DNA from: Sulfurospirillum sp. UCH001
Lineage (GTDB): Bacteria; Campylobacterota; Campylobacteria; Campylobacterales; Sulfurospirillaceae
DNA: 64,000 bases
Assembly (NCBI RefSeq): GCF_001548035.1
Contig: NZ_AP014723.1
Coordinates: 496,001-560,000, forward strand
Direction of reading: 5' to 3'
In this document: positions 1-64,000 of the stretch, in pieces
How the letters are laid out: the number at the start of each line of letters is the position of its first letter
Numbering within the stretch: the first letter of the stretch is position 1
The notes under the pieces: generated by a model
The model's database searches: none
What the model was told of the DNA's origin: nothing
The model's input: only the letters and a program-made list of their open reading frames with translations
Position numbers and translations under genes: made by a program

Positions 1-42
1 ACAACAACAGCAGCACACACAGATGAAAAAAAATCTGTATAA
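1..42 (+). CDS. tatA: C-terminal end of TatA (partial)
   Basis: The last 13 codons of a gene that begins before the window; the tail is Thr/Ala-rich then charged (ending DEKKSV). A short hydrophilic tail of this kind suits TatA, the pore-forming subunit of the twin-arginine translocase, and tatA lies directly upstream of argS in Campylobacter. The identification rests on that gene order, because no diagnostic domain is inside the window. Confidence 0.45.
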   Translation, partial: TTTAAHTDEKKSV

Positions 43-51
43 GGTTATGTA

Positions 52-1638
52 TTGAAAAAATCGGTTATTCGTGTTATTAAAGAGAAATTACAAAGAGAGT
101 TTGTTTTAGAAAAACCTACCAATCTCTCTTTTGGTCATTACGCTACGCCTATCGCTTTTTCTCTAGCTAAAGAGTTAAAAAAATCACCTATTGCTATTGC
201 AGAAGAGATTTGTACTCAGTTTGATACTGGAGAAATATTCCAAGAAGTGACACCTATTAAAGGGTATATCAATTTCAAGTTGAGTGAACAATTCTTGGAT
301 CAGTATGCTACATGGGCAATTCAGAATGAAACTCTATTTGGTAAAGATGAACAAAGCGAAACAATCTTACTCGAATACGTGAGTGCAAACCCAACAGGAC
401 CTTTGCATATTGGACACGCACGTGGTGCAGTAATTGGTGATGCTTTATCTCGTATTGGTTCTCATTTAGGATATAAAATCACGACAGAGTATTATGTTAA
501 TGATGCTGGTAACCAAGTAGATCTTTTAGGTCTTTCTATTTATCTTGCAGGACGTGAGCATATTCTTCGTGTATATGTTGAATGGCCAGAAGAGTTTTAT
601 CGTGGAGAGTATATTGTTGATTTAGCACATGTTGCTAAAGCTGAACTCGGTAATGCTATTTTTGAAGATGAAGCAAATATCAAAACGCTTTCTGTGTGGG
701 GCAAAGATAAGATGCTTGAACTCATTAAATCTAATCTTGCCGACGTTGGTATTGAATTTGAACAATTTGTCAGTGAAAAATCTCTTTATGATAAATGGGA
801 TGAAAGCTTTGCAAAACTCCAAAAAAACGATAAAACCTATGAAGACGGTGGTAAAATTTGGATTCGTTCTACAGAGCTTGGCGATGAAAAAGATCGTGTT
901 GTTGTAAGAGAAGATGGTAGACCAACGTATCTTGCAGGCGATATCATCTATCACGATAATAAATTTCAAAGAAACTACGATAAATACATCAATATCTGGG
1001 GTGCTGATCATCATGGGTATATCACACGTGTAAAAGCAGCGATAAACTTTTTAGGTTATGATGAACAAAAACTTGAAGTTCTTTTAGCTCAAATGGTTTC
1101 TCTTCTTAAGGGTGGTGAGCCATATAAGATGAGTAAACGCGCAGGAAATTTCATTTTGATGAGTGATGTTGTAAGTGAAGTGGGCAGTGATGCGCTTCGT
1201 TTTGTTTTTTTAAGCAAAAAATCTGACACACATCTTGAATTTGATGTAGATGTCTTTAAACAAGAAGACAGCAATAATCCAATTTTCTATATTAATTACG
1301 CACATGCTCGTATTAATCAAATTTTTGCAAAAGCAGAAAAAAGCCTTAGTGATGTACAAAATGTAAAGCTTGAAAACCTTAGTGAAGATGCACAAAATCT
1401 TCTTTTTAGTGCTCTTTTATTACCAGAAGTTTTAGAAGACGCATTTCACTCGAGACAAGTACAAAAAGTGACCGAATATCTGAAGAACCTTGCTGCAAGT
1501 TTGCACAAATTCTATAATGAAAACCGCGTTGTTGGAAGTGTTGATGAATCAAAACTTCTGAAGCTTTTTGCTGTTGTTGGATTGTCTCTTCGTGTAGGAC
1601 TTAAACTTATAGGTATTGACGCAAAAGACAAAATGTAG
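52..1638 (+). CDS. argS: Arginyl-tRNA synthetase
   Basis: Class I aminoacyl-tRNA synthetase that charges tRNA-Arg in the cytoplasm. The HIGH signature is exact at residues 119-122 within NPTGPLHIGHARG, and a KMSK loop (YKMSKRAG) lies near residue 360. An N-terminal Arg-tRNA synthetase domain and a C-terminal DALR anticodon-binding region are consistent with the 528-residue length, usual for Campylobacterota. The start is TTG, with AAGG overlapping the stop of the upstream gene seven bases before it; the nearby ATG at 47 is followed at once by a stop. The nuclease gene begins three bases downstream, so the two are probably cotranscribed. Confidence 0.97.
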   Translation: MKKSVIRVIKEKLQREFVLEKPTNLSFGHYATPIAFSLAKELKKSPIAIAEEICTQFDTGEIFQEVTPIKGYINFKLSEQFLDQYATWAIQNETLFGKDEQSETILLEYVSANPTGPLHIGHARGAVIGDALSRIGSHLGYKITTEYYVNDAGNQVDLLGLSIYLAGREHILRVYVEWPEEFYRGEYIVDLAHVAKAELGNAIFEDEANIKTLSVWGKDKMLELIKSNLADVGIEFEQFVSEKSLYDKWDESFAKLQKNDKTYEDGGKIWIRSTELGDEKDRVVVREDGRPTYLAGDIIYHDNKFQRNYDKYINIWGADHHGYITRVKAAINFLGYDEQKLEVLLAQMVSLLKGGEPYKMSKRAGNFILMSDVVSEVGSDALRFVFLSKKSDTHLEFDVDVFKQEDSNNPIFYINYAHARINQIFAKAEKSLSDVQNVKLENLSEDAQNLLFSALLLPEVLEDAFHSRQVQKVTEYLKNLAASLHKFYNENRVVGSVDESKLLKLFAVVGLSLRVGLKLIGIDAKDKM

Positions 1639-1641
1639 AGT

Positions 1642-2484
1642 GTGGTTGTGAGAAGACTAAACCTCATTTCGTCAATTCTAACATTCGTAATTAGAAATCC
1701 AAAAGCCTTAATCATAGCCTTCCTTTTAGGAGGGCTATCGTACTCGTATGAAGTTTTCATTGCACGTGATACAATGGCTTTTGCTGGTATCCCTAAAGCC
1801 ATGGACAACTCCATTCAGACCTATACACGAATTTTCAGAAATAGTGCTTATATGGTTGGTTATTCCGATATCAAAGGCAACCCTTTATGGGTTGTTTATA
1901 AACTAACTCCCCCAAGTGAAAATGCGCCTCGTTTAAAACGCCCTGAAAACTTTAATGCTGATTGGCGCAATTTCGGATTCATTGACTCAAATGACTATAC
2001 GAATAGTGGATATGATAGAGGGCACATGGCTCCTAATCATGCCATTTCACTTCTTTATGGAAAACAAGCACAAATAGAAACTTTTTTAATGACGAATATC
2101 ACCCCTCAAAAACCATCGCTCAATCAAAAACTTTGGCAACGTTTAGAAGAGATTGAACTTGAATCTTTTACCTCAAAATTTAAAGAGGTATGGGTTTATA
2201 CAGGACCATTGTTTGATGAGAAGATAACACACTTAAAAAGCTCACGTTTTGTTGAAATCCCTGATGCATTTTATAAAATCTATGCTGGTATTGAGGAAAA
2301 TGGTACGATTAAAGTATTAGCAGTCATTGTGCCTCAAAATGCTAAAACAAATGATCGTATTGAAAAATATATTGTAAGCATTGATGAAGTTGAACGTCGT
2401 AGTGGCTTTGATTTTTTACATCAATTAGAAGATAGCCTAGAAATCATATTAGAAAAAGAGATTAATCTAGCACCTTGGTTTTAA
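1642..2484 (+). CDS. Membrane-anchored DNA/RNA non-specific endonuclease
   Basis: ββα-Me (NucA/NucM, Serratia-type) nuclease that cleaves DNA and RNA with a single metal ion. The signature DRGHMAPNHAI carries the general-base His, and the downstream TNITPQ...LN...W..LE block supplies the conserved Asn and Glu. A hydrophobic segment near residues 18-35 looks like an uncleaved signal or anchor, placing the catalytic domain in the periplasm. The start is GTG at 1642; a second in-frame GTG at 1648 is possible. It follows argS with a three-base gap, so expression may be constitutive. Roles in nutrient scavenging or in degrading incoming DNA are known for the family; which applies here is not visible. 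Confidence 0.9.
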   Translation: MVVRRLNLISSILTFVIRNPKALIIAFLLGGLSYSYEVFIARDTMAFAGIPKAMDNSIQTYTRIFRNSAYMVGYSDIKGNPLWVVYKLTPPSENAPRLKRPENFNADWRNFGFIDSNDYTNSGYDRGHMAPNHAISLLYGKQAQIETFLMTNITPQKPSLNQKLWQRLEEIELESFTSKFKEVWVYTGPLFDEKITHLKSSRFVEIPDAFYKIYAGIEENGTIKVLAVIVPQNAKTNDRIEKYIVSIDEVERRSGFDFLHQLEDSLEIILEKEINLAPWF

Positions 2485-2536
2485 TACCATTTTATAAGAT
2501 TTAAACGATGTCATCAAAAACTGTCACTTTGATATT

Positions 2537-2947
2537 TTACTTTTTGAGATGGCATGATTTACATATACCATTCATTACAATAAAGCTATTGTTAATATAA
2601 AAACCACTTTTTGAAGTGATAGTTTCTAAAAGAGGTTTTGTTTCAACAAACATGTCTTCGACACTTCCACATTCACTGCATAAAAGATGAATATGAGGGA
2701 CTTTTTTGATTTCATATTGTTGTTTTTGCTGTGGAAGTTTTACCTCTTCTAAGATATGAAAAGAGATCAGATCATTGATATTACGATAAAGTGTTGCTTT
2801 CGACATTGTAGGATACTTTTGGAAAATAAAATCATACAGTGTATCGATGTCAACATGACCAAAGTGATCGATTGCATCTAAAATGGCAAGCCTTTGATGT
2901 GTAGATTTGAGATTGCTTGCTTTTAAAACGTCTTTAAACCGATCCAT
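2537..2947 (-). CDS. perR: Fur-family regulator, PerR-like
   Basis: A 136-residue Fur-superfamily repressor: N-terminal winged helix (residues about 1-80, with TLYRNINDL as recognition helix) and a C-terminal dimerisation domain with HIHLLCSECG and CKSCH, the two CxxC pairs of the structural zinc site. It is read divergently from a di-haem cytochrome c peroxidase, a typical peroxide-stress target, which favours PerR over Fur or Zur. The sequence alone cannot prove the sensed signal. The AT-rich region shared by the two genes contains inverted repeats that could be its operators. Confidence 0.82.
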   Translation of the reverse strand: MDRFKDVLKASNLKSTHQRLAILDAIDHFGHVDIDTLYDFIFQKYPTMSKATLYRNINDLISFHILEEVKLPQQKQQYEIKKVPHIHLLCSECGSVEDMFVETKPLLETITSKSGFYINNSFIVMNGICKSCHLKK

Positions 2948-2961
2948 TTGAATACTGTCCT

Positions 2962-3064
2962 TTATATATAATATAAAATTTTATAGGAGCTGAACTTAAT
3001 AAGATATTAACTATCCTATTTATTTAAAAATATAATAGTAAATTATTCTAATTAATATTAATTA
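2962..3064. promoter_or_regulatory. Candidate PerR operators between perR and ccp
   Basis: The 172-base divergent intergenic region is almost pure A/T. It holds an imperfect inverted repeat at 2962-2976, just upstream of the perR start, and a perfect 16-base palindrome TAATTAATATTAATTA at 3049-3064. A GATAAT -10 candidate at 3073-3078 and a TATAAT at 3097-3102 follow, before the AAGGAG ribosome site of the peroxidase gene. Fur-family operators are AT-rich palindromes of this size, so autoregulation and peroxidase control are plausible. Palindromes are also expected by chance in such AT-rich DNA. Confidence 0.4.
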
Positions 3065-3119
3065 CTATTTAAGATAATTATTCATATACTTCTTTTTATA
3101 ATCTTAAAAAGGAGAAGAA

Positions 3120-4148
3120 ATGCAGATTTCTAAGGTACTTAGTCTTTGTGCACTCAGTGCAACTGTTGTTTTGGGTGCAAATAGCCTTGTTGATAAGGTT
3201 AAACAAAATGGGATAGAAGCTATTCCTGTAAGCCAATTGGAAATTTTAAAATTAATTGATGATCCTAAAGATCCAATAACTGATGCTAAGGTTGAGTTGG
3301 GAAAAAAACTTTATTTTGATCCTCGAATGTCAAAAAGCTCCATCATTAGCTGTAATACGTGTCATAATTTAGCAACAGGTGGAACAGATGGAATTAGTGC
3401 AGCAATTGGGCATGGCTGGACAGCGAATCCACATCACCTAAATTCTCCAACAGTTTATAATGCCGCATTTTTTAAGGCGCAATTTTGGGATGGAAGAAGT
3501 CCTCACTTAGCAGATCAAGCACAAGGTCCAGTACAAGCAGGACCAGAAATGGCAGCGCCACCAAAGTTAGTTGAAGAACGTATCAATTCCATTCCTGAAT
3601 ATGTTGAATTTTTTAAGGGTGCATATGGAGATAATGTAAAAATTAACTTTGAAAAAATTACTTCAACCATTGCAATTTTTGAAAAAACCTTGGTGACACC
3701 ATCTCGTTTTGATGACTTTATGAATGGAAAAGATAATGCACTCTCTAAAGCAGAAAAAGAGGGACTTGAGGTGTTTATAGATAAAGGATGTGCAAGTTGC
3801 CATAACGGTATTGCACTAGGAGGAACGATGCAACCATTCCAAGTAGCTGGTAAATATAAATTTGCACAAGTCGGTGATTTTAAAGGTGATCAGAATGGTA
3901 TGGTCAAAACACCAACATTAAGAAATATCTCAGAGACAGTACCATACTTCCACAATGGTGCAATTTGGACGCTTAAAGACGCTATCAAAGAGATGGGCAG
4001 CACTCAGCTTGGAATTAGTATTAGCGATGCGGAGAGTACAAAGATTGAAACATTTTTGAAAGCATTGAAAGGTAGAAAACCAGTGATTATTTATCCTGAG
4101 TTACCTGAAAGTAGTGAAAAAACGCCAAAACCTGACGCTAAATTTTAG
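3120..4148 (+). CDS. ccpA: Di-haem cytochrome c peroxidase
   Basis: Periplasmic bacterial cytochrome c peroxidase (CcpA/MauG family), reducing hydrogen peroxide to water with electrons from c-type cytochromes. A signal peptide occupies about residues 1-20 (cleavage after VVLGA). Two CxxCH haem sites are visible: CNTCH at 78-82 (peroxidatic domain) and CASCH at 224-228 (electron-transfer domain). Length 342 is normal. A strong AAGGAG lies eight bases before ATG. It is divergent from the PerR-like regulator and followed by its own terminator, so it is monocistronic. Haem attachment would depend on a system such as CcsBA, also in this window. Confidence 0.93.
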   Translation: MQISKVLSLCALSATVVLGANSLVDKVKQNGIEAIPVSQLEILKLIDDPKDPITDAKVELGKKLYFDPRMSKSSIISCNTCHNLATGGTDGISAAIGHGWTANPHHLNSPTVYNAAFFKAQFWDGRSPHLADQAQGPVQAGPEMAAPPKLVEERINSIPEYVEFFKGAYGDNVKINFEKITSTIAIFEKTLVTPSRFDDFMNGKDNALSKAEKEGLEVFIDKGCASCHNGIALGGTMQPFQVAGKYKFAQVGDFKGDQNGMVKTPTLRNISETVPYFHNGAIWTLKDAIKEMGSTQLGISISDAESTKIETFLKALKGRKPVIIYPELPESSEKTPKPDAKF

Positions 4149-4157
4149 TGTAGTATG

Positions 4158-4188
4158 ACCTTCCTAGTTTTGCTAGGAAGGTGTTTTT
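4158..4188 (+). terminator. Rho-independent terminator after the peroxidase gene
   Basis: Perfect 10-bp stem (ACCTTCCTAG / CTAGGAAGGT) with a 5-base loop, followed by GTTTTT. It lies between two convergent genes and could also stop transcripts of the nadD-rsfS gene weakly from the other side. Confidence 0.85.
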
Positions 4189-4193
4189 ATGGT

Positions 4194-5075
4194 TTATTCT
4201 ACGCCTCTTACTTTTTTCATCTCATCTTCTCTTTCTTTGAGGAAAAGTTCTAAATTATATTTTTGGCGGTATTGCGGTGTCATAAGATGAATGAGTACAT
4301 CTCCCATATCAATGACTGTCCAATTCTCATCAGCATCAACGTGTAAGAAACTTTCACCTGCACCTTTAAGTTCTGTTTTTAGATGGTCGAGTAGTGAAAG
4401 CCCATGTCTCTCACCCATTGTTGTTGCAATAACAACGGTATTGACAAAGTAGTCTTTGCCTGTCATATCAAATACTTGTATATCTTCTGCTTTTTTATCG
4501 CTTAATGCAGTTACGATTCTTTCAATTCTATTATCCATTGGATTCCTTGTATAAAACGCTATCACTTCATTTTCGATGGCTTTGGGGATAAATCTATGGT
4601 CCAAAAATGAGCGGAGCTTTGAAGAGCTGATATTAACATTAATTGGCAAAATTTTCAAGTCTTTTGGCGGTGTAAATTCTCCCCTTGGTGCTACAACAAA
4701 TTCAACAAGTGTACAGAGTTCGTCATAACGATTCCATTTTGGAAGTGAGGCAAAACTATCGCTTCCAACAATCAAAAAGAGTTTAGCATCAGGATATAAA
4801 CTTTTAATATGTAAAACGGTTTCAATGGTAGGAACCTGTCTTTTTTGGTCACATTCGTATGAAAAAATTTCTACTTTGTCAATGCCTTCAAAGATTTTAG
4901 CCAGCCAGCTTTGTCGTAAGTCAGCAGGAGCACAAAAATTTTCTTTAAAGGGACTGAGATAGGTTGTTACGATGAGAAGCTTGTCAATATCAAGGATTTC
5001 TAAGGCTTTTTTGACAATGAGCTCATGCCCGGTATGTGGAGGATCAAATGATCCACCAAAGATAGCTATGTTCAA
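4194..5075 (-). CDS. nadD: NadD-RsfS fusion: nicotinate-nucleotide adenylyltransferase plus ribosomal silencing factor
   Basis: One 293-codon frame covers two proteins usually encoded separately. Residues 1-179 are a complete NadD nucleotidyltransferase (GGSFDPPHTGH, SSSKLRSF), making deamido-NAD from nicotinate mononucleotide. Residues 180-293 are a complete RsfS/Iojap domain (VVIATTMGERHGLSLLDHL, NWTVIDMGDVLIHLM), which binds L14 of the large ribosomal subunit and blocks subunit joining in starvation. No stop lies between them. Met180 (ATG at 4538-4536) is preceded by AAGGAA five bases upstream, an apparent ribosome site, so free RsfS may also be made. In C. jejuni the two genes are adjacent but separate, as far as I recall. 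Confidence 0.9.
   Translation of the reverse strand: MNIAIFGGSFDPPHTGHELIVKKALEILDIDKLLIVTTYLSPFKENFCAPADLRQSWLAKIFEGIDKVEIFSYECDQKRQVPTIETVLHIKSLYPDAKLFLIVGSDSFASLPKWNRYDELCTLVEFVVAPRGEFTPPKDLKILPINVNISSSKLRSFLDHRFIPKAIENEVIAFYTRNPMDNRIERIVTALSDKKAEDIQVFDMTGKDYFVNTVVIATTMGERHGLSLLDHLKTELKGAGESFLHVDADENWTVIDMGDVLIHLMTPQYRQKYNLELFLKEREDEMKKVRGVE
4536..4547 (-). promoter_or_regulatory. Internal ribosome-binding site and ATG for a free RsfS domain
   Basis: On the minus strand the codons for Arg-Asn-Pro-Met contain AAGGAATCCAATG: a Shine-Dalgarno core five bases before an ATG exactly where the RsfS domain begins. It looks like the original start of a separate rsfS gene kept inside the fused frame. 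Translation from it would give a 114-residue protein (4194-4538). Confidence 0.55.
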
Positions 5076-5167
5076 CTGTGGGACTCCATGGACTTTAAAC
5101 TTTTTTATACATCATTTTTGCTAAAATAATTCGCTTTCCTAAATGAAAGCAGATGGATTAAAACGAC

Positions 5168-5183
5168 TATTATATCAAAAGGA
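5168..5183 (+). promoter_or_regulatory. Promoter -10 and ribosome site of the gapA operon
   Basis: TATTAT at 5168-5173 is followed within a few bases by AAAAGGAA, leaving a leader of about ten bases before the gapA ATG. The same compact arrangement (TATTATAGCAAAAGGAAA) stands before prfB at 19143. Campylobacterota sigma-70 promoters are recognised mainly by the -10 box and AT periodicity, so a missing -35 is not a concern. Confidence 0.5.
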
Positions 5184-5189
5184 ATACCT

Positions 5190-6188
5190 ATGGCACTCAA
5201 AATTGCTATAAATGGATTTGGCCGCATTGGAAGATGTGTTGCAAGAATTATTGATTCACGAGATGATGTTGAGTTGGTGTGTGTCAACGATACGGCAGAT
5301 CGTTCTATGACTAAACAATTACTCAAATACGATAGCGTACATGGTATTTTCCCTGGAACAGTTGAGTTATTAGAGAATGATTATATGCAAATAGGAAAAG
5401 CAAAAGTTAAAATGTTTTCAACCCGTGATCCTAAAGCTTTGAATTTTGCAGACTATGGTGTGGATGTTGTCCTTGAATGTACGGGCGCGCTTCTCACACA
5501 AAAAGATACACAAGTTTTTATTGACAATGGCATTAAGAAAGTCGTTATGTCTGCTCCTGCAAAAGATGATACTCCAACGTTTGTTATCGGTGTGAATGAA
5601 GACAAATATGCTGGTCAAGCCATCGTTTCTAATGCAAGTTGTACAACAAACTGTTTAGGGCCAGTAGCTAAGATTTTAGATGATGCTTTTGGTATTGACA
5701 AAGGTTTGATGACAACGGTTCACTCTTACACAAATGATCAAAATATTTTAGATGTTAAACACAGTAAAGATTTACGTCGTGCGCGTGCTGCTGCGATCAA
5801 TATGATTCCAACCAGTACCGGCGCAGCGAAGGCTATTGGTTTAGTACTTCCACACCTCAAAGGTCGTTTACATGGACAAAGTGTTCGTGTACCAACTCCA
5901 AATGTTTCTATTGTTGACCTTAACGTTGTTATTAAAAAAGATACAACAAAAGAAGAAGTGAATGCACTTTTCACACAACATGCGAATGGAAATTTAAAAG
6001 GTATTTTAGAAGTAGATGTTGAGCAAAGAGTTTCACAGGATTTTATAACGACAACATGGAGTTCAATTGTTGCAACAGATTTAACACAAGTCATTGGCGG
6101 CAATATGGTTAAAGTGATGGCTTGGTATGACAACGAATGGGGCTATTCGACTCGTTTAGTTGATATGGCTGTACACGTAAGCAAATAA
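5190..6188 (+). CDS. gapA: Glyceraldehyde-3-phosphate dehydrogenase
   Basis: Phosphorylating, probably NAD-dependent GAPDH, interconverting glyceraldehyde 3-phosphate and 1,3-bisphosphoglycerate. Rossmann start INGFGRIGR at residues 7-15, Asp34 as expected for NAD preference, and catalytic Cys151 in SNASCTTNC are visible; 332 residues is full length. It heads a tightly spaced set with pgk 12 bases downstream and tpiA and fabI after that. Campylobacterota generally run this segment mainly in the gluconeogenic direction because upper glycolysis is incomplete; the window does not show which direction applies. Confidence 0.97.
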   Translation: MALKIAINGFGRIGRCVARIIDSRDDVELVCVNDTADRSMTKQLLKYDSVHGIFPGTVELLENDYMQIGKAKVKMFSTRDPKALNFADYGVDVVLECTGALLTQKDTQVFIDNGIKKVVMSAPAKDDTPTFVIGVNEDKYAGQAIVSNASCTTNCLGPVAKILDDAFGIDKGLMTTVHSYTNDQNILDVKHSKDLRRARAAAINMIPTSTGAAKAIGLVLPHLKGRLHGQSVRVPTPNVSIVDLNVVIKKDTTKEEVNALFTQHANGNLKGILEVDVEQRVSQDFITTTWSSIVATDLTQVIGGNMVKVMAWYDNEWGYSTRLVDMAVHVSK

Positions 6189-6200
6189 AAAGGATAAGGA

Positions 6201-7400
6201 ATGATTCGCTCTATTAGAGATTTGGATATTGCAGGTAAAAAAGTTTTTATTCGTTGTGATTTCAATGTGCCTTTAGATGAGTTTGCTAATATCACTGATG
6301 ATAGACGTGTACGTTCAGCAATCCCTACCATTCGTTACTGTCTAGATCATGGTTGTTCTATCATTCTAGCAAGCCACCTAGGTCGTCCAAAAGGTGTAGT
6401 GGATGAAAAATACTCACTAGCACCTGTTCAAATGAGACTTAAACGTCTTTTGGAGAAAGAAGTTATTCTTGCTACAGATGTCATTGGCAAAGATGCATCT
6501 GAAAAAGCAGCGGCATTGCAGCCAGGAGAGATTTTACTTTTAGAGAATCTTCGTTTTTGCAAAGGCGAAACTGCTAATGATGAAGAATTTGCTAAAGCTT
6601 TAGCTGATATGGCAGAAGTGTATATCAATGACGCATTTGGTGTATGTCACCGTGCACACGCTTCGGTTGAAGCTATCACACATTATTTCAATGAAAAGAG
6701 TTCTGCTGCTGGATTTTTACTTCAAAAAGAAGTTGAATTTTCTAAAAATCTTCTTCGTCGCCCAACACGCCCGTTTGTTGCCGTTGTTGGCGGAAGTAAA
6801 GTGAGTGGAAAACTCCAAGCATTGGTTAATCTTCTTCCGCGTGTTGATAAATTGGTCATTGGTGGAGGTATGGCATTTACTTTCCTTAAAGCGCAAGGAC
6901 TTGATATCGGTAATTCATTGGTAGAAGATGAACTTCTTGATGAAGCAAGTCGTGTCATGGAAGAAGCAAAACGTCTAGGTGTAAAACTTTACTTACCTGT
7001 TGATGTGGTTGCTGCCCAGACATGTTCACAAGATGCAACGATTAAGTTTGTTACCGTTCAAGAAATTCCAAAAGGTTGGATGGGCCTTGATATTGGACCT
7101 GCAACGTCACGTCTATTTAGAGAAGCGTTAGCAGATGCTCAAACGATTCTTTGGAATGGTCCAATGGGTGTATTTGAACTCGAAAAATTCTCTAAAGGCA
7201 GCTTTAAAATGTCTCATGTCATCGCAGAAGCACATGCAACAACGGTTGTAGGTGGTGGTGATACTGCTGATGTGGTTGCACGTGCAGGTGACGCTGATGA
7301 GATGACATTTATCTCAACCGGTGGTGGTGCGAGTTTAGAACTCATCGAAGGAAAAATCCTTCCAGGTGTTAAAGTACTAAGTACAAGTGAGACTGAGTAA
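6201..7400 (+). CDS. pgk: Phosphoglycerate kinase
   Basis: Two-domain kinase of 399 residues that transfers phosphate between 1,3-bisphosphoglycerate and ADP. The N-terminal substrate region has [11 protein letters not shown] and the SHLGRPKG loop; the C-terminal nucleotide-binding domain has WNGPMGVFE and GGGDT near the end, with the hinge between them. AAGGATAAGGA precedes the ATG. It lies between gapA and tpiA with gaps of 12 and 2 bases, so the three enzymes are almost certainly cotranscribed. Confidence 0.98.
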
Positions 7401-7402
7401 GC

Positions 7403-8116
7403 ATGATCATTGCTTCAAATTTCAAAACAAACTACACTAGAGGTTCTGCTAAAGCATTTATAAAAGAGATACAAACATTTGTTTCTCATACAAAAAGCGA
7501 GCAAAATGTACGTATTTTTGCTCCCTTTACCGCATTGGATCGGTTTGATGAGATACAAAATATCAAAGTAGGCGCTCAAAACTTTTATCCAATTCAAAGT
7601 GGTTCATATACAGGTGAAATTGGTTTTGAACAACTTGAAGAGTTTGGTATCGATACCGTATTGATTGGACACAGTGAAAGACGTCATATTTTAAAAGAGT
7701 CACAGAGTTTTATTGCAGCAAAATATGACTTTGCGAAAGCCAGAGAAGTGGAAATTGTTTATTGTATAGGAGAGCCTCAAGAAATTCGTATGCAAGGCAT
7801 TGATGCGATTATGAGTTATCTCTGGGAGCAATTTGAAGGCATTGACATTCATTATGATAGGCTTGTTATCGCATATGAACCAGTTTGGGCTATTGGTACA
7901 GGGCTTAGTGCAAGTTTAGAAGATATCGAAGAAGTTTTAACAAGACTTCAAGAGAAACTCTCTGCGCCGTTACTGTATGGTGGCAGTGTAAAAGTAGAGA
8001 ATATTGAATCTATTTTGAATGTGAAAGCGTGCGAAGGTGTGTTAGTTGGCACAGCAAGCTGGAATGAAAAAGCGTTTTGTGAGATGATTCGCATCGCTGA
8101 TACTGTAAAAAAATAA
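7403..8116 (+). CDS. tpiA: Triosephosphate isomerase
   Basis: TIM-barrel isomerase interconverting dihydroxyacetone phosphate and glyceraldehyde 3-phosphate. Visible active-site parts are Asn-Phe-Lys near the N-terminus (SNFKTN), the electrophilic His in GHSERR and the catalytic Glu in YEPVWAIGTG with the following loop; the phosphate-binding GGSVK is near residue 195. At 237 residues it is slightly shorter than the usual 250, as in relatives. Its ATG lies two bases after the pgk stop, suggesting translational coupling. Confidence 0.96.
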   Translation: MIIASNFKTNYTRGSAKAFIKEIQTFVSHTKSEQNVRIFAPFTALDRFDEIQNIKVGAQNFYPIQSGSYTGEIGFEQLEEFGIDTVLIGHSERRHILKESQSFIAAKYDFAKAREVEIVYCIGEPQEIRMQGIDAIMSYLWEQFEGIDIHYDRLVIAYEPVWAIGTGLSASLEDIEEVLTRLQEKLSAPLLYGGSVKVENIESILNVKACEGVLVGTASWNEKAFCEMIRIADTVKK

Positions 8117-8127
8117 GAGGAGTTTGA

Positions 8128-8952
<825 letters not shown>

Positions 8953-8960
8953 GGAAAAAC

Positions 8961-9926
8961 ATGAAGCTAGTACTGCAAAAACTTTGTTATGTGGTACTTA
9001 TGCTCTGTATTATCTCTCTTATCTCTTTTGGAGCGATTCATCTCGCTCCTAACTCTTTTTTCGCTAGTGGCGATCTCAATCCAAATATTACTCCTGAAGC
9101 ACTAGAGCAACTAAAGCGTGTTTATGGGCTTGATCAATCTTTGTCTGTGCAGTTTTTTTCTTGGTTTAAAGCTATGTTGCAACTTGATTTTGGGATTTCA
9201 TTTGCAAGTGGTAAAGCCGTACGCGATGAGATTCTTGAACGCCTGCCAATTACGTTATTAATGAATGTCATTAGTATGATTTTAGTCTTTATTTTAGCCC
9301 TTTATTGGGGCATAAAATCAGCTATGAAGCAGTCAAGTTTTTATGATAAAAGTGTCAAACAGCTTGCGCTTATCAGTTATGCGATGCCTTCATTTTACCT
9401 CTCTTTACTTTTAGTGATTCTTTTTTCCGTTTACTGGAAAGTTTTTCCTATTTCAGGGCTTCATTCTCAAGGCATTAGTGGGCAAGGCATTGTTTATATT
9501 GCTGATATGGCATGGCATTTAGTTTTGCCTATTTTTGTTATGGTTTTTGGAGGATTAGGCAGCTTAATTTTGTATGTGAGAAGTTTAACGATCAATATTT
9601 TAAAAAGTGACTACATCTTTTTTGCCAAAAGTAGAGGTATTGAAGGAAGAGCTCTTTTAATGCGCTTTATTCTCCCGAATCTTTCACCTCCTATTATAAC
9701 TATTTTAGGGCTTTCCCTACCTGGTCTTATTGGTGGTAGTGTCATTCTAGAGTCTATCTTTGCTATTAATGGTATGGGACTTCTTTTTTATCAAAGCGCA
9801 CTCAGTCGTGATTATCCCGTCATTATGGGGATACTCATTATTTCATCATTTTTAACTTTATTAGGTAATATGATTGCCGATTTGGTTTTAACAAAACTCA
9901 ATCCTCATTTTAAACGTAGAGGATAA
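8961..9926 (+). CDS. DppB/OppB-type ABC transporter permease, orphan
   Basis: Inner-membrane permease of the peptide/nickel ABC importer family: an N-terminal transmembrane segment, the DppB-type N-terminal domain (APNSFFASGDLNPNITPEALEQLKRVYGLD), then a BPD_transp_1 domain whose EAA-like loop FAKSRGIEGRALLMRFILPN contacts the ATPase. The ATG at 8961 follows AAGGAAAA; the frame opens earlier but would overlap fabI. No DppC, ATPase or binding protein is adjacent, so partner subunits must be elsewhere or the gene is a remnant. The substrate cannot be told. Confidence 0.85.
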   Translation: MKLVLQKLCYVVLMLCIISLISFGAIHLAPNSFFASGDLNPNITPEALEQLKRVYGLDQSLSVQFFSWFKAMLQLDFGISFASGKAVRDEILERLPITLLMNVISMILVFILALYWGIKSAMKQSSFYDKSVKQLALISYAMPSFYLSLLLVILFSVYWKVFPISGLHSQGISGQGIVYIADMAWHLVLPIFVMVFGGLGSLILYVRSLTINILKSDYIFFAKSRGIEGRALLMRFILPNLSPPIITILGLSLPGLIGGSVILESIFAINGMGLLFYQSALSRDYPVIMGILIISSFLTLLGNMIADLVLTKLNPHFKRRG

Positions 9927-9947
9927 ATAATTTTCAAGGATCAAATA

Positions 9948-10100
9948 GTGAAAAGTATTTTTTTAGCTCTTATATTAGTTGGACTTATAAGTGGTTGCGC
10001 AACATGGGGTGGTATAAAAAAGGATGCAAAAGACGGTTATGAATGGACAAAAGAAAAGATCAATGATGGTGCAAGCTACGTTAAAGAGAAAACTGAGTAA
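9948..10100 (+). CDS. Small lipoprotein (50 residues)
   Basis: A GTG start after AAGGATCAA opens a 50-codon frame. It encodes a signal peptide and lipobox LISGC (Cys17), then a charged helix-like tail (GYEWTKEKINDGASYVKEKTE). The gene lies 21 bases after the permease and ends just before a perfect hairpin, so it closes the operon. Its size and composition recall entericidin-like or other tiny outer-membrane lipoproteins, but no family can be assigned. The lipobox, the ribosome site and the terminator in the right place argue for a real gene. Confidence 0.7.
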   Translation: MKSIFLALILVGLISGCATWGGIKKDAKDGYEWTKEKINDGASYVKEKTE

Positions 10101-10112
10101 AGAATAACGTGG

Positions 10113-10143
10113 TTACGTGTAAAGTTTCAAACTTTACACGTAA
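10113..10143. terminator. Perfect 15-bp palindromic hairpin between convergent genes
   Basis: The 15-base arms TTACGTGTAAAGTTT and AAACTTTACACGTAA are separated by one base. It lies between the convergent lipoprotein and nusA genes and so may act on both strands. Neither side has a good T-tract, so termination may rely on RNA stability or Rho. Confidence 0.6.
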
Positions 10144-10156
10144 GAGAAGCAATTAA

Positions 10157-11281
10157 TTATAAGCCACCGAAAAGATTTTTTAAGGCATTTGGATCGCGTT
10201 CAGGTTGATCATCGTGGCTAGAAGATTCTGCAGAAACTGTAGATGAACCTGATTCTACTAATTCTATTTCAAATCCAGTAAGCATAGATGTTAAACGAAT
10301 ATTAATACCATTTTTACCGATTGCTTTTGATTTTTGATCGCTTGGTAGTGTAACAATGGCTTTACCATTTTGAATTTTTACATTTGAGATAATGGCAGGT
10401 GAAAGTGCACGAGCGATAAAAATTTCTGGAATGTTTGAGTACTCAATACAATCAATATTTTCATTGTGTAACTCTTTACTGACAGCATTGATTCTTACGC
10501 CTTTTGTTCCAACCGTTGCACCAACAGCATCGATATTTGGATGTAAAGAACTTAATGCAATTTTTGCTCTCTCGCCTGGAATTCTGGCACTTCCTACGAT
10601 TTTAATCATCTCATCTTTAATTTCAGGAACCTCAAGTTCTAAAAGAGACTCTAAAAATTTTGGGCTTGTACGTGAAAGTTCAACATACATACCTTGTGAT
10701 TTATCGATAAGAACTTTGCGAATAACACTTTTGACAACATTGCCAATTTTAAATTTTTCGCCTTTAATACGGTTTTTACGTGGCAATACTGCTCTAATCT
10801 CTTCAATCTCAATATAAGTGTTTTCATCGTTGTCGATACGAACAACCGTACCAAAAACAGTTTTGCCAACTAATTTTTGGTATTTCTCAAAAATATTATT
10901 TTCTAAAAGACGCTGAATATGGTATTCAAGCTCTTTTTGAAGTGTAGCTGCAGCTGTTCTGCCTAAATTATCTAATGGTAATTCATAGGTTAGTTCATCA
11001 CCAATCTCTATATCAGGATCGACTTCTTTTGCCTCTTTTATAGCAATAAAATTTTCATTACCTTCTAATAGTCTTTCATCATCAGGTGCAACTACAATAA
11101 CTTTTTGATAGAGTTTAAGTGTTTTTGTTGCAGGATCAATTTCTGCGCCGTATTCGTATTCAGAACCGTAAACACGTTTAGCAGTCTTGATAAGTGCTAC
11201 AGTAACGGTATTTTTCACTTCGTTAATGTCAAGCCCCTTTTCATGGGCAATAGATTCTATAATGTCTACAATTTTTTCCAT
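10157..11281 (-). CDS. nusA: Transcription elongation/termination factor NusA
   Basis: Binds RNA polymerase and nascent RNA to modulate pausing, termination and antitermination. Order of domains: N-terminal polymerase-binding domain (about 1-125), S1 domain (about 130-200, VGKTVFGTVVRID), then KH1 and KH2 (SSLHPNIDAVGATVGTKGVRI and AIGKNGINIRLTSMLTG). At 374 residues it lacks the C-terminal acidic repeats of enterobacterial NusA, as is normal outside the gammaproteobacteria. The tail (residues 345-374) is a short acidic linker. It is transcribed alone, convergent with the fabI operon. Confidence 0.96.
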   Translation of the reverse strand: MEKIVDIIESIAHEKGLDINEVKNTVTVALIKTAKRVYGSEYEYGAEIDPATKTLKLYQKVIVVAPDDERLLEGNENFIAIKEAKEVDPDIEIGDELTYELPLDNLGRTAAATLQKELEYHIQRLLENNIFEKYQKLVGKTVFGTVVRIDNDENTYIEIEEIRAVLPRKNRIKGEKFKIGNVVKSVIRKVLIDKSQGMYVELSRTSPKFLESLLELEVPEIKDEMIKIVGSARIPGERAKIALSSLHPNIDAVGATVGTKGVRINAVSKELHNENIDCIEYSNIPEIFIARALSPAIISNVKIQNGKAIVTLPSDQKSKAIGKNGINIRLTSMLTGFEIELVESGSSTVSAESSSHDDQPERDPNALKNLFGGL

Positions 11282-11462
11282 AAGTTTCCTTAAAAAGATA
11301 CATATTTTTTATGTCATGTGTGATAATCGCAATGATGAAAAATCAAAATGGAAATTTAAACGATTGCGGTGAAGAATAAGGATTATAGCCAAAATCTTCT
11401 TTTATTTTTCTTTATGAGTAAGCGTTTGTTTACTTTTAATGAGGAATTTATCGAAAATAAAG

Positions 11463-11468
11463 TATACT
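11463..11468 (+). promoter_or_regulatory. Probable -10 box for the HP0268-like/miaB operon
   Basis: TATACT at 11463-11468 lies about 65 bases before the ATG in the 252-base divergent region between nusA and the next operon. The upstream stretch is T-rich with no clear -35, as usual in this phylum. The rest of the gap shows no other recognisable element. Confidence 0.4.
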
Positions 11469-11533
11469 TCGCGATATATCTTTGTGCATAGTGGACACAT
11501 ACGATAATTTTCTCGATAGAAAAGAGGTTTACG

Positions 11534-11776
11534 ATGGAAATTAAATTAGCAAGAAATGAAATTAATGGAAAACCAAAGACAATTACATTAGACAAAGTGA
11601 CTGAGATTATCGAAAAAGAGGGCCAAAAGATTTTTTATTTTGATAAAGAAAACTCTCACAAAGACCTTGTAGCACTTGTTGAGCATTTTGAAGCACAAGG
11701 TTTCAGCGTTTATTTAAGAGATATTCGTTACGGCTTAGGCGAGAGCGATTACATGTACGAAGTACATATTCTCTAA
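11534..11776 (+). CDS. HP0268-family small nuclease-like protein
   Basis: An 80-residue protein matching the Helicobacter pylori HP0268 family in length and pattern: KIFYFDKENSHKDLVALVEHF...YLRDIRYG...YEVHIL against the IFYF...AHKDM...AYLDEVR...YELHI that I recall for HP0268. HP0268 has been described as a small nicking endonuclease with RNase activity. The gene is nine bases upstream of miaB and followed by a DUF374 gene, the same order I recall in H. pylori (HP0268-HP0269-HP0270). AAGAGG lies at a good distance before ATG. Activity here is inferred from family only. Confidence 0.78.
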   Translation: MEIKLARNEINGKPKTITLDKVTEIIEKEGQKIFYFDKENSHKDLVALVEHFEAQGFSVYLRDIRYGLGESDYMYEVHIL

Positions 11777-11785
11777 GGCTAAATT

Positions 11786-13102
11786 TTGGGTATTTTAGAA
11801 GAAAAAAAGCTTTATATAGAAACCCTTGGTTGCGCAATGAATGTGCGAGATTCAGAGCACATCATTGCCGAACTTGGGGATAGAGAAAATTATGTTTTAA
11901 CCAGTAACGTACAAGATGCTGATCTTATCTTGATCAACACCTGTAGTGTACGTGAAAAACCTGTGAGTAAACTTTTTTCAGAAATTGGTAAGTATAACCT
12001 TCAAAAGAAAGAAGGTGCAAAGATCGGTGTATGCGGTTGTACAGCAAGCCATTTAGGAAAAGAGATTTTTAGACGAGCACCTTATGTGAGTTTTGTAATC
12101 GGTGCGCGTAATGTTTCGAAAATTTCTACAGCAGTCAATACAGATAAATTTTTAAGTGTTGATACCGATTATGATGAAAGTACGTACGCCTTTGGTGAGT
12201 ACCGTAATAGTTTGTATAAAGCGTATGTCAATATCTCTATTGGCTGTGACAAAAAATGCACCTACTGTATTGTACCTCAAACAAGAGGTGAAGAAATTTC
12301 TATTCCTGCAGATCTTATTGTCAATGAAGCACGTAAAGCTGCACAAAACGGAGCAAAAGAGATCTTTTTACTGGGTCAAAATGTCAATAATTATGGCAGA
12401 CGTTTTAGCGGCTCCATTGACTACAATATCGATTTTTCTGACCTTTTGAATCTTATCAGTGAAATCCCTGAAGTAGAGCGTATTCGTTTTACATCGCCTC
12501 ATCCATTACACATGGACGATAAATTTTTAGAAACATTTGCAAATAACCCTAAAGTATGCAAATCCATGCATATGCCATTACAGAGTGGCTCAACACATAT
12601 TTTAGAACAGATGAAAAGAGGCTACAGTAAAGAGTGGTTTTTAAATCGTGCTTTAAAACTTCGTGAAATGATTCCTGATGTTTCGATTAGCACGGATATC
12701 ATCGTTGCTTTCCCTGGAGAGAGTGAAGAAGATTTTGAAGATACTCTTGATGTAATGAGACAAGTGAAATTTGAGCAAATTTTTGCATTTAAATATTCTC
12801 CAAGACCATTAACGAAAGCAGCAGAATTTACCAATCAAATTGATTCTGAGATAGGCTCCGCTAGACTTGAACGCTTACAACTGCTTCAAGATGAAATCTT
12901 AGATGAAATTGCCGAATCACATCGTGACAAAATTTATTCTGTGTATATAGATGAATTACGTAATAGTGGTTTTTTAGCAGGTAGAAGTGATAATAATGCT
13001 CTTGTACAGATTAAAGGTGATGAAAACTTATTAGGACAAACAGTCAATATTAAAATCACTAATCCAAAACGACTTTCACTTTATGGCGAACTTGTTCTCT
13101 AA
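11786..13102 (+). CDS. miaB: tRNA-2-methylthio-N6-isopentenyladenosine-37 synthase
   Basis: Radical-SAM methylthiotransferase that modifies isopentenyl-A37 of tRNAs reading UNN codons. The N-terminal UPF0004 domain has the cluster cysteines at 16, 53 and 83, the radical-SAM CDKKCTYC supplies C154, C158 and C161, and a C-terminal TRAM domain covers about 375-438. The LGC and SVREKP motifs separate it from RimO, which is also in the window. The TTG start follows CTAAGG eight bases upstream and is close to the preceding gene. The 3' end overlaps the acyltransferase gene by 20 bases. Confidence 0.96.
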
Positions 13103-13718
13103 AAATACGAAACGTAAACTTTTGGTGTGGATTATCCCGCCACTGGTTTACATACTCATCAAACTTTTATTTTTAACCTGTAAGAAGAAATTTCATCTAT
13201 CGCATAATGGTTCATTAAATCCTAGTATTTATGTGCTTTGGCATGGTGAAATTCTTATGGCTGCAGCAGCTTATACGTATTATACACAGCGAAGAGAAGT
13301 TGATACCATTGTGAGTAATCATTTTGATGGTGAATTAGTGGCAAGACTTATGCAACTTTTTGGTGGAGGAACGATACGTGGAAGTTCATCTAAAGGCGGA
13401 GCTTCTGTGTTAAGAAATGCTTTAAAATCTCTTCAGAAGGGGCGTGATGTCGCCTTAACGCCTGATGGTCCACGAGGACCGAGGCATAGTGTTGCAGATG
13501 GAGCAGCCATTCTTGCTATGAAAAAAGAAGCGCCAGTGATTGCTATTACATGTCAGCCATCATCATGTTGGCGGATGAACAGTTGGGATAAGTTTTGTAT
13601 TCCAAAACCTTTTAGTACGCTACATTTTTATTTTAGTGATCCTTTTTATGTCCATGATCTCTCTTTAGAAGAGGCAAAAGATCTTATTAAAAAACGTCTT
13701 TTGGAACATGCTGCTTGA
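13083..13718 (+). CDS. DUF374 lysophospholipid acyltransferase-like protein
   Basis: A 211-residue protein of the LPLAT superfamily (DUF374). An N-terminal hydrophobic segment ([16 protein letters not shown]) anchors it to the membrane. In place of the HX4D box of glycerol-phosphate acyltransferases it has SNHFDGELV, followed by [13 protein letters not shown] and the [10 protein letters not shown] block typical of DUF374. It probably acylates a lipid or lipid-A precursor at the inner membrane, but the substrate is unknown. It overlaps miaB by 20 bases, so translation is coupled. A 125-base gap without visible signals follows. Confidence 0.85.
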
Positions 13719-13843
13719 TTCTATACAATCAAATGGTATTACTTTTGCTTGATATTTTACAAAACTTAAGCAATATTAGTCTAATATATAGTACAAATTC
13801 AAAATTAACACAAGAGTAGTGATGTGAACAAAGAGTCATTAAT

Positions 13844-14917
13844 ATGGGCATAAGAACTGTTCTTCAAAAAAAATTTCAGAATCTTTTTGTCGCTATTGTG
13901 TTAAATGAAACAGAATGCGTACTGCGTTGTAAAGTACTAAAAAATGGTGCAATTACAAAAGTATTTACTAAAACATTTGCATTAACCCCACCACTAGATG
14001 CTCTTGATAAAACAATCGAAGATTATTTGATGAATTTACAAGATGAGTATCAATTTGTCTATATTGCTTTTCTACTGAACTCATTAGGTCAGGGTGCTAT
14101 CTCTGGTACCGGAAATGCTACTTTTACTAAACATAATGTTGATATCCAAAATGTTCACAATGTAACATTACACAATCAATGGTCTGCTTATGCTTCATAT
14201 ATTGAAATTAAATGGGCAAAAAACCTTTTTTCTGAAGTTGGACTTGATTTTATTTACTCTCCTTTTATCATTTTAAATGATTTTGTTGTTTCTCAAAAAC
14301 TCAAAAATAGACCAACATGTTATATTCTAAACTGCCAAGATTTTTTTATTCTCGCTATTTTTGAAGAAAAACAACTTCATTTTGGAGCTTTTTTCAAAAC
14401 CCAAACAGATACGGCTTTTACACATAGTGATGATGTCAATGATTGGGAAAATGAACAAGAAGAAGAGGGAATCCTTCGTTCTGAAGAGTTACCGGAAGTC
14501 ACCAATACAGACGATGATGAGCATGAGGGCATTGAGGAACTGAGTGAACTGACCGAGCTTGGAGAATTAGAAGATATTGATGATTTGCGCTCAACGGACT
14601 CTTTTTCTGACATTGATGATAAAGGAATGAATGCATTTCGAGGTATGGAAGGGCTGAAAGAAGAAGATATTAGTCTAGAGCTTTATGGACGTGATCTTTT
14701 AGTCTATAAATATCTCAGAACAGCTCTTGAAGAGTACTATCACAATCCATTGTATAAAAGTGAATTTATTGACGAAATTATCATTTTTGATAGTTATGAA
14801 ATTAGTTCAGATCTCATTCATCAGCTTGAAGATGAATTGATGATGGATGTTGAAATTCATAAAGTAGACGTTAGTGACCGCATGTGTGACATTGCCATTA
14901 AAGAGGTTTTTAAATGA
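13844..14917 (+). CDS. PilM-like actin-fold protein with acidic insertion
   Basis: A 357-residue protein without a confident family match. Residues about 10-175 and 275-357 alternate beta and helix as in PilM or GspL-type cytoplasmic proteins. It lacks the usual N-terminal ATPase motif. Between about 195 and 265 lies an acidic low-complexity stretch (runs such as EEEGILRSEELPEV and ELSELTELGELEDIDD). The stop overlaps the next ATG (ATGA). The next two genes have PilN-like and PilO-like architecture, which is the main reason for this reading. Campylobacter uses related Cts proteins for DNA uptake. Function here is not proven. Confidence 0.6.
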   Translation: MGIRTVLQKKFQNLFVAIVLNETECVLRCKVLKNGAITKVFTKTFALTPPLDALDKTIEDYLMNLQDEYQFVYIAFLLNSLGQGAISGTGNATFTKHNVDIQNVHNVTLHNQWSAYASYIEIKWAKNLFSEVGLDFIYSPFIILNDFVVSQKLKNRPTCYILNCQDFFILAIFEEKQLHFGAFFKTQTDTAFTHSDDVNDWENEQEEEGILRSEELPEVTNTDDDEHEGIEELSELTELGELEDIDDLRSTDSFSDIDDKGMNAFRGMEGLKEEDISLELYGRDLLVYKYLRTALEEYYHNPLYKSEFIDEIIIFDSYEISSDLIHQLEDELMMDVEIHKVDVSDRMCDIAIKEVFK

Positions 14918-15435
14918 GACTAAGTTTCATAGCCCCTAGGCCAAAACCGTTTTTATCACTCTTTAGTAAAATGTGGGTGGTTTTTATTGGTTTAATGTCT
15001 CTTTTTATGATCATTTTTAATTTTTATATTGTCATTGAGATGAGTTCATTTAAACACGGTGTGGTTGATTTAACCAAAGAACGTGAAATGCTAGAAGTGA
15101 AGATTGATGAAGATGATGAAGCTATTGGTCTTATTTTACGCCAAAAAGCCATTTCTGAAGAAATTTTTTCTAACAATACGCTTTTAAAAGAGAGTATGAA
15201 AAATTTATTTGATTTAGTGCCAGATCAAATTACCCTTAAAAAGGTTCAGATGGAACGTAATTCGTTGATTTTATATGGTATTTCACCAACACAAGACACC
15301 TTTAATTTCTTGCTAGCGGCACCTCTAAAATCAATTTTTCATACGAGCAATACAACATTTTATCTTACCAAAGAGGGTTGGTATAATTTTGTAAGCATCA
15401 ACAAAATTATTGGCGAGGATGGCATACGTGAATAG
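14914..15435 (+). CDS. PilN-like bitopic membrane protein
   Basis: 173 residues: a short cytoplasmic N-terminus, one transmembrane helix (about residues 21-45, rich in Met, Phe and Ile), a coiled-coil-like charged region (about 50-95), then a small alpha/beta domain. The segment DLVPDQITLKKVQMERNSLILYGISPTQDTFNFLL is the classic PilN/GspL-C ferredoxin-like pattern, in which a strand containing LxGxSP is followed by a helix. It overlaps the preceding gene by ATGA and the next by eight bases. In type IV pilus and type II secretion systems such proteins form the inner-membrane alignment platform. Confidence 0.62.
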   Translation: MRLSFIAPRPKPFLSLFSKMWVVFIGLMSLFMIIFNFYIVIEMSSFKHGVVDLTKEREMLEVKIDEDDEAIGLILRQKAISEEIFSNNTLLKESMKNLFDLVPDQITLKKVQMERNSLILYGISPTQDTFNFLLAAPLKSIFHTSNTTFYLTKEGWYNFVSINKIIGEDGIRE

Positions 15436-15970
15436 TTTTGATCGAAGCTTAGATAAAATCGATATTATGAAGCTACTCATTTTTTTAATGGTCTTCATCA
15501 TTATCACATTTATGTTTGTATTTTTATTGATTATTCCGAATGTAAAAGAGCATAGAGTTCTACAAGCAGAATATAAACGTGTTTTAGTGCATAAAACACG
15601 TGTTGAAAATCTTTTTTTAGAACGTGAAGCAGAGCTTTCTAAACTTAAAGCAGAAAATGTTCATATTATTGGAGCGTTTAAACACCCCTTTACACAAGAA
15701 GAATTTTTGCGCTATGCAGGTAAGTTTTTTAATCAAGTCTCGTTGATGGAAGTCATAAAATCAGACTATAAAAAAGAGTTTGTTGAGTATGAACTCAACG
15801 TCACTTCGACCCTTAAAACACCAAGCAATTTCTATAATTTTTTAGAGGGACTCAATCGTTACAGTAGTATCGTTCAAGCAGATTTTCCAATTAATTTAGA
15901 ATCCAATAAAGAGAGCATTAGCTCAACCTTTAAAATCAAAGTGTATGATCTTAACGCGACAACGCGCTAG
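15428..15970 (+). CDS. PilO-like bitopic membrane protein
   Basis: About 180 residues: one N-terminal transmembrane helix (about 14-36), a coiled-coil region to about 75 and a periplasmic ferredoxin-like domain with FTQEEFLRYAGKFF and TLKTPSNFYNFLEGLNRYSSIV, the PilO pattern. The GTG at 15428 is chosen because GGCGAGG precedes it by nine bases; an in-frame ATG at 15419 sits directly against that site and a TTG at 15410 lies upstream of it. The 3' end overlaps the convergent tilS gene by 20 bases, so the cluster ends here, with no ATPase, secretin or pilin genes attached. Confidence 0.6.
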   Translation: MNSFDRSLDKIDIMKLLIFLMVFIIITFMFVFLLIIPNVKEHRVLQAEYKRVLVHKTRVENLFLEREAELSKLKAENVHIIGAFKHPFTQEEFLRYAGKFFNQVSLMEVIKSDYKKEFVEYELNVTSTLKTPSNFYNFLEGLNRYSSIVQADFPINLESNKESISSTFKIKVYDLNATTR

Positions 15971-16925
15971 GATCAATTCCTTCTTGAAATAAGTAAGGAC
16001 GTATTTTCGAAGGAATACGCTCTTTACGACATACTTCTTTAAATTTTTTATCCATCTCTATTTTACAATATGGTGCTATAAAAATTTTCTCATCTGCATA
16101 ACAAACCGCAATTTTCCCACCAATAACACAGGAGTGTGTTCGTAAAATTTCATCACGCTGTGCTTTCGAAGGAAGTATGCCCAGAAGTTTAAGTGCTTTA
16201 TCGATTTGCCTGATATTCAGAAGTTCGTCACTTTGTTTTGGAATGATAAACAGATCATTGATACGCTCCATAATAGAAGGTAACAGACGTTTTTTATCTT
16301 CTTGAAGATACGCAAAGCTTTTGGCTATTGCTGTCTCATAATCATCTATCATAGGATGTGCATAATGATGTCTAAATTGATTGCGTTTATAGTGTAACGA
16401 GTCATTACTTTCATCATTAAAATAGAGGATGTTATACTCGTTCAAATACGTTTGAAGTCTTTTTTTACTGATATGCAACAGTGGTCTAACGATGGTATAG
16501 TTTTCTCGCTCTTCTATCTCTTGCATGCCTAACATCTCTACAAGTCCTGCACCCTTACAGAGTTGCATTAAAAACCACTCCAGTTGATCGCCTAAATGAT
16601 GAGCTGTCAGAAGTGTTTCGTAGTTGTGCTCTTGTATCACTTTTACAAAAAATGAATAACGTTCTTCTCTAGCATGGTGCTCAAAATTAGACGCATCAAG
16701 TTTACACGTTAAAGTAAATAGTTCTTTTGTATGCGTAGTTGCAAGAGTCCTAGCATAGGCTTCTTCTTCATTACTTTGTGCTCTGGTTTGGTAATTTACA
16801 TGCACAATGTCAAAAGGGATTTTGTTTTCAAAAAGTAAAAAGAAAAGAGCGGTGGAATCTCCACCGCCTGAAAATGCCAATAAATTTTTAGTATGTCGTA
16901 AATACTCTAGTGTTGCTTCATGCAA
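15951..16925 (-). CDS. tilS: tRNA(Ile)-lysidine synthase
   Basis: ATP-dependent enzyme that converts C34 of the CAU-anticodon tRNA-Ile to lysidine, switching it from Met to Ile decoding; essential in most bacteria. The PP-loop [17 protein letters not shown] lies close to the N-terminus, followed by HVNYQTR and [14 protein letters not shown]. The frame stays open upstream to 17021, but that part only shadows the rimO 3' end. The likely start is TTG at 16925-16923, overlapping the rimO stop by a few bases, giving 324 residues. Translation is probably coupled to rimO because no strong ribosome site is seen. Confidence 0.92.
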
Positions 16926-18228
16926 CAGCGGTAATGGTTGCAACGAGTTGATTCCCCACACATTCGGTAATGGTGGCGCGATAGCATTTGCCAATTTCAA
17001 TATTTTCAATATCTGAGTCATTGACTAAGACTTCACCATCAATACTTGGCGCCCAAAGAAGTTCGCGCGCACCCATGAAATACTCATGTTCGCTGCTTTC
17101 TCCCTCAACTATAATCATCACCTCTTTGCCAACTTCTTTTTCAAAGCTTTTTTTGGTTTTAGCTTGAACGATTTTATCTAGTTGTTTGATACGTTTATTG
17201 ATCGTTTTTGTATCGATTTTTTCATCCATTTCATAAGCGCTTGTATCTTCTTCATCCGAATATGCGAAGATATTTACACGGTCAAAGTCGAATGTTTTTG
17301 CAAAATCAAGAAGTTCGTTAAATTCTGCATCGCTCTCTCCTGGATGTCCTACGATAAAACTGGTGCGAATAAAGCTATTAGGCGCTTTTCTCATCATCTC
17401 CAATTGTTCGATGATGCGCTCTTTTCCCGCACCTCGTTTCATGCGTTTGAGCATAGAATCACTGATATGTTGGATAGGCATATCAAAGTAGTTATGAAAC
17501 AGAGGTGAAGCGATAATACGCTCAATAAGGGCATTGGATGTGGTCGTAGGGTAAAGGTATAAAATACGCGCACTCTTAACCCCTTCTATTTTCTCAACGG
17601 CATCGATCAGTTTGATAAGCCCCTCTTTTTCGCCTATATCTCGAAGGTAAGAACTACTGTCTTGAGAAATAAAACTAAAGTCATAAAAACCTTTTGCAAC
17701 AAGTGCTTTTACCTCTTTTACGAGTGACTCAAGAGTGCGTGAGTGAAGTTTACCTTTAAAGCCTGGAATTGCGCAAAAGCTACATGCTTGATTACACCCT
17801 TCTGAGAGTTTGACATAGGCATGAGCGTTAGAACCTGTAATGACACGCTCTTCTTCATTGAGAAGATATGTGGCAGGGCTAAAACGGTTTTGACGTAGAG
17901 CAATAATTTCATCGATTTTATCGTAGTCACCAACGCCTGTAAAAAGGTCAACTTCTTTGAGTTCTTTGGTAAGATCTTCTTTATAACGCTCGCTCAAACA
18001 GCCTGCCATAACAAGGACAGAGCCCTTTTTACGGGCTTCATGAAGAGAGAAGATGGTGTTAAGACTCTCCTCTTTCGCTGGTCCAATGAAGCCACAGGTG
18101 TTGACGATGAGTACGTCTGCTTTGGAGGGGTCATCGCAGAGTTCATACGCTTGAAGTTTTCCTAGCATAACTTCACTATCAACGAGATTTTTATTGCATC
18201 CTAATGAAACGAGATGTAATTTTTTCAA
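16918..18228 (-). CDS. rimO: Ribosomal protein S12 (Asp) methylthiotransferase
   Basis: Radical-SAM methylthiotransferase acting on the conserved Asp of S12 (Asp89 in E. coli). With the start used here, the N-terminal cluster cysteines are C11, C45 and C77 and the radical-SAM CNQACSFC gives C145, C149 and C152. [14 protein letters not shown] and [13 protein letters not shown] are the RimO forms that separate it from MiaB. A TRAM domain ends the protein. The TTG at 18228 follows AAAAGGAA; the frame upstream overlaps panC and is unlikely to be translated. A YcaO homologue, the known RimO accessory factor in E. coli, is encoded 15 kb away. Confidence 0.95.
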
Positions 18229-18241
18229 ATATTTCCTTTTT

Positions 18242-19063
18242 TTAAATCCATAAATTATCAATGAGGCGGGTAGTGCCAACTTTTGCGCAGACTAAAATGA
18301 TAGAGTTGCCTATTTCGATAGTAGATATTGTATCAAAATCACGATTTAAAATTTCCACGTATTCTACATGTAAAGGTTTGAGTGTATGCAACATTTCAGT
18401 TTTAATTTTTGCGATATCGCGTTCTCCAGAAATGACAGCATGTGTTGCCACTTTCAGTGATTCACACAAGAGAAGGGCATCTTGGCGCTCTTTTGTACTA
18501 AGATAGACATTTCGACTGGAGAGTGCTAATCCATCATCTTCTCTGACGATTTCACATGGCACAATTTCAAGGTCCAAAAAGAATGAAGCCACCATATTTT
18601 GTAAAAGATAGAGTTGTTGTGCATCTTTTTTCCCAAAATAAGCACGTGTAGGTTTTGTGAGATTAAACAGTTTTAAAACTACACGTAAAACGCCATCAAA
18701 ATGACCTGGTCGTGCTAAGCCTTCTAAGATATAGGCTTTAGAACTTGGTGCTAAGATGGTTGGCTCCATTTTGGAGTACATCATATCAGCAGTGGGCATA
18801 AACAAAATGCTTACACCTGCAAGCTCACAGATTTTAATGTCAGCTTGGGTACGTTGTGGGTATTTGTGAAAATCTTCTCCTTCTAAAAATTGAGTCGGAT
18901 TGACAAAAACAGAGACGATGGTATGATCATTCTCAGCGATGGATTTTTGCATTAAAGAGAGATGACCATTGTGTAATGCACCCATGGTTGGGACAAAACC
19001 GATGCTGCCATGAAGCTCTTTTCTCGCTTTTGATAATTCTTCAATGGTTTTTACTATTTTCAT
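18242..19063 (-). CDS. panC: Pantothenate synthetase
   Basis: Condenses pantoate and beta-alanine with ATP to make pantothenate, the precursor of coenzyme A. The nucleotidyltransferase motif [16 protein letters not shown], the VNPTQF loop and the [14 protein letters not shown]-like segment are all present. The ATG at 19063 ([10 protein letters not shown]) aligns with family N-termini; the frame opens 15 codons further upstream, where a longer start is possible. The protein would be 273 residues, close to the usual 280. The rimO start lies 13 bases after the stop, so panC, rimO and tilS form one minus-strand operon. panB and panD are not in the window. Confidence 0.93.
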
Positions 19064-19142
19064 TTTAGGCACTTTTGAGTAGAATATAATATTAGACTTC
19101 TGCGACATAATGTCTTATAGAGGTCTCATAAATTGAAGCGAG

Positions 19143-19158
19143 TATTATAGCAAAAGGA
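19143..19158 (+). promoter_or_regulatory. Promoter -10 and ribosome site of the prfB operon
   Basis: TATTAT at 19143-19148 followed directly by AGCAAAAGGAAA, then the TTG start at 19165. The leader would be only about ten bases. It matches the layout before gapA almost base for base. Confidence 0.5.
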
Positions 19159-19164
19159 AACCAT

Positions 19165-20259
19165 TTGGATAGTTACGAATATACCGAACTTCTCAAAAAA
19201 TTAACCACAAAAGTGGACAATATCGCGCAGATCATTAAACCAGAGGATTTGTCTTCAAGGCTTAAAGAGATTGAAGAGATCGAACAAGACCCTGAATTTT
19301 GGAACGATGCAAAAAGAGCTGCGGAGTTACAAAAAGAAAAAACATCGTTGAATTCCTTACTTACACGTTATACTAAAGCGAAAAATGTCGTTGTGGACGC
19401 AGTTGATTTGTATGAGATGGCAAACGCAGAAAACGATGAGTCGACCATAGAAGAGCTTTATAAAGACGCGGAGCATTTGGAAGATCACATCACCAATTTA
19501 GAAATTGCCATGATGCTTAGTGGTGAAAATGACAATAAAAATGCCATTATCTCCATTCACCCAGGTGCGGGTGGTACAGAGAGTCAAGACTGGGCGAGCA
19601 TTTTGTACCGTATGTATCTTAGATGGGCAGAACGCTGTGGATTTAAGATTGAAGTTTTAGACTACCAAGAGGGTGAAGAAGCAGGACTGAAAGATGTTAG
19701 TTTTATCATCCAAGGTGAAAATGCTTATGGTTACATGAAAGTAGAAAATGGTATTCACCGTTTAGTACGTATTAGTCCGTTTGATGCGAATGCAAAGCGT
19801 CATACATCGTTTAGCTCTGTCATGGTTTCTCCTGAAGTAGATGATGATATTGACATTGTCATTGAGGAACGTGATCTCAAAATTGATACTTACCGCGCAG
19901 GTGGAGCTGGTGGTCAGCACGTTAATAAAACCGATAGTGCTATTCGTATAACACATATTCCAACGGGCATTGTGGTGCAGTGCCAAAATGACAGATCACA
20001 GCATAAAAACAGAGCATCGGCTATGAAGATGTTAAAATCACGTTTGTATGAGCTTGAACTTGAAAAACAACAAGCAGAAAAAGATGGTGTTGAAAAAAGT
20101 GAAATCGGCTGGGGTCACCAGATTCGCAGTTACGTATTAGCGCCGTATCAGCAAGTCAAAGACAATCGTAGCAACATCGCTTATTCACAAGTCAATAATA
20201 TTTTAGATGGTGATATTTCAAAAATGATCGAAGATGTGCTCATCGCACAAAAACGTTAA
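19165..20259 (+). CDS. prfB: Peptide chain release factor 2
   Basis: Class I release factor reading UGA and UAA. The tripeptide anticodon SPF is at residues 204-206 and the catalytic GGQ at 249-251, where Gln251 is normally methylated. 364 residues is full length. The frame is continuous from the TTG start, so the programmed +1 frameshift that autoregulates prfB in many bacteria is absent. The start follows AAAAGGAAA. It leads a run of four same-strand genes with gaps of 14, 12 and 4 bases. Confidence 0.97.
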
Positions 20260-20273
20260 AAAGGGGATAAAAC

Positions 20274-20597
20274 ATGCAAAAACAAGCAATCTTAACACAA
20301 CTAGGTTACAGTGTCACTCCAAATGCAGAAGCGCAACTTGAGCGCGTTATCAACAATACCGTAGGGTTTGAACATGTTGAAAAACATCTGATCGCATTAC
20401 ACGATGCACTCCAAGTTCACCACTCTTTTGTTGCACTTTCTAGTAACAAAGATTACTTCAAAATTAAAAATGAAGCCGCAAGCGCTGAAGAGATCGCTGA
20501 GGTCAATGAAATGATCAGCAAATGGGCTGCTAAATACAAAATAACTTTGGAAAAAGTTCCTAACAAAAATACCTATTATGTCATAGGTTATAAATAA
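20274..20597 (+). CDS. Conserved small protein of unknown function (107 residues)
   Basis: I do not recognise a named family. The protein is soluble and mixed alpha/beta: an N-terminal helical part (residues 1-75, with the line EHVEKHLIALHDALQVHHSFVALSSNKDYFKIKNE), an acidic helix AEEIAEVNEMISKWAAKY, and a C-terminal beta-hairpin ending YYVIGYK. AAAAGGGG precedes the ATG. It lies 14 bases after prfB and 12 before the DUF945 gene, so it is cotranscribed. The good ribosome site and spacing make it a real gene. Confidence 0.8.
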   Translation: MQKQAILTQLGYSVTPNAEAQLERVINNTVGFEHVEKHLIALHDALQVHHSFVALSSNKDYFKIKNEAASAEEIAEVNEMISKWAAKYKITLEKVPNKNTYYVIGYK

Positions 20598-20609
20598 CAA
20601 AGGCTCTTT

Positions 20610-22004
20610 ATGTCAAAAACAAAATATCTGGTTATCTCTTCTGTTGTTGTGGCAGCACTTGCTGCCACACCTCTTTTTGTCTCTCAAAAAGTGGATAGCA
20701 CTATTGAGGCAAACAAAACACTACTTGAAAAAAATGGCTTTAAACAAGAAATTTTGAGTAAAAGTGGTTATCTTTCTAGCAAAAGAGCATTTAGCCTTGA
20801 AGTCACTGATGCAAAAAAAGCACGTGATTTTTTACTGGCTCAGTTAGTGGAGAAGAATGCACAATATAAGCTTTTTGCACAAAGCTTACAAGAAGAGAGT
20901 AATGAAGGGATCAATCAAGCGTTTGATGGCTTAAAATTCAAAGGAGAGATGACAAACTCTAACCTTTTACCGAGTGATGTTAAAGTTTCACTCTCTCTTG
21001 ATCAATTACCAAAATCGATTCAAGAAGAACTTGCAAATGATAAAGCTGCAAGTGATGTGATTTTGCCATTGTTAGCACGAGGTGTTTTAGCGGTTGATAT
21101 GACCTTTACAAGTGACCAAAAACTCAAAGACCTCACATTAAAAGATATCAAAGAAGAGATTAAAGCAGAAGGTGCAACTCTTAACATCGATACAGAAAAG
21201 CAACTCCTGTCGCTTAATGAGCGAGGTGGTGTTGTACAAGGTGTTTTAGGTGTTGGTAAACAAAATTTGGGCGTTAGTGGTGAGATGTTTTTACTCAAAA
21301 GTGAGTTGAAAGATTTTATCTATAACTTCAACTATAAAGACGATCTTAACAACCAAGGCGATATTAGCATTGGTAAGTATGCACTCGAAATCAATGACGA
21401 ATATACCAATCTGAAGTTTGATTTAGGAAGTCTGAAAGCAAAGAGCAGTGTTGAGGATGTAAAAAAAGATCTTCAAATTAAAGCGGATTATACGTTAGAT
21501 AATATTGCATTACTGAATAGTGCTGATGACATTAAACTTGAAAAAATGTTTGCAAAACTCTTTTTAAGAGGCATCAATTCAGATACCATGAAAAAAGTTC
21601 AAGCAGACTATAACACCTTGCTTCTTGGTACAACACCTATAGACGATAAAGTGTTAATTGATGATTTTGTTGCGCTCGTTAACCATGGTGTAAAAATCGA
21701 CCTTGGTCTTGCATTTAAAGGATTGAGTATGGAAATGCTTGCTCTTAAAGATGTGAGTGTTGATACAACACTTGAAATTGCTCCAAATAATTACAATGAC
21801 AAACAAAGCCCATTGGCACTCATTGGTCTTTTAGACATTACGTCAAAAGTAAAAGTACATAAAGATGATCGCAAAATGCTTGAAGAGATGGGTTTAACTT
21901 CGGCTGAAGATTTTGCACTTGGAAAGCCTGATGGTGACTTTTTCATCTATGAAATTGCGATGAAAAAAGGTGCTATCAGCGTTAATGGTCAAGTGATTCA
22001 GTAA
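20610..22004 (+). CDS. DUF945 (YdgA-like) family protein
   Basis: 464 residues: an N-terminal membrane segment (about 7-25) with the first periplasmic residues FVSQKVDSTIEANKTLLEKNGFK typical of DUF945, then a long domain of beta-rich repeats with the LKDLTLKDIKEEIKAEGATLNID pattern. Family members are inner-membrane anchored periplasmic proteins such as E. coli YdgA and YihF, whose function is not settled; the extended beta architecture suggests a lipid-transport or envelope role. The stop is four bases from the next ATG, so it is coupled to the EI24 gene. Confidence 0.8.
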   Translation: MSKTKYLVISSVVVAALAATPLFVSQKVDSTIEANKTLLEKNGFKQEILSKSGYLSSKRAFSLEVTDAKKARDFLLAQLVEKNAQYKLFAQSLQEESNEGINQAFDGLKFKGEMTNSNLLPSDVKVSLSLDQLPKSIQEELANDKAASDVILPLLARGVLAVDMTFTSDQKLKDLTLKDIKEEIKAEGATLNIDTEKQLLSLNERGGVVQGVLGVGKQNLGVSGEMFLLKSELKDFIYNFNYKDDLNNQGDISIGKYALEINDEYTNLKFDLGSLKAKSSVEDVKKDLQIKADYTLDNIALLNSADDIKLEKMFAKLFLRGINSDTMKKVQADYNTLLLGTTPIDDKVLIDDFVALVNHGVKIDLGLAFKGLSMEMLALKDVSVDTTLEIAPNNYNDKQSPLALIGLLDITSKVKVHKDDRKMLEEMGLTSAEDFALGKPDGDFFIYEIAMKKGAISVNGQVIQ

Positions 22005-22008
22005 ATCA

Positions 22009-22755
22009 ATGAACACACCTTCAAAAACAAATATCTTTGCACTGGCTCTTGGAGATACACTCTCTCCAAGAGTTCTGCTTGTCTCGTTGGTCTCTTTTAT
22101 TTTAACCATTCTTGTATTTATCGGGGCTATTTGGCTCTTATTTGGTGGAATGGGTGCACTTACTGCATGGATTACCGAAAGTTTACAGCATTTTGAAGGA
22201 AGCATTGAGCAGAGCTGGTTTTTGAGTATGGTTTCGCTCATTTTTATTACAAAAACCGTTGTTGCCATTCTTTTCTTTTTTACATCGGCTATGGTAACGT
22301 ACTATCTTTTTTTGATGGTCTATTCGGTTATCGTAGGTCTATTTGCAGGGTATTTTATCAAAGAAATAGGCTCTCTTTATTATCCAAAAGTTGCATTTAT
22401 GGGCATGGGGCTTGTAAGTTATCTTTGGATGGTTTTTAAAACACTCTTGTGGACAACACTTATGTTTGTGTTGCTTTCTCCTTTGGTTTTTGTTCCGCTG
22501 TTTAACTTCATCCTTTTAGTACCTGTCTTTTATCTGTTTCATAAACTTTTGGTTTTGGATGTGTCTTCTATGGTCAATTCAACGGAAGAGTATAAAGAGT
22601 TAAAGAGGCTGTATGCAGGACAGATGAGAGGTATATCGTTGGTCTGTTTTGCTCTGACCATCATTCCTTTTTTAGGAGTTGTGATCTATCCTTATTATGT
22701 TATCGTGATGAGTCACTTTATCTTTCGGAAAACAGAGGGGCTAAGAGTTCTTTAA
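22009..22755 (+). CDS. EI24/CysZ-like membrane protein
   Basis: 248-residue integral membrane protein with about five hydrophobic helices; a first pair at about 25-50 and 75-115, further helices at about 128-185 and a last one near 210-240. The pattern GLFAGYFIKEIGSLYYPK and LLVPVFYLFHKLLVLD fits the EI24 family (CysZ in E. coli, a sulfate permease). No sulfate-assimilation neighbours are present, so sulfate transport should not be assumed. The stop overlaps the stop of the convergent asparaginase-like gene by three bases. Confidence 0.8.
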   Translation: MNTPSKTNIFALALGDTLSPRVLLVSLVSFILTILVFIGAIWLLFGGMGALTAWITESLQHFEGSIEQSWFLSMVSLIFITKTVVAILFFFTSAMVTYYLFLMVYSVIVGLFAGYFIKEIGSLYYPKVAFMGMGLVSYLWMVFKTLLWTTLMFVLLSPLVFVPLFNFILLVPVFYLFHKLLVLDVSSMVNSTEEYKELKRLYAGQMRGISLVCFALTIIPFLGVVIYPYYVIVMSHFIFRKTEGLRVL

Positions 22756-23249
22756 CAGAGCTCAAAAATCCCTTTTGGTCTATTTTTATAGATGCTTCCA
22801 TGACGTGCAATTGCACCATGCATTGCAAGATAAACGCCATGTTGCTCCCTACACATCAAATCACCCAGTGCCATCATAAAATTGCTTGTTGCTTCCACGG
22901 TATCGATGCTAAAAGGAACCATCGCTCCTGTTAGCGTGATGATCTTATCTTTGATATGTAACGCTAAAAAAGTAGCCGTTACATCCATGGTGTCTGTACC
23001 ATGAACAATGAGAACTTTACGGCATGAAGAGGACTGAATCGTCTTGACAATAAGTTCACGATCTTCTTCTGTCATCTCAAGGCTATCTTTATGAATGATA
23101 TTTAGAAGTTCATACGATGTATTGTTGCAGTAACGTAAAATCCCATCCAACGCAAGGCTGTCTTTTGGGACTTCAAGTTCACCTTTAAGAGGGTTATAAC
23201 GTTTATTAAACGTGCCACCTGTGTTGAGGATAAGGATTTTTTCCATCAT
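22752..23249 (-). CDS. Short asparaginase-domain protein
   Basis: 165 residues corresponding to the N-terminal catalytic domain of type I/II L-asparaginases only. The first nucleophile motif LNTGGTF (Thr13) and the second HGTDTM (Thr-Asp) are intact, as is the later TGAMVP segment; the C-terminal domain of normal 330-residue enzymes is missing. The start ATG overlaps the dnaX stop by one base (TAATG), so it is translationally coupled to dnaX. Short versions occur in other Campylobacterota. Whether it hydrolyses asparagine alone, or binds another ligand, is open. Confidence 0.8.
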   Translation of the reverse strand: MMEKILILNTGGTFNKRYNPLKGELEVPKDSLALDGILRYCNNTSYELLNIIHKDSLEMTEEDRELIVKTIQSSSCRKVLIVHGTDTMDVTATFLALHIKDKIITLTGAMVPFSIDTVEATSNFMMALGDLMCREQHGVYLAMHGAIARHGSIYKNRPKGIFELC

Positions 23250-24931
23250 TACACTTTCTGACGAATTTGAATTTTTTGTGGATCAAAAAGCTCTGTAGCT
23301 CTTTGTACAAAAGGGGTATTGAGTATCTCTTTTGCATCAATTTCTCGTTTGCCTGACAACATCGCACCTGTAGCACAACTCTCGCTTTGAGGCTCATCTG
23401 CAAATTCAAGACTTTCCATCATAGAAGAGCTCTCTTCATTGGCACTGAGTTCTGCTTCACACATTTGCGCTTCATAGTTAGGCTCAAATGAAGGCTCAGG
23501 TTGTGGCATTTCTTGAATGGCTTGAACTTTGTTGATCTTAATTTTTGTCTCTAAGCCAAAGAGTTCTTGAACAAAATGTTTGATGATGCTGTAATACGTG
23601 TTAAGCGTTTTACTGGCTTCGCCTTCTGCGCTAGAAGTAAGAATAAGCAGATCATCTTCAAAGCTGACAAAACGAATGTGTTTTTTGAAGCATTCACCAA
23701 GCTCTGCATTGCGGTCCATCAATTTATCACAAAGGCGTGTAAAAAGCATTGCTGAAGTGACACCTTGATCTTTGATGTGTTGCACTTCTTCTTCCACTTC
23801 TGGTGCTTCAGAAGGAGCGGTTTCAACACTTGGCGTTACTTCTGGTTTTGGATGTGAAGCCGGTAAACGGAATTTCTCATTTTCGAGTGAATCTATCATC
23901 TCTTCAATGGTCTTAATATTGGTCGCTTCGATCATTTTAAAGAAGATCAAAGAGAGTACAAAACCATTGTTTGCATTGATATAAAGCAGGCTTTTTGCTT
24001 CACTGAGAATCTTGAAAAAACGCTCATAAAGTAGGGTGGAGAAACGACGATCTTGCGCAAAAAAAGCATTTTTTAGATAAGCGATTAACTCATCGATGAC
24101 TACTTCACATTCATAACTCTCAAGCTCTTTGATGAGATGCAACATTTCATTTTTATTGCCACTTAAAATCGATGTAAAAATGGTTTCTAGTTGGTTAGGA
24201 TCAAGAAGACCAAGCATGGATGCTACATTTTCAGGGTTAATGTAGCCTTTAGAGAAAATGATCGCTTGATCGAGCAAGGTTAATGTGTCACGTAAGGAAC
24301 CATTACCTGCACGGCTAAGCATTTCAAGCGCTTCTTTTTCATATTCAATATTTTCAAGATTGAGAATATGGCAGAGATGGTTAACCACATCACTCTGTTT
24401 GATCTGTTTAAAACGAAAATGTTGTGCACGCGATAAAATGGTTGCAGGCAATTTTAAAGGATCGGTTGTCGCAAGAATGAATTTTACATAACTTGGAGGC
24501 TCTTCGAGTGTCTTTAAAAGTGCGTTAAACGCCTGTGTGGTGAGCATATGAACTTCATCGATGATGAAGATTTTAAAACGCGCAGATGAGGGTTTATACT
24601 TCGTACTTTCAATAAGCTCACGAATATCATCAATGCCTCGGTTGGAAGCGGCGTCCATCTCGATGATGTCGATGTGGCGGTTTTCATTGGCACTTAAGCA
24701 GTGTTCACACACTTCACACGGTGTTGAACTTGGACCTTGGTCGCATACAAGGGCTTTTGCAAAGATACGCGCTGTTGAAGTCTTACCACTTCCTCTAAGT
24801 CCTGAGAAAAGATAGGCATGAGAGAGCCTATCTTGGTTAAGCGCTAAACTAAGTGTTTGTGTGATCGACTCTTGGCCGATCAGCTTATCAAACGAGGAAG
24901 GACGATATTTAAGAGCAAGTACTTGTGACAC
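23249..24931 (-). CDS. dnaX: DNA polymerase III subunits gamma/tau
   Basis: Clamp-loader ATPase of the replisome. The AAA+ module has Walker A GLRGSGKTSTAR, the zinc site CDQGPSSTPCEVCEHC, DEVHML (Walker B) and the SRC-like LSRAQHFRF sensor. A Glu/Pro-rich linker (about 350-385) joins it to a C-terminal region that in tau contacts polymerase. At 560 residues it is a tau-type product; I saw no clear slippery heptamer for making gamma by frameshift. The GTG start at 24931 follows AAAGG. The gene is 17 bases downstream of rho. Confidence 0.96.
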   Translation of the reverse strand: MSQVLALKYRPSSFDKLIGQESITQTLSLALNQDRLSHAYLFSGLRGSGKTSTARIFAKALVCDQGPSSTPCEVCEHCLSANENRHIDIIEMDAASNRGIDDIRELIESTKYKPSSARFKIFIIDEVHMLTTQAFNALLKTLEEPPSYVKFILATTDPLKLPATILSRAQHFRFKQIKQSDVVNHLCHILNLENIEYEKEALEMLSRAGNGSLRDTLTLLDQAIIFSKGYINPENVASMLGLLDPNQLETIFTSILSGNKNEMLHLIKELESYECEVVIDELIAYLKNAFFAQDRRFSTLLYERFFKILSEAKSLLYINANNGFVLSLIFFKMIEATNIKTIEEMIDSLENEKFRLPASHPKPEVTPSVETAPSEAPEVEEEVQHIKDQGVTSAMLFTRLCDKLMDRNAELGECFKKHIRFVSFEDDLLILTSSAEGEASKTLNTYYSIIKHFVQELFGLETKIKINKVQAIQEMPQPEPSFEPNYEAQMCEAELSANEESSSMMESLEFADEPQSESCATGAMLSGKREIDAKEILNTPFVQRATELFDPQKIQIRQKV

Positions 24932-24948
24932 AGCGCAACCTTTGGGTT

Positions 24949-26313
24949 TTAGTCATTCATAATAGAAAGTAGTTCTTCATTGTCCTTGGTTTTAAGCATC
25001 TTAGCATACAAGAATTTAAGTGCTTCAACATCATCCATTTGGTTGATAGCACTTCTAAGTGCCCAGATTTTTTGAAGTTTATCTGGAGTGAGAAGAAGCT
25101 CTTCTTTACGTGTTCCTGACTTCATAATGTTGATGGCTGGGTAGATTCTTCTATCAGAGATGTTTCTATCGAGTACAATCTCGCTGTTACCTGTACCCTT
25201 GAACTCTTCAAAGATAACTTCATCCATTCTACTACCTGTCTCAATCAATGCGGTTGAAATGATGGTTAAACTGCCGCCATCTTCGATATTTCTTGCCGCA
25301 CCAAAGAAGCGTTTTGGTTTGTGAAGTGCATTGGCATCCACACCACCACTTAAGACTTTACCACTGGATGGGGTGACGGTGTTGTACGCACGAGCCAAAC
25401 GGGTGATAGAATCTAAAAGGATGATGACATCTTTGCCCATCTCAACACGACGCTTTGCTTTTTCGATAACAAGGTTTGCAACACGAACGTGATTTGATGC
25501 TGGCATATCAAAGGTTGAGCTATAGACTTCACCTTGAACACAACGTTGCATATCGGTTACCTCTTCAGGTCTTTCATCAACAAGTAAAACGATGAGTTCT
25601 GATTCGGGGTGATTACGTGCAATTCCGTGTGCAAGCTCTTTCATAAGCTCTGTTTTACCACTTCTTGGAGGTGCAACGATAAGACCACGTTGACCTTTAC
25701 CAATAGGCGTAAAGAGGTCAAGTACACGTCCTGTGATTTTCATTGGATCGTATTCGAGTTTGATTTTTTCTGTTGGATAAAGAGGTGTTAGGTTTTCAAA
25801 TAAAGGACGTTTTTTGCTCTCTGCAAGAGGAAGATAATTGATTGCTTCTATTTTAAGAAGGGCGTAGTAACGCTCTTGATCCTTTGGAGGTCTTACTTGT
25901 CCAGTAACAATATCACCAGTACGAAGAGCAAATTTCTTAACTTGGGTACTGCTGACATAAGCGTCATTAGCACTGTCTGAGAAGTTGGCGTCTGTAGCAC
26001 GTAAGAAGCCATATCCTTCACCAGCAATCTCTAAGATGCCCGTAAAAAGGATAAATCCACCTTGATTGACTTGTGATTTTAAAATTTCAAACATCAAGTC
26101 TTGGCGTTTTAATTCATTTGGGTTTTCAATGCCAAGCTCTGTTGCGATCTCTAAAAGTTTTTCAAGAGGAGTCGTTCTTAAACTTTCTATTTTGTAGCCA
26201 TCGACTGGGACGTGTGTTCGTGATTTGTTATGATGAGTTGGTTTTGCTTGTCCGTTCGCAGGGGCTGTATTCGCGCAGGGTTGATTGTTTGAGGTAGGAG
26301 TGTTTCCGCTCAT
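24949..26313 (-). CDS. rho: Transcription termination factor Rho
   Basis: Hexameric RNA-dependent ATPase that ends transcription at C-rich sites. Domains in order: a polar, low-complexity N-terminal extension (about 1-35, rich in Asn, Thr, Ala and His), the helical and cold-shock-like RNA-binding domain ([22 protein letters not shown]), and the RecA-like motor with Walker [19 protein letters not shown] at 26313 is preferred because AAGAAGG precedes it; two in-frame ATGs upstream (26346 and 26382) lack such a site. The 230-base region upstream holds an imperfect inverted repeat at 26414-26442 and nothing else I can name. Confidence 0.95.
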
Positions 26314-26543
26314 TGTGCCTTCTTTGTTGTTAGTTTGATCGTTCATGAAGCTAGAGTCTCTTGATGGTGAAAGGATTCCCAAAGATAGAGTTGCTTGAGT
26401 CGATTTTTATGAGACTACTTTGTGAGAATTCTAAAAAGTAGTAATGGCGTAATTTTAGTCAAAGTGGCAAGATTTGTCAAGGTGGGCTAAAGAGAAAAAA
26501 GATAAAATGGCGCTCATAAATTGTAAGCTAAAAAGAAGTGAAA

Positions 26544-27230
26544 ATGAATGATTTAGTGCATTTGGCGATTATCATGGATGGCAATGGCAGATGGGCAAAA
26601 CGCCAAGGCAAAGAGCGCTCTTTTGGACATAAAGAGGGTGCAAAAAAAGTACGAGAGATCACAAAATATGCTGCTAAAATGGGCATTAAATATCTTACAT
26701 TGTATGCGTTTAGTACAGAAAATTGGAATCGTCCAAAAACTGAAGTGACTGTTTTGATGAAATTACTTTCTAAATATCTGCACAGTGAAATCCCCACGCT
26801 TTTAGAAAACAATATCCGCTTTGATGTCATCGGCGATATCAGTAAATTTTCTGCTTCTTTACAAAAAGAGATCACATATGCCAAAGAGATGACAGCTCAT
26901 TGTACAGGGCTTAGACAAATTTTGGCTATCAATTATGGCGCGCAGGATGAAATTCTTCGTGCTATCAATAAATCGCTTCAAACACATAGTGAAATCACGA
27001 AAGAAATTTTAGAGTCCAATCTTGATACCGCAGGCATTCCTGCTGTGGACGTACTTATTCGCACCGGTGGTGATTGTCGTCTTTCTAACTTTTTGTTGTG
27101 GCAAGCAGCCTATGCAGAACTTTTCTTTAGTAAAACACTTTGGCCTGATTTTTCTGTGGGAGAACTTGAAACAATCGTTTCAGAATACAAACAAACAGAA
27201 CGACGTTTTGGAGGCGTTGTAACCCCTTAA
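26544..27230 (+). CDS. uppS: Undecaprenyl diphosphate synthase
   Basis: Cis-prenyltransferase that makes the C55 lipid carrier for peptidoglycan and surface polysaccharides. The catalytic Asp is in AIIMDGNGRWAKRQG (residues 8-22), followed by the HKEGAKKVREI loop, FSTENWNRP and the C-terminal RTGGDCRLSNFLLWQAAYAELFF. 228 residues is typical. The ATG at 26544 is used; a GTG two codons upstream is in frame. The gene is transcribed alone, divergent from rho. Confidence 0.96.
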   Translation: MNDLVHLAIIMDGNGRWAKRQGKERSFGHKEGAKKVREITKYAAKMGIKYLTLYAFSTENWNRPKTEVTVLMKLLSKYLHSEIPTLLENNIRFDVIGDISKFSASLQKEITYAKEMTAHCTGLRQILAINYGAQDEILRAINKSLQTHSEITKEILESNLDTAGIPAVDVLIRTGGDCRLSNFLLWQAAYAELFFSKTLWPDFSVGELETIVSEYKQTERRFGGVVTP

Positions 27231-27243
27231 ATGTTTAAAAGTC

Positions 27244-27257
27244 TTGATTGAGATCAA
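27244..27257 (+). promoter_or_regulatory. FNR/CRP-type box upstream of hcp
   Basis: TTGATTGAGATCAA is a perfect match to the TTGAT-N4-ATCAA consensus bound by FNR-family regulators. Its centre is about 67 bases before the hcp ATG. A TAAGAT -10 candidate at 27284-27289 would start transcription near 27295-27296, placing the box close to -45, near the class II activator position. Hcp genes are commonly controlled by FNR, NnrR or HcpR in response to anoxia or nitrosative stress. Which regulator binds here is unknown. Confidence 0.65.
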
Positions 27258-27317
27258 TCAATGACTTACCTCTCTCCTCTTGATAAGATACCGCAAATTT
27301 TTGAAAGAGGATAAAAA

Positions 27318-28649
27318 ATGTCTTTAAACATGTTATGTGATCAATGTTCGATGAGTGCCATCAATGGCTGTGGTTCTAAAGGTCAAGATATAGGAACGTG
27401 TGGCAAAGATGCCAACTTAGCAAAACTTCAAGACATCATGATTTATGGTCTTAAAGGTCTTAGTGCTTATAGAACACATGCAAATGAATTTGGTGCAGAC
27501 ACCAAAGAAGTTGATGATGTCATCGCTCAAACACTTTATTTCACCCTTACCAACGTGAACTTCAACTTTGACGACCACATCGCTCAACTGATGAAAATTG
27601 GTTCTGCGGGTGTTAAAATGATGGACATTTTAAGCGAAGCACACACTTCTCACCTTGGTGTTCCAACGCCTGTTCGTATTTCTCAAAACAAGGCTGAGGG
27701 CAAAGCGATCTTGGTCAGCGGTCACAACCTTGACATGCTACTTGAACTTCTCAAACAAACCGAAGGCAAAGGCATCAACATCTACACCCACTCTGAGATG
27801 ATCCCAGCGCACGGTTACCCAGAACTTAGAAAATACGCGCACCTTAAAGGTAACATCGGTAAATCATGGTTTGACCAAACCAAACTCTTTGAGCAATGGG
27901 GCGGAACCATCATCGTGAACACCAACTGTATCGTGCCTCCAAAATCAAACTCAACCTATGTCGATAGACTCTATACGTACGACATCGTAGGTATCAAAGA
28001 GGGCAAAAAAATCCAAAACAACGACTTTAGCGAAGTTATCGCTCAAACATTAGCCCTCCCAGATGTAACAGGCTTTGACAGTGACGAGACACTTGTAACC
28101 GGTCACCACTATAAAACCATTTTAGGACTTGCTCCACAAATTCTTGAGGCAGTTCAAGCAGGAAAAATCAGCCAGTTCTTCGTTATCGCAGGGTGTGACG
28201 CTCCAGGAACGGGCGGTGAATACTACAGAAAAATGGCAGAGAGTCTTCCCAATGACTGCGTCATCTTGACATCTAGTTGTGGTAAATTTAGATTTAACGA
28301 CATCGACTTTGGAACGGTGGCAGACACAGGCATTCCTCGCTACCTAGACCTTGGTCAATGCAATGACAGTAACGGTGCTGTTCACATCGCTCTAGCCCTT
28401 GCTGGCGCTCTTGGTGTGACGGTTCATGACTTGCCAGTTTCTATCGTTCTTAGCTGGATGGAGCAAAAAGCAGTTCTTATTCTTCTAGGACTCTTTAGCC
28501 TTGGCATCAAAAATATCTATCTAGGACCAAAACCACCACAATTTGTTAACGATGACATCTTCTCATTCTTGCAAGAGAACTTTAACTTGCATTTAACAGA
28601 TGATGCAACATCCGATATGGAAAAATTGTTGATTAAAAAATCTGCGTAA
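27318..28649 (+). CDS. hcp: Hybrid cluster protein (hydroxylamine reductase), short form
   Basis: Iron-sulfur enzyme with a [4Fe-4S] and a hybrid 4Fe-2O-2S cluster, implicated in reducing NO or hydroxylamine and in protein S-nitrosylation. N-terminal cysteines C7, C10, C18 and C28 fit the cubane site; SGHNLDML, NTNCIVPP, AGCDAPGTGG and SSCGKF carry the hybrid-cluster ligands. At 443 residues it lacks about 100 residues of the helical region present in E. coli Hcp, matching the short class. Codons end in C much more often than in the neighbours, suggesting strong expression or different ancestry. No Hcr reductase gene is adjacent. Confidence 0.94.
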   Translation: MSLNMLCDQCSMSAINGCGSKGQDIGTCGKDANLAKLQDIMIYGLKGLSAYRTHANEFGADTKEVDDVIAQTLYFTLTNVNFNFDDHIAQLMKIGSAGVKMMDILSEAHTSHLGVPTPVRISQNKAEGKAILVSGHNLDMLLELLKQTEGKGINIYTHSEMIPAHGYPELRKYAHLKGNIGKSWFDQTKLFEQWGGTIIVNTNCIVPPKSNSTYVDRLYTYDIVGIKEGKKIQNNDFSEVIAQTLALPDVTGFDSDETLVTGHHYKTILGLAPQILEAVQAGKISQFFVIAGCDAPGTGGEYYRKMAESLPNDCVILTSSCGKFRFNDIDFGTVADTGIPRYLDLGQCNDSNGAVHIALALAGALGVTVHDLPVSIVLSWMEQKAVLILLGLFSLGIKNIYLGPKPPQFVNDDIFSFLQENFNLHLTDDATSDMEKLLIKKSA

Positions 28650-28656
28650 TGTAGAG

Positions 28657-28680
28657 GAGGCCCTATTTTAGGGCTTCTTT
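28657..28680 (+). terminator. Terminator after hcp
   Basis: Eight-bp stem (GAGGCCCT / AGGGCTTC with one G-T pair), five-base ATTTT loop, followed by TTT. It separates hcp from the convergent DUF2971 gene. Confidence 0.75.
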
Positions 28681-28686
28681 ATAAAT

Positions 28687-29331
28687 TTAAAACTCTATGT
28701 CTTTTACCATTGTAAAATCTGAATAAGAAGCTTTTACTTTGAAAATATTGATGTCCTCAGAGCCATATTTTTGGGTAATCTCTTCTCTTGTTGTTTGAGA
28801 TCTACATCCGATGATTACTTCTTTTAAAACAACATCTTCCGAGTCTGAAAAATTATAATAGTATTTATCCTCGTATTTATGCGCTAATTCAGTAAATAGA
28901 CGAATTTCTTTTTCGTATTTCCAATCTGTATGTTTCGTAGATAATATTTTACGCATTTCTTCTACATTGTTCTCTTCTATAATTTTATGAAGCTTACGGT
29001 TGTATCGTTTATTAATATAAGTTACATTTATTGGTTTTGCTCTCTCAGAAATTTCAAATCCTAAACATATCCCTTGATGATTACCTGCATAATGTGCCCA
29101 TAGCAAAGGACTGTTCCAATCCAGACTAAAACAAAGAATACCGTATTTTTGACTAATGAAATTTTTTAGTTTTTCCATTAGTTCATCAAGTTCCTTATCG
29201 TATTCTCCTAATAGTTTAAGCGCTAGCAGTTCAAATGGGTCATTCAATTTATCAATAAGCGAAATTTTTAACCGTTTATCTCGTAAACTATCTAATCCAT
29301 GTTCTAATTTTATAAAATGATAGACTCTCAT
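28687..29331 (-). CDS. DUF2971 domain protein
   Basis: 214 residues of the DUF2971 type: the N-terminal MRVYHFIKLEHGLDSLRDKRLKIS and NDPFELLA, the LLWAHYAGNHQGICLGFE core and the late KYEKEIRLF are the family hallmarks. DUF2971 proteins are widespread, patchily distributed, and of unknown biochemical function. No partner gene is coupled to it, and the gene is more A/T-rich in third positions than the hcp gene beside it. It is probably accessory. The ATG at 29331 has only a weak ribosome site. Confidence 0.75.
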   Translation of the reverse strand: MRVYHFIKLEHGLDSLRDKRLKISLIDKLNDPFELLALKLLGEYDKELDELMEKLKNFISQKYGILCFSLDWNSPLLWAHYAGNHQGICLGFEISERAKPINVTYINKRYNRKLHKIIEENNVEEMRKILSTKHTDWKYEKEIRLFTELAHKYEDKYYYNFSDSEDVVLKEVIIGCRSQTTREEITQKYGSEDINIFKVKASYSDFTMVKDIEF

Positions 29332-29365
29332 TCTATTTACCCCATAAGGTTATTTTTTTAAATTT

Positions 29366-29572
29366 TTAACTCTCAACCTCTATCACTTCCCCACCCACTT
29401 CAATCCTCTCACCTGAAACAATCTTCGCGCGCTTCCTTGTCTCAATTTCACCGTTTAGTTTAACTTGCCCCTCTTCGATAAGCGTTTTTGCATGAGCGCC
29501 ACTCTCAGCTACACCCATCACTTTGAGCAGTTTAAACAACTCGATGTACTCTTCGTCTAGTTTAAATTTCAT
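29366..29572 (-). CDS. S4-domain RNA-binding protein (YbcJ-like)
   Basis: A 68-residue protein that is little more than one S4 fold: IELFKLLKVMGVAESGAHAKTLIEEGQVKLNGE followed by the basic RKRAKI and a closing beta pair. This resembles E. coli YbcJ, a small RNA-binding protein of unclear role. The frame runs on upstream to 29842, but that stretch has no S4 homology and overlaps the Rieske gene; the ATG at 29572 gives the natural domain start. Likely binds structured RNA, perhaps the ribosome. Confidence 0.82.
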   Translation of the reverse strand: MKFKLDEEYIELFKLLKVMGVAESGAHAKTLIEEGQVKLNGEIETRKRAKIVSGERIEVGGEVIEVES

Positions 29573-29824
29573 ATGCAATCCTTTATGGGTAAAATCATAT
29601 CCGAATTTAATGTGCGATGTAAACCTTGTGAACGAAGTAAAAGCACCAAAGTTGTGCGGGCATTCCGCCAAGGAAAACTTAGCGTTAGCGTAGCTTGTCG
29701 AGCTTTGCTTGAAAAGCGTGTTAAGAGTTCTTTGAACTCTATTGATAAAAGTTTTGGTAAAATGGCTACGCGCAAAGCATGGCATAAAGGAAAATTGGGA
29801 TGGATCGAAATCGAAGACTGGTGA
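29573..29824 (+). CDS. Doubtful small basic protein upstream of petA
   Basis: An 83-codon frame fills the 227-base gap between the S4 gene and petA and overlaps petA by 25 bases in another frame. The product would be strongly basic, with CKPC near residue 16 and a Trp-rich tail (KAWHKGKLGWIEIEDW). Codon choice looks reasonable, but no ribosome site precedes the first ATG, which abuts the divergent S4 start codon, and I recognise no family. It could equally be the leader and promoter region of petA, or a decayed gene. Confidence 0.25.
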   Translation: MQSFMGKIISEFNVRCKPCERSKSTKVVRAFRQGKLSVSVACRALLEKRVKSSLNSIDKSFGKMATRKAWHKGKLGWIEIEDW

Positions 29825-30300
29825 ATTACTCGCTTTTAGCACTCACAGGAACGGGTGTTTACCATGCGATAGGTACGATGTTTCAGTCTTTGGAACCCCC
29901 TAAAAAAGCCCTCCTTGATGCGGCAACCTTTATAGATACGGCAGCTTTACCACTCAATGAAATTTCTTATCTCTCATGGCAAAAAAAACCACTGTTTGTT
30001 TTAAAAAAAGACGCCTCCATGGTGCTCGATAAAAAGCGTGACATTCAAGTTGGGGATTATTACTATACCCTGATGGTGGGCATTTGCACCCATTTAGGCT
30101 GTGTTCCAAAGTACGATGCAAAGGCGGAGCGTTTTATCTGTCCGTGCCACAATGGGCAGTTTGACTACAATGGCAACGCCCTTGCAAGTCCGGTTACCAA
30201 GCCTTTGGTCATTCCTCCGTTTAAAATTCAGGGTGAAACCATCATCGTTGGAGAAGTAAGCGAAGCGTACCTTCAACTCATGGAGGCGGCAAAAGCATGA
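29800..30300 (+). CDS. petA: Rieske iron-sulfur subunit of a cytochrome bc complex
   Basis: 166 residues: an N-terminal anchor with a twin-arginine-like start (NRRLVNYSLLALTGTG), then a Rieske domain with cluster ligands in CTHLGC (C96, H98) and CPCHNG (C114, H117), plus the disulfide cysteines C101 and C116. It transfers electrons from menaquinol to a c-type cytochrome on the periplasmic side. AAAGGA precedes the ATG. Its stop overlaps the petB start (ATGA). Confidence 0.94.
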   Translation: MDRNRRLVNYSLLALTGTGVYHAIGTMFQSLEPPKKALLDAATFIDTAALPLNEISYLSWQKKPLFVLKKDASMVLDKKRDIQVGDYYYTLMVGICTHLGCVPKYDAKAERFICPCHNGQFDYNGNALASPVTKPLVIPPFKIQGETIIVGEVSEAYLQLMEAAKA

Positions 30301-31457
30301 ATCTCAAAATACATAATTTCAATATACTCCTTTACACAGGCGCCATCATGGTTGTCGTGTGTCTTTTACTGCTTGTTTCAGGCATCTTTCTTGCGATGCA
30401 CTACATCCCAGATGCAAGCAAAGCGTTTGAGAGTGTGCATACGACCATCATGCAAGAGGTCAATTATGGTTGGCTATGGCGTAAAATCCACGCGGTTGGC
30501 TCAACCTTTTTCTTTTTATTGCTCTACATTCACCTTTTAGGAATGCTCTATTTTGGGTTTTACAAACATGGCAAAACGAAGTATTGGTACAGCGGTATGG
30601 TGCTGTACTTTTGCTGTATGGTCATCGGGTTTACGGGCTATGTGCTTCCGATGGGGCAGATGAGTTACTGGGCAGCGCAAGTCATCACCAGTTTGCTTGA
30701 GTACATCCCTGGCGCGGGTGAGGACATCGTGCTGTGGGTGCGGGGTGACTTTAGTGTGAGTGGCATCACGTTGTTACGCTTTTATACCTTGCACATTGTT
30801 GTGATGCCTTTAGCCATTGCTTTAATGGTACTGGTGCATACGGACTTTATGAAGTGGTACGCTACCAATAAGCTCTCATGGAATCGCAAAGGCTTGCATA
30901 TACAAAAAGTTGAGCGTTTTAGCAAACACGACATCATTCCCAAAGAGCCAAAACCGTTTTTCTCCAATGCCGTTTTAAAGCCACTTTTAGCGTGTACACT
31001 CTTTTTGGCACTCTTTTTTTACTGTGTTTTTTTTCATGATTATTTAGCATTTGATGCGCTCAACCTAACGCCTGCAAACCCAAGCGATACGCCTGCACAT
31101 ATTTATCCTGAGTGGTATTTTTTATGGATGTTGCAGTTACTTAAAAGCTTTTTCTTTGACATTGGGATGATTAAGGGTTCGTACATCGGCATGGCATCGT
31201 TAGTGGTGGTTAATGTTGGGCTTTTACTGATGCCACTGTTAGATAAAAACCCTCGTCGTATTCCCGCACATCAACGTCCTTACTTTTTTGTGTGGTTTTG
31301 GGCATTGGTGGTTTCTTTAATAGCATTGAGTATTTTGGGTAAATTGCCAAGTTCAAACATAACCCTATGGATAGGCTTGTTCTTTTCGACTATTTTGATA
31401 GTACTGTTTTTCATTTTGCCGTTTCTCTCAAAAAAGGAGTCTCATGCCAAATCGTAA
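30297..31457 (+). CDS. petB: Cytochrome b subunit of a cytochrome bc complex
   Basis: 386-residue quinol-oxidising membrane subunit. The four haem ligands are H65 and H79 on one helix (13 residues between) and H166 and H181 on another (14 residues between, the spacing of b6f-like cytochromes). The quinol-site PEWY lies at 271-274, so the C-terminal part equivalent to subunit IV is fused. About eight transmembrane helices are visible. The stop overlaps the next small gene by 14 bases. The usual diheme cytochrome c1 gene (petC) does not follow. Confidence 0.94.
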   Translation: MNLKIHNFNILLYTGAIMVVVCLLLLVSGIFLAMHYIPDASKAFESVHTTIMQEVNYGWLWRKIHAVGSTFFFLLLYIHLLGMLYFGFYKHGKTKYWYSGMVLYFCCMVIGFTGYVLPMGQMSYWAAQVITSLLEYIPGAGEDIVLWVRGDFSVSGITLLRFYTLHIVVMPLAIALMVLVHTDFMKWYATNKLSWNRKGLHIQKVERFSKHDIIPKEPKPFFSNAVLKPLLACTLFLALFFYCVFFHDYLAFDALNLTPANPSDTPAHIYPEWYFLWMLQLLKSFFFDIGMIKGSYIGMASLVVVNVGLLLMPLLDKNPRRIPAHQRPYFFVWFWALVVSLIALSILGKLPSSNITLWIGLFFSTILIVLFFILPFLSKKESHAKS

Positions 31458-31716
31458 AATTTTTGCGGCAATCGCGCTGTGCGTTTTTGTGTTGGTGATG
31501 GGGCTAGAGTGGTTACCAAAACAGTTTGTTGCAGAAAAAAGTCTTGTTGTCACAGAGCAAACGCTCAAAACAACGACACAGGAAGAAAAAGCGATGTCTG
31601 AAATAGAGATACATAAGCGCGATACGATGGGCTATAGCATTGTGGGGTATTTTCTTTTACTTTCTGTGTTGCTCTATATCAAAATACATTTGCAACGCTC
31701 AAAAGTCAACGAATAA
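31444..31716 (+). CDS. Small two-helix membrane protein in place of PetC
   Basis: A 90-residue protein with hydrophobic segments at about 6-23 and 64-82 and a polar 40-residue loop between them (TEQTLKTTTQEEKAMSEIEIHKRD). It has no CxxCH and so cannot be a cytochrome c. It overlaps petB by 14 bases and has AAAAAAGGAG before its ATG, so it is a real, coupled gene. It may be an accessory or stabilising subunit of the bc complex; no named family is recognised. Confidence 0.75.
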   Translation: MPNRKIFAAIALCVFVLVMGLEWLPKQFVAEKSLVVTEQTLKTTTQEEKAMSEIEIHKRDTMGYSIVGYFLLLSVLLYIKIHLQRSKVNE

Positions 31717-31719
31717 AGA

Positions 31720-32232
31720 TTACGATTTTTTCTTTCCATCTAAAATAACGTCAATAACCATCGCAAAGATACCTAATGTTATGAGGGTAAATGCCCATGA
31801 AAAACTTTTGGTAATGACGTATCCGACAATTAAAATGGCAAGTGCGGTTGGAACTTCGTTGTAAGCTCTAAAAAATTTTCCATCTTTGGTACAGGTACCA
31901 TTGGCAAGTTGTAGGCGATACTTTTCCAGTGAAAATGAGTAGAGTGTAAGCGCAATGAGTACCGTAAACTTCGCATATATCCATCCTCCGCTTGAGAGCA
32001 GTTGAGGGTCGGCAATAATCATACTAAGTCCACTAGCAAGGGTCGCCCAAAAAGCAGGAAGCCCGATGTACTTGTAGATTTTGTACTCTTGGATTTTCAC
32101 GACTTCCACAAATTCTTTTTTTTCAGCATGTTCGACGTGGTACACAAAAAGTCGTGGCAAGTAAAATAACATCGCCATCCATGACATCAACGCGATAATG
32201 TGAAAAGCAAGAATCCATTTATAGTGATCCAA
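31720..32232 (-). CDS. hemJ: Protoporphyrinogen oxidase HemJ
   Basis: UPF0093/HemJ membrane protein that oxidises protoporphyrinogen IX to protoporphyrin IX in haem synthesis. Four to five hydrophobic helices are seen, with the conserved His in WILAFHIIALMSWMAMLFYLPRLFVYH and the AKFTVLIALT and AYNEVP motifs. 170 residues is somewhat longer than the common 140-150. The TTG start at 32232 is supported by the family N-terminus. The gene is convergent with the petAB operon. The context fits demand for haem in cytochromes. Confidence 0.9.
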   Translation of the reverse strand: MDHYKWILAFHIIALMSWMAMLFYLPRLFVYHVEHAEKKEFVEVVKIQEYKIYKYIGLPAFWATLASGLSMIIADPQLLSSGGWIYAKFTVLIALTLYSFSLEKYRLQLANGTCTKDGKFFRAYNEVPTALAILIVGYVITKSFSWAFTLITLGIFAMVIDVILDGKKKS

Positions 32233-32342
32233 CGTTCATCCTTTTTTCATTTGCAAGCGCGTTATCATACCAAAAACTTACCTCAAACTCCTCTAAAGTG
32301 AGATTATCCTACAATGCTGACAAAGATTTAAAGGATACGCTT

Positions 32343-33569
32343 ATGCCATTTACCACACTTTGCCTTGCCATACAAAAAGCCATTCATGAAGTAGGTTTTA
32401 GTGAGCCAACAGAGATTCAAAAAAGCGTCATTCCTTTAGTTTTGGAGCGCAAAGATATTATGGCTAGAGCGCAAACGGGAAGTGGTAAAAGTGCTTCGTT
32501 TGTATTGCCTATTTTAGAGCTGTGGCAAGAAAATAAGGGTGAAGGCAAAGCAAAAATTAAAGCACTGGTGTTAACCCCAACGAGAGAGTTAACACAACAA
32601 GTAGCAGAAGCATTTGTTAGCTTTGGAAAATTCTTGCCAACGAAGCCAAAAGTGGTGAGTATCATCGGTGGAGAGAAGATCGGCGAACAACTCTACGACA
32701 TTCAACAAGGATGTGACATCGTCGTGGCGACCTCTGGGCGATTGCTAGACATTATGAGTAAAAAGCAAATCAACCTCTCGCATGTAGAATTCTTTGTGCT
32801 CGATGAAGCAGACAAGATGTTAGACCTAGGATTTGAGCAAGAGTTGGAGTCTATACTTAAAGCCCTCCCTGAAAAACGCCAAAACCTTCTGTTTTCAGCA
32901 ACGTATCCTGAAAAAATGCAGGCTATTGCCTCTAAAATAACTCAAAATGCAGTTGAAGTAAATGTGGAAGCAGAGCAATTAAATGTTGAACATATCGCTC
33001 AGCGTGCTATCTTGGTGAATAAAGAAAACCGTGCTCCTTTATTGCGTCATCTGCTTAAAACTCACAAATGGAAAAAAGTGTTGGTGTTTATAGCAAATAA
33101 AAGAGCATGTGAAAACATCGCCATGAAATTTCGCAAGCATGGATTTAGCGCAGAGGCGTTTCATGGGGATTTGGTTCAAGAGGGTAGAAACTGGGCACTT
33201 CAAGCTCTAAAAGAGGGCAAAGTAAACATTCTCTTTGCCACAGACATTGCCGCGCGTGGACTTCACATCGAGGATGTGGAATGTGTCATCAACTTTGATT
33301 TACCGCGTTCGCCTTTAGATTACGTTCACCGCATCGGGCGAACGGGTAGAGCTGGGAAAAAGGGCGTAGCGATTTCGTTTATTGACCATGAAGATGAGGC
33401 TCATTTTGCGCTCATTCAAAAACGCTGTGATGTCAAGATGGAAAAAGAGAGCATTCAAGGGTTTGAACGCATCGGTGAAGCACCTAAAAAAGAGAAGGGG
33501 AGTGCTCCTGTAAAAGGGAAGCGAAAAAGTAAAAAAGATAAGCTACGAGAGCAGGCGGGTCAAGCCTGA
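32343..33569 (+). CDS. rhlE: DEAD-box RNA helicase, RhlE-like
   Basis: ATP-dependent RNA helicase of 408 residues. The Q-motif region (FSEPTEIQKSVIP), motif I AQTGSGKSASF, Ia PTRELTQQ, II DEADKMLDLGFE, III SATYPEKM and VI HRIGRTGRAG are all intact, followed by a Lys-rich tail (KGKRKSKKDKLREQ) that could add RNA affinity. The ATG at 32343 follows AAGGAT; the frame opens 15 codons earlier without a site. It probably acts in ribosome assembly or RNA turnover. The exact subfamily is uncertain. Confidence 0.9.
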   Translation: MPFTTLCLAIQKAIHEVGFSEPTEIQKSVIPLVLERKDIMARAQTGSGKSASFVLPILELWQENKGEGKAKIKALVLTPTRELTQQVAEAFVSFGKFLPTKPKVVSIIGGEKIGEQLYDIQQGCDIVVATSGRLLDIMSKKQINLSHVEFFVLDEADKMLDLGFEQELESILKALPEKRQNLLFSATYPEKMQAIASKITQNAVEVNVEAEQLNVEHIAQRAILVNKENRAPLLRHLLKTHKWKKVLVFIANKRACENIAMKFRKHGFSAEAFHGDLVQEGRNWALQALKEGKVNILFATDIAARGLHIEDVECVINFDLPRSPLDYVHRIGRTGRAGKKGVAISFIDHEDEAHFALIQKRCDVKMEKESIQGFERIGEAPKKEKGSAPVKGKRKSKKDKLREQAGQA

Positions 33570-33574
33570 CTCTC

Positions 33575-35197
33575 TTATGCGACAAGTGCGCTTTTTTTAA
33601 CTTCGAGTCTATCGTAGAGATCTAACATATTGACATAGTGAGGATGTAGACTTACATCGATAAAGTAGGCTTTCCCATCTAATATATTGAGTGCGTGTGT
33701 TACATTTTCTTTGCCAAAAATATCTTCAAAAGCACTTTCGTATTCACTCCAAAGATGTTCTTGGTCTCTTAAATGAATGATCTCACTGAGAAGCTTACTC
33801 ATTGGATTTTCACTCAATGCTAAAAGACTTTGTGCCTCTTCATAATTCTCCAACAGTAAATGAATTTGTGCTTTGAGGTCTATCATCTGAAAGTTTTGCT
33901 CAAAAATAACACCGATATATTTTTCCATATTGAGCGAATCTTCCAAAGGCTCGATGGTTTCAAGCAATGTTTCGTGGTCTTCTTCTTTAAAGTTCAATAC
34001 CGCATGACGTATAAATTTACCGCTGTTTCGATTTTGATAAACCATATCTTCGATAGGATACACCTCGGATATGCTAGGAATGATCATTTGGCATGAGTAA
34101 AAGTTAAGGTAGGTATATTCTCTTAGATAAATCTCTTTATCCATAGACTTTACGATGTTACATAAAAAGGCGTATTCATCGTCACTTCCATCTCCTTGAT
34201 ACTTCCAAGGCACATACTCAAAACTTTTAGTAGCACTTAAAAAAGGAAAACCCATTTTGCCGTTGGAGTCGATGAAGTGTGCTTCAAGGTTGAAGCTGTC
34301 ACCCACAAGGCTCATATTAAATGTTGGCATCTCAAACGCATCAAGGTTTTCAACACCTCGCCCTTGCATCAGCTCACTCATGGTACGCTCTAAAGAAACT
34401 TCTAAAATAGGATGAGCGCCAAAGGAGACAAAGAGTGTGCCATTACGTGGGTTGATAAGCGAGATAGCAGTTACTGGGAACTTCCCACCCAACGAGGCAT
34501 CGAGAATTTCAACGATGAATCCCGCATTTCTAAGCTCAACCAAATCAGCATGAAGTTTTGGAAATGAGGCAATGATCTCCTCTGGATACTTTGGAAGTGC
34601 GTAACCGTTTTTGATGATTTCCAGTTTTGCATGACGCTCAAAAATCTCACTCAAAGCTTGCACTTTAGCTTCATCAGCTGTATTACCGCTTGCTAAGCCG
34701 TTACTTACATATAGGTTGCTTAAGATATTGAGTGGAATGTAAACTTCTTCTTTGCCAAACACGCTTTGAAAAGGAAGAGCAACGACTTTATCCGTATAGT
34801 CACTGTTAAAATCGACCCAGTCTTCATGACTCATCTCATTAGATGTATTATAAATGGTGTGTAACGTGTCGTTGAGGTATGCTCCGCCAAATTCAAATAC
34901 TTTTTGATCAGGGTAATAGGTACGGTTTGGAAGGTGAAAGTCGATGAAAAAGTTGTTGGTTTGAAGTCTTTCGATGTACTCTCCAAGCGCGCTGGCTTTT
35001 GAAGCAAGAGAAAGTGTGCCTTTGCCGTTTGAATAGATGTGATTAGGCGCCTCAGTTGATGCAAGATTTACAGAGTAACAGTTTTTCAGTGGATGCTTTT
35101 CGCTGGCAAATTTTAGTCCACTGTCAAGATCGTTTAAAATAGCCTGCATTTTTAAAATAGAATCTTCAAGTGACGCATTTTTAGAGAGTATATTCAT
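33575..35197 (-). CDS. ycaO: YcaO-type protein, RimO accessory factor
   Basis: 540-residue YcaO domain protein close to the E. coli type. The ATP-binding segments SNGKGTLSLASKASALGEYIERL, EAKVQALSEIFERHAKLEI and PILEVSLERTMSELMQG follow the known YcaO fold, and a helical C-terminal region (about 400-540, with TPR-like stretches EAQSLLAL) follows. In E. coli YcaO assists RimO in beta-methylthiolating S12, although its chemistry is debated; in biosynthetic clusters the fold makes azolines. No precursor peptide or dehydrogenase is beside it, so the RimO role is favoured. It is transcribed alone. Confidence 0.88.
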   Translation of the reverse strand: MNILSKNASLEDSILKMQAILNDLDSGLKFASEKHPLKNCYSVNLASTEAPNHIYSNGKGTLSLASKASALGEYIERLQTNNFFIDFHLPNRTYYPDQKVFEFGGAYLNDTLHTIYNTSNEMSHEDWVDFNSDYTDKVVALPFQSVFGKEEVYIPLNILSNLYVSNGLASGNTADEAKVQALSEIFERHAKLEIIKNGYALPKYPEEIIASFPKLHADLVELRNAGFIVEILDASLGGKFPVTAISLINPRNGTLFVSFGAHPILEVSLERTMSELMQGRGVENLDAFEMPTFNMSLVGDSFNLEAHFIDSNGKMGFPFLSATKSFEYVPWKYQGDGSDDEYAFLCNIVKSMDKEIYLREYTYLNFYSCQMIIPSISEVYPIEDMVYQNRNSGKFIRHAVLNFKEEDHETLLETIEPLEDSLNMEKYIGVIFEQNFQMIDLKAQIHLLLENYEEAQSLLALSENPMSKLLSEIIHLRDQEHLWSEYESAFEDIFGKENVTHALNILDGKAYFIDVSLHPHYVNMLDLYDRLEVKKSALVA

Positions 35198-35327
35198 AAT
35201 GTAATAATTCCTTTAGATGTAACACAATGTAAAAACAATGAGTAGAAGAAAAGAGTTTTTAGAAGGTAACGAGGAGAAAACAGAAGTTTTGACACTTCTA
35301 TTTTTACCGAGTTAAAATCAACAAGAA

Positions 35328-35705
35328 TGGTGGAGCTGTGGGGGATTGAACCCCAGTCCAAAAATAGCCACCTATGACGTCTACATGCTTAGATATTGTT
35401 GATAGTGTTTAATTTTGCTTCGTACAACAATCAGAAAACTACACAAAACGAGCCTTTAACTTCGTTGCACGTAAAGGCGTTCGTGCAATATATCTACTAT
35501 GCCTATGATACTCTCTAAAGACTTCCTCAAGTAGCGTTGGAAGAGAGAGCAGTCCTAATTAATTTAAATTACGCTGCTAAAGCGTAAGCAGGACGATAGT
35601 TACTGTTGTTAGCAGTTATTGTTTGAAGGTTGTCTAACGGAAGACCCTCACTCCCGACATGCAGCCATAAGCTAAAACTACTCCTGTCGAAGCCATGTCA
35701 GCCCC
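35328..35705 (-). ncRNA. ssrA: Transfer-messenger RNA (tmRNA)
   Basis: Rescues stalled ribosomes by acting as tRNA and mRNA. The 5' end GGGGCTGACATGGCTTCGACAG and the 3' end with GGTTCAATCC T-arm and encoded CCA are unmistakable. The tag reading frame (minus strand, 35613-35569) encodes ANNSNYRPAYALAA then TAA, close to the Campylobacter tag ANNVKFAPAYAKAA that I recall. A TAAAAT -10 candidate lies at 35724-35719. Length about 378 bases. It stands alone between ycaO and a lipoprotein gene. Confidence 0.96.
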
Positions 35706-35745
35706 ATTCAAGAAACGAATTTTACCATAATAAATAGGAAATTTT

Positions 35746-35753
35746 GCTATAAT
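35746..35753 (+). promoter_or_regulatory. Extended -10 promoter of the lipoprotein gene
   Basis: TTTTGCTATAAT ends at 35753: a TATAAT box with upstream TG and a T-run, about 25 bases before the TTG start. This is a strong sigma-70 signal for the phylum. Confidence 0.65.
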
Positions 35754-35778
35754 CCGCAAAAATGTATAAGGAATTGTT

Positions 35779-36282
35779 TTGAAAAGAATTTTATCGTATC
35801 TTGGTGTAGCTCTTTTGTTTTTATTGATGCAAGGATGTGCATCTCGTACACCGCCTGCTTCAACTGTTACAACCTATGCCAATGATAAAGAAAATACCAA
35901 TCCAAAACTTTCAAAGCTTGTTGGTAAAAACTATATCAAAGGTGTCGTTATCTCTTTGAAACAAGATGTGAATGCACAAGCATGGAATTATGAAATTGAT
36001 GGTATTGAAACAACCAATGGAAAATTGCCTTATGCAAACTTCAATCATAAAACAGTACTTGCTAATGAAGGTGACCTTGTGTATGCTTCATTTGATGGTA
36101 TGAGAATGACTGAAATGTTTGTCATTAAGCCGGGATTTTACAAAGGTGGAAAGATAGCGACTTCAACTCCTCCAGTGGCTAGAAAAAAAGCTTCTAGCAA
36201 TGCAGAAGCAAGTGCAGGAAAAAGAGATAAAGCTCACCAAGTGATAGGTGTTCCACAAGAAGAAAGTATTAAATTAAATTAG
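35779..36282 (+). CDS. Lipoprotein of unknown function
   Basis: 167 residues with a signal peptide and lipobox LMQGC (Cys19), a Thr/Asn/Pro-rich linker, one compact domain (about 45-122, with the line VGKNYIKGVVISLKQD and the end TEMFVIKPGFY), and a basic Lys/Ala-rich tail. No family is recognised. The TTG start follows AAGGAA. It is monocistronic with its own strong promoter. Expected location is the periplasmic face of the inner or outer membrane. Confidence 0.75.
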   Translation: MKRILSYLGVALLFLLMQGCASRTPPASTVTTYANDKENTNPKLSKLVGKNYIKGVVISLKQDVNAQAWNYEIDGIETTNGKLPYANFNHKTVLANEGDLVYASFDGMRMTEMFVIKPGFYKGGKIATSTPPVARKKASSNAEASAGKRDKAHQVIGVPQEESIKLN

Positions 36283-36366
36283 GTTTACTTTTGTTAACCG
36301 ATCGTTTACTTTGAGTTTCTATACTTCTCTTAGCGAATTTCATATTTTCTTCTGAATTATGGAGAC

Positions 36367-37965
36367 TCAAAGAGGCGATCCGCCAAGCGCCTCTTTGAAA
36401 CCTTTTTCTAACTCTATCGTAAAAATAGCTCCCCCATTTTCATTCTTTGCTTCAAGTTTACCTCTCATACTCTTTTCGATAATAAGTTTTGCCATATAAA
36501 GGCCAATTCCTGTACCTTCGTTTTGTTCTTTCGTACTGACGTATGGCTCAAAGATTCTTTCAAGAGGTTCTATTTTGATGCCGCCGCCATTATCTTGAAT
36601 GATAAGGCGAACATTTGTTTCATCACTTTCTAGACTAATCGTGATTTTAGCACCCTTTTTACCAGAGGCAATGATGGCATCTTTAGCGTTTGAGAGAAGG
36701 TTTAAAATCACTTGTTCATATTCATTTTTATAACCGACAATATACTCATCGTGTAAAATGTTAACTTCTATAGCAATTTCTTGATTGGTAATTGACATTC
36801 CGATGATACGCAACACTTCATCGATAGAGGTTTGGATACTAAAGGTTTTTTTGTCTTTATTGGGCATAAAGAAGTTACGAAAATCATCAATAGTATGAGA
36901 CATATACTCAACGATATTTTCAGCCTCAATACATTTAATCTCCATAGCCGTTTTATCGAGTTTATCCATGTTGTATTTGAGTTTGAGTGTCATCAAAAGC
37001 GCAGAGAGCTGAGAAAGAGGCTGTCTCCATTGATGTGCAATGTTACTGATCATCTCTCCAAGTGCAATAAATTTAGACTTTTGAATAAGAAGCTGTTCTT
37101 GTTCACGATTTTTTTTGATTTCTTCTATAACGCGACTCTCTAAAGTACGGTTGAGATTTTCAAGTTCGAGAGTTTTTTGCTGAACTTGTCGGTGATAATT
37201 ATTTAAAAATCGCTCTATGCGTTTACCTAACATAACGGCAAATGTGTTGGCGATGAATGCAAACAGTAAAAAGATAATAACCGCAGAAGTAACTTCAAGC
37301 TTCATCTTCTTTTTAAAGTCGGCTTTCGCAATGTCAATTTCTTTATCGATATCATCGGTATAAGCGCCAGCGGCAATAATAAGATTCCACTCTTTATAGA
37401 GTTTAAAGTATGAAACTTTAGGGCGAATAATAGGGCTGTCAGGTTTTTTATATATGTAATCTACAAAAGAATACCCTTTCTCATGAATATCTTGTAAAAA
37501 TATTTTACGAAACGCTTTGCCATTTTCATCGGTATAGGCGTCGGAAATATATTCGCCTTCCAAATCAGGGCGATTGGGGTTGATAAGCATTTTTGCAAAT
37601 TTGTCACCACCGCTCATACGCTCAACCTGATAGACAAAAATGTAGTTATGTTCTTGCCCTCCGTATCGAATATGACGAATCCAGTCATATACTTCACGTT
37701 TCATGGCTTCAACCGCTTTGGGATCTGCTAAGTTCGTACGATTTTTTTTGAATTCGATAAATTCAATAATGGCATCAACTTCACGTTTGAGGACATTACG
37801 TTTACTTTCAACAAAGGTTTTCTTACTATCCTCAATTTGTGCTTGTAAAATTTCATACTGTTTTGTAATAAAAAAGTAGCCGTTGAACAGCATCAAAGAG
37901 CTGATAATAAAGATGGTACTAAAGATAATGATATTGGAGATATTGCTCTCTTTAATAATTTTCAC
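36367..37965 (-). CDS. Cache-domain sensor histidine kinase
   Basis: 532-residue membrane kinase. Two transmembrane helices (about 11-33 and 226-246) flank a periplasmic Cache domain (DPKAVEAMKREVYDWIRHIRYGG, YIFVYQ, DEPDLEGEYI-like segment, GYSFVDYIYKKP) of the type that binds carboxylates or amino acids. A coiled coil (about 258-295) leads to the DHp helix with phospho-His311 in NIAHQWRQPL and a HATPase with N-box NLLSNAKDAI, DNGGGI and GTGIGL. The start is GTG after AGGAA. It is divergent from a response regulator and one gene away from a TRAP binding protein, so a DctS-like role in C4-dicarboxylate sensing is plausible. Confidence 0.88.
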   Translation of the reverse strand: MKIIKESNISNIIIFSTIFIISSLMLFNGYFFITKQYEILQAQIEDSKKTFVESKRNVLKREVDAIIEFIEFKKNRTNLADPKAVEAMKREVYDWIRHIRYGGQEHNYIFVYQVERMSGGDKFAKMLINPNRPDLEGEYISDAYTDENGKAFRKIFLQDIHEKGYSFVDYIYKKPDSPIIRPKVSYFKLYKEWNLIIAAGAYTDDIDKEIDIAKADFKKKMKLEVTSAVIIFLLFAFIANTFAVMLGKRIERFLNNYHRQVQQKTLELENLNRTLESRVIEEIKKNREQEQLLIQKSKFIALGEMISNIAHQWRQPLSQLSALLMTLKLKYNMDKLDKTAMEIKCIEAENIVEYMSHTIDDFRNFFMPNKDKKTFSIQTSIDEVLRIIGMSITNQEIAIEVNILHDEYIVGYKNEYEQVILNLLSNAKDAIIASGKKGAKITISLESDETNVRLIIQDNGGGIKIEPLERIFEPYVSTKEQNEGTGIGLYMAKLIIEKSMRGKLEAKNENGGAIFTIELEKGFKEALGGSPL

Positions 37966-37987
37966 GAAAAATTCCTGTCATGACTGC

Positions 37988-37993
37988 TATAAT
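37988..37993 (+). promoter_or_regulatory. -10 box in the kinase/regulator divergent region
   Basis: TGCTATAAT ends at 37993, an extended -10 that would start transcription near 38000. This leaves almost no leader for an ATG at 38002, but about 50 bases for the preferred ATG at 38050. The opposite strand reads ATTATAG over the same bases, so the two divergent promoters probably overlap and compete. Confidence 0.5.
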
Positions 37994-38049
37994 TGTAATT
38001 AATGAAAAAGAATCATAGTCATTCTTTTGAGAAATGTAAAGGGTTTAAA

Positions 38050-38724
38050 ATGGATGAAAAGATGCTAAAAAAGCTTTCTCCTTATAGAGTTTTATATGCA
38101 GAAGATGACGCAGGTGTACGTAAAAATGTTTATGAATTGCTCTGCCTTTTGTTCAAAGAAGTTTATCTTGCAACTGATGGCGAAGAAGCGTATGAGCTTT
38201 TTGTCAAACATAAACCAGACCTCATTATAACAGATATCAAAATGCCGCAATTAAGTGGTATAGATTTAGCGAAGAAAATTCGTGAAAGTGATAACAAAGC
38301 TCATATCATCATCATTACAGCCTATACTGAAGTTGACTTTATGCTTGAAGCGATTGAACTTTCTTTACTTCGCTACATTGTTAAACCTATTACAGAACCT
38401 AAACTTTTTGATGCACTTGAAAAATTTTTACAAGCAAAAGAGAAAGCGCATTTACAAGAATTAGCACCTGATTGGTACTATGACTCTATGCAAAAAATCA
38501 TTACACATCATAGTGAACTTTATGAACTTACAAAAAAAGAAGCAAAATTAATCGAACTTCTTTTGGAAAAAGATTCTATTATTACATATGAAGAAATAGA
38601 GCAAAATTTGTGGGAAAGCGAATACATGAGCCTTAACGCATTGCGTCTTATGATTAAAAACTTGAGAAAAAAACTACCAGAGGGTACTTTGAAAAATATA
38701 CAAGGGATCGGCTACAAACTGTAG
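38050..38724 (+). CDS. OmpR-type response regulator
   Basis: 224 residues: receiver domain with the acidic pair at D19/D20, phospho-acceptor Asp62 in LIITDIKMPQLSG and Lys in RYIVKP, then a linker and a C-terminal winged helix (LTKKEAKLIELLLEKDSIITYEEIEQNLW, LRLMIKNLRKKLPEGTLKNIQGIGYKL). ATG at 38050 follows AAAGGG with six bases between; an ATG at 38002 is in frame but lacks a site. It pairs with the divergent Cache kinase. A near-perfect inverted repeat before dctP (38805-38820) could be its target. Confidence 0.88.
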   Translation: MDEKMLKKLSPYRVLYAEDDAGVRKNVYELLCLLFKEVYLATDGEEAYELFVKHKPDLIITDIKMPQLSGIDLAKKIRESDNKAHIIIITAYTEVDFMLEAIELSLLRYIVKPITEPKLFDALEKFLQAKEKAHLQELAPDWYYDSMQKIITHHSELYELTKKEAKLIELLLEKDSIITYEEIEQNLWESEYMSLNALRLMIKNLRKKLPEGTLKNIQGIGYKL

Positions 38725-38804
38725 TGTAAAATAAACAAAGCCTATTTTATGTAATGAGTTACAAAAAGAAACTTCTTAACGTTTATTTGTTGTGTAGTTC
38801 CTCC

Positions 38805-38820
38805 CTATATAAATATATAG
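38805..38820. promoter_or_regulatory. Inverted repeat and promoter upstream of dctP
   Basis: CTATATA-AA-TATATAG is a perfect 7-base inverted repeat with a 2-base spacer. It is followed by TATAAT at 38844-38849, which would start the dctP transcript about 30 bases before the ATG. Placed about 45-50 bases upstream of that start, the repeat is in a sensible position for an activator such as the neighbouring response regulator. Confidence 0.4.
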
Positions 38821-38886
38821 ATAATTTTGGCATAACATTCATCTATAATCAATAGTAAAATTATATAGTTTGAATAAGGAGTTGAT

Positions 38887-39876
38887 ATGACTAAATTGCT
38901 GAAAATTATGGTAGCTACAACGCTTCTTGTCTCATCTGCGATTGCAGCAGAATATACGATTAAATTAACGCATGTTGTTAGTCCAAACACTCCTAAAGGT
39001 ATGGGAGCTGACTTTTTTGCAAAACGAGTTGGTGAACTTACAAATGGTAGAGTAGAGGTTGTTGTCTTTCCAAACTCTCAATTATATGGCGATGGTGAAG
39101 AGATAAAAGCACTTAAACTTGGGAATGTACACATTGCGATGCCGAGCTTTTCAAAATTTACAAATATTGTTCCTGAAATGCAGCTTTTCGATCTTCCATT
39201 TATTTTTAGAGACAAAGAGCATCTTTATAAAGTCTTAGATGGTGAAGTTGGGCAAATCCTCAAAGATAAGGTTACCGCAAAAGGGTTTGTAGCCCTTGAT
39301 TATTGGGATGCAGGTTTTAAACAGCTTTCTTCTAATAAAAAAGCTATTTTGATGCCAAAGGATGCGGAAGGACAAAAATTTCGTGTTATGAATTCTCATG
39401 TTCTAGAAGCACAATTTAAAGCGGTTGGCGCAAATCCTCAAGTGTTACCATTTTCAAAAGTCTACTCAGCATTGCAACAAGGTGCAGTAGATGGCACTGA
39501 AAATCCACTTTCAAACTTTTATACTAAAAAGTTTTATGAAGTTCAAACAGATCTAACACTTTCAAATCATGGTTATCTTGGTTATTTGGTGATTATGAGT
39601 GAAAGTTTTTGGAAAAAATTTCCAGCGGATTTGAAACCAATGATTCTTCAAGCGATGAAAGAAGCAACAGAATACGAAAGAAAACTAGCCGCTCAAGATG
39701 ATGACGAAATGCTTACAAAGCTAAATGAGTATGCAAAAACTTCTGTAAATTTTAAAATTCATACATTAAGTCAAGAGCAAAAAGTAGCATGGCAAAAAGA
39801 AATGGATGCAATTTATCCACAATTTTATAGTGTTATAGGTGAGGATCTTATCAAAAAAGTTCAAGCTGTAAAATAA
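38887..39876 (+). CDS. dctP: TRAP transporter substrate-binding protein DctP
   Basis: 329-residue periplasmic binding protein. Signal peptide about 1-20 (cleavage near SSAIA-AE), followed by the DctP fold: YTIKLTHVVSPNTPKGMGADFFAKRVGELTNGRVEVVVFPNSQL, the arginine-bearing RVMNSHVLEAQFKAVGANPQVLPF that contacts the substrate carboxylate, and GAVDGTENPLSNFY. It would deliver C4-dicarboxylates or similar acids. DctQ and DctM, the membrane subunits, are not adjacent, so it must use a permease encoded elsewhere or serve as an accessory sensor component for the Cache kinase nearby. Confidence 0.9.
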   Translation: MTKLLKIMVATTLLVSSAIAAEYTIKLTHVVSPNTPKGMGADFFAKRVGELTNGRVEVVVFPNSQLYGDGEEIKALKLGNVHIAMPSFSKFTNIVPEMQLFDLPFIFRDKEHLYKVLDGEVGQILKDKVTAKGFVALDYWDAGFKQLSSNKKAILMPKDAEGQKFRVMNSHVLEAQFKAVGANPQVLPFSKVYSALQQGAVDGTENPLSNFYTKKFYEVQTDLTLSNHGYLGYLVIMSESFWKKFPADLKPMILQAMKEATEYERKLAAQDDDEMLTKLNEYAKTSVNFKIHTLSQEQKVAWQKEMDAIYPQFYSVIGEDLIKKVQAVK

Positions 39877-39940
39877 CATACTGGAAAAATAAGGCAAACA
39901 ATCTGCTTTGAAAAAGACTATATTTAGTAAAAGCTGATAT

Positions 39941-39963
39941 AACGCTAGAATTTTTCTAGCGTT
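39941..39963 (+). terminator. Terminator-like hairpin after dctP
   Basis: Ten-bp perfect stem (AACGCTAGAA / TTCTAGCGTT) with a TTT loop, followed by GTTATTGT. It lies in the 340-base gap between dctP and the first porin gene. The rest of that gap is AT-rich and shows only the porin promoter near its end. Confidence 0.6.
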
Positions 39964-40154
39964 GTTATTGTATAAAATAATCTTTTTTGAGGAAATGCTG
40001 CATTGTGTTTAGCTTTTCTATAGGGTAAATTGAGTTTAGTTTTATTCAGAATTCATTATGTAAAATAAAGTTTACATCTACATTTTCTAGTAACTTCATT
40101 GATAACAACATCATTACAAAAGCCGTCAAATGTGACATTTTCTTTAGAGATTTA

Positions 40155-40183
40155 TTGTAATTTATTATTTTTTGTGATAGACT
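40155..40183 (+). promoter_or_regulatory. Candidate promoter of porin gene 1
   Basis: TTGTAA at 40155-40160 and TAGACT at 40178-40183 are 17 bases apart, about 34 bases before the ATG. The -10 is weaker than the TATACT boxes of porin genes 2 and 3. Confidence 0.35.
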
Positions 40184-40216
40184 TACCTCGCCTTCAAAAA
40201 AATTCAAGGAGATAAT

Positions 40217-41461
40217 ATGAAATTAGCTAAACTTAGCTTGGCGGCTATGGTAGTTGCAGGTCTTGCATCTAGCTCTTTTGCGGCAGACACTCTTGCTGAC
40301 GCATTTAAAAACGGTAAAGTATCTGGTGAGTTGAGAGCATGGTACTTCGATAGAGAAGGATCTGCAACAGCTAATAATGCTGCTGCAAAAGCGATTAATT
40401 CTGACATTTTTAATACTGGTGTTGTTCTTGGTTATGTAACTGATAGTTTTTATGGTTTTAAATTAGGTGCTACATTCCAATCAAACTATGCAGCATTCGC
40501 TGATGGTTCATTATCTCAAGCTGGAACAGCAAAAAGTGATTTTAAAGCAGATGAATATGGCTCAGGTGCAGTTCTTTCAGAAGCTTATGTAGAATATTCA
40601 ATTGGCAAAACAACAGCAAAAGTTGGTCGTCAGTTTATTTCTACTCCACTTGTTAATGGTTCTGGATCACGTATGATTAAACAAGCATTTGAAGGTGCTG
40701 TTGTAACAAATACAGATCTTCCACAAACAACATTGGCAGCTGGTGTTGTAACTAAATACCAAGCAAGAACAGATAGTGCTGGTAATGTAGGTAAATTTGT
40801 AACTCTTGATAGCATGAGTGCCTCAGTTGGTGAAGGTGATTATGCATATACATTGCTCGCAATTAATAAGTCAATTCCTGGTACAACTTTGACAGCTCAA
40901 TGGGCGGAAATTGTCAATTTAGTTGATATGTATTATGCAGAAGCTGCGTATGCAGGTAAGGCTGGCGAATTTACTTATGGTTTAGCAGCGAACTATCAGA
41001 TGGCTGATTGGGAAGGTAATGCTGATGAAGGTACAATGTATGGTGCGAAGTTAAGCTTAGGCTTTGCAGATTTTAATACCTACGTTGCTTATACTAAAAT
41101 TACTGATGACAATACAGTTGCAGGCATTGATGGTGGCGCAGGTTTAGGCGGTGGTGCTCAAACTGCATTTGCAAAAGCGTATTCAAGTAAAACAGGAACA
41201 TATGACAGAGATACTAAAGCGTATTCTGTTGATGCAAATTATAACTTTAAACAAATTGGCTTATTAGCTGGTGCTAGATATACAAGTGTATCTGTAGATT
41301 CTGCAGCTGTAGGTTTACAAGATAGAGTTTATACAGATATTTATGCTATTTATAATTTTACTGGTGCACTTAAAGGTCTTCAAGCAGATGTCTCTTACCA
41401 AGACTGGTCAAAAGATGTTGATGGACACGATTTCTGGTTTAAAGCTAACTACAAATTTTAA
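40217..41461 (+). CDS. OprD-family outer-membrane porin 1
   Basis: 414-residue beta-barrel porin. Signal peptide about 1-22 (cleavage after SSSFA-AD), followed by DTLADAFKNGKVSGELRAWYFDR, the OprD hallmark block VGRQFISTPLVNGSGSRMIKQAFEGAV, and a C-terminal strand ending in Phe, as the Bam machinery requires. Family members carry basic amino acids, small carboxylates and aromatics. It is the first of three paralogues in a row; the signal-peptide DNA is almost identical in all. AAGGAG precedes the ATG. Neighbouring DctP and Liv genes suggest a nutrient-uptake role. Confidence 0.88.
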   Translation: MKLAKLSLAAMVVAGLASSSFAADTLADAFKNGKVSGELRAWYFDREGSATANNAAAKAINSDIFNTGVVLGYVTDSFYGFKLGATFQSNYAAFADGSLSQAGTAKSDFKADEYGSGAVLSEAYVEYSIGKTTAKVGRQFISTPLVNGSGSRMIKQAFEGAVVTNTDLPQTTLAAGVVTKYQARTDSAGNVGKFVTLDSMSASVGEGDYAYTLLAINKSIPGTTLTAQWAEIVNLVDMYYAEAAYAGKAGEFTYGLAANYQMADWEGNADEGTMYGAKLSLGFADFNTYVAYTKITDDNTVAGIDGGAGLGGGAQTAFAKAYSSKTGTYDRDTKAYSVDANYNFKQIGLLAGARYTSVSVDSAAVGLQDRVYTDIYAIYNFTGALKGLQADVSYQDWSKDVDGHDFWFKANYKF

Positions 41462-41478
41462 TTTATAGTTAATTCTAA

Positions 41479-41502
41479 AAGGCGGTAATATTTTGCCGCC
41501 TT
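41479..41502 (+). terminator. Hairpin after porin gene 1
   Basis: Seven-bp stem AAGGCGG / CCGCCTT, loop TAATATTTTG, followed by a pyrimidine-rich run rather than a pure T-tract. A (TCT) repeat of about five units follows at 41511-41528. Confidence 0.6.
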
Positions 41503-41580
41503 CTACTACATCTTCTTCTTCTTCTTTTCCAATATTTAATAAATTATCAAAAAAATCATTTTCGCGTCACTTCTTTAGTG

Positions 41581-41586
41581 TATACT
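41581..41586 (+). promoter_or_regulatory. -10 box of porin gene 2
   Basis: GTGTATACT, with TATACT at 41581-41586, lies 36 bases before the ATG. The same TATACT is used by porin gene 3. The -35 region is poor. Confidence 0.45.
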
Positions 41587-41621
41587 AACGTGCATTTATT
41601 ATCAAACTTAAGGAGATAAGT

Positions 41622-42923
41622 ATGAAATTAGCTAAACTTAGCTTGGTGGCAATAGTTGTTGCTGGATTTACATCTAGCTCATTTGCAGCAGATACACTTG
41701 CTGATGCATTCAAAAATGGTAAAGTAAATGGTGAGCTTAAAGCTTGGTACTTTGATAGAGACAATGGCGCAGCGAGTGGCACAACACATGAGAATATCTT
41801 AAGTACAGGTGTAATGTTAAATTATGTCACAGATGCTTTAATGGGCTTTAGAGCTGGTGTAACATTTCAGTCAAATTATGCTCCTTTTGCTGATGGAGCT
41901 GCTGGAGTCAATGGTTCTAAAGATATGTACAAAGGTGATATGTATGGTTCAGGTGCAGTTCTTTCAGAAGCATATTTAGGTTATGCAATTGGCAAAACAG
42001 ATGTCAAAATTGGCCGTCAATTTATCTCTACACCGTTAGTCAGTGGTAGTGGCTCTCGTATGGTAAAAGAGTCATTTGAAGGTGCAACTCTTGTAAATAC
42101 TGATATACCTCAAACAACATTAATAGCAGGATATGTTAATAAGTTTCAAGGTAGAACAAGTACATTAGAAAATACAACAGATTATGGTAGTATTGGTGAT
42201 TTTAGTAAGGTATATGCTCTCTCAACTGGCAAAGGTGCCTCTGTAAGCAAAGCATATATTGACGATGCTTATACTGCAGGTATTATTAATAAATCAATTA
42301 CTGGATTAACATTAACAGGACAATATGCTCTTGCTAATGATGTTGCACATCTTGGCGATGCGAGCATTTATCACTTAGAAGCAAATTATGTTATCCCAAT
42401 GAATGGTTTTAAATTAGGCTTTGATGCAATGTATCGTGCTTCATCTACAGATTCTGCACTTGATAGCTACTTACTTCAAGGTAGTTACTTAGGCGGTAGA
42501 ATTAGTATTAATGAACTTGCTGGATTTGGTATTAGTTTTGCAATGGCAACAAGTGATAAAAGTGATGATTTAATTGCAGGACTTGGTAATGGACCAGATA
42601 GTACCTATACTGGCAGTATTTTAACATCAAGTCATTCATATGCTAGAGATACTAACTCTTATCAAGGTAAAATTTCTTACGATTTTACAAATGTAGGAAT
42701 CAGTGGATTGAGTACATATGTCATTTATGCTGTTGCTGATCAAGGATCTGCTCAAACTAGTGGAGATTGGAAAGATGCAGCTGTTGATTTAACATATGCA
42801 TTTTCTGGTGCGCTTAAAGGATTTACAGCATCATTGCAATACGAAAATAATAAAAATGACAAAGGAACAGCGGCTACTGTAACCTCAGAAGAATATAGAT
42901 TTAGAGCAAATTATAAATTCTAA
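41622..42923 (+). CDS. OprD-family outer-membrane porin 2
   Basis: 433 residues with signal peptide about 1-22 and mature start ADTLADAFKNGKVNGELKAWYF. The OprD block KIGRQFISTPLVSGSGSRMVKESFEGATLVNTD is present, and the last residue is Phe. It differs from its neighbours mainly in putative surface loops (for example residues about 160-205, with a Thr/Ser-rich loop of its own). ATG is preceded by AAGGAG. Terminators on both sides and its own TATACT box indicate independent transcription, so relative expression of the three porins could be switched. Confidence 0.88.
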   Translation: MKLAKLSLVAIVVAGFTSSSFAADTLADAFKNGKVNGELKAWYFDRDNGAASGTTHENILSTGVMLNYVTDALMGFRAGVTFQSNYAPFADGAAGVNGSKDMYKGDMYGSGAVLSEAYLGYAIGKTDVKIGRQFISTPLVSGSGSRMVKESFEGATLVNTDIPQTTLIAGYVNKFQGRTSTLENTTDYGSIGDFSKVYALSTGKGASVSKAYIDDAYTAGIINKSITGLTLTGQYALANDVAHLGDASIYHLEANYVIPMNGFKLGFDAMYRASSTDSALDSYLLQGSYLGGRISINELAGFGISFAMATSDKSDDLIAGLGNGPDSTYTGSILTSSHSYARDTNSYQGKISYDFTNVGISGLSTYVIYAVADQGSAQTSGDWKDAAVDLTYAFSGALKGFTASLQYENNKNDKGTAATVTSEEYRFRANYKF

Positions 42924-42947
42924 TTTGAACAATTCTTAAATTTATAT

Positions 42948-42970
42948 AGCAGTGGTATTTAGCCACTGCT
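42948..42970 (+). terminator. Terminator after porin gene 2
   Basis: Perfect 8-bp stem AGCAGTGG / CCACTGCT with a TATTTAG loop, followed by TCTTC. Confidence 0.7.
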
Positions 42971-43034
42971 TCTTCAAAATCTTTCAAATTATGTTTAAAT
43001 TCTAAAAAGCTTACTTTTTCATCACACATTTTAG

Positions 43035-43062
43035 TTGACTTTAGTATTTTTTTTTGTATACT
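43035..43062 (+). promoter_or_regulatory. Sigma-70 promoter of porin gene 3
   Basis: TTGACT at 43035-43040 and TATACT at 43057-43062 are separated by 16 bases that are nearly all T. It is the only porin promoter with a recognisable -35 box, which suggests the strongest basal expression of the three. Confidence 0.6.
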
Positions 43063-43106
43063 TCTTTTTGTAACCAAATGGTAATAAACATTTTCAAGGA
43101 GAAAAT

Positions 43107-44324
43107 ATGAAATTAGCTAAACTTAGCTTGGCGGCTATCGTTGTTGCTGGACTTACATCTAGCTCATTTGCAGCAGATAATCTTGCTGATGCATTCAAAA
43201 ATGGTAAAGTAAGTGGTGAACTCAAAGCTTACTATTTTTCAAACAAAGATGATGTTGGTGATAAAGACAGCATTTTTACAACAGGTGTTTTGTTAAATTA
43301 TAAAACAGATACACTTTATGGCTTTGGTTTGAACTTGACAGCACAAGGTAGTTCTTCTCCTTTTGCTGATCATGGTGCAAAAGATGATTATAAATATTCA
43401 ATGTATGGACCAGGTGCTCAAATTTCTGAAGCGTATCTCTCATATACTCTTGGAAAAACAACAGCACTTGTTGGCCGCATGTTTTTAGATACTCCACTTG
43501 TTGCTTCCAGTGGTTCACGTGTTATCAAAGATGCATTTGAAGGTGCAGCAATTATTAATACAGACCTTCCCAATACTACTTTAATTGCTGGATACGTACA
43601 AAAAGGTCAAGATAGAACAAACTACAATGATGGAATTGGTAAATTTACAAAATACTTTGCAACAGGTTCTTTATCAATAGGGCAATTACCGGTAGAAGCT
43701 GAAGATGGTGCATATACACTTGCAATTATTAATAAATCAATTACTGGTTTAACATTAACAGCAGCATATGCAAACGCATTTGATATTGCTCAGTTAGCTT
43801 ATATTGAAGCCTTATATGAAGGTAAAGCAAGTGAATTAGGCTATACATTGGGTGCTCAATATTACTATAACAAAATTGACAGTTCATTAAGTGTCGGTAT
43901 AGATGATACAATTAGTAGCTATGCTTTCAAAGCAGGGCTAAGCTATAAAGGTATCAATGGTACAGTTGCTTATTCTCAAACTAGCGACGATAACGTACTA
44001 TTAGGCGAGCTTGTGTCTGGGTTAGGCAATGGTGCAGATTTATTGTATACAGATGCGGTGATTTCTTCTCCTGGTTATGTAAGAGACACAAAAGCTTATC
44101 TCGTAGATATTAATTACGATGTAACTGCAGCTGCAAATATTGGTGCACGTTATGTCCAAGCTGACTATGATGTTACTAATGAAAAAGCTTCTTTTACATC
44201 AATTTATGGTTCTTACAAATTTGATGGCGCTTTAAAAGGTTTCAAACTTGGTGCTGAATTTGAAGACAAAGGAAAAGATGCAAGTGGTAATGACCTTTGG
44301 GTTAAAGCTAACTATAAATTCTAA
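43107..44324 (+). CDS. OprD-family outer-membrane porin 3
   Basis: 405 residues with the same signal peptide (cleavage after SSFA-AD), mature start NLADAFKNGKVSGELKAYYF, OprD block LVGRMFLDTPLVASSGSRVIKDAFEGAAI and terminal Phe. The first 110 bases are nearly identical to porin gene 2, but the body diverges (Met instead of Gln in GRM, different loops), so the substrate range is likely different. AAGGAG lies before ATG. A strong terminator separates it from livK. Confidence 0.88.
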   Translation: MKLAKLSLAAIVVAGLTSSSFAADNLADAFKNGKVSGELKAYYFSNKDDVGDKDSIFTTGVLLNYKTDTLYGFGLNLTAQGSSSPFADHGAKDDYKYSMYGPGAQISEAYLSYTLGKTTALVGRMFLDTPLVASSGSRVIKDAFEGAAIINTDLPNTTLIAGYVQKGQDRTNYNDGIGKFTKYFATGSLSIGQLPVEAEDGAYTLAIINKSITGLTLTAAYANAFDIAQLAYIEALYEGKASELGYTLGAQYYYNKIDSSLSVGIDDTISSYAFKAGLSYKGINGTVAYSQTSDDNVLLGELVSGLGNGADLLYTDAVISSPGYVRDTKAYLVDINYDVTAAANIGARYVQADYDVTNEKASFTSIYGSYKFDGALKGFKLGAEFEDKGKDASGNDLWVKANYKF

Positions 44325-44339
44325 TTCTATTTTTCTTCT

Positions 44340-44361
44340 CTCCGCCCCTTTTGGGGTGGAG
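44340..44361 (+). terminator. Terminator after porin gene 3
   Basis: Nine-bp GC-rich stem CTCCGCCCC / GGGGTGGAG (one G-T pair) with a TTTT loop, followed by a pyrimidine tract with several T-runs. It isolates the porin from the liv operon. Confidence 0.8.
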
Positions 44362-44486
44362 CTCTTCTATTTCTTTTCGTAACATTTTTTAATTGCATAT
44401 TTTTTATACAACATCTTCAAAACTTCACATTCATTCTTAAGTAACTTTTTTGTACTATATTTCTATAACTACACTAAGGAGTTTTC

Positions 44487-45605
44487 ATGAAGAAACTAGC
44501 TCTGCTTGCTACATCGGTTGCTGTTTTAGCATCATCTTCAGTTGCTAAAGAGATCAATGTAGGTGTTACGATGTCTATGAGTGGACCACTCGCTGCGTAT
44601 GGACAAACTGCGTATGAAGGTATTGAGTTTGCAAACTCTTTGCAGCCAAAGCTCAAAAATGGGGACACTGTTAAATTGGTACTTATTGATACCAAAGGTG
44701 ACAAAGTTGAATCAGCAAATGCTGCTACAAGACTTATCAGTTCTGATAAAGTTGTAGGTATTATTGGTGAATTAACCAGTACTAACACAGCTCAGGTTAT
44801 GGCTATTGCTGAGAAAAAGCAAATCCCTGTGATTGCTCCTGTTGCAACTAATGATAAGTTAACAGAGCAAAAAGAGTTCGCAAATCGTGTTTGTTTTACT
44901 GACTCTTTCCAAGGTGCAGTTGTTGCGAACTATGCAGCAAAAGATCTTAAGCTTAAAACAGCAGTCGTTGTTGTTGATCAAGCACAAGTTTACTCTTTAG
45001 GACTTGCAAAAGCATTTACAGATGCTTTCACAAAAGCTGGTGGTAAAATTGTAAAAGAGATTAAGGTAAGCTCAGGCGATAAAGACTTTAAAGCGGTTGT
45101 TTCTCAAATCAAAGCAGCAAACCCTGACTTTATGTTCCTCCCAATGTACCATCCAGAAGTTTCTATGATTGCTCGTCAAGCAAAACAAATTGGACTTTCT
45201 AAACCGATGTTCTCGGGAGATGGTGTTGCTAACCAAACCTTTATTGACTTAGGTGGCGATGCGGTTGAAGGTTATATGTTTACAGATTTCTTCGACTATG
45301 GTGCACCTCCTACACAACGCTCAAAAGATTTCATTGCAGCATATGCTAAAAAAACGGGTAAACAAGATATGAATTCATTCGTAGCTCTTGGTGCAGATGC
45401 ATACAACGTTATGGTTGATGCAATGAATCGTTGTGCAAACCCAGAAGATAGCGTATGTATCAATAATGCTATCAAATCAACTGTCAATTTCGAAGGTGTT
45501 TCTGGCGTTCTCAACATTGATAAATCAGGTAACTCAACACGTTCAGCTGTTATCAAAGTCGTTCAAAACGCAAAAGCAGTCTATAAAGCAACTGTTAATC
45601 CATAA
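44487..45605 (+). CDS. livK: Branched-chain amino-acid binding protein
   Basis: 372-residue periplasmic binding protein of the Leu/Ile/Val type. Signal peptide about 1-20 (MKKLALLATSVAVLASSSVA), then the receptor fold KEINVGVTMSMSGPLAAYGQTAYEGIEFAN, GELTSTNTAQVMAIAEKKQIPVIAPVATND and SGDKDFKAVVSQIKAANPDF, where the ligand carboxylate and amino group are bound. AAGGAG precedes ATG and a TATATT/TACTAT -10 lies near 44453-44461. It heads livKHMGF; a hairpin separates it from livH. Confidence 0.93.
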   Translation: MKKLALLATSVAVLASSSVAKEINVGVTMSMSGPLAAYGQTAYEGIEFANSLQPKLKNGDTVKLVLIDTKGDKVESANAATRLISSDKVVGIIGELTSTNTAQVMAIAEKKQIPVIAPVATNDKLTEQKEFANRVCFTDSFQGAVVANYAAKDLKLKTAVVVVDQAQVYSLGLAKAFTDAFTKAGGKIVKEIKVSSGDKDFKAVVSQIKAANPDFMFLPMYHPEVSMIARQAKQIGLSKPMFSGDGVANQTFIDLGGDAVEGYMFTDFFDYGAPPTQRSKDFIAAYAKKTGKQDMNSFVALGADAYNVMVDAMNRCANPEDSVCINNAIKSTVNFEGVSGVLNIDKSGNSTRSAVIKVVQNAKAVYKATVNP

Positions 45606-45611
45606 GTTTTT

Positions 45612-45643
45612 TCTCTCTTTACACGTAAAAGTGTAAAGAGAGA
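45612..45643 (+). terminator. Intercistronic hairpin between livK and livH
   Basis: Perfect 13-bp stem TCTCTCTTTACAC / GTGTAAAGAGAGA with a GTAAAA loop, followed by TTTT. It is inside the operon, so it probably acts as a partial terminator or an RNA-stabilising structure that raises binding-protein levels over the membrane components. Confidence 0.7.
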
Positions 45644-45705
45644 TTTTAGAGCAATTTTCATTTTAATCAGTGAGCATTGCTCTAAAATATTTTAGGAGAA
45701 TCTAT

Positions 45706-46602
45706 TTGGATTTAATCATGTTTATGCAGCAAATGGTCAATGGCTTTAGCCTTGGCAGTATGTATGCACTCATTGCCATTGGGTATACCATGGTGTATGG
45801 AGTATTAAGGCTCATCAATTTCGCGCATGGCGATATTATGATGGTAGGTGGATTTTTAGGTTTTTTTGGTATTGCTGTTTTAGAACTTCCTTTTGGAGCA
45901 GCCGTTCTTTTAGCTATTGTAGGTTCAGCACTTTTAGGTATGGCAAGTGACCGTATAGCGTATAGACCACTACGTAGTGCCCCTAAAATCTCTCTTCTAA
46001 TTACTGCTATTGGTGTAAGCTTTTTTCTTGAAAATGCTTTTAACGTATTCTTTGGAGGTGTTCCTAGAGCATTTCCTGTACCTGCATACTTAGAAAATGT
46101 TGTTGATTTTATAGGATTAACGATGCCAATTTCGGCTATTATAGTGCCTATCATCACAGCATTTTTATTAGCAATTATTTTATGGGTGTTGTATAAAACA
46201 AAATATGGCATGGCCATTCGTGCTCTTGCTTTTGATGTTGGAACAGTGAACCTTATGGGTATAGATGCGAATCGCATCATTACTTTGGTGTTTGGTATGG
46301 GCTCAGCGCTTGCGGCAGTTGGTGGTATCTTTTGGGCAGTAAATTACCCTTCAGTTGAGCCTATGATGGGTGTACTTGTAGGACTGAAAGCTTTTGCTGC
46401 AGCTGTTGTTGGTGGTATCGGTAGTGTTGGTGGAGCCGTTCTTGGAGGATTAATTATCGGTTTTACTGAAGTCGTTGTCATTGCATTCTTCCCTGAACTT
46501 GGTGGTTACAAAGATGCATTTGCATTTATCTTTTTGATTTTAATCCTTCTTTTTAAGCCCACAGGTATTTTGGGTATTGATTTTGAAAAAAGTAGGTTTT
46601 AA
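45706..46602 (+). CDS. livH: Branched-chain amino-acid ABC permease LivH
   Basis: 298-residue inner-membrane permease with about eight helices. The first is QMVNGFSLGSMYALIAIGYTMVYG, and GRxxRALAFD-type loop with TVNLMGIDANRIITLVFGMGSALAAVGGIFW is the ATPase-contact region. The TTG at 45706 follows TAGGAG by about nine bases; upstream codons have no ribosome site. It is followed by livM one base after its stop. Together with LivM, LivG, LivF and LivK it imports Leu, Ile and Val. Confidence 0.93.
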   Translation: MDLIMFMQQMVNGFSLGSMYALIAIGYTMVYGVLRLINFAHGDIMMVGGFLGFFGIAVLELPFGAAVLLAIVGSALLGMASDRIAYRPLRSAPKISLLITAIGVSFFLENAFNVFFGGVPRAFPVPAYLENVVDFIGLTMPISAIIVPIITAFLLAIILWVLYKTKYGMAIRALAFDVGTVNLMGIDANRIITLVFGMGSALAAVGGIFWAVNYPSVEPMMGVLVGLKAFAAAVVGGIGSVGGAVLGGLIIGFTEVVVIAFFPELGGYKDAFAFIFLILILLFKPTGILGIDFEKSRF

Positions 46603-46603
46603 A

Positions 46604-47644
46604 ATGAATAGTTTTATGATAAAAAAAGAACAATTATTAAAAATTTCATTTGTCGTTATTACACTCTGGTTTATTTGGTTTGCTAATACACATTTTGACG
46701 AATATACTGTAAGGATTCTAAATAACATTGCTATTTTTATTATTTTGGCAGTAAGTTACAACCTTATCAATGGTGTGACAGGTCAGTTTTCGCTTGAGCC
46801 TAATGGTTTTGTCGCCATCGGTGCTTATGTCGCTGCGTTATTATTGGTTAGCCCAGAAGCGAAGCAGTATCAGTATGCAATCGTTGATCCGTATCCTTTT
46901 GTTTTGACTCTTCATGCCAATTTTGTTGTAGCACTCCTTTTAGGTGGTTTTTTTGCTGCCACATTAGCTGCGATTCTCTCTTTCCCTGTATTTAGAGTTC
47001 GTGGAGATTACTTAGCGATTGTTACACTTGGATTTGGATTTATCATTAAGATTTTGGCAATTAACCATCCTGAAGTTACCAATGGCTCATTAGGGCTCAA
47101 TGATATTCCAGAGTTTTCCAATCTTTATTGGACAGGGGGTATTGCAATGGTTGCTGTCATTGTTGTACTCAATATCATAAATTCTAAATTTGGCCGTGCA
47201 ATGAAAGCAGTTCGTGATGATGAAGATGCTGCCATTGCAATGGGTGTTAATACATTTAAAGCTAAAACACTTGCATTTTGTACCAGTGCCTTTTTTGAAG
47301 GTGTCGGTGGTGGTCTTTTGGCTGCGTTACTTACCAGTATTTCTCCTGATCTATTTGACTTCTTCTTTACATTCCAGCTTTTAATTATCATCGTTCTTGG
47401 TGGACTTGGAAGCACAACCGGTGCTATTATTGGTACGGTATTTGTTATGGGAGGAAGTGAATGGATGCGCTTCTTGGATGAGCCAATGCATCTTTTTGGA
47501 TATGAAACAGCAGCAATGCCGGGTATGCGTATGGTTGTTTTCTCTCTCATCCTTATTTTTATTATGCTTTTTGCACGTGAAGGTATTATGGGTAAACGCG
47601 AATTAACAGATATTTTAAAATGGCGTAAAAAGGGTGGCAAATGA
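46604..47644 (+). CDS. livM: Branched-chain amino-acid ABC permease LivM
   Basis: 346-residue second permease with about nine or ten helices. The motifs AVSYNLINGVTGQFSLEPNGFVAIGAYVAALL, VRGDYLAIVTLGFGFIIKI and RAMKAVRDDEDAAIAMGVNTFKAKTLAF are typical, the last being the ABC-contacting loop. The ATG at 46604 is one base after the livH stop; codons upstream read through livH and are rejected. The stop overlaps the livG ATG by four bases. Confidence 0.93.
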   Translation: MNSFMIKKEQLLKISFVVITLWFIWFANTHFDEYTVRILNNIAIFIILAVSYNLINGVTGQFSLEPNGFVAIGAYVAALLLVSPEAKQYQYAIVDPYPFVLTLHANFVVALLLGGFFAATLAAILSFPVFRVRGDYLAIVTLGFGFIIKILAINHPEVTNGSLGLNDIPEFSNLYWTGGIAMVAVIVVLNIINSKFGRAMKAVRDDEDAAIAMGVNTFKAKTLAFCTSAFFEGVGGGLLAALLTSISPDLFDFFFTFQLLIIIVLGGLGSTTGAIIGTVFVMGGSEWMRFLDEPMHLFGYETAAMPGMRMVVFSLILIFIMLFAREGIMGKRELTDILKWRKKGGK

Positions 47645-48408
47645 TCTTAAAAATTGATAATGTCACTAAAAATTTTGGTGGCGTCACTGCCATTAAAGAG
47701 ACCAGTTTTAGCGTTGCGCCTAAGGAAATTTTTGGACTTATTGGACCTAATGGTGCTGGTAAAACAACTATGTTTAACATCATTACTGGTAATTACACAC
47801 CAAGTTCAGGTCAAGTTATTTTTAGAAATGAAGCAATTAATGGTTTGAAGCCACATCATATTGTACGTAAAGGTATTGCAAGAACCTTTCAAAATATTAG
47901 ACTTTTTTCAAGTATGAGTGTTTTGGACAATGTTCTAATAGGCTTTGATTTCCAAGCTCGTTATGGATTTGTTGAATCAATTTTGCGTTTCCCTCGTTTT
48001 ATTAGTGAAGAAAGACGTATTAAAGAGCGCTCAATGGAAATTTTGGATTATTTTGGGATGAGCTCTTTTGCCCACGAAAAGGCTGTTGATCTAAGCTATG
48101 GACAGCAAAGAAAAGTTGAAATTGCGAGAGCATTAGCGACCAATCCTGAACTTTTACTCCTTGATGAACCAGCTGCTGGTATGAACCCATCTGAAACGGA
48201 AGAGTTGGGAGATATTATTAAAAAAGCACGTGTAGATTTTGATTTGACGGTTCTTTTAATTGAACACGATATGAAGTTTGTCAATCAGTTATGCGATAAA
48301 GTATTAGTATTAGATTATGGTAAAACAATTTTTGAGGGTAAACCAGCTGATGCGATTCAAGACCCTGAAGTTATAGCAGCGTATTTAGGAGATTTTCATA
48401 ATGATTAG
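47641..48408 (+). CDS. livG: Branched-chain amino-acid ABC ATPase LivG
   Basis: 255-residue ABC ATPase with Walker A GPNGAGKTT, signature LSYGQQRKVEIARAL, Walker B LLLLDEPAAGMN and switch His in LIEHDMKFV. The C-terminal extension ADAIQDPEVIAAYLGD is typical of LivG. It overlaps livM by four bases and livF by eight, so the three are coupled. It acts with LivF as a heterodimer under LivHM. Confidence 0.95.
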   Translation: MILKIDNVTKNFGGVTAIKETSFSVAPKEIFGLIGPNGAGKTTMFNIITGNYTPSSGQVIFRNEAINGLKPHHIVRKGIARTFQNIRLFSSMSVLDNVLIGFDFQARYGFVESILRFPRFISEERRIKERSMEILDYFGMSSFAHEKAVDLSYGQQRKVEIARALATNPELLLLDEPAAGMNPSETEELGDIIKKARVDFDLTVLLIEHDMKFVNQLCDKVLVLDYGKTIFEGKPADAIQDPEVIAAYLGDFHND

Positions 48409-49096
48409 TGTTAAAAATTTACATGTCTATTATGGACTCATAGAGGCTGTTAAAGGGATTGATTTTGAGGTTAAAGAGGGAGAAATCGTCTCTTTGATCG
48501 GATCGAATGGTGCGGGTAAAAGTTCAACGTTAAAAGCCTTACTCAATAGCGTTAAAAAAACAGGTGACATTAATTTTTTAGGTTATGATACACGTAATCA
48601 CAAAACTCATACACTGGTTCAACATGGACTTTCATTGGTTCCAGAAGGACGTAAAATTTTCATTAACTTGACGGTTGAGGAAAATTTACGCATGGGTGCA
48701 TTTAATAATGATGAGAACTACGAGCATCTTCGTGATACGATGTATGAACTATTTCCTCGAATCAAAGACAAACGCTATCAACTTGCAGGCACCATGAGTG
48801 GTGGTGAACAGCAAATGTTAGCTATTTCTAGAGCACTCATGGGCGAACCAAAATTGTTGATGCTTGATGAGCCTAGTCTTGGACTTGCTCCTAAAATTGT
48901 AGGTGAAGTGTTTGAGATTATTATGCGTTTGCGTGATGAAGGAATCACAATTCTTTTGGTTGAGCAAAATGCTTTTGCTGCACTGAAAATATCTGATAAA
49001 GCGTATGTCTTGGAAAATGGTAAAATCGTTATGAACGGTCTTGCAAAAGATATGATCGGTGATGACACTATCCGCAAAAAATATCTCGGTGGTTAA
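48401..49096 (+). CDS. livF: Branched-chain amino-acid ABC ATPase LivF
   Basis: 231-residue ABC ATPase with Walker A GSNGAGKSS, the LivF-type LVPEGRKIFINLTVEENLRMGA, signature MSGGEQQMLAISRAL, Walker B LLMLDEPSLGLAP and switch segment LLVEQNAFAAL. Last gene of the operon, followed by a good terminator. In C. jejuni, as I recall, the liv genes are also followed by ccsBA. Confidence 0.95.
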   Translation: MISVKNLHVYYGLIEAVKGIDFEVKEGEIVSLIGSNGAGKSSTLKALLNSVKKTGDINFLGYDTRNHKTHTLVQHGLSLVPEGRKIFINLTVEENLRMGAFNNDENYEHLRDTMYELFPRIKDKRYQLAGTMSGGEQQMLAISRALMGEPKLLMLDEPSLGLAPKIVGEVFEIIMRLRDEGITILLVEQNAFAALKISDKAYVLENGKIVMNGLAKDMIGDDTIRKKYLGG

Positions 49097-49116
49097 ACCA
49101 ACTTTTTTCTGCATGT

Positions 49117-49140
49117 AAACCTCCTAAATCAGGAGGTTTT
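49117..49140 (+). terminator. Terminator of the liv operon
   Basis: Nine-bp stem AAACCTCCT / AGGAGGTTT with a five-base AAATC loop, followed by T and a CTCTTCTTT tract. Confidence 0.8.
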
Positions 49141-49273
49141 CTCTTCTTTAATGATTTATAAATTATTTACTCTAAAAAGGTAACATAACTCATAGACTTT
49201 TTCGATAACCCTTTGGATATTTTATGTAACAAAGGTTATTAAAAAAGTCTCATTTTCCAGGTAAGGGAGTTTT

Positions 49274-52200
49274 ATGGATTTTGTATTGAAGCAGGTTTTT
49301 TCGATGAAGACAGCCATCATCCTTTTAGTGTTTTTTGGACTATTTAGTGGAGTTGCAACTTTTATTGAAAATGATTTTGGTGTCGAGACGAGTTGGGCAC
49401 TAATATATACCTCATGGTGGTTTGAGTTACTACAGGTTGCATTAGGACTTATTCTAATTTACAATATCATTCGATATAAAATTTATACACTCGATAAACT
49501 ACCTTCTTTTATATTTCATATCAGTTTTATTTTTATTCTTATTGGTTCTGGAATGACACGCTACTTTGGTTTTGAAGGAACCTTGCATGTAAGAAATGGT
49601 ATGCAAGAAAACAAAGTACTTTCAAGTGATGCATTCATTCAGGCAAACGCTCTTAAAGACGGAAAATCTTACAGCTATAGTCATCCTCAGCTTATCTCGC
49701 AAGTAGGTCATAATAATTTTTCTTTTAGTTTTGATGTCGCTGGAGATAAAGCAACCGTTAAATTTAAAGAGTATCTTCCAAACGCTACCGCAAAAGTGGT
49801 TGATGATCCATCAGGTGTTCCGATGATTTCAATGATGCTAAGTGGTTATGGTGAAAGTTTGAGTGTTGTTTTAAAAGAGGGGGATACATACGAAACAAGC
49901 GAGTACGTCTTTAGTTTTAATGGCAAACCTTCGCAAAGTCGTAAAGAGGAAATTCGTTTTACCCTTGAAGATGGTAAGTTCTATTTTACATCAAAGTCGA
50001 AAATTGCATGGTTTAAAATGGCAGAAAATAAACGTGGTGAGTATGAAGCTGATAAAAAAGAAGATTTTGTTACAAACCAGCTCTACACTATTGGAAATGT
50101 AAATTTTGCTCCACGATATATTGGACTCAAAGGTAAAGAGAAAGTCGTTGCCGATAAAAATCCTATGGGCAAAGGCAATTCAATTTCAGCAGTTATCGTT
50201 GATGCAACCTATAAAGGGGAAACGAAAGAGATAGCTATGTTTGGACAAGGCAAAGGAAGCGAAGGACAACAAACGAAAGAGATGATTGCAGGTGTTCCAT
50301 TCGTTTTCGAATGGGGAGCTCAACTCTTTACACTTCCTTTTAGCATTAAGCTTAATGAATTTCAATTAGATCGTTATCCTGGTTCTATGTCACCTATGTC
50401 ATATGCAAGTGAAGTAGAAGTTGTCGATAGTGAAAAAGGAGTTCATATGCCATTTCGTATTTATATGAATCATGTACTTGATTATCGAGGTTTTAGATTC
50501 TTCCAAAGCTCTTACGATAAAGATGAAAAAGGAACGATCTTGTCTGTCAATAATGATCCTGGAAAATTACCAACCTATTTAGGGTATCTGTTATTATCGA
50601 TTGGACTCTTTTTCAATCTTCTGAATTCAAAAAGTCGTTTCCGTAAGCTTGCAGGAATGGTACAAAAAGATATGAGCAAAATGAAATCGATTCTTTTAGC
50701 CCTTTTTATGGGCTTTGCTTTAATGCAAGGAAATAGCTTACATGCAGCAACAACGTATACAACACAAGAATATCTAACTTTTTTAAAGCAATATGATGCA
50801 AAACATTCCGATAAATTTGGAAGATTACTCGTTCAAAGTGTAGATGGAAGAATTAAACCTATTGACACCGTTTCAACAGAACTTCTCAACAAGATTTATG
50901 GCAGTGCAACTTTTGAAGGAATGAGTGCAAATCAAGTAGCGCTTAGTATGATGAGTTCTCCTGGTGAGTGGCAAGCGATACCTATTATTAAGGTATTTCA
51001 CCCTGAACTTAAAAAAATTATTGGAATTCCAGAAAATCAAAAATATGCTTCTTTTAATGATTTTTTTGAGAAAGAGGGCGATCACGGTTTTAAATTAACA
51101 AAATATTCAGAAGAAGCCAATCGTAAAAAACCTGCCCTTCGTAATCAATTTGATAAAGATGTGTTAAAAGTAGATGAGCGTGTTAATATCTGTTATATGG
51201 TTTATACAGGTGAAGTTTTCAAAATGATTCCTAAACAAAATGACCTAAATAAACGTTGGTTTGCACCTCAGGAAGCAGTTGGAAGTTTTTCTAAACAAGA
51301 AGGTGATGAAGTTAGAGCACTTCTTGGAGGTTATTTTGAAGCTATTGGAGAAGGATTAGAAAAAGGTAATTGGCAAAATGCTAATAAAGCTGTTGATAAA
51401 CTCCAATCGTATCAAGAACAATATGGGTCAGAAATTATTCCAAGTGAAAGCCGCATTAAAGCGGAGATTTTCTTTAATCATGCCAAGATTTTTGATCGCT
51501 TAACTCCTGTGTATTTACTCAGTGGTTTAGTACTACTCTGTTTCATTTTTGCAAAAATGGTGAAATCAACACTACGTATAGGAATGGTTACTAAAATTGT
51601 ATTAGGCGTCAATTTTGTAGCGTTTGTAATTCATACGGCAGGATTAGGGCTAAGATGGTACATTTCGACACATGCTCCATGGAGTGATGGGTATGAATCA
51701 ATGATTTATATTGCATGGGCAATAGCATTAGCAGGTATCTTCTTCTCTCGTCAATCAGTGGTATCACTTGCATTAACCTCTATTTTGACGGGTGTGACCT
51801 TGTTTGTTGCTCACTTGAGTTGGATGGATCCTCAAATTACAAATTTAGTACCAGTCCTTAAATCATACTGGTTGAACATTCACGTTTCCGTTATTACAGC
51901 AAGCTATGGCTTTTTAGGTTTATGTTCACTTTTAGGATTTTTCACGTTGATTCTATTTATCTTACGCAATAAGACTAAAACAAAACGTAATGAGGAGATT
52001 GACCGGAACATTGTTGAAGCAACGCGCATTAATGAAATGGCAATGATCTTGGGACTAAGTCTTCTTACTGTAGGTAACTTCTTGGGCGGTGTTTGGGCAA
52101 ATGAGTCATGGGGAAGATACTGGGGTTGGGATCCAAAAGAGACATGGGCATTGGTATCTATTTTATTTTATGCAGCAGTTGTTCACTTTAGGTTTATTCC

Positions 52201-52420
52201 AAAGCTCAATACGCCTTTTGCATTCGCTGTCGCATCAACCGTTACATTTGCGTCCATTATCATGACATATTTTGGCGTTAACTTCTATCTTTCAGGTATG
52301 CACTCTTATGCCTCAGGAGATCCAATCCCTGTACCGACATTTGTTTACTATACCGTTGCAATTGTTGTGGCAGTCATAGCCATAGCTTTCCCTAAACGCG
52401 ATATCGCAAAAACTTTATAA
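49274..52420 (+). CDS. ccsBA: Cytochrome c synthase CcsBA (fused CcsB and CcsA)
   Basis: 1048-residue system II holocytochrome c synthase that exports haem and attaches it to CxxCH motifs in the periplasm. The N-terminal CcsB/ResB part (about 1-480) has four hydrophobic helices and a large periplasmic domain. A signal-like helix near 465-490 leads to the CcsA/ResC part with a second periplasmic region, then several helices with the haem-binding WGRYWGWDPKETWAL (WWD domain) near 950 and conserved His residues before and after it. One-piece CcsBA is typical of Campylobacterota and Helicobacter. It serves the peroxidase in this window and any other c-type cytochromes. Confidence 0.95.
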   Translation: MDFVLKQVFSMKTAIILLVFFGLFSGVATFIENDFGVETSWALIYTSWWFELLQVALGLILIYNIIRYKIYTLDKLPSFIFHISFIFILIGSGMTRYFGFEGTLHVRNGMQENKVLSSDAFIQANALKDGKSYSYSHPQLISQVGHNNFSFSFDVAGDKATVKFKEYLPNATAKVVDDPSGVPMISMMLSGYGESLSVVLKEGDTYETSEYVFSFNGKPSQSRKEEIRFTLEDGKFYFTSKSKIAWFKMAENKRGEYEADKKEDFVTNQLYTIGNVNFAPRYIGLKGKEKVVADKNPMGKGNSISAVIVDATYKGETKEIAMFGQGKGSEGQQTKEMIAGVPFVFEWGAQLFTLPFSIKLNEFQLDRYPGSMSPMSYASEVEVVDSEKGVHMPFRIYMNHVLDYRGFRFFQSSYDKDEKGTILSVNNDPGKLPTYLGYLLLSIGLFFNLLNSKSRFRKLAGMVQKDMSKMKSILLALFMGFALMQGNSLHAATTYTTQEYLTFLKQYDAKHSDKFGRLLVQSVDGRIKPIDTVSTELLNKIYGSATFEGMSANQVALSMMSSPGEWQAIPIIKVFHPELKKIIGIPENQKYASFNDFFEKEGDHGFKLTKYSEEANRKKPALRNQFDKDVLKVDERVNICYMVYTGEVFKMIPKQNDLNKRWFAPQEAVGSFSKQEGDEVRALLGGYFEAIGEGLEKGNWQNANKAVDKLQSYQEQYGSEIIPSESRIKAEIFFNHAKIFDRLTPVYLLSGLVLLCFIFAKMVKSTLRIGMVTKIVLGVNFVAFVIHTAGLGLRWYISTHAPWSDGYESMIYIAWAIALAGIFFSRQSVVSLALTSILTGVTLFVAHLSWMDPQITNLVPVLKSYWLNIHVSVITASYGFLGLCSLLGFFTLILFILRNKTKTKRNEEIDRNIVEATRINEMAMILGLSLLTVGNFLGGVWANESWGRYWGWDPKETWALVSILFYAAVVHFRFIPKLNTPFAFAVASTVTFASIIMTYFGVNFYLSGMHSYASGDPIPVPTFVYYTVAIVVAVIAIAFPKRDIAKTL

Positions 52421-52423
52421 AAC

Positions 52424-52449
52424 AAAAGAGGGATATGTTCCCTCTTTTT
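52424..52449 (+). terminator. Terminator after ccsBA
   Basis: Ten-bp stem AAAAGAGGGA / TCCCTCTTTT with a TATGT loop running into T. One of the clearest intrinsic terminators in the window. Confidence 0.88.
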
Positions 52450-52489
52450 AAGTTGTGCTATAATAGGCAAAAACTTAAGAGACTCCTGT

Positions 52490-52936
52490 ATGCAAGAGAA
52501 TTATCTCATCATCTCAATAATCGCTGTTATTGCCATTGTTCTTATCTCTCTTTTTATTGTCGTTGCGAATTTACAAAAAACAGTTGTTATTGAATCGCCA
52601 ACTCCTACACCAGAACAAAAAGAAAAAGAACAAAAAATTGCTATTGAAGCGCTTATTGAAATTGCTGCTAAACGTACTTCAACACGCAATGAACTTGCAA
52701 ATGCCATTATAAGGGCTGCAAAAGATTGCCCGTTTCCTGTTAAAGAAAAAGGCGTTGCGCCAAAAGTCTCTAAGATATATCTCAATTTTGTTTTATTGAT
52801 AGCAAGTCATCGTAATGCCGATGCAAAACTAATTGCCTTTATGGATGAAGAACTCAAAAAAACAAATCCAGAGTATAAACGTGAAATTGATTTGTATGAA
52901 AATGAAGGGATTAATCAAAGAGGAAATCGTATTTAA
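52490..52936 (+). CDS. Single-pass membrane protein of unknown function
   Basis: 148 residues: an N-terminal transmembrane helix (about 6-27, LIISIIAVIAIVLISLFIVVA), a Pro/Thr linker, a Lys/Glu-rich coiled-coil stretch (EQKEKEQKIAIEALIEIAAKR) and a helical C-terminal half (about 80-140). No family is recognised. The gene is monocistronic, between the ccsBA terminator and the tRNA cluster. The ribosome site is modest (GAGACTCC). Confidence 0.72.
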   Translation: MQENYLIISIIAVIAIVLISLFIVVANLQKTVVIESPTPTPEQKEKEQKIAIEALIEIAAKRTSTRNELANAIIRAAKDCPFPVKEKGVAPKVSKIYLNFVLLIASHRNADAKLIAFMDEELKKTNPEYKREIDLYENEGINQRGNRI

Positions 52937-52943
52937 GAAGAAA

Positions 52944-53018
52944 TGGCGACCCCAGGGGGACTTGAACCCCCGTTCCCGCCTTGAGAGGGCGGTGTCCTAA
53001 CCACTAGACGATGGGGTC
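52944..53018 (-). tRNA. tRNA-Glu (CTC)
   Basis: Cloverleaf read on the minus strand: acceptor GACCCCA / TGGGGTC, discriminator G, encoded CCA, T-loop TTCAAGT and anticodon loop CTCTCAA, so the anticodon is CTC for GAG codons. It is last in the cluster and less common in bacteria than the TTC form also present here. Confidence 0.93.
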
Positions 53019-53043
53019 GCACAAGTGTGTTTGTTTAGGACAA

Positions 53044-53119
53044 TGGTGACCCGTGATGGATTCGAACCATCGACCACCTCCTTAAAAGGGAGATGCTCTA
53101 CCTGCTGAGCTAACGAGTC
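53044..53119 (-). tRNA. tRNA-Lys (TTT), copy 1
   Basis: Acceptor GACTCGT / ACGGGTC, discriminator A, CCA encoded, D-arm AGCTCAGCAGGTAGAGC, anticodon loop CTTTTAA. Identical to the second copy at 53444-53519. Confidence 0.95.
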
Positions 53120-53168
53120 ATGCTCAGGCAGTTTCATAACATAATAAGAAAATGCTGAGGGAAAAAAG

Positions 53169-53245
53169 TGGCGCGGCGGACGGGGCTCGAACCCGCGACC
53201 CCCGGCGTGACAGGCCGATATTCTAACCAACTGAACTACCGCCGC
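53169..53245 (-). tRNA. tRNA-Asp (GTC)
   Basis: Acceptor GCGGCGG / CCGCCGC, discriminator G, CCA encoded, anticodon loop CTGTCAC with anticodon GTC. 77 bases. Confidence 0.95.
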
Positions 53246-53250
53246 GCATA

Positions 53251-53326
53251 TGGTGGTCGTTAGAGGACTCGAACCTCTGACATCCACCTTGTAAGGGTGG
53301 CGCTCTACCAACTGAGCTAAACGACC
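53251..53326 (-). tRNA. tRNA-Val (TAC)
   Basis: Acceptor GGTCGTT / AACGACC, discriminator A, CCA encoded, anticodon loop CTTACAA with anticodon TAC. Only five bases separate it from tRNA-Asp, so they are processed from one transcript. Confidence 0.95.
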
Positions 53327-53354
53327 AAAAGGGACATTAAAGAAGAAAATAATT

Positions 53355-53430
53355 TGGCGACCCCAAGGGGATTTGAACCCCTGTAACCGCCGTGAAAGGG
53401 CGGGATCCTGGACCACTAGACGATGGGGTC
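53355..53430 (-). tRNA. tRNA-Glu (TTC)
   Basis: Acceptor GACCCCA / TGGGGTC, discriminator G, CCA encoded, anticodon loop CTTTCAC with anticodon TTC. It shares the acceptor stem with the CTC gene at 52944, suggesting one arose from the other. Confidence 0.95.
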
Positions 53431-53443
53431 GCACAAAAATGAA

Positions 53444-53519
53444 TGGTGACCCGTGATGGATTCGAACCATCGACCACCTCCTTAAAAGGGAGATGCTCTA
53501 CCTGCTGAGCTAACGAGTC
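53444..53519 (-). tRNA. tRNA-Lys (TTT), copy 2
   Basis: First gene of the cluster in the direction of transcription. Identical over its 76 bases to the copy at 53044-53119. Confidence 0.95.
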
Positions 53520-53574
53520 ATTCACCGTTCTTCTCGTAATGAGGCTGAAATTATAGAGAAAAAAAATTCATTTG

Positions 53575-54684
53575 TCAAGACATTTTTTCACTTTTTAAAA
53601 AAATATTTTCACCAACATGTAAAAGTAACTTCAAAGCATGGTATGCACTTTGGGTTTGAATGTATTCGCGATCCCCCTCTAATAGGAGTCTTTCGATCAT
53701 AATATGTCCCTCTTTATTACGAGCACCCACATAAACTGTTCCGACTGGTTTTTCAATGCTTCCACCATCTGGACCTGCAATACCACTGGTTGCAATGGCA
53801 TAATCTGATAAGCTGGCATTGAGTACACCTTCTAGCATTTCACGTACACATAGCTCACTTACGGCACCAAAACGCTCAATGGTATCAGGGCTTACACCAA
53901 GCCATGATTCTTTAATTTCATTTCCATAAGAGACAATGCCACCTTTAAAGATCGCAGAGATACCTGCACGTTTTGTTAACATAGATGCTATAAGACCTCC
54001 TGTGCAACTTTCTGCAATGCTCAGAGTTTTGCCTTCTTTTTGCAAGCAGTGTGAAATATGCTCAATAACATCAGGGTGATTGATGACTTTTGTAGGAAGT
54101 AAAGATTTAATGGCTTTAAAAAAGCTTTCCAAGTTACCATACTTGTTAGAAATAGCTTCAACCATAATCCATCCATCAACGATAGTGGTAGGAGTTATAC
54201 GTATTTCATAGTTTTGAGCAAGAGGTTCAACAAGAATTTTTAAAGAGTCTTCGTCAATATTGATAATAGAGAAAAGTTCAGAACTATTGCTATTTTCAAT
54301 GAGTATAAGAGGTAGCTTTTTATTTTCGCATGCTTTAATGACATTGATGTGCTTTCCATCGCGTGCTAACAAATAGCTATTTTCTTCAAAGCGTACAGCT
54401 TTGGAGGGAATGAGCATGCCAGCTTTTAATTCTAGCGATTCTTCTCCAAGAGTAGCGATAACTTTATTGACTAAATTGAAACTATCATGAGATGTAACGA
54501 TGACGATTTCATCAGCGTGTGCAATGGACTCTTCCAATACAAAAAAGAGATCTTTGTCATTTTTATCGATATAAACGGTTTGATCCGGTAAGTCAATATG
54601 CTTCGTAATGGTTGCATGGATGTAATTTAAAAATGGCAGATTGTATCGCAGTGCTTTACCGACTACGATCAAAGAGCTTTTCAT
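53575..54684 (-). CDS. cinA: CinA-family nicotinamide-nucleotide amidase with divergent N-terminal half
   Basis: 369 residues. The C-terminal third (about 215-365) is a standard CinA amidase (PncC): IAESCTGGLIASMLTKRAGISAIFKGGIVSYGN and TSGIAGPDGGSIEKPVGTVYVG, which recycles nicotinamide mononucleotide to the nicotinate form. The N-terminal half should be a MoCF-like pyrophosphatase, but the diagnostic GGLGPT is replaced by TSHDS and the rest is hard to align, so that activity may be lost. It is transcribed divergently from ileS. Together with NadD, two pyridine-nucleotide genes lie in the window. Confidence 0.82.
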   Translation of the reverse strand: MKSSLIVVGKALRYNLPFLNYIHATITKHIDLPDQTVYIDKNDKDLFFVLEESIAHADEIVIVTSHDSFNLVNKVIATLGEESLELKAGMLIPSKAVRFEENSYLLARDGKHINVIKACENKKLPLILIENSNSSELFSIINIDEDSLKILVEPLAQNYEIRITPTTIVDGWIMVEAISNKYGNLESFFKAIKSLLPTKVINHPDVIEHISHCLQKEGKTLSIAESCTGGLIASMLTKRAGISAIFKGGIVSYGNEIKESWLGVSPDTIERFGAVSELCVREMLEGVLNASLSDYAIATSGIAGPDGGSIEKPVGTVYVGARNKEGHIMIERLLLEGDREYIQTQSAYHALKLLLHVGENIFLKSEKMS

Positions 54685-54831
54685 AGGAATACCTTTTTTA
54701 GTTTGTATTATAGCATCTTGCGAATGCGTAAGTGCTTCTTAAATAGATTTTAGATAAACTTGCCTCATTTTAAGAGACGCTTACATGTAAAATTTTTTCA
54801 CTGCTGCGTAGCTTCCAAGGAGAGATTATTA

Positions 54832-57588
54832 ATGGACTATAAAGAGACCTTGCTTCTTCCTCAAACTGATTTTCCAATGAGAGGCAATCTACCCCAAAAT
54901 GAGCCTGCTCGATATGCAAAGTGGTTTTCCAAAGAGGAAAGTGCTTATGCTAGAATGATTCAAAACAGAGAAAATGCCCCCACAACATTTATTCTTCATG
55001 ATGGCCCTCCGTATGCAAATGGGCACATTCACATCGGTCACGCACTCAATAAAATTCTTAAAGACGTGATTATTAAAACACATTATTTCTTTGGCGAAAA
55101 AGTGCGCTATGTTCCAGGCTGGGATTGTCATGGTTTGCCAATTGAGCAGCAAGTGGAAAAAAATCTTGGAAAAGAAAAAAAAGATGCACTCCCTAAGAGT
55201 AAAATTAGAGAATTGTGCCGCGAACACGCACGAAAGTTCATTGATATTCAAAGAGAAGAGTTTAAGTCATTAGGTGTTATTGGCGATTGGGATAACCCTT
55301 ATATGACGATGAAGTTTAAATTTGAAGCAGATATTTATCGCGCATTATGTGGTGTAGCAAATCGAGGATTACTCATTGAGCGAAGCAAGCCTGTGTATTG
55401 GTCGTGGGCTGCAAGAAGTGCTTTAGCAGAAGCTGAAGTGGAGTACGAAGACAAAGAAGACTACTCTATTTTTGTTGCGTTTAAACTAAGTAGCGAAGCA
55501 AAAGCAAAACTGGATATCAGCAGTGATGCATCTGTTATTATTTGGACAACAACACCTTGGACATTACCTGCAAACGTAGGTATTGCCTTTAGCCCCGATG
55601 AGGATTATGTACTTACCAGTGATGGTTATATCGTAGCAGAGCCTTTACATGCAAAACTTGTTGAACAAGGCGTTATTGCAGGTGAGATTGTCAAAACATT
55701 TAAAGCGAATATTCTTGAAAATAGCTTTGCAATTAACCCACTAAATGGCAGAAATTCACAATGTGTTTTAGGTGAACATGTTACGATGGACGGTGGTAGT
55801 GGATGTGTTCATACCGCACCAGGACATGGTGATGAGGACTATAAAGTAGGACTTCGTTACGGTTTAGAAGTGGTTATGCCAGTAGATGAGAGAGGCTGTT
55901 ACGATGAAACAGTAGTTCGCTTAGGACTACTTCCTGATGCGGCTTCGTTTGTTGGAGAACATATTTTCAAAAGCAATGAACGTATTTTAGAACTTCTTGG
56001 AAGCGCATTACTTAAATGTTCAAAGTTTACCCACTCGTATCCGTTTTGTTGGAGAACCCATCAGCCAGTTATTTATCGTGCGACAAAACAGTGGTTTGTT
56101 GCAATGGATGAAGCAGTTTCTGGACGTGAGAGTCTACGTAAAATGGCGATGGACGAAATCTCAAAAGTACGTTTCTATCCAAAATCGGGCATCAATCGCT
56201 TAGGTTCGATGATTGAAAATAGACCTGACTGGTGTATCTCAAGACAACGTGACTGGGGTGTGCCAATTGCTTTCTTTAGAGACAAAAAAACAGGTAAGCC
56301 TATTTTTGATACTAAAATTGTAGAGCATATCGCAGCTATTTTTCAAGAAAAAGGTGCTGATGCTTGGTGGGATCTAGAAATCAAAGACCTCCTTGTTGCC
56401 AACAGTGGCTACAATCCAGAAGACCTTGAAAAGGTAATGGACATCCTTGATGTGTGGTTTGACAGTGGTAGCACATGGAAAGCCGTTCTTCAATCAAGTG
56501 ACTATGATGCGGGTACTTATCCTGCAACGATGTATTTAGAGGGAAGCGACCAACACCGTGGTTGGTTCCAAAGCTCTCTTTTAGTCAGTACCGCAAATAA
56601 TGGCATCGCTCCGTACAGTAAAATCTTAACACATGGTTTTACGGTCGATGAGAAGGGCGAGAAGATGAGTAAATCTAAGGGCAATGTGGTTGCACCAAGC
56701 GATGTTGCAAAACAGTACGGTGTTGAAATCTTACGTCTTTGGGTTGGAACAAGCGAATACACAACCGATCTTAAAATCAGTGACAATATCTTAAAACAAA
56801 TCAGTGAACAATACCGAAAAATCCGCAATACCTTTAGATTTTTATTGGCGAATGTCAATGATTTAGAATCGATCATGCCTGTTTCAGAAATGGGTACACT
56901 CGATCAGTGGATTTTAGCACATGCAAAAGCGGTTTTTGATGAGGTAGAAGGCTATTTTAAAGAGTACGAATTCTCCAAAGGGTTTGCACTTCTTAACCAT
57001 TTTATCGCAGTAGAGCTTAGCGGTATTTACTTGGATATCTCTAAAGATAGACTGTATTGTAATGCTAAAAATGACTCTATTCGCCTTTCAGCACAAAGTG
57101 CGATGGCACTCATTGCTGAGAAATTGATGGCGTTAATGGCTCCAACACTCACTTATACGATTGATGAGATGTTAGAGTATGCTCCTGCTATTTTGAAAAA
57201 AGAGAGTGTATTTGATCTTGTTTACACATCACTTCCAAATATAGCAACATCATTTGATGAAGCGTATATGGTAGAAGCGCGTGAGAAATTCTTTGAAATT
57301 GTGGATGCGCTTAAAAAAGAGAAAATCATCAAATCAACGCTTGAATTGGTACTTCAAACAAACTCACCAAAAGTTGCAGCCCTTGAAAAAGTAGATGCTG
57401 AAGATTGGTTTACGGTCAGTAAAGTGATTGAGCATGACGAGAGTGGTGAAATGGGTGTCTTTGAAGTAGGAGATGATCGCTTTAAAATTTTAAAAGCGTC
57501 AAAATGCAAATGTCCACGTTGTTGGAAATACCGTTCAAAAAGCGAAGAAGAACTTTGCCATAGATGTAATGAGGCACTCAATGGTTAA
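54832..57588 (+). CDS. ileS: Isoleucyl-tRNA synthetase
   Basis: 918-residue class Ia synthetase. HIGH-type motif [14 protein letters not shown] near residue 55, CP1 editing domain ([28 protein letters not shown]), KMSKS in KMSKSKGN, and a C-terminal zinc finger [21 protein letters not shown]. The ATG at 54832 follows GGAGAG; codons upstream of it are not part of the family. The stop overlaps a small membrane-protein gene by eight bases, then gatA follows. No T-box or other leader was found. Confidence 0.97.
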
Positions 57589-57709
57589 TTTGAGTTCCCC
57601 TGTAGAGCTTAGTTTCATTTTTGAAACGATTGGCGCTATTTTTGCCGTTATCGGTGTATGTGTTTATTTGGTAAATCAAAGAACGAAAAAGTTAAAGGAT
57701 ATGAAGTGA
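57581..57709 (+). CDS. 42-residue membrane protein between ileS and gatA
   Basis: ATG at 57581 inside the ileS stop region opens a frame with one transmembrane helix (about residues 12-31, [20 protein letters not shown]) and a basic tail ([11 protein letters not shown]). Its TGA overlaps the gatA GTG as GTGA, a typical coupling junction. C. jejuni has, as I recall, a small membrane protein gene at the same place (Cj1060c), so it is probably conserved across the order. Function unknown. It would be missed by a length filter. Confidence 0.7.
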
Positions 57710-59064
57710 TAACCTTAAAAGAGGCGTTAAAACTTCCTAAAGAAGAGATTGAGGCGTTTAGAAGTGACCTCAAAAAAGAAATAGAAGCTAAAAAAGCGTT
57801 AGGTGCTTATGTTGAGCAGTTAACAGGTAAAAGTATTAGCGAATATGGCGCTGGTATTCCTATTGCGATTAAAGATAATATTCAAGTCAATGGTTGGGAA
57901 ATTACCAGTGGATCAAACATTCTTCAAGGCTATGTTGCTCCATATAACGCGACGGTCATTGATAATATGCTTCGTCATGGGCTCTCTCCATTTGGTCGCA
58001 CCAATATGGATGAGTTTGCGATGGGAAGTTCTACTGAATCTTCATTTTATGGAAAAACACTTAACCCTCACAACCCAAACTGTGTTCCAGGTGGTAGTAG
58101 CGGCGGTAGTGCTGCTGCGGTTGCTGGCGGCATTGCCATTGCAGCACTTGGTAGCGATACGGGTGGAAGTATTCGTCAGCCCGCAGCATTTTGTGGATGT
58201 GTTGGATTTAAGCCAACGTATGGAAAAGTCAGTCGTTATGGTTTAGGTGCGTATTCTAGTTCACTGGATCAGATTGGACCAATTACTCAAAATGTAGAAG
58301 ATGCGGCTATTTTATATGACATTATCGCAGGGCATGAACCCAAAGATTCTACAAGCGCAAATATAGCACATGAGAGTGTTTCTGATAAACTCAATGCGAA
58401 CCGTAAAATGATGATCGCTGTGATTGAGAACTATTTGAATGAAGCAAGCCCAGAAGTTCGTGAGCGTATGATGGATGGTATTCGTGCACTTGAAAAAGCG
58501 GGTCATACTATTATTTATCGCAATTTCATTAACTCAAAATATGACATCGCAACGTACTATGTTATCGCAACAGCAGAAGCAAGTGCGAACTTGAGCCGTT
58601 ATGATGGCGTTCGTTATGGAAACCGTGGAAGCAATGAAAATCTGAAAGAGATGTTTATTCAAAGTAGAAGCCTTGGCTTTGGTGAAGAGGTAAAGCGTAG
58701 AATTCTTCTTGGGACATTCGTTTTAAGCAGTGGATATTATGATGCATACTATATTAAAGCACAACGTGCTCGTCATTTTATTAAAGCACAGTATGAGGCA
58801 ATTTTTAAAGAGGCTGATCTGATTTTTATGCCAGTCACACCAACATCAGCGTTTGAGTTTGGTTCAAAAGCAGATCCATTAGAGATGTATTTGAGTGATA
58901 TTTATACGATTTCACTTAACCTCGCAGGGCTTCCAGGTATTTCTGTTCCTCTTGGTATGGATAGCAAAGGGCTTCCTGTAGGAGGACAACTCATTGGTCA
59001 AGCGTACGGTGAGCAAGCACTTCTGGATGGAGCGCTAAGCTTAGAGAGAGAATTAGGGTTATAG
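57706..59064 (+). CDS. gatA: Glutamyl-tRNA(Gln)/aspartyl-tRNA(Asn) amidotransferase subunit A
   Basis: Amidase subunit of GatCAB, which converts mischarged Glu-tRNA-Gln (and often Asp-tRNA-Asn) to the amide form. The Ser-cisSer-Lys triad is visible: Lys56 in PIAIKDNI, and the serines in GGSSGGSAAAVAGG and DTGGSIRQPAAFCG. The GTG at 57706 (after AAAGGA) gives 452 residues, the family length; the frame also opens further upstream but only across the small membrane gene. gatB and gatC are elsewhere. Confidence 0.95.
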   Translation: MITLKEALKLPKEEIEAFRSDLKKEIEAKKALGAYVEQLTGKSISEYGAGIPIAIKDNIQVNGWEITSGSNILQGYVAPYNATVIDNMLRHGLSPFGRTNMDEFAMGSSTESSFYGKTLNPHNPNCVPGGSSGGSAAAVAGGIAIAALGSDTGGSIRQPAAFCGCVGFKPTYGKVSRYGLGAYSSSLDQIGPITQNVEDAAILYDIIAGHEPKDSTSANIAHESVSDKLNANRKMMIAVIENYLNEASPEVRERMMDGIRALEKAGHTIIYRNFINSKYDIATYYVIATAEASANLSRYDGVRYGNRGSNENLKEMFIQSRSLGFGEEVKRRILLGTFVLSSGYYDAYYIKAQRARHFIKAQYEAIFKEADLIFMPVTPTSAFEFGSKADPLEMYLSDIYTISLNLAGLPGISVPLGMDSKGLPVGGQLIGQAYGEQALLDGALSLERELGL

Positions 59065-60525
<1,461 letters not shown>

Positions 60526-60533
60526 TCAATGAT

Positions 60534-60556
60534 GGGGCGGTTTTATCGCCCCAATT
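60534..60556 (+). terminator. Hairpin between guaB and metX
   Basis: GGGGCG / CGCCCC stem with a GTTTTAT loop, followed by AATTTT. It may terminate part of the guaB transcription or act as an attenuating structure before metX; the downstream ribosome site starts only seven bases later. Confidence 0.55.
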
Positions 60557-60572
60557 TTAAATAAGGTCAATT

Positions 60573-61682
60573 GTGAAGATACAAACTTTTGTAGAACATT
60601 TTGACGAACCACTCTACTTAGAGAGTGGACGTATTTTAGAAACGTATGATCTCAAATACGAGATGTACGGTGAAATGAATGAAGACAAAAGTAATGTCAT
60701 CATTATATTTCACGCACTTACGGGAAGCCATCATGCAGCAGGTCGCTATGAAGGTGAAACCAAAGCAGGCTGGTGGGATCCACTCATTGGCGATGGAAAA
60801 ATTGTTGATACAACCAAGTATTGTGTGGTGTGTGTCAACATATTAGGAAGCTGCTTTGGCTCTACTGGACCTATGAGTATCAATCCTAAAACCAAAGAAC
60901 CTTTACGTCTTAAATTTCCTGTTCTTACCATTAGTGATATGGTTAGAGCTCAAATGAATCTGTTTACGAGGCTTGGTATAAAAGAGGCGTATGCGATTCT
61001 TGGAGGATCTCTTGGAGGAATGCAAGGACTTTGTATGTCCATTGAATATCCTCATTTTGCCAAACGTGTTATTTTACTTGCAACGACGTATGCTACGGGA
61101 CCTTGGGCAATTGCTTGGAATAAAATCGCGATGGAAGGCATTGTCAATGATCCGCGTTTTAAAAATGGCAATTATGATCCAGAGGATTTTAAAGAAGAGG
61201 GATTGCTGAGTTTTGCTATTGGTCGTATGGCTGGGCATATCAGCTTTCTAAGCCCACACTCAATGAACAAAAAATTTGGGCGCAATTACGTGGAAACCGA
61301 TGGTTTGTATGAACTTTTTGGACGTTTCCAAGTGGAGCGTTATATGGAATACAACGGTTATAGTTTTGCCAAACGTTTTGATCCACTCAGTTATCTTTAT
61401 ATTATCAAAGCGATGAATATTTTTGACGCAACTCGTAATTATGACTCACTTGATGATTCTCTCAAACATATTAAAGCAAAGCTCACGCTAATCTCATTCC
61501 AAGGGGATTGTCTTTTTATGCCAGAAGAGATGGGACTCATCAAGACTACAATGGAAAATATGGGAAGAGGCGAGAGAGTGGACTATGTGTGTATTGATAG
61601 CCACTATGGACATGATGCTTTTTTAGTTGAGTACGATAAATTTGATTTTTACATAAAAAAAGCATTGGAAGCGAAGGTATAA
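60573..61682 (+). CDS. metX: Homoserine O-acetyltransferase
   Basis: Alpha/beta-hydrolase of 369 residues making O-acetyl-homoserine for methionine synthesis. Nucleophile Ser146 in GGSLGGMQ, catalytic Asp in FQGDCLF (about residue 309) and His in SHYGHDAFL (about 344) are visible, together with the family start FHALTGSHHAAG. The GTG at 60573 follows AAGG by six bases. Some members of this family are succinyltransferases; the sequence does not decide. It is followed by xseB one base after its stop. Confidence 0.93.
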   Translation: MKIQTFVEHFDEPLYLESGRILETYDLKYEMYGEMNEDKSNVIIIFHALTGSHHAAGRYEGETKAGWWDPLIGDGKIVDTTKYCVVCVNILGSCFGSTGPMSINPKTKEPLRLKFPVLTISDMVRAQMNLFTRLGIKEAYAILGGSLGGMQGLCMSIEYPHFAKRVILLATTYATGPWAIAWNKIAMEGIVNDPRFKNGNYDPEDFKEEGLLSFAIGRMAGHISFLSPHSMNKKFGRNYVETDGLYELFGRFQVERYMEYNGYSFAKRFDPLSYLYIIKAMNIFDATRNYDSLDDSLKHIKAKLTLISFQGDCLFMPEEMGLIKTTMENMGRGERVDYVCIDSHYGHDAFLVEYDKFDFYIKKALEAKV

Positions 61683-61683
61683 C

Positions 61684-61887
61684 ATGCAAGAAGAGAAACA
61701 GAGTTTTGAAGCAAAGCTAGAGAGAGCCAAAGTGATTTTAGATACACTCTCCGACCCAGAGCTCTCTTTAGAAGAGGGGATGAAGAAGTATCAAGAAGGA
61801 ATTGCGATTTTAAAAGAAGCAACCAAAATGCTTGAAGAGGCAAAACTAACATATACTAAATTGCAAGAAAAGGAAGAATTGGCATGA
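61684..61887 (+). CDS. xseB: Exodeoxyribonuclease VII small subunit
   Basis: 67 residues, the full length for XseB: a helical hairpin with FEAKLERAKVILDTLSDPELSLEEGMKKYQEGIAILKEA, where the SLEEGMKKYQEG loop is diagnostic. Binds XseA, the large nuclease subunit for single-stranded DNA, which is not in the window. It overlaps the next ATG (ATGA) and starts one base after metX, so it is tightly coupled. Confidence 0.92.
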   Translation: MQEEKQSFEAKLERAKVILDTLSDPELSLEEGMKKYQEGIAILKEATKMLEEAKLTYTKLQEKEELA

Positions 61888-62675
61888 AAATAGCAGCACT
61901 GCAACTCAGTACCTTACCGATGAGCGAAGCAAAACTTGACTATTATTTTCGCATTTGCAAACAAAAAGAGGTTGAAGTCGTATTGCTGAGCGAGTATGCG
62001 CTCAATAGCTTTTTCAAAGAGCTGGAGAGTATGCCAATTTCAATGATAAAAGAGCAATCAAACCATAAAATCGAAGTACTTAAAAAGCTTTGTGCAGAGT
62101 ATGATTTACATGTCATTGCTCCTATTGTCAATGTGAAGGGCGAGTTTTGTTATAAATGCAATGCTCATTTTTCACCAAAATCCGTTCATTTTTTTGATCA
62201 ACAGTTTTTGATTAACTATAAACATTGGAATGAAGAGAAGTTCTTTGCCAACACGGTTTCTAAATACACACTTCCGCTCTTTTTATTAGGCGGTATTCGT
62301 TTTGGTATCGTCAGTGGTTATGAGCTTCATTTCGATACCGTGTGGATGGAAGTCATGAAGAAAAATGTAGATGTGGTTTTAACAGCCACTTCGTCCACAT
62401 TTGATTCGGCACGTCGTTGGGAAGAGCTTTTAAAAATGCGTGCTATGCTAAACAACGTTTACATCTTACGCGCCAATCGTGTGGGAAGCTATAAAGAAGA
62501 AGAGACATGGCAGTTTTATGGACAAAGTAGCCTTATCTCTCCATTTGGCGATGTGGAGTTGACATTGGGTGATAAAGAAGAAATGCTTGTTGCTACCATC
62601 GAAAAAGAGAGTCTTGTTGAAGCACGAAAACTTTGGGGATGGAAAAAACAAGTCAGTAAAAGGGAAGCGTTATGA
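61884..62675 (+). CDS. Carbon-nitrogen hydrolase-fold protein without catalytic cysteine
   Basis: 263 residues of the nitrilase superfamily. The catalytic Glu37 (LLSEYAL) and Lys113 (NYKHWNEEKF) are in place. The third residue, Cys in the motif CYDLRFP, is Gly145 here (FGIVSGYELHF); Tyr, Glu and Phe around it still align. A WEELLKMRAMLNNVYILRANRVG segment confirms the fold. Without the nucleophile the amidase reaction should be impossible, so it is probably a pseudoenzyme with a binding or regulatory role. It overlaps xseB and the ThiF-like gene by four bases each. Confidence 0.85.
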   Translation: MKIAALQLSTLPMSEAKLDYYFRICKQKEVEVVLLSEYALNSFFKELESMPISMIKEQSNHKIEVLKKLCAEYDLHVIAPIVNVKGEFCYKCNAHFSPKSVHFFDQQFLINYKHWNEEKFFANTVSKYTLPLFLLGGIRFGIVSGYELHFDTVWMEVMKKNVDVVLTATSSTFDSARRWEELLKMRAMLNNVYILRANRVGSYKEEETWQFYGQSSLISPFGDVELTLGDKEEMLVATIEKESLVEARKLWGWKKQVSKREAL

Positions 62676-63337
62676 TGCGCTATTTCCACAGGCAAGTCCA
62701 GCTGTGGGGAGAGGCAACACAAGAGAGTTTACAAACCAAAAAAATTGTTATCATCGGTTGTGGAGGTCTTGGAAGCTCTTTAGCGTATGCTTTAGGAAGC
62801 TCGGGTATTGGTGAAATTCACCTTGTTGATTTTGATGACGTGAGTGTTCATAACATTCACCGCCAAATCGCATTTAAAGTAGGCGATGAGGGTAAACTAA
62901 AGGCTAATGTAGTCAAAGAGAGCATCGAAAGCCGTTCCCCTTTTGTGAAAGTGCATGCGCATATAGGACGTTTGGAAGATTTTATAGCGAAAGAAATTAC
63001 GGTTGATCTCATTATTGATGCTACCGACAACTTACCTACACGTTCGCTTATTGATACGTATGCCAAAGAAGTTAATACACCTTGGCTTTATGGCTCAGTG
63101 GAAGCTTTTAATGGGCAGGTGTGTTTTTTTGAAAAGAGTAGTTTTAAAGCTTTTCAAATCAGCAATAAAACTCCAGCAGGCATTGCAGCACCTATCGTAA
63201 TGCACATAGCATCCCTGCAAGCGAATTTGGCGTTGCGTTATCTCGCGGGGCTCAGTGTGAAAAAAGATTTGTTGTACTATCTGTACATCAATGAAGAGGG
63301 TGAGCTTATTACCCAAAAATTTAGAATGCCCTATTAA
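62672..63337 (+). CDS. ThiF/MoeB-like E1 adenylyltransferase, short
   Basis: 221 residues with the E1-like core: RQVQLWGEATQESL, nucleotide loop IIGCGGLGSS, DFDDVSVHNIHRQIAF, the DATDN motif after DLIID and the late TPAGIAAPIVMHIASLQANLALRYLAG. These are the ATP-binding and sulfur-carrier-adenylating parts of MoeB and ThiF. The two CxxC pairs of the usual structural zinc site are missing and the protein is shorter than the normal 250. It may activate ThiS or MoaD, or another small carrier. Start ATG at 62672 overlaps the previous stop by four bases. Confidence 0.83.
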   Translation: MMRYFHRQVQLWGEATQESLQTKKIVIIGCGGLGSSLAYALGSSGIGEIHLVDFDDVSVHNIHRQIAFKVGDEGKLKANVVKESIESRSPFVKVHAHIGRLEDFIAKEITVDLIIDATDNLPTRSLIDTYAKEVNTPWLYGSVEAFNGQVCFFEKSSFKAFQISNKTPAGIAAPIVMHIASLQANLALRYLAGLSVKKDLLYYLYINEEGELITQKFRMPY

Positions 63338-63367
63338 AAAATTGTTTTACATCTAAAAGGAAAACCC

Positions 63368-64000
63368 TTGCATTTTGAACCCTATCCCTTTGAAAAATTA
63401 GCAGAGTTATTAAAAGATATTACGCCAAATAGTGACTATCTAGCAATTTCACTGACTATTGGCGAACCACAGTTCGATACGCCTGATTTTATTCAAGAGG
63501 CGTTTAAAAAAAACAGTGCCTTACTCAATAAGTATCCAAAATCTTCAGGTGAGGCGTATGTGAATGAAGCCCAACGTAATTTTGTCCAAAAGCGTTTTGG
63601 TGTTGCGTTAAAATCAAGTGAACTTCTGTGTACGTTTGGAACCAGAGAAGTGCTTTTTAACTTTCCACAGTACCTCTTACATGATAAACAAAATCCTGTG
63701 ATGGCATATACAAATCCTTTTTATCAAATATATGAAGGTGCAGCAATCGCAAGTCGTGCAAGGACTGTTCATCTTAACCTCACCAAAGAAAATTCTTTTA
63801 AACCAGACATTAATTTGCCAGCTTTAAAAGAGGCTGATCTTATTATTCTCAATTTCCCCAATAATCCAACCACATCGGTTTTGAGTCTTGAAGAACTTGG
63901 TGAGTGGGTGAAGTTTGCTCTTAAATACGACATTGTGCTTCTCAATGATGAATGTTACAGTGAGATTTATGTGGGTGAAAAGCCACCATCGTTACTAGAA
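63368..64000 (+). CDS. PLP aminotransferase, probably DapC-like (partial)
   Basis: The first 211 codons of a fold-type I aminotransferase; the rest lies beyond the window. Visible are the start HFEPYPFEKLAELLKDI, SLTIGEPQFDTPDFI, the NKYPKSSGEAY substrate-binding segment, NPFYQIYEGAA, the Asn of FPNNPTTS and the Asp-x-x-Tyr of NDECYSEIY that contact the cofactor. The pattern fits the class I/II group used for N-succinyl-diaminopimelate (DapC) in Campylobacterota, which would serve lysine and cell-wall synthesis. The TTG start follows AAAAGG. The catalytic Lys is outside the window. Confidence 0.8.
   Translation, partial: MHFEPYPFEKLAELLKDITPNSDYLAISLTIGEPQFDTPDFIQEAFKKNSALLNKYPKSSGEAYVNEAQRNFVQKRFGVALKSSELLCTFGTREVLFNFPQYLLHDKQNPVMAYTNPFYQIYEGAAIASRARTVHLNLTKENSFKPDINLPALKEADLIILNFPNNPTTSVLSLEELGEWVKFALKYDIVLLNDECYSEIYVGEKPPSLLE

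Follow-up and report, generated by a model that had tools for sequence, protein, structure and literature searches.

The nadD-rsfS junction of Sulfurospirillum sp. UCH001: a fused frame with a conserved internal rsfS start in an order with repeated changes between fused and split genes

Fusion of the nicotinate-nucleotide adenylyltransferase NadD to the ribosome-silencing factor RsfS (YbeB) is already known. A NadD-YbeB (NadD-RsfS) fusion has been recorded in Wolinella succinogenes (PMC3223725), where the protein was also termed a two-domain fusion (PMC5462765). The available parts of these two reports cover the fusion itself and an enzyme test with a negative outcome; they mention neither an internal start nor frame switching nor a second product. 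Sulfurospirillum sp. UCH001 possesses the same two domains in the same order, NadD first, in one uninterrupted frame. A second related arrangement is the overlapping unidirectional gene pair, in which translation is coupled by termination-reinitiation, as described in the accessible part of PMC10666635. The split relatives of UCH001 resemble such pairs, since their nadD ends on or around the rsfS start. By contrast, the fused state has no stop at which reinitiation could take place, so that RsfS would have to come from direct internal initiation. NadD has likewise been joined to an operon neighbor in the NadD-YqeK fusions (NCBIfam NF005519/PRK07152, 361 positions), which we take to be the Mycoplasma-type NadD-HD protein. 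The NadD part of UCH001 matches positions 1-174 of this model, but the partner is another one and the UCH001 protein, with a score of 129.9 against a cut-off of 315, is not a member. In-frame internal starts giving a C-terminal isoform are found in other genes, among them those of IF2 and ClpB. In type III secretion, SpaO-short is made in this way from the SpaO frame (PMC13059759). As there, the UCH001 locus is one open reading frame with two predicted products per mRNA, one of them the C-terminal domain alone. Unlike SpaO-short, the short product would be a complete independent protein that relatives encode as a gene of its own, and the fusion is gained and lost repeatedly. For recurrent fusion and fission around a conserved internal start, no description was found in the open literature searched, which did not extend to subscription papers.

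The window analyzed here is a stretch of 64,000 nucleotides of the UCH001 genome. Its minus strand contains a frame of 293 codons without an internal stop, or of 305 codons when extended back to the preceding stop. The following features were assigned:

4194-5075, minus strand: fused NadD-RsfS open reading frame, 293 aa; TTG start at 5075-5073, stop at 4196-4194
5084-5087, minus strand: likely Shine-Dalgarno (SD) sequence of nadD, GGAG, 8 nt before the TTG start, from direct reading of the sequence
4542-5075, minus strand: NadD domain (nicotinate-nucleotide adenylyltransferase), residues 1-178, above the TIGR00482 cut-off
4544-4548, minus strand: internal SD sequence AAGGA, within the codons ACA AGG AAT, 5 nt before the ATG at 4538-4536
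4536-4538, minus strand: internal rsfS start ATG, Met180, at the domain boundary, conserved in fused genomes
4194-4538, minus strand: RsfS domain (TIGR00090 and PF02410) and predicted free RsfS of 114 aa from Met180 (residues 180-293)

The gene gapA lies on the plus strand from position 5190, and transcription of nadD-rsfS points away from it. The NadD model TIGR00482 matched residues 5-172 of 293 with 129.5 bits (cut-off 112.45), and NadD structures in the PDB were matched as well (3dv2, aligned over residues 3-173; 1kam, E 8.5e-19). For the RsfS part, TIGR00090 scored 90.2 bits (cut-off 56.9, residues 184-277) and PF02410 80 bits (cut-off 21.6, residues 186-276), and the top RsfS chain in the PDB belonged to the 30qz/7bl2 group (E 3.2e-14). 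The reading of the frame and the scores above the cut-offs bear out the claim of an earlier note on this DNA that a complete NadD and a complete RsfS share one frame. By these models, the first part is a member of the NadD family with a predicted adenylyltransferase activity and the second part a member of TIGR00090/PF02410, predicted to bind uL14 and to block subunit joining. In an alignment of 39 fused proteins, the NadD motifs GGSFDPPHxGH (residues 7-17) and ISSSxLR (149-155) were conserved, with G7, G8, F10, D11, P12, H14, H17, S150 and S151 invariant and R155 nearly so. In RsfS of Staphylococcus aureus, the contact to uL14 is made by a D-x-G-D-hydrophobic motif and a tyrosine near the C-terminus, with Asp81 and Tyr98 (PMC7125091). 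The putative corresponding region of the fused proteins contains the invariant residues D256 and G258 and the nearly invariant D259 and Y273. In the structure model of the whole protein (mean pLDDT 88.0), the NadD domain is complete through its last helix (165-177) and an RsfS helix follows at residues 179-193. RsfS begins one or two residues past the end of NadD in this model, which leaves practically no linker; the pTM of 0.62 makes the relative orientation of the two domains unreliable. Neither a stop nor a frameshift was present at 4536-4560, and the whole genome (one contig of 2,606,563 bases) yielded a single RsfS match, so that a second rsfS copy was rejected.

At the junction, which reads TAT ACA AGG AAT CCA ATG GAT, the internal SD sequence and the ATG are intact, as the earlier note had claimed. 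Codon usage was counted in the long ORFs of the window, where AGG makes up 19 of the 643 arginine codons. An internal rsfS promoter was rejected because only weak consensus matches were found (5 versus 3.1 expected in shuffled sequences), and the idea that the RNA folds in a special way around the junction was rejected as well (z 0.18). It is conceivable that the fusion is the sole product and that the internal SD sequence and ATG arose by coincidence or are left over from an earlier state. Of 410 in-frame ATGs located inside long ORFs of the window, 22 (about 5%) have an SD run of at least 5 in front of them, which makes the arrangement at Met180 unremarkable in one genome taken alone, and the inconspicuous fold does not mark the site as specially exposed. 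Since such combinations are common by chance inside genes, the case for an internal start rests on conservation, and it is the conservation that speaks against a sole product. For this comparison, 197 distinct NadD+RsfS pairs were aligned at the rsfS start. Whether fused or split, the junction repeats AAGGA or a near relative, followed after a few bases by ATG, TTG or GTG. Among 83 distinct fused genes, 81 showed an SD run of at least 4 followed by a start codon in frame at the border of RsfS. In eight fused genes other than that of UCH001 this start is TTG, encoding leucine within the fusion, and selection for methionine in the fused protein therefore cannot explain its retention. When the 18 codons before the border were replaced by synonyms according to the codon usage of each gene, the mean SD run fell from the observed 5.04 to 2.00, and 39 of the 83 fused genes were individually significant (p<0.05), the rows being mutually non-independent and the SD score a simple run-length. 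Lineages encoding Lys-Gly (AAA GGA) at this place are uninformative in the recoding test, as their SD sequence is likely to follow from the protein sequence alone.

Within the genus, the codons ACA and AGG showed no synonymous difference among 17 distinct fused genes, compared to about 139 expected in pairwise comparisons, and the codon window 176-180 (observed/expected 0.07) was the third lowest of 283 windows. The SD sequence could be a legacy of an ancestor with split genes that decays only slowly, but it has persisted in the genus although 39% of the comparisons at other synonymous sites show a difference, which counters this idea. A second stretch of low synonymous variation in the same 17 genomes, nadD codons 138-151 (4622-4664 of the window), lies far from the rsfS start and is unexplained. 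The internal SD sequence and start are thus kept in independent fused lineages above what the protein sequence forces, and the boundary position together with this conservation suggests that Met180 is a real start. The fusion as the only product is accordingly regarded as unlikely. The retention of SD sequence and start across fused lineages also lends support to the proposal of the earlier note that two products are made, and the cell probably produces both the fusion and free RsfS.

The comparison of the junction in relatives, which the earlier note had suggested, showed that 18 of the 24 genomes in the genus share the fused frame, among them Sulfurospirillum cavolei UCH003 (NZ_AP014724); four genomes were split, one metagenome-assembled genome (MAG) had a frameshift within nadD and one gave no match. 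The survey was then extended to the order Campylobacterales, which was its full scope, with a profile built from 13 fused proteins (A1) and 397 genomes at least 90% complete. Of the 394 matched genomes, at least 76 (about one in five) were fused, a count made up of verified loci and uninterrupted rows. Fused frames occurred in 10 families, and both states in 12 genera; within Campylobacter, C. concisus has the fusion, and C. jejuni and C. coli have two separate genes. The fused frame was also seen in a complete genome of 2,110,355 bp (L198), presumably that of Wolinella. Most of genus g15 and most of Sulfurospirillum are fused, which means that large clades stay fused, and this persistence could reflect some benefit. 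In split pairs, nadD ends on, just before or just after the rsfS start, in frame 1, in frame 2 or by an in-frame stop, with frequencies of the junction frames that are biased by the preference for fused loci in fetching. On the gene tree of the 197 pairs, parsimony required 38 changes between fused and split, and 22 after branches with an SH-aLRT support below 95 had been collapsed; the tree was built from two short proteins, and gene-tree error inflates the count. The state has changed at least 22 to 38 times in the order. The four split genomes of the genus (L016, L021, L022, L023) make up a single clade that lies within the fused genomes and use two different frames, and the nearest outgroup genus of these fused genomes is also fused. 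By this nesting, fusion looks ancestral within the genus and the splits derived by frame change; outside the genus, parsimony leaves the direction unfixed, and both frame changes and in-frame stops divide nadD from rsfS. A tolerated simple stop-codon loss, the other option of the earlier note, is thus too narrow a description.

Several loci of the survey deviate from the common arrangement. A complete genome of another family contains a fused ORF of 574 aa (L254:553-2277; G481:C1:1817500-1820700), whose NadD is split by a Ser/Ala-rich low-complexity insert of about 250-290 aa and still continues into RsfS. In L084, L098 and L102, nadD apparently lacks its last 20 or so residues and rsfS follows directly after an ISSTxxR motif, the rsfS SD sequence AAGGA being kept. 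In L047, L059, L117 and L130, nadD lies on the strand opposite to rsfS, which there follows another gene ending in ...GIEAKKRM. A member of the same family, L029, shows a gap of about 280 bases between nadD and rsfS and has kept the rsfS SD sequence beside a GTG start. A handful of near-complete genomes (98-99% completeness), including G040, G126 and G180, gave no RsfS match, which may be due to assembly gaps or to true losses.

The earlier note had proposed that the fusion physically ties NAD synthesis to ribosome hibernation. According to this explanation, the fusion is functional, and NadD or its substrate or product state controls or localizes RsfS and thereby links NAD synthesis to silencing of the 50S subunit. 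Both domains are intact, the fused frame lasts across whole clades, and nadD and rsfS are neighbors even in distant bacteria, as stated in the part of PMC5462765 that is available. On the other hand, the state flips frequently, 12 genera are mixed, the start of free RsfS is retained in fused genomes and sister species manage without a fusion. Frequent flips and a retained start for the free protein fit toleration better than selection for such a link. Moreover, tests of the Wolinella fusion and of E. coli YbeB for pyrophosphatase activity and NAD cleavage were negative, according to the available part of PMC3223725. The regulatory tie is not supported, and we consider a functional fusion improbable. 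Even less probable, in our judgment, is a version in which one mRNA gives two pools, a NadD-tethered and a free RsfS, the tethered one making 50S silencing answer to NAD synthesis and single frame changes at the junction toggling the coupling. An assembly or sequencing error joining two separate genes was rejected as next to impossible: such errors do occur, as the frameshift inside nadD of the MAG G020/L003 demonstrates, but the same architecture is present in the 18 fused genomes of the genus, including several single-contig ones and UCH003.

The explanation that we regard as quite likely is that nadD and rsfS are an overlapping pair whose relative frame drifts, the fusion being a tolerated frame state in which RsfS is made by internal initiation as well. 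In the Campylobacterales, the rsfS ribosome binding site and start lie at or inside the last nadD codons of a tight tandem pair, and in UCH001 both frames coincide without a stop between them. Ribosomes starting at the nadD TTG (5075) would read through and give the NadD-RsfS protein of 293 aa, and ribosomes binding to the internal AAGGA (4548-4544) would start at Met180 and give free RsfS of 114 aa. Split relatives probably use the same SD sequence, helped by termination-reinitiation. Small indels or stop mutations located at the junction would convert the fused into the split state and vice versa at little cost, perhaps almost neutrally, because the internal start would supply RsfS in every arrangement, and such cheap conversion would explain the frequent flipping of the state. 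RsfS acts by covering uL14 and the intersubunit bridge B8 (PMC7125091), and an N-terminal NadD need not prevent the covering of uL14.

The locus is a warning that gene fusion need not mean functional coupling, since the state flips repeatedly and the start signal of free RsfS nevertheless stays. Where pipelines annotate one long ORF, they would overlook the probable free RsfS, which concerns roughly a fifth of the order. With fused genes, two overlapping frames and in-frame pairs separated by a stop, all around one SD sequence, the Campylobacterales offer a compact natural series for measuring the tolerance of fusion and fission, and the same series would also be suited to measure internal initiation inside a translated frame.
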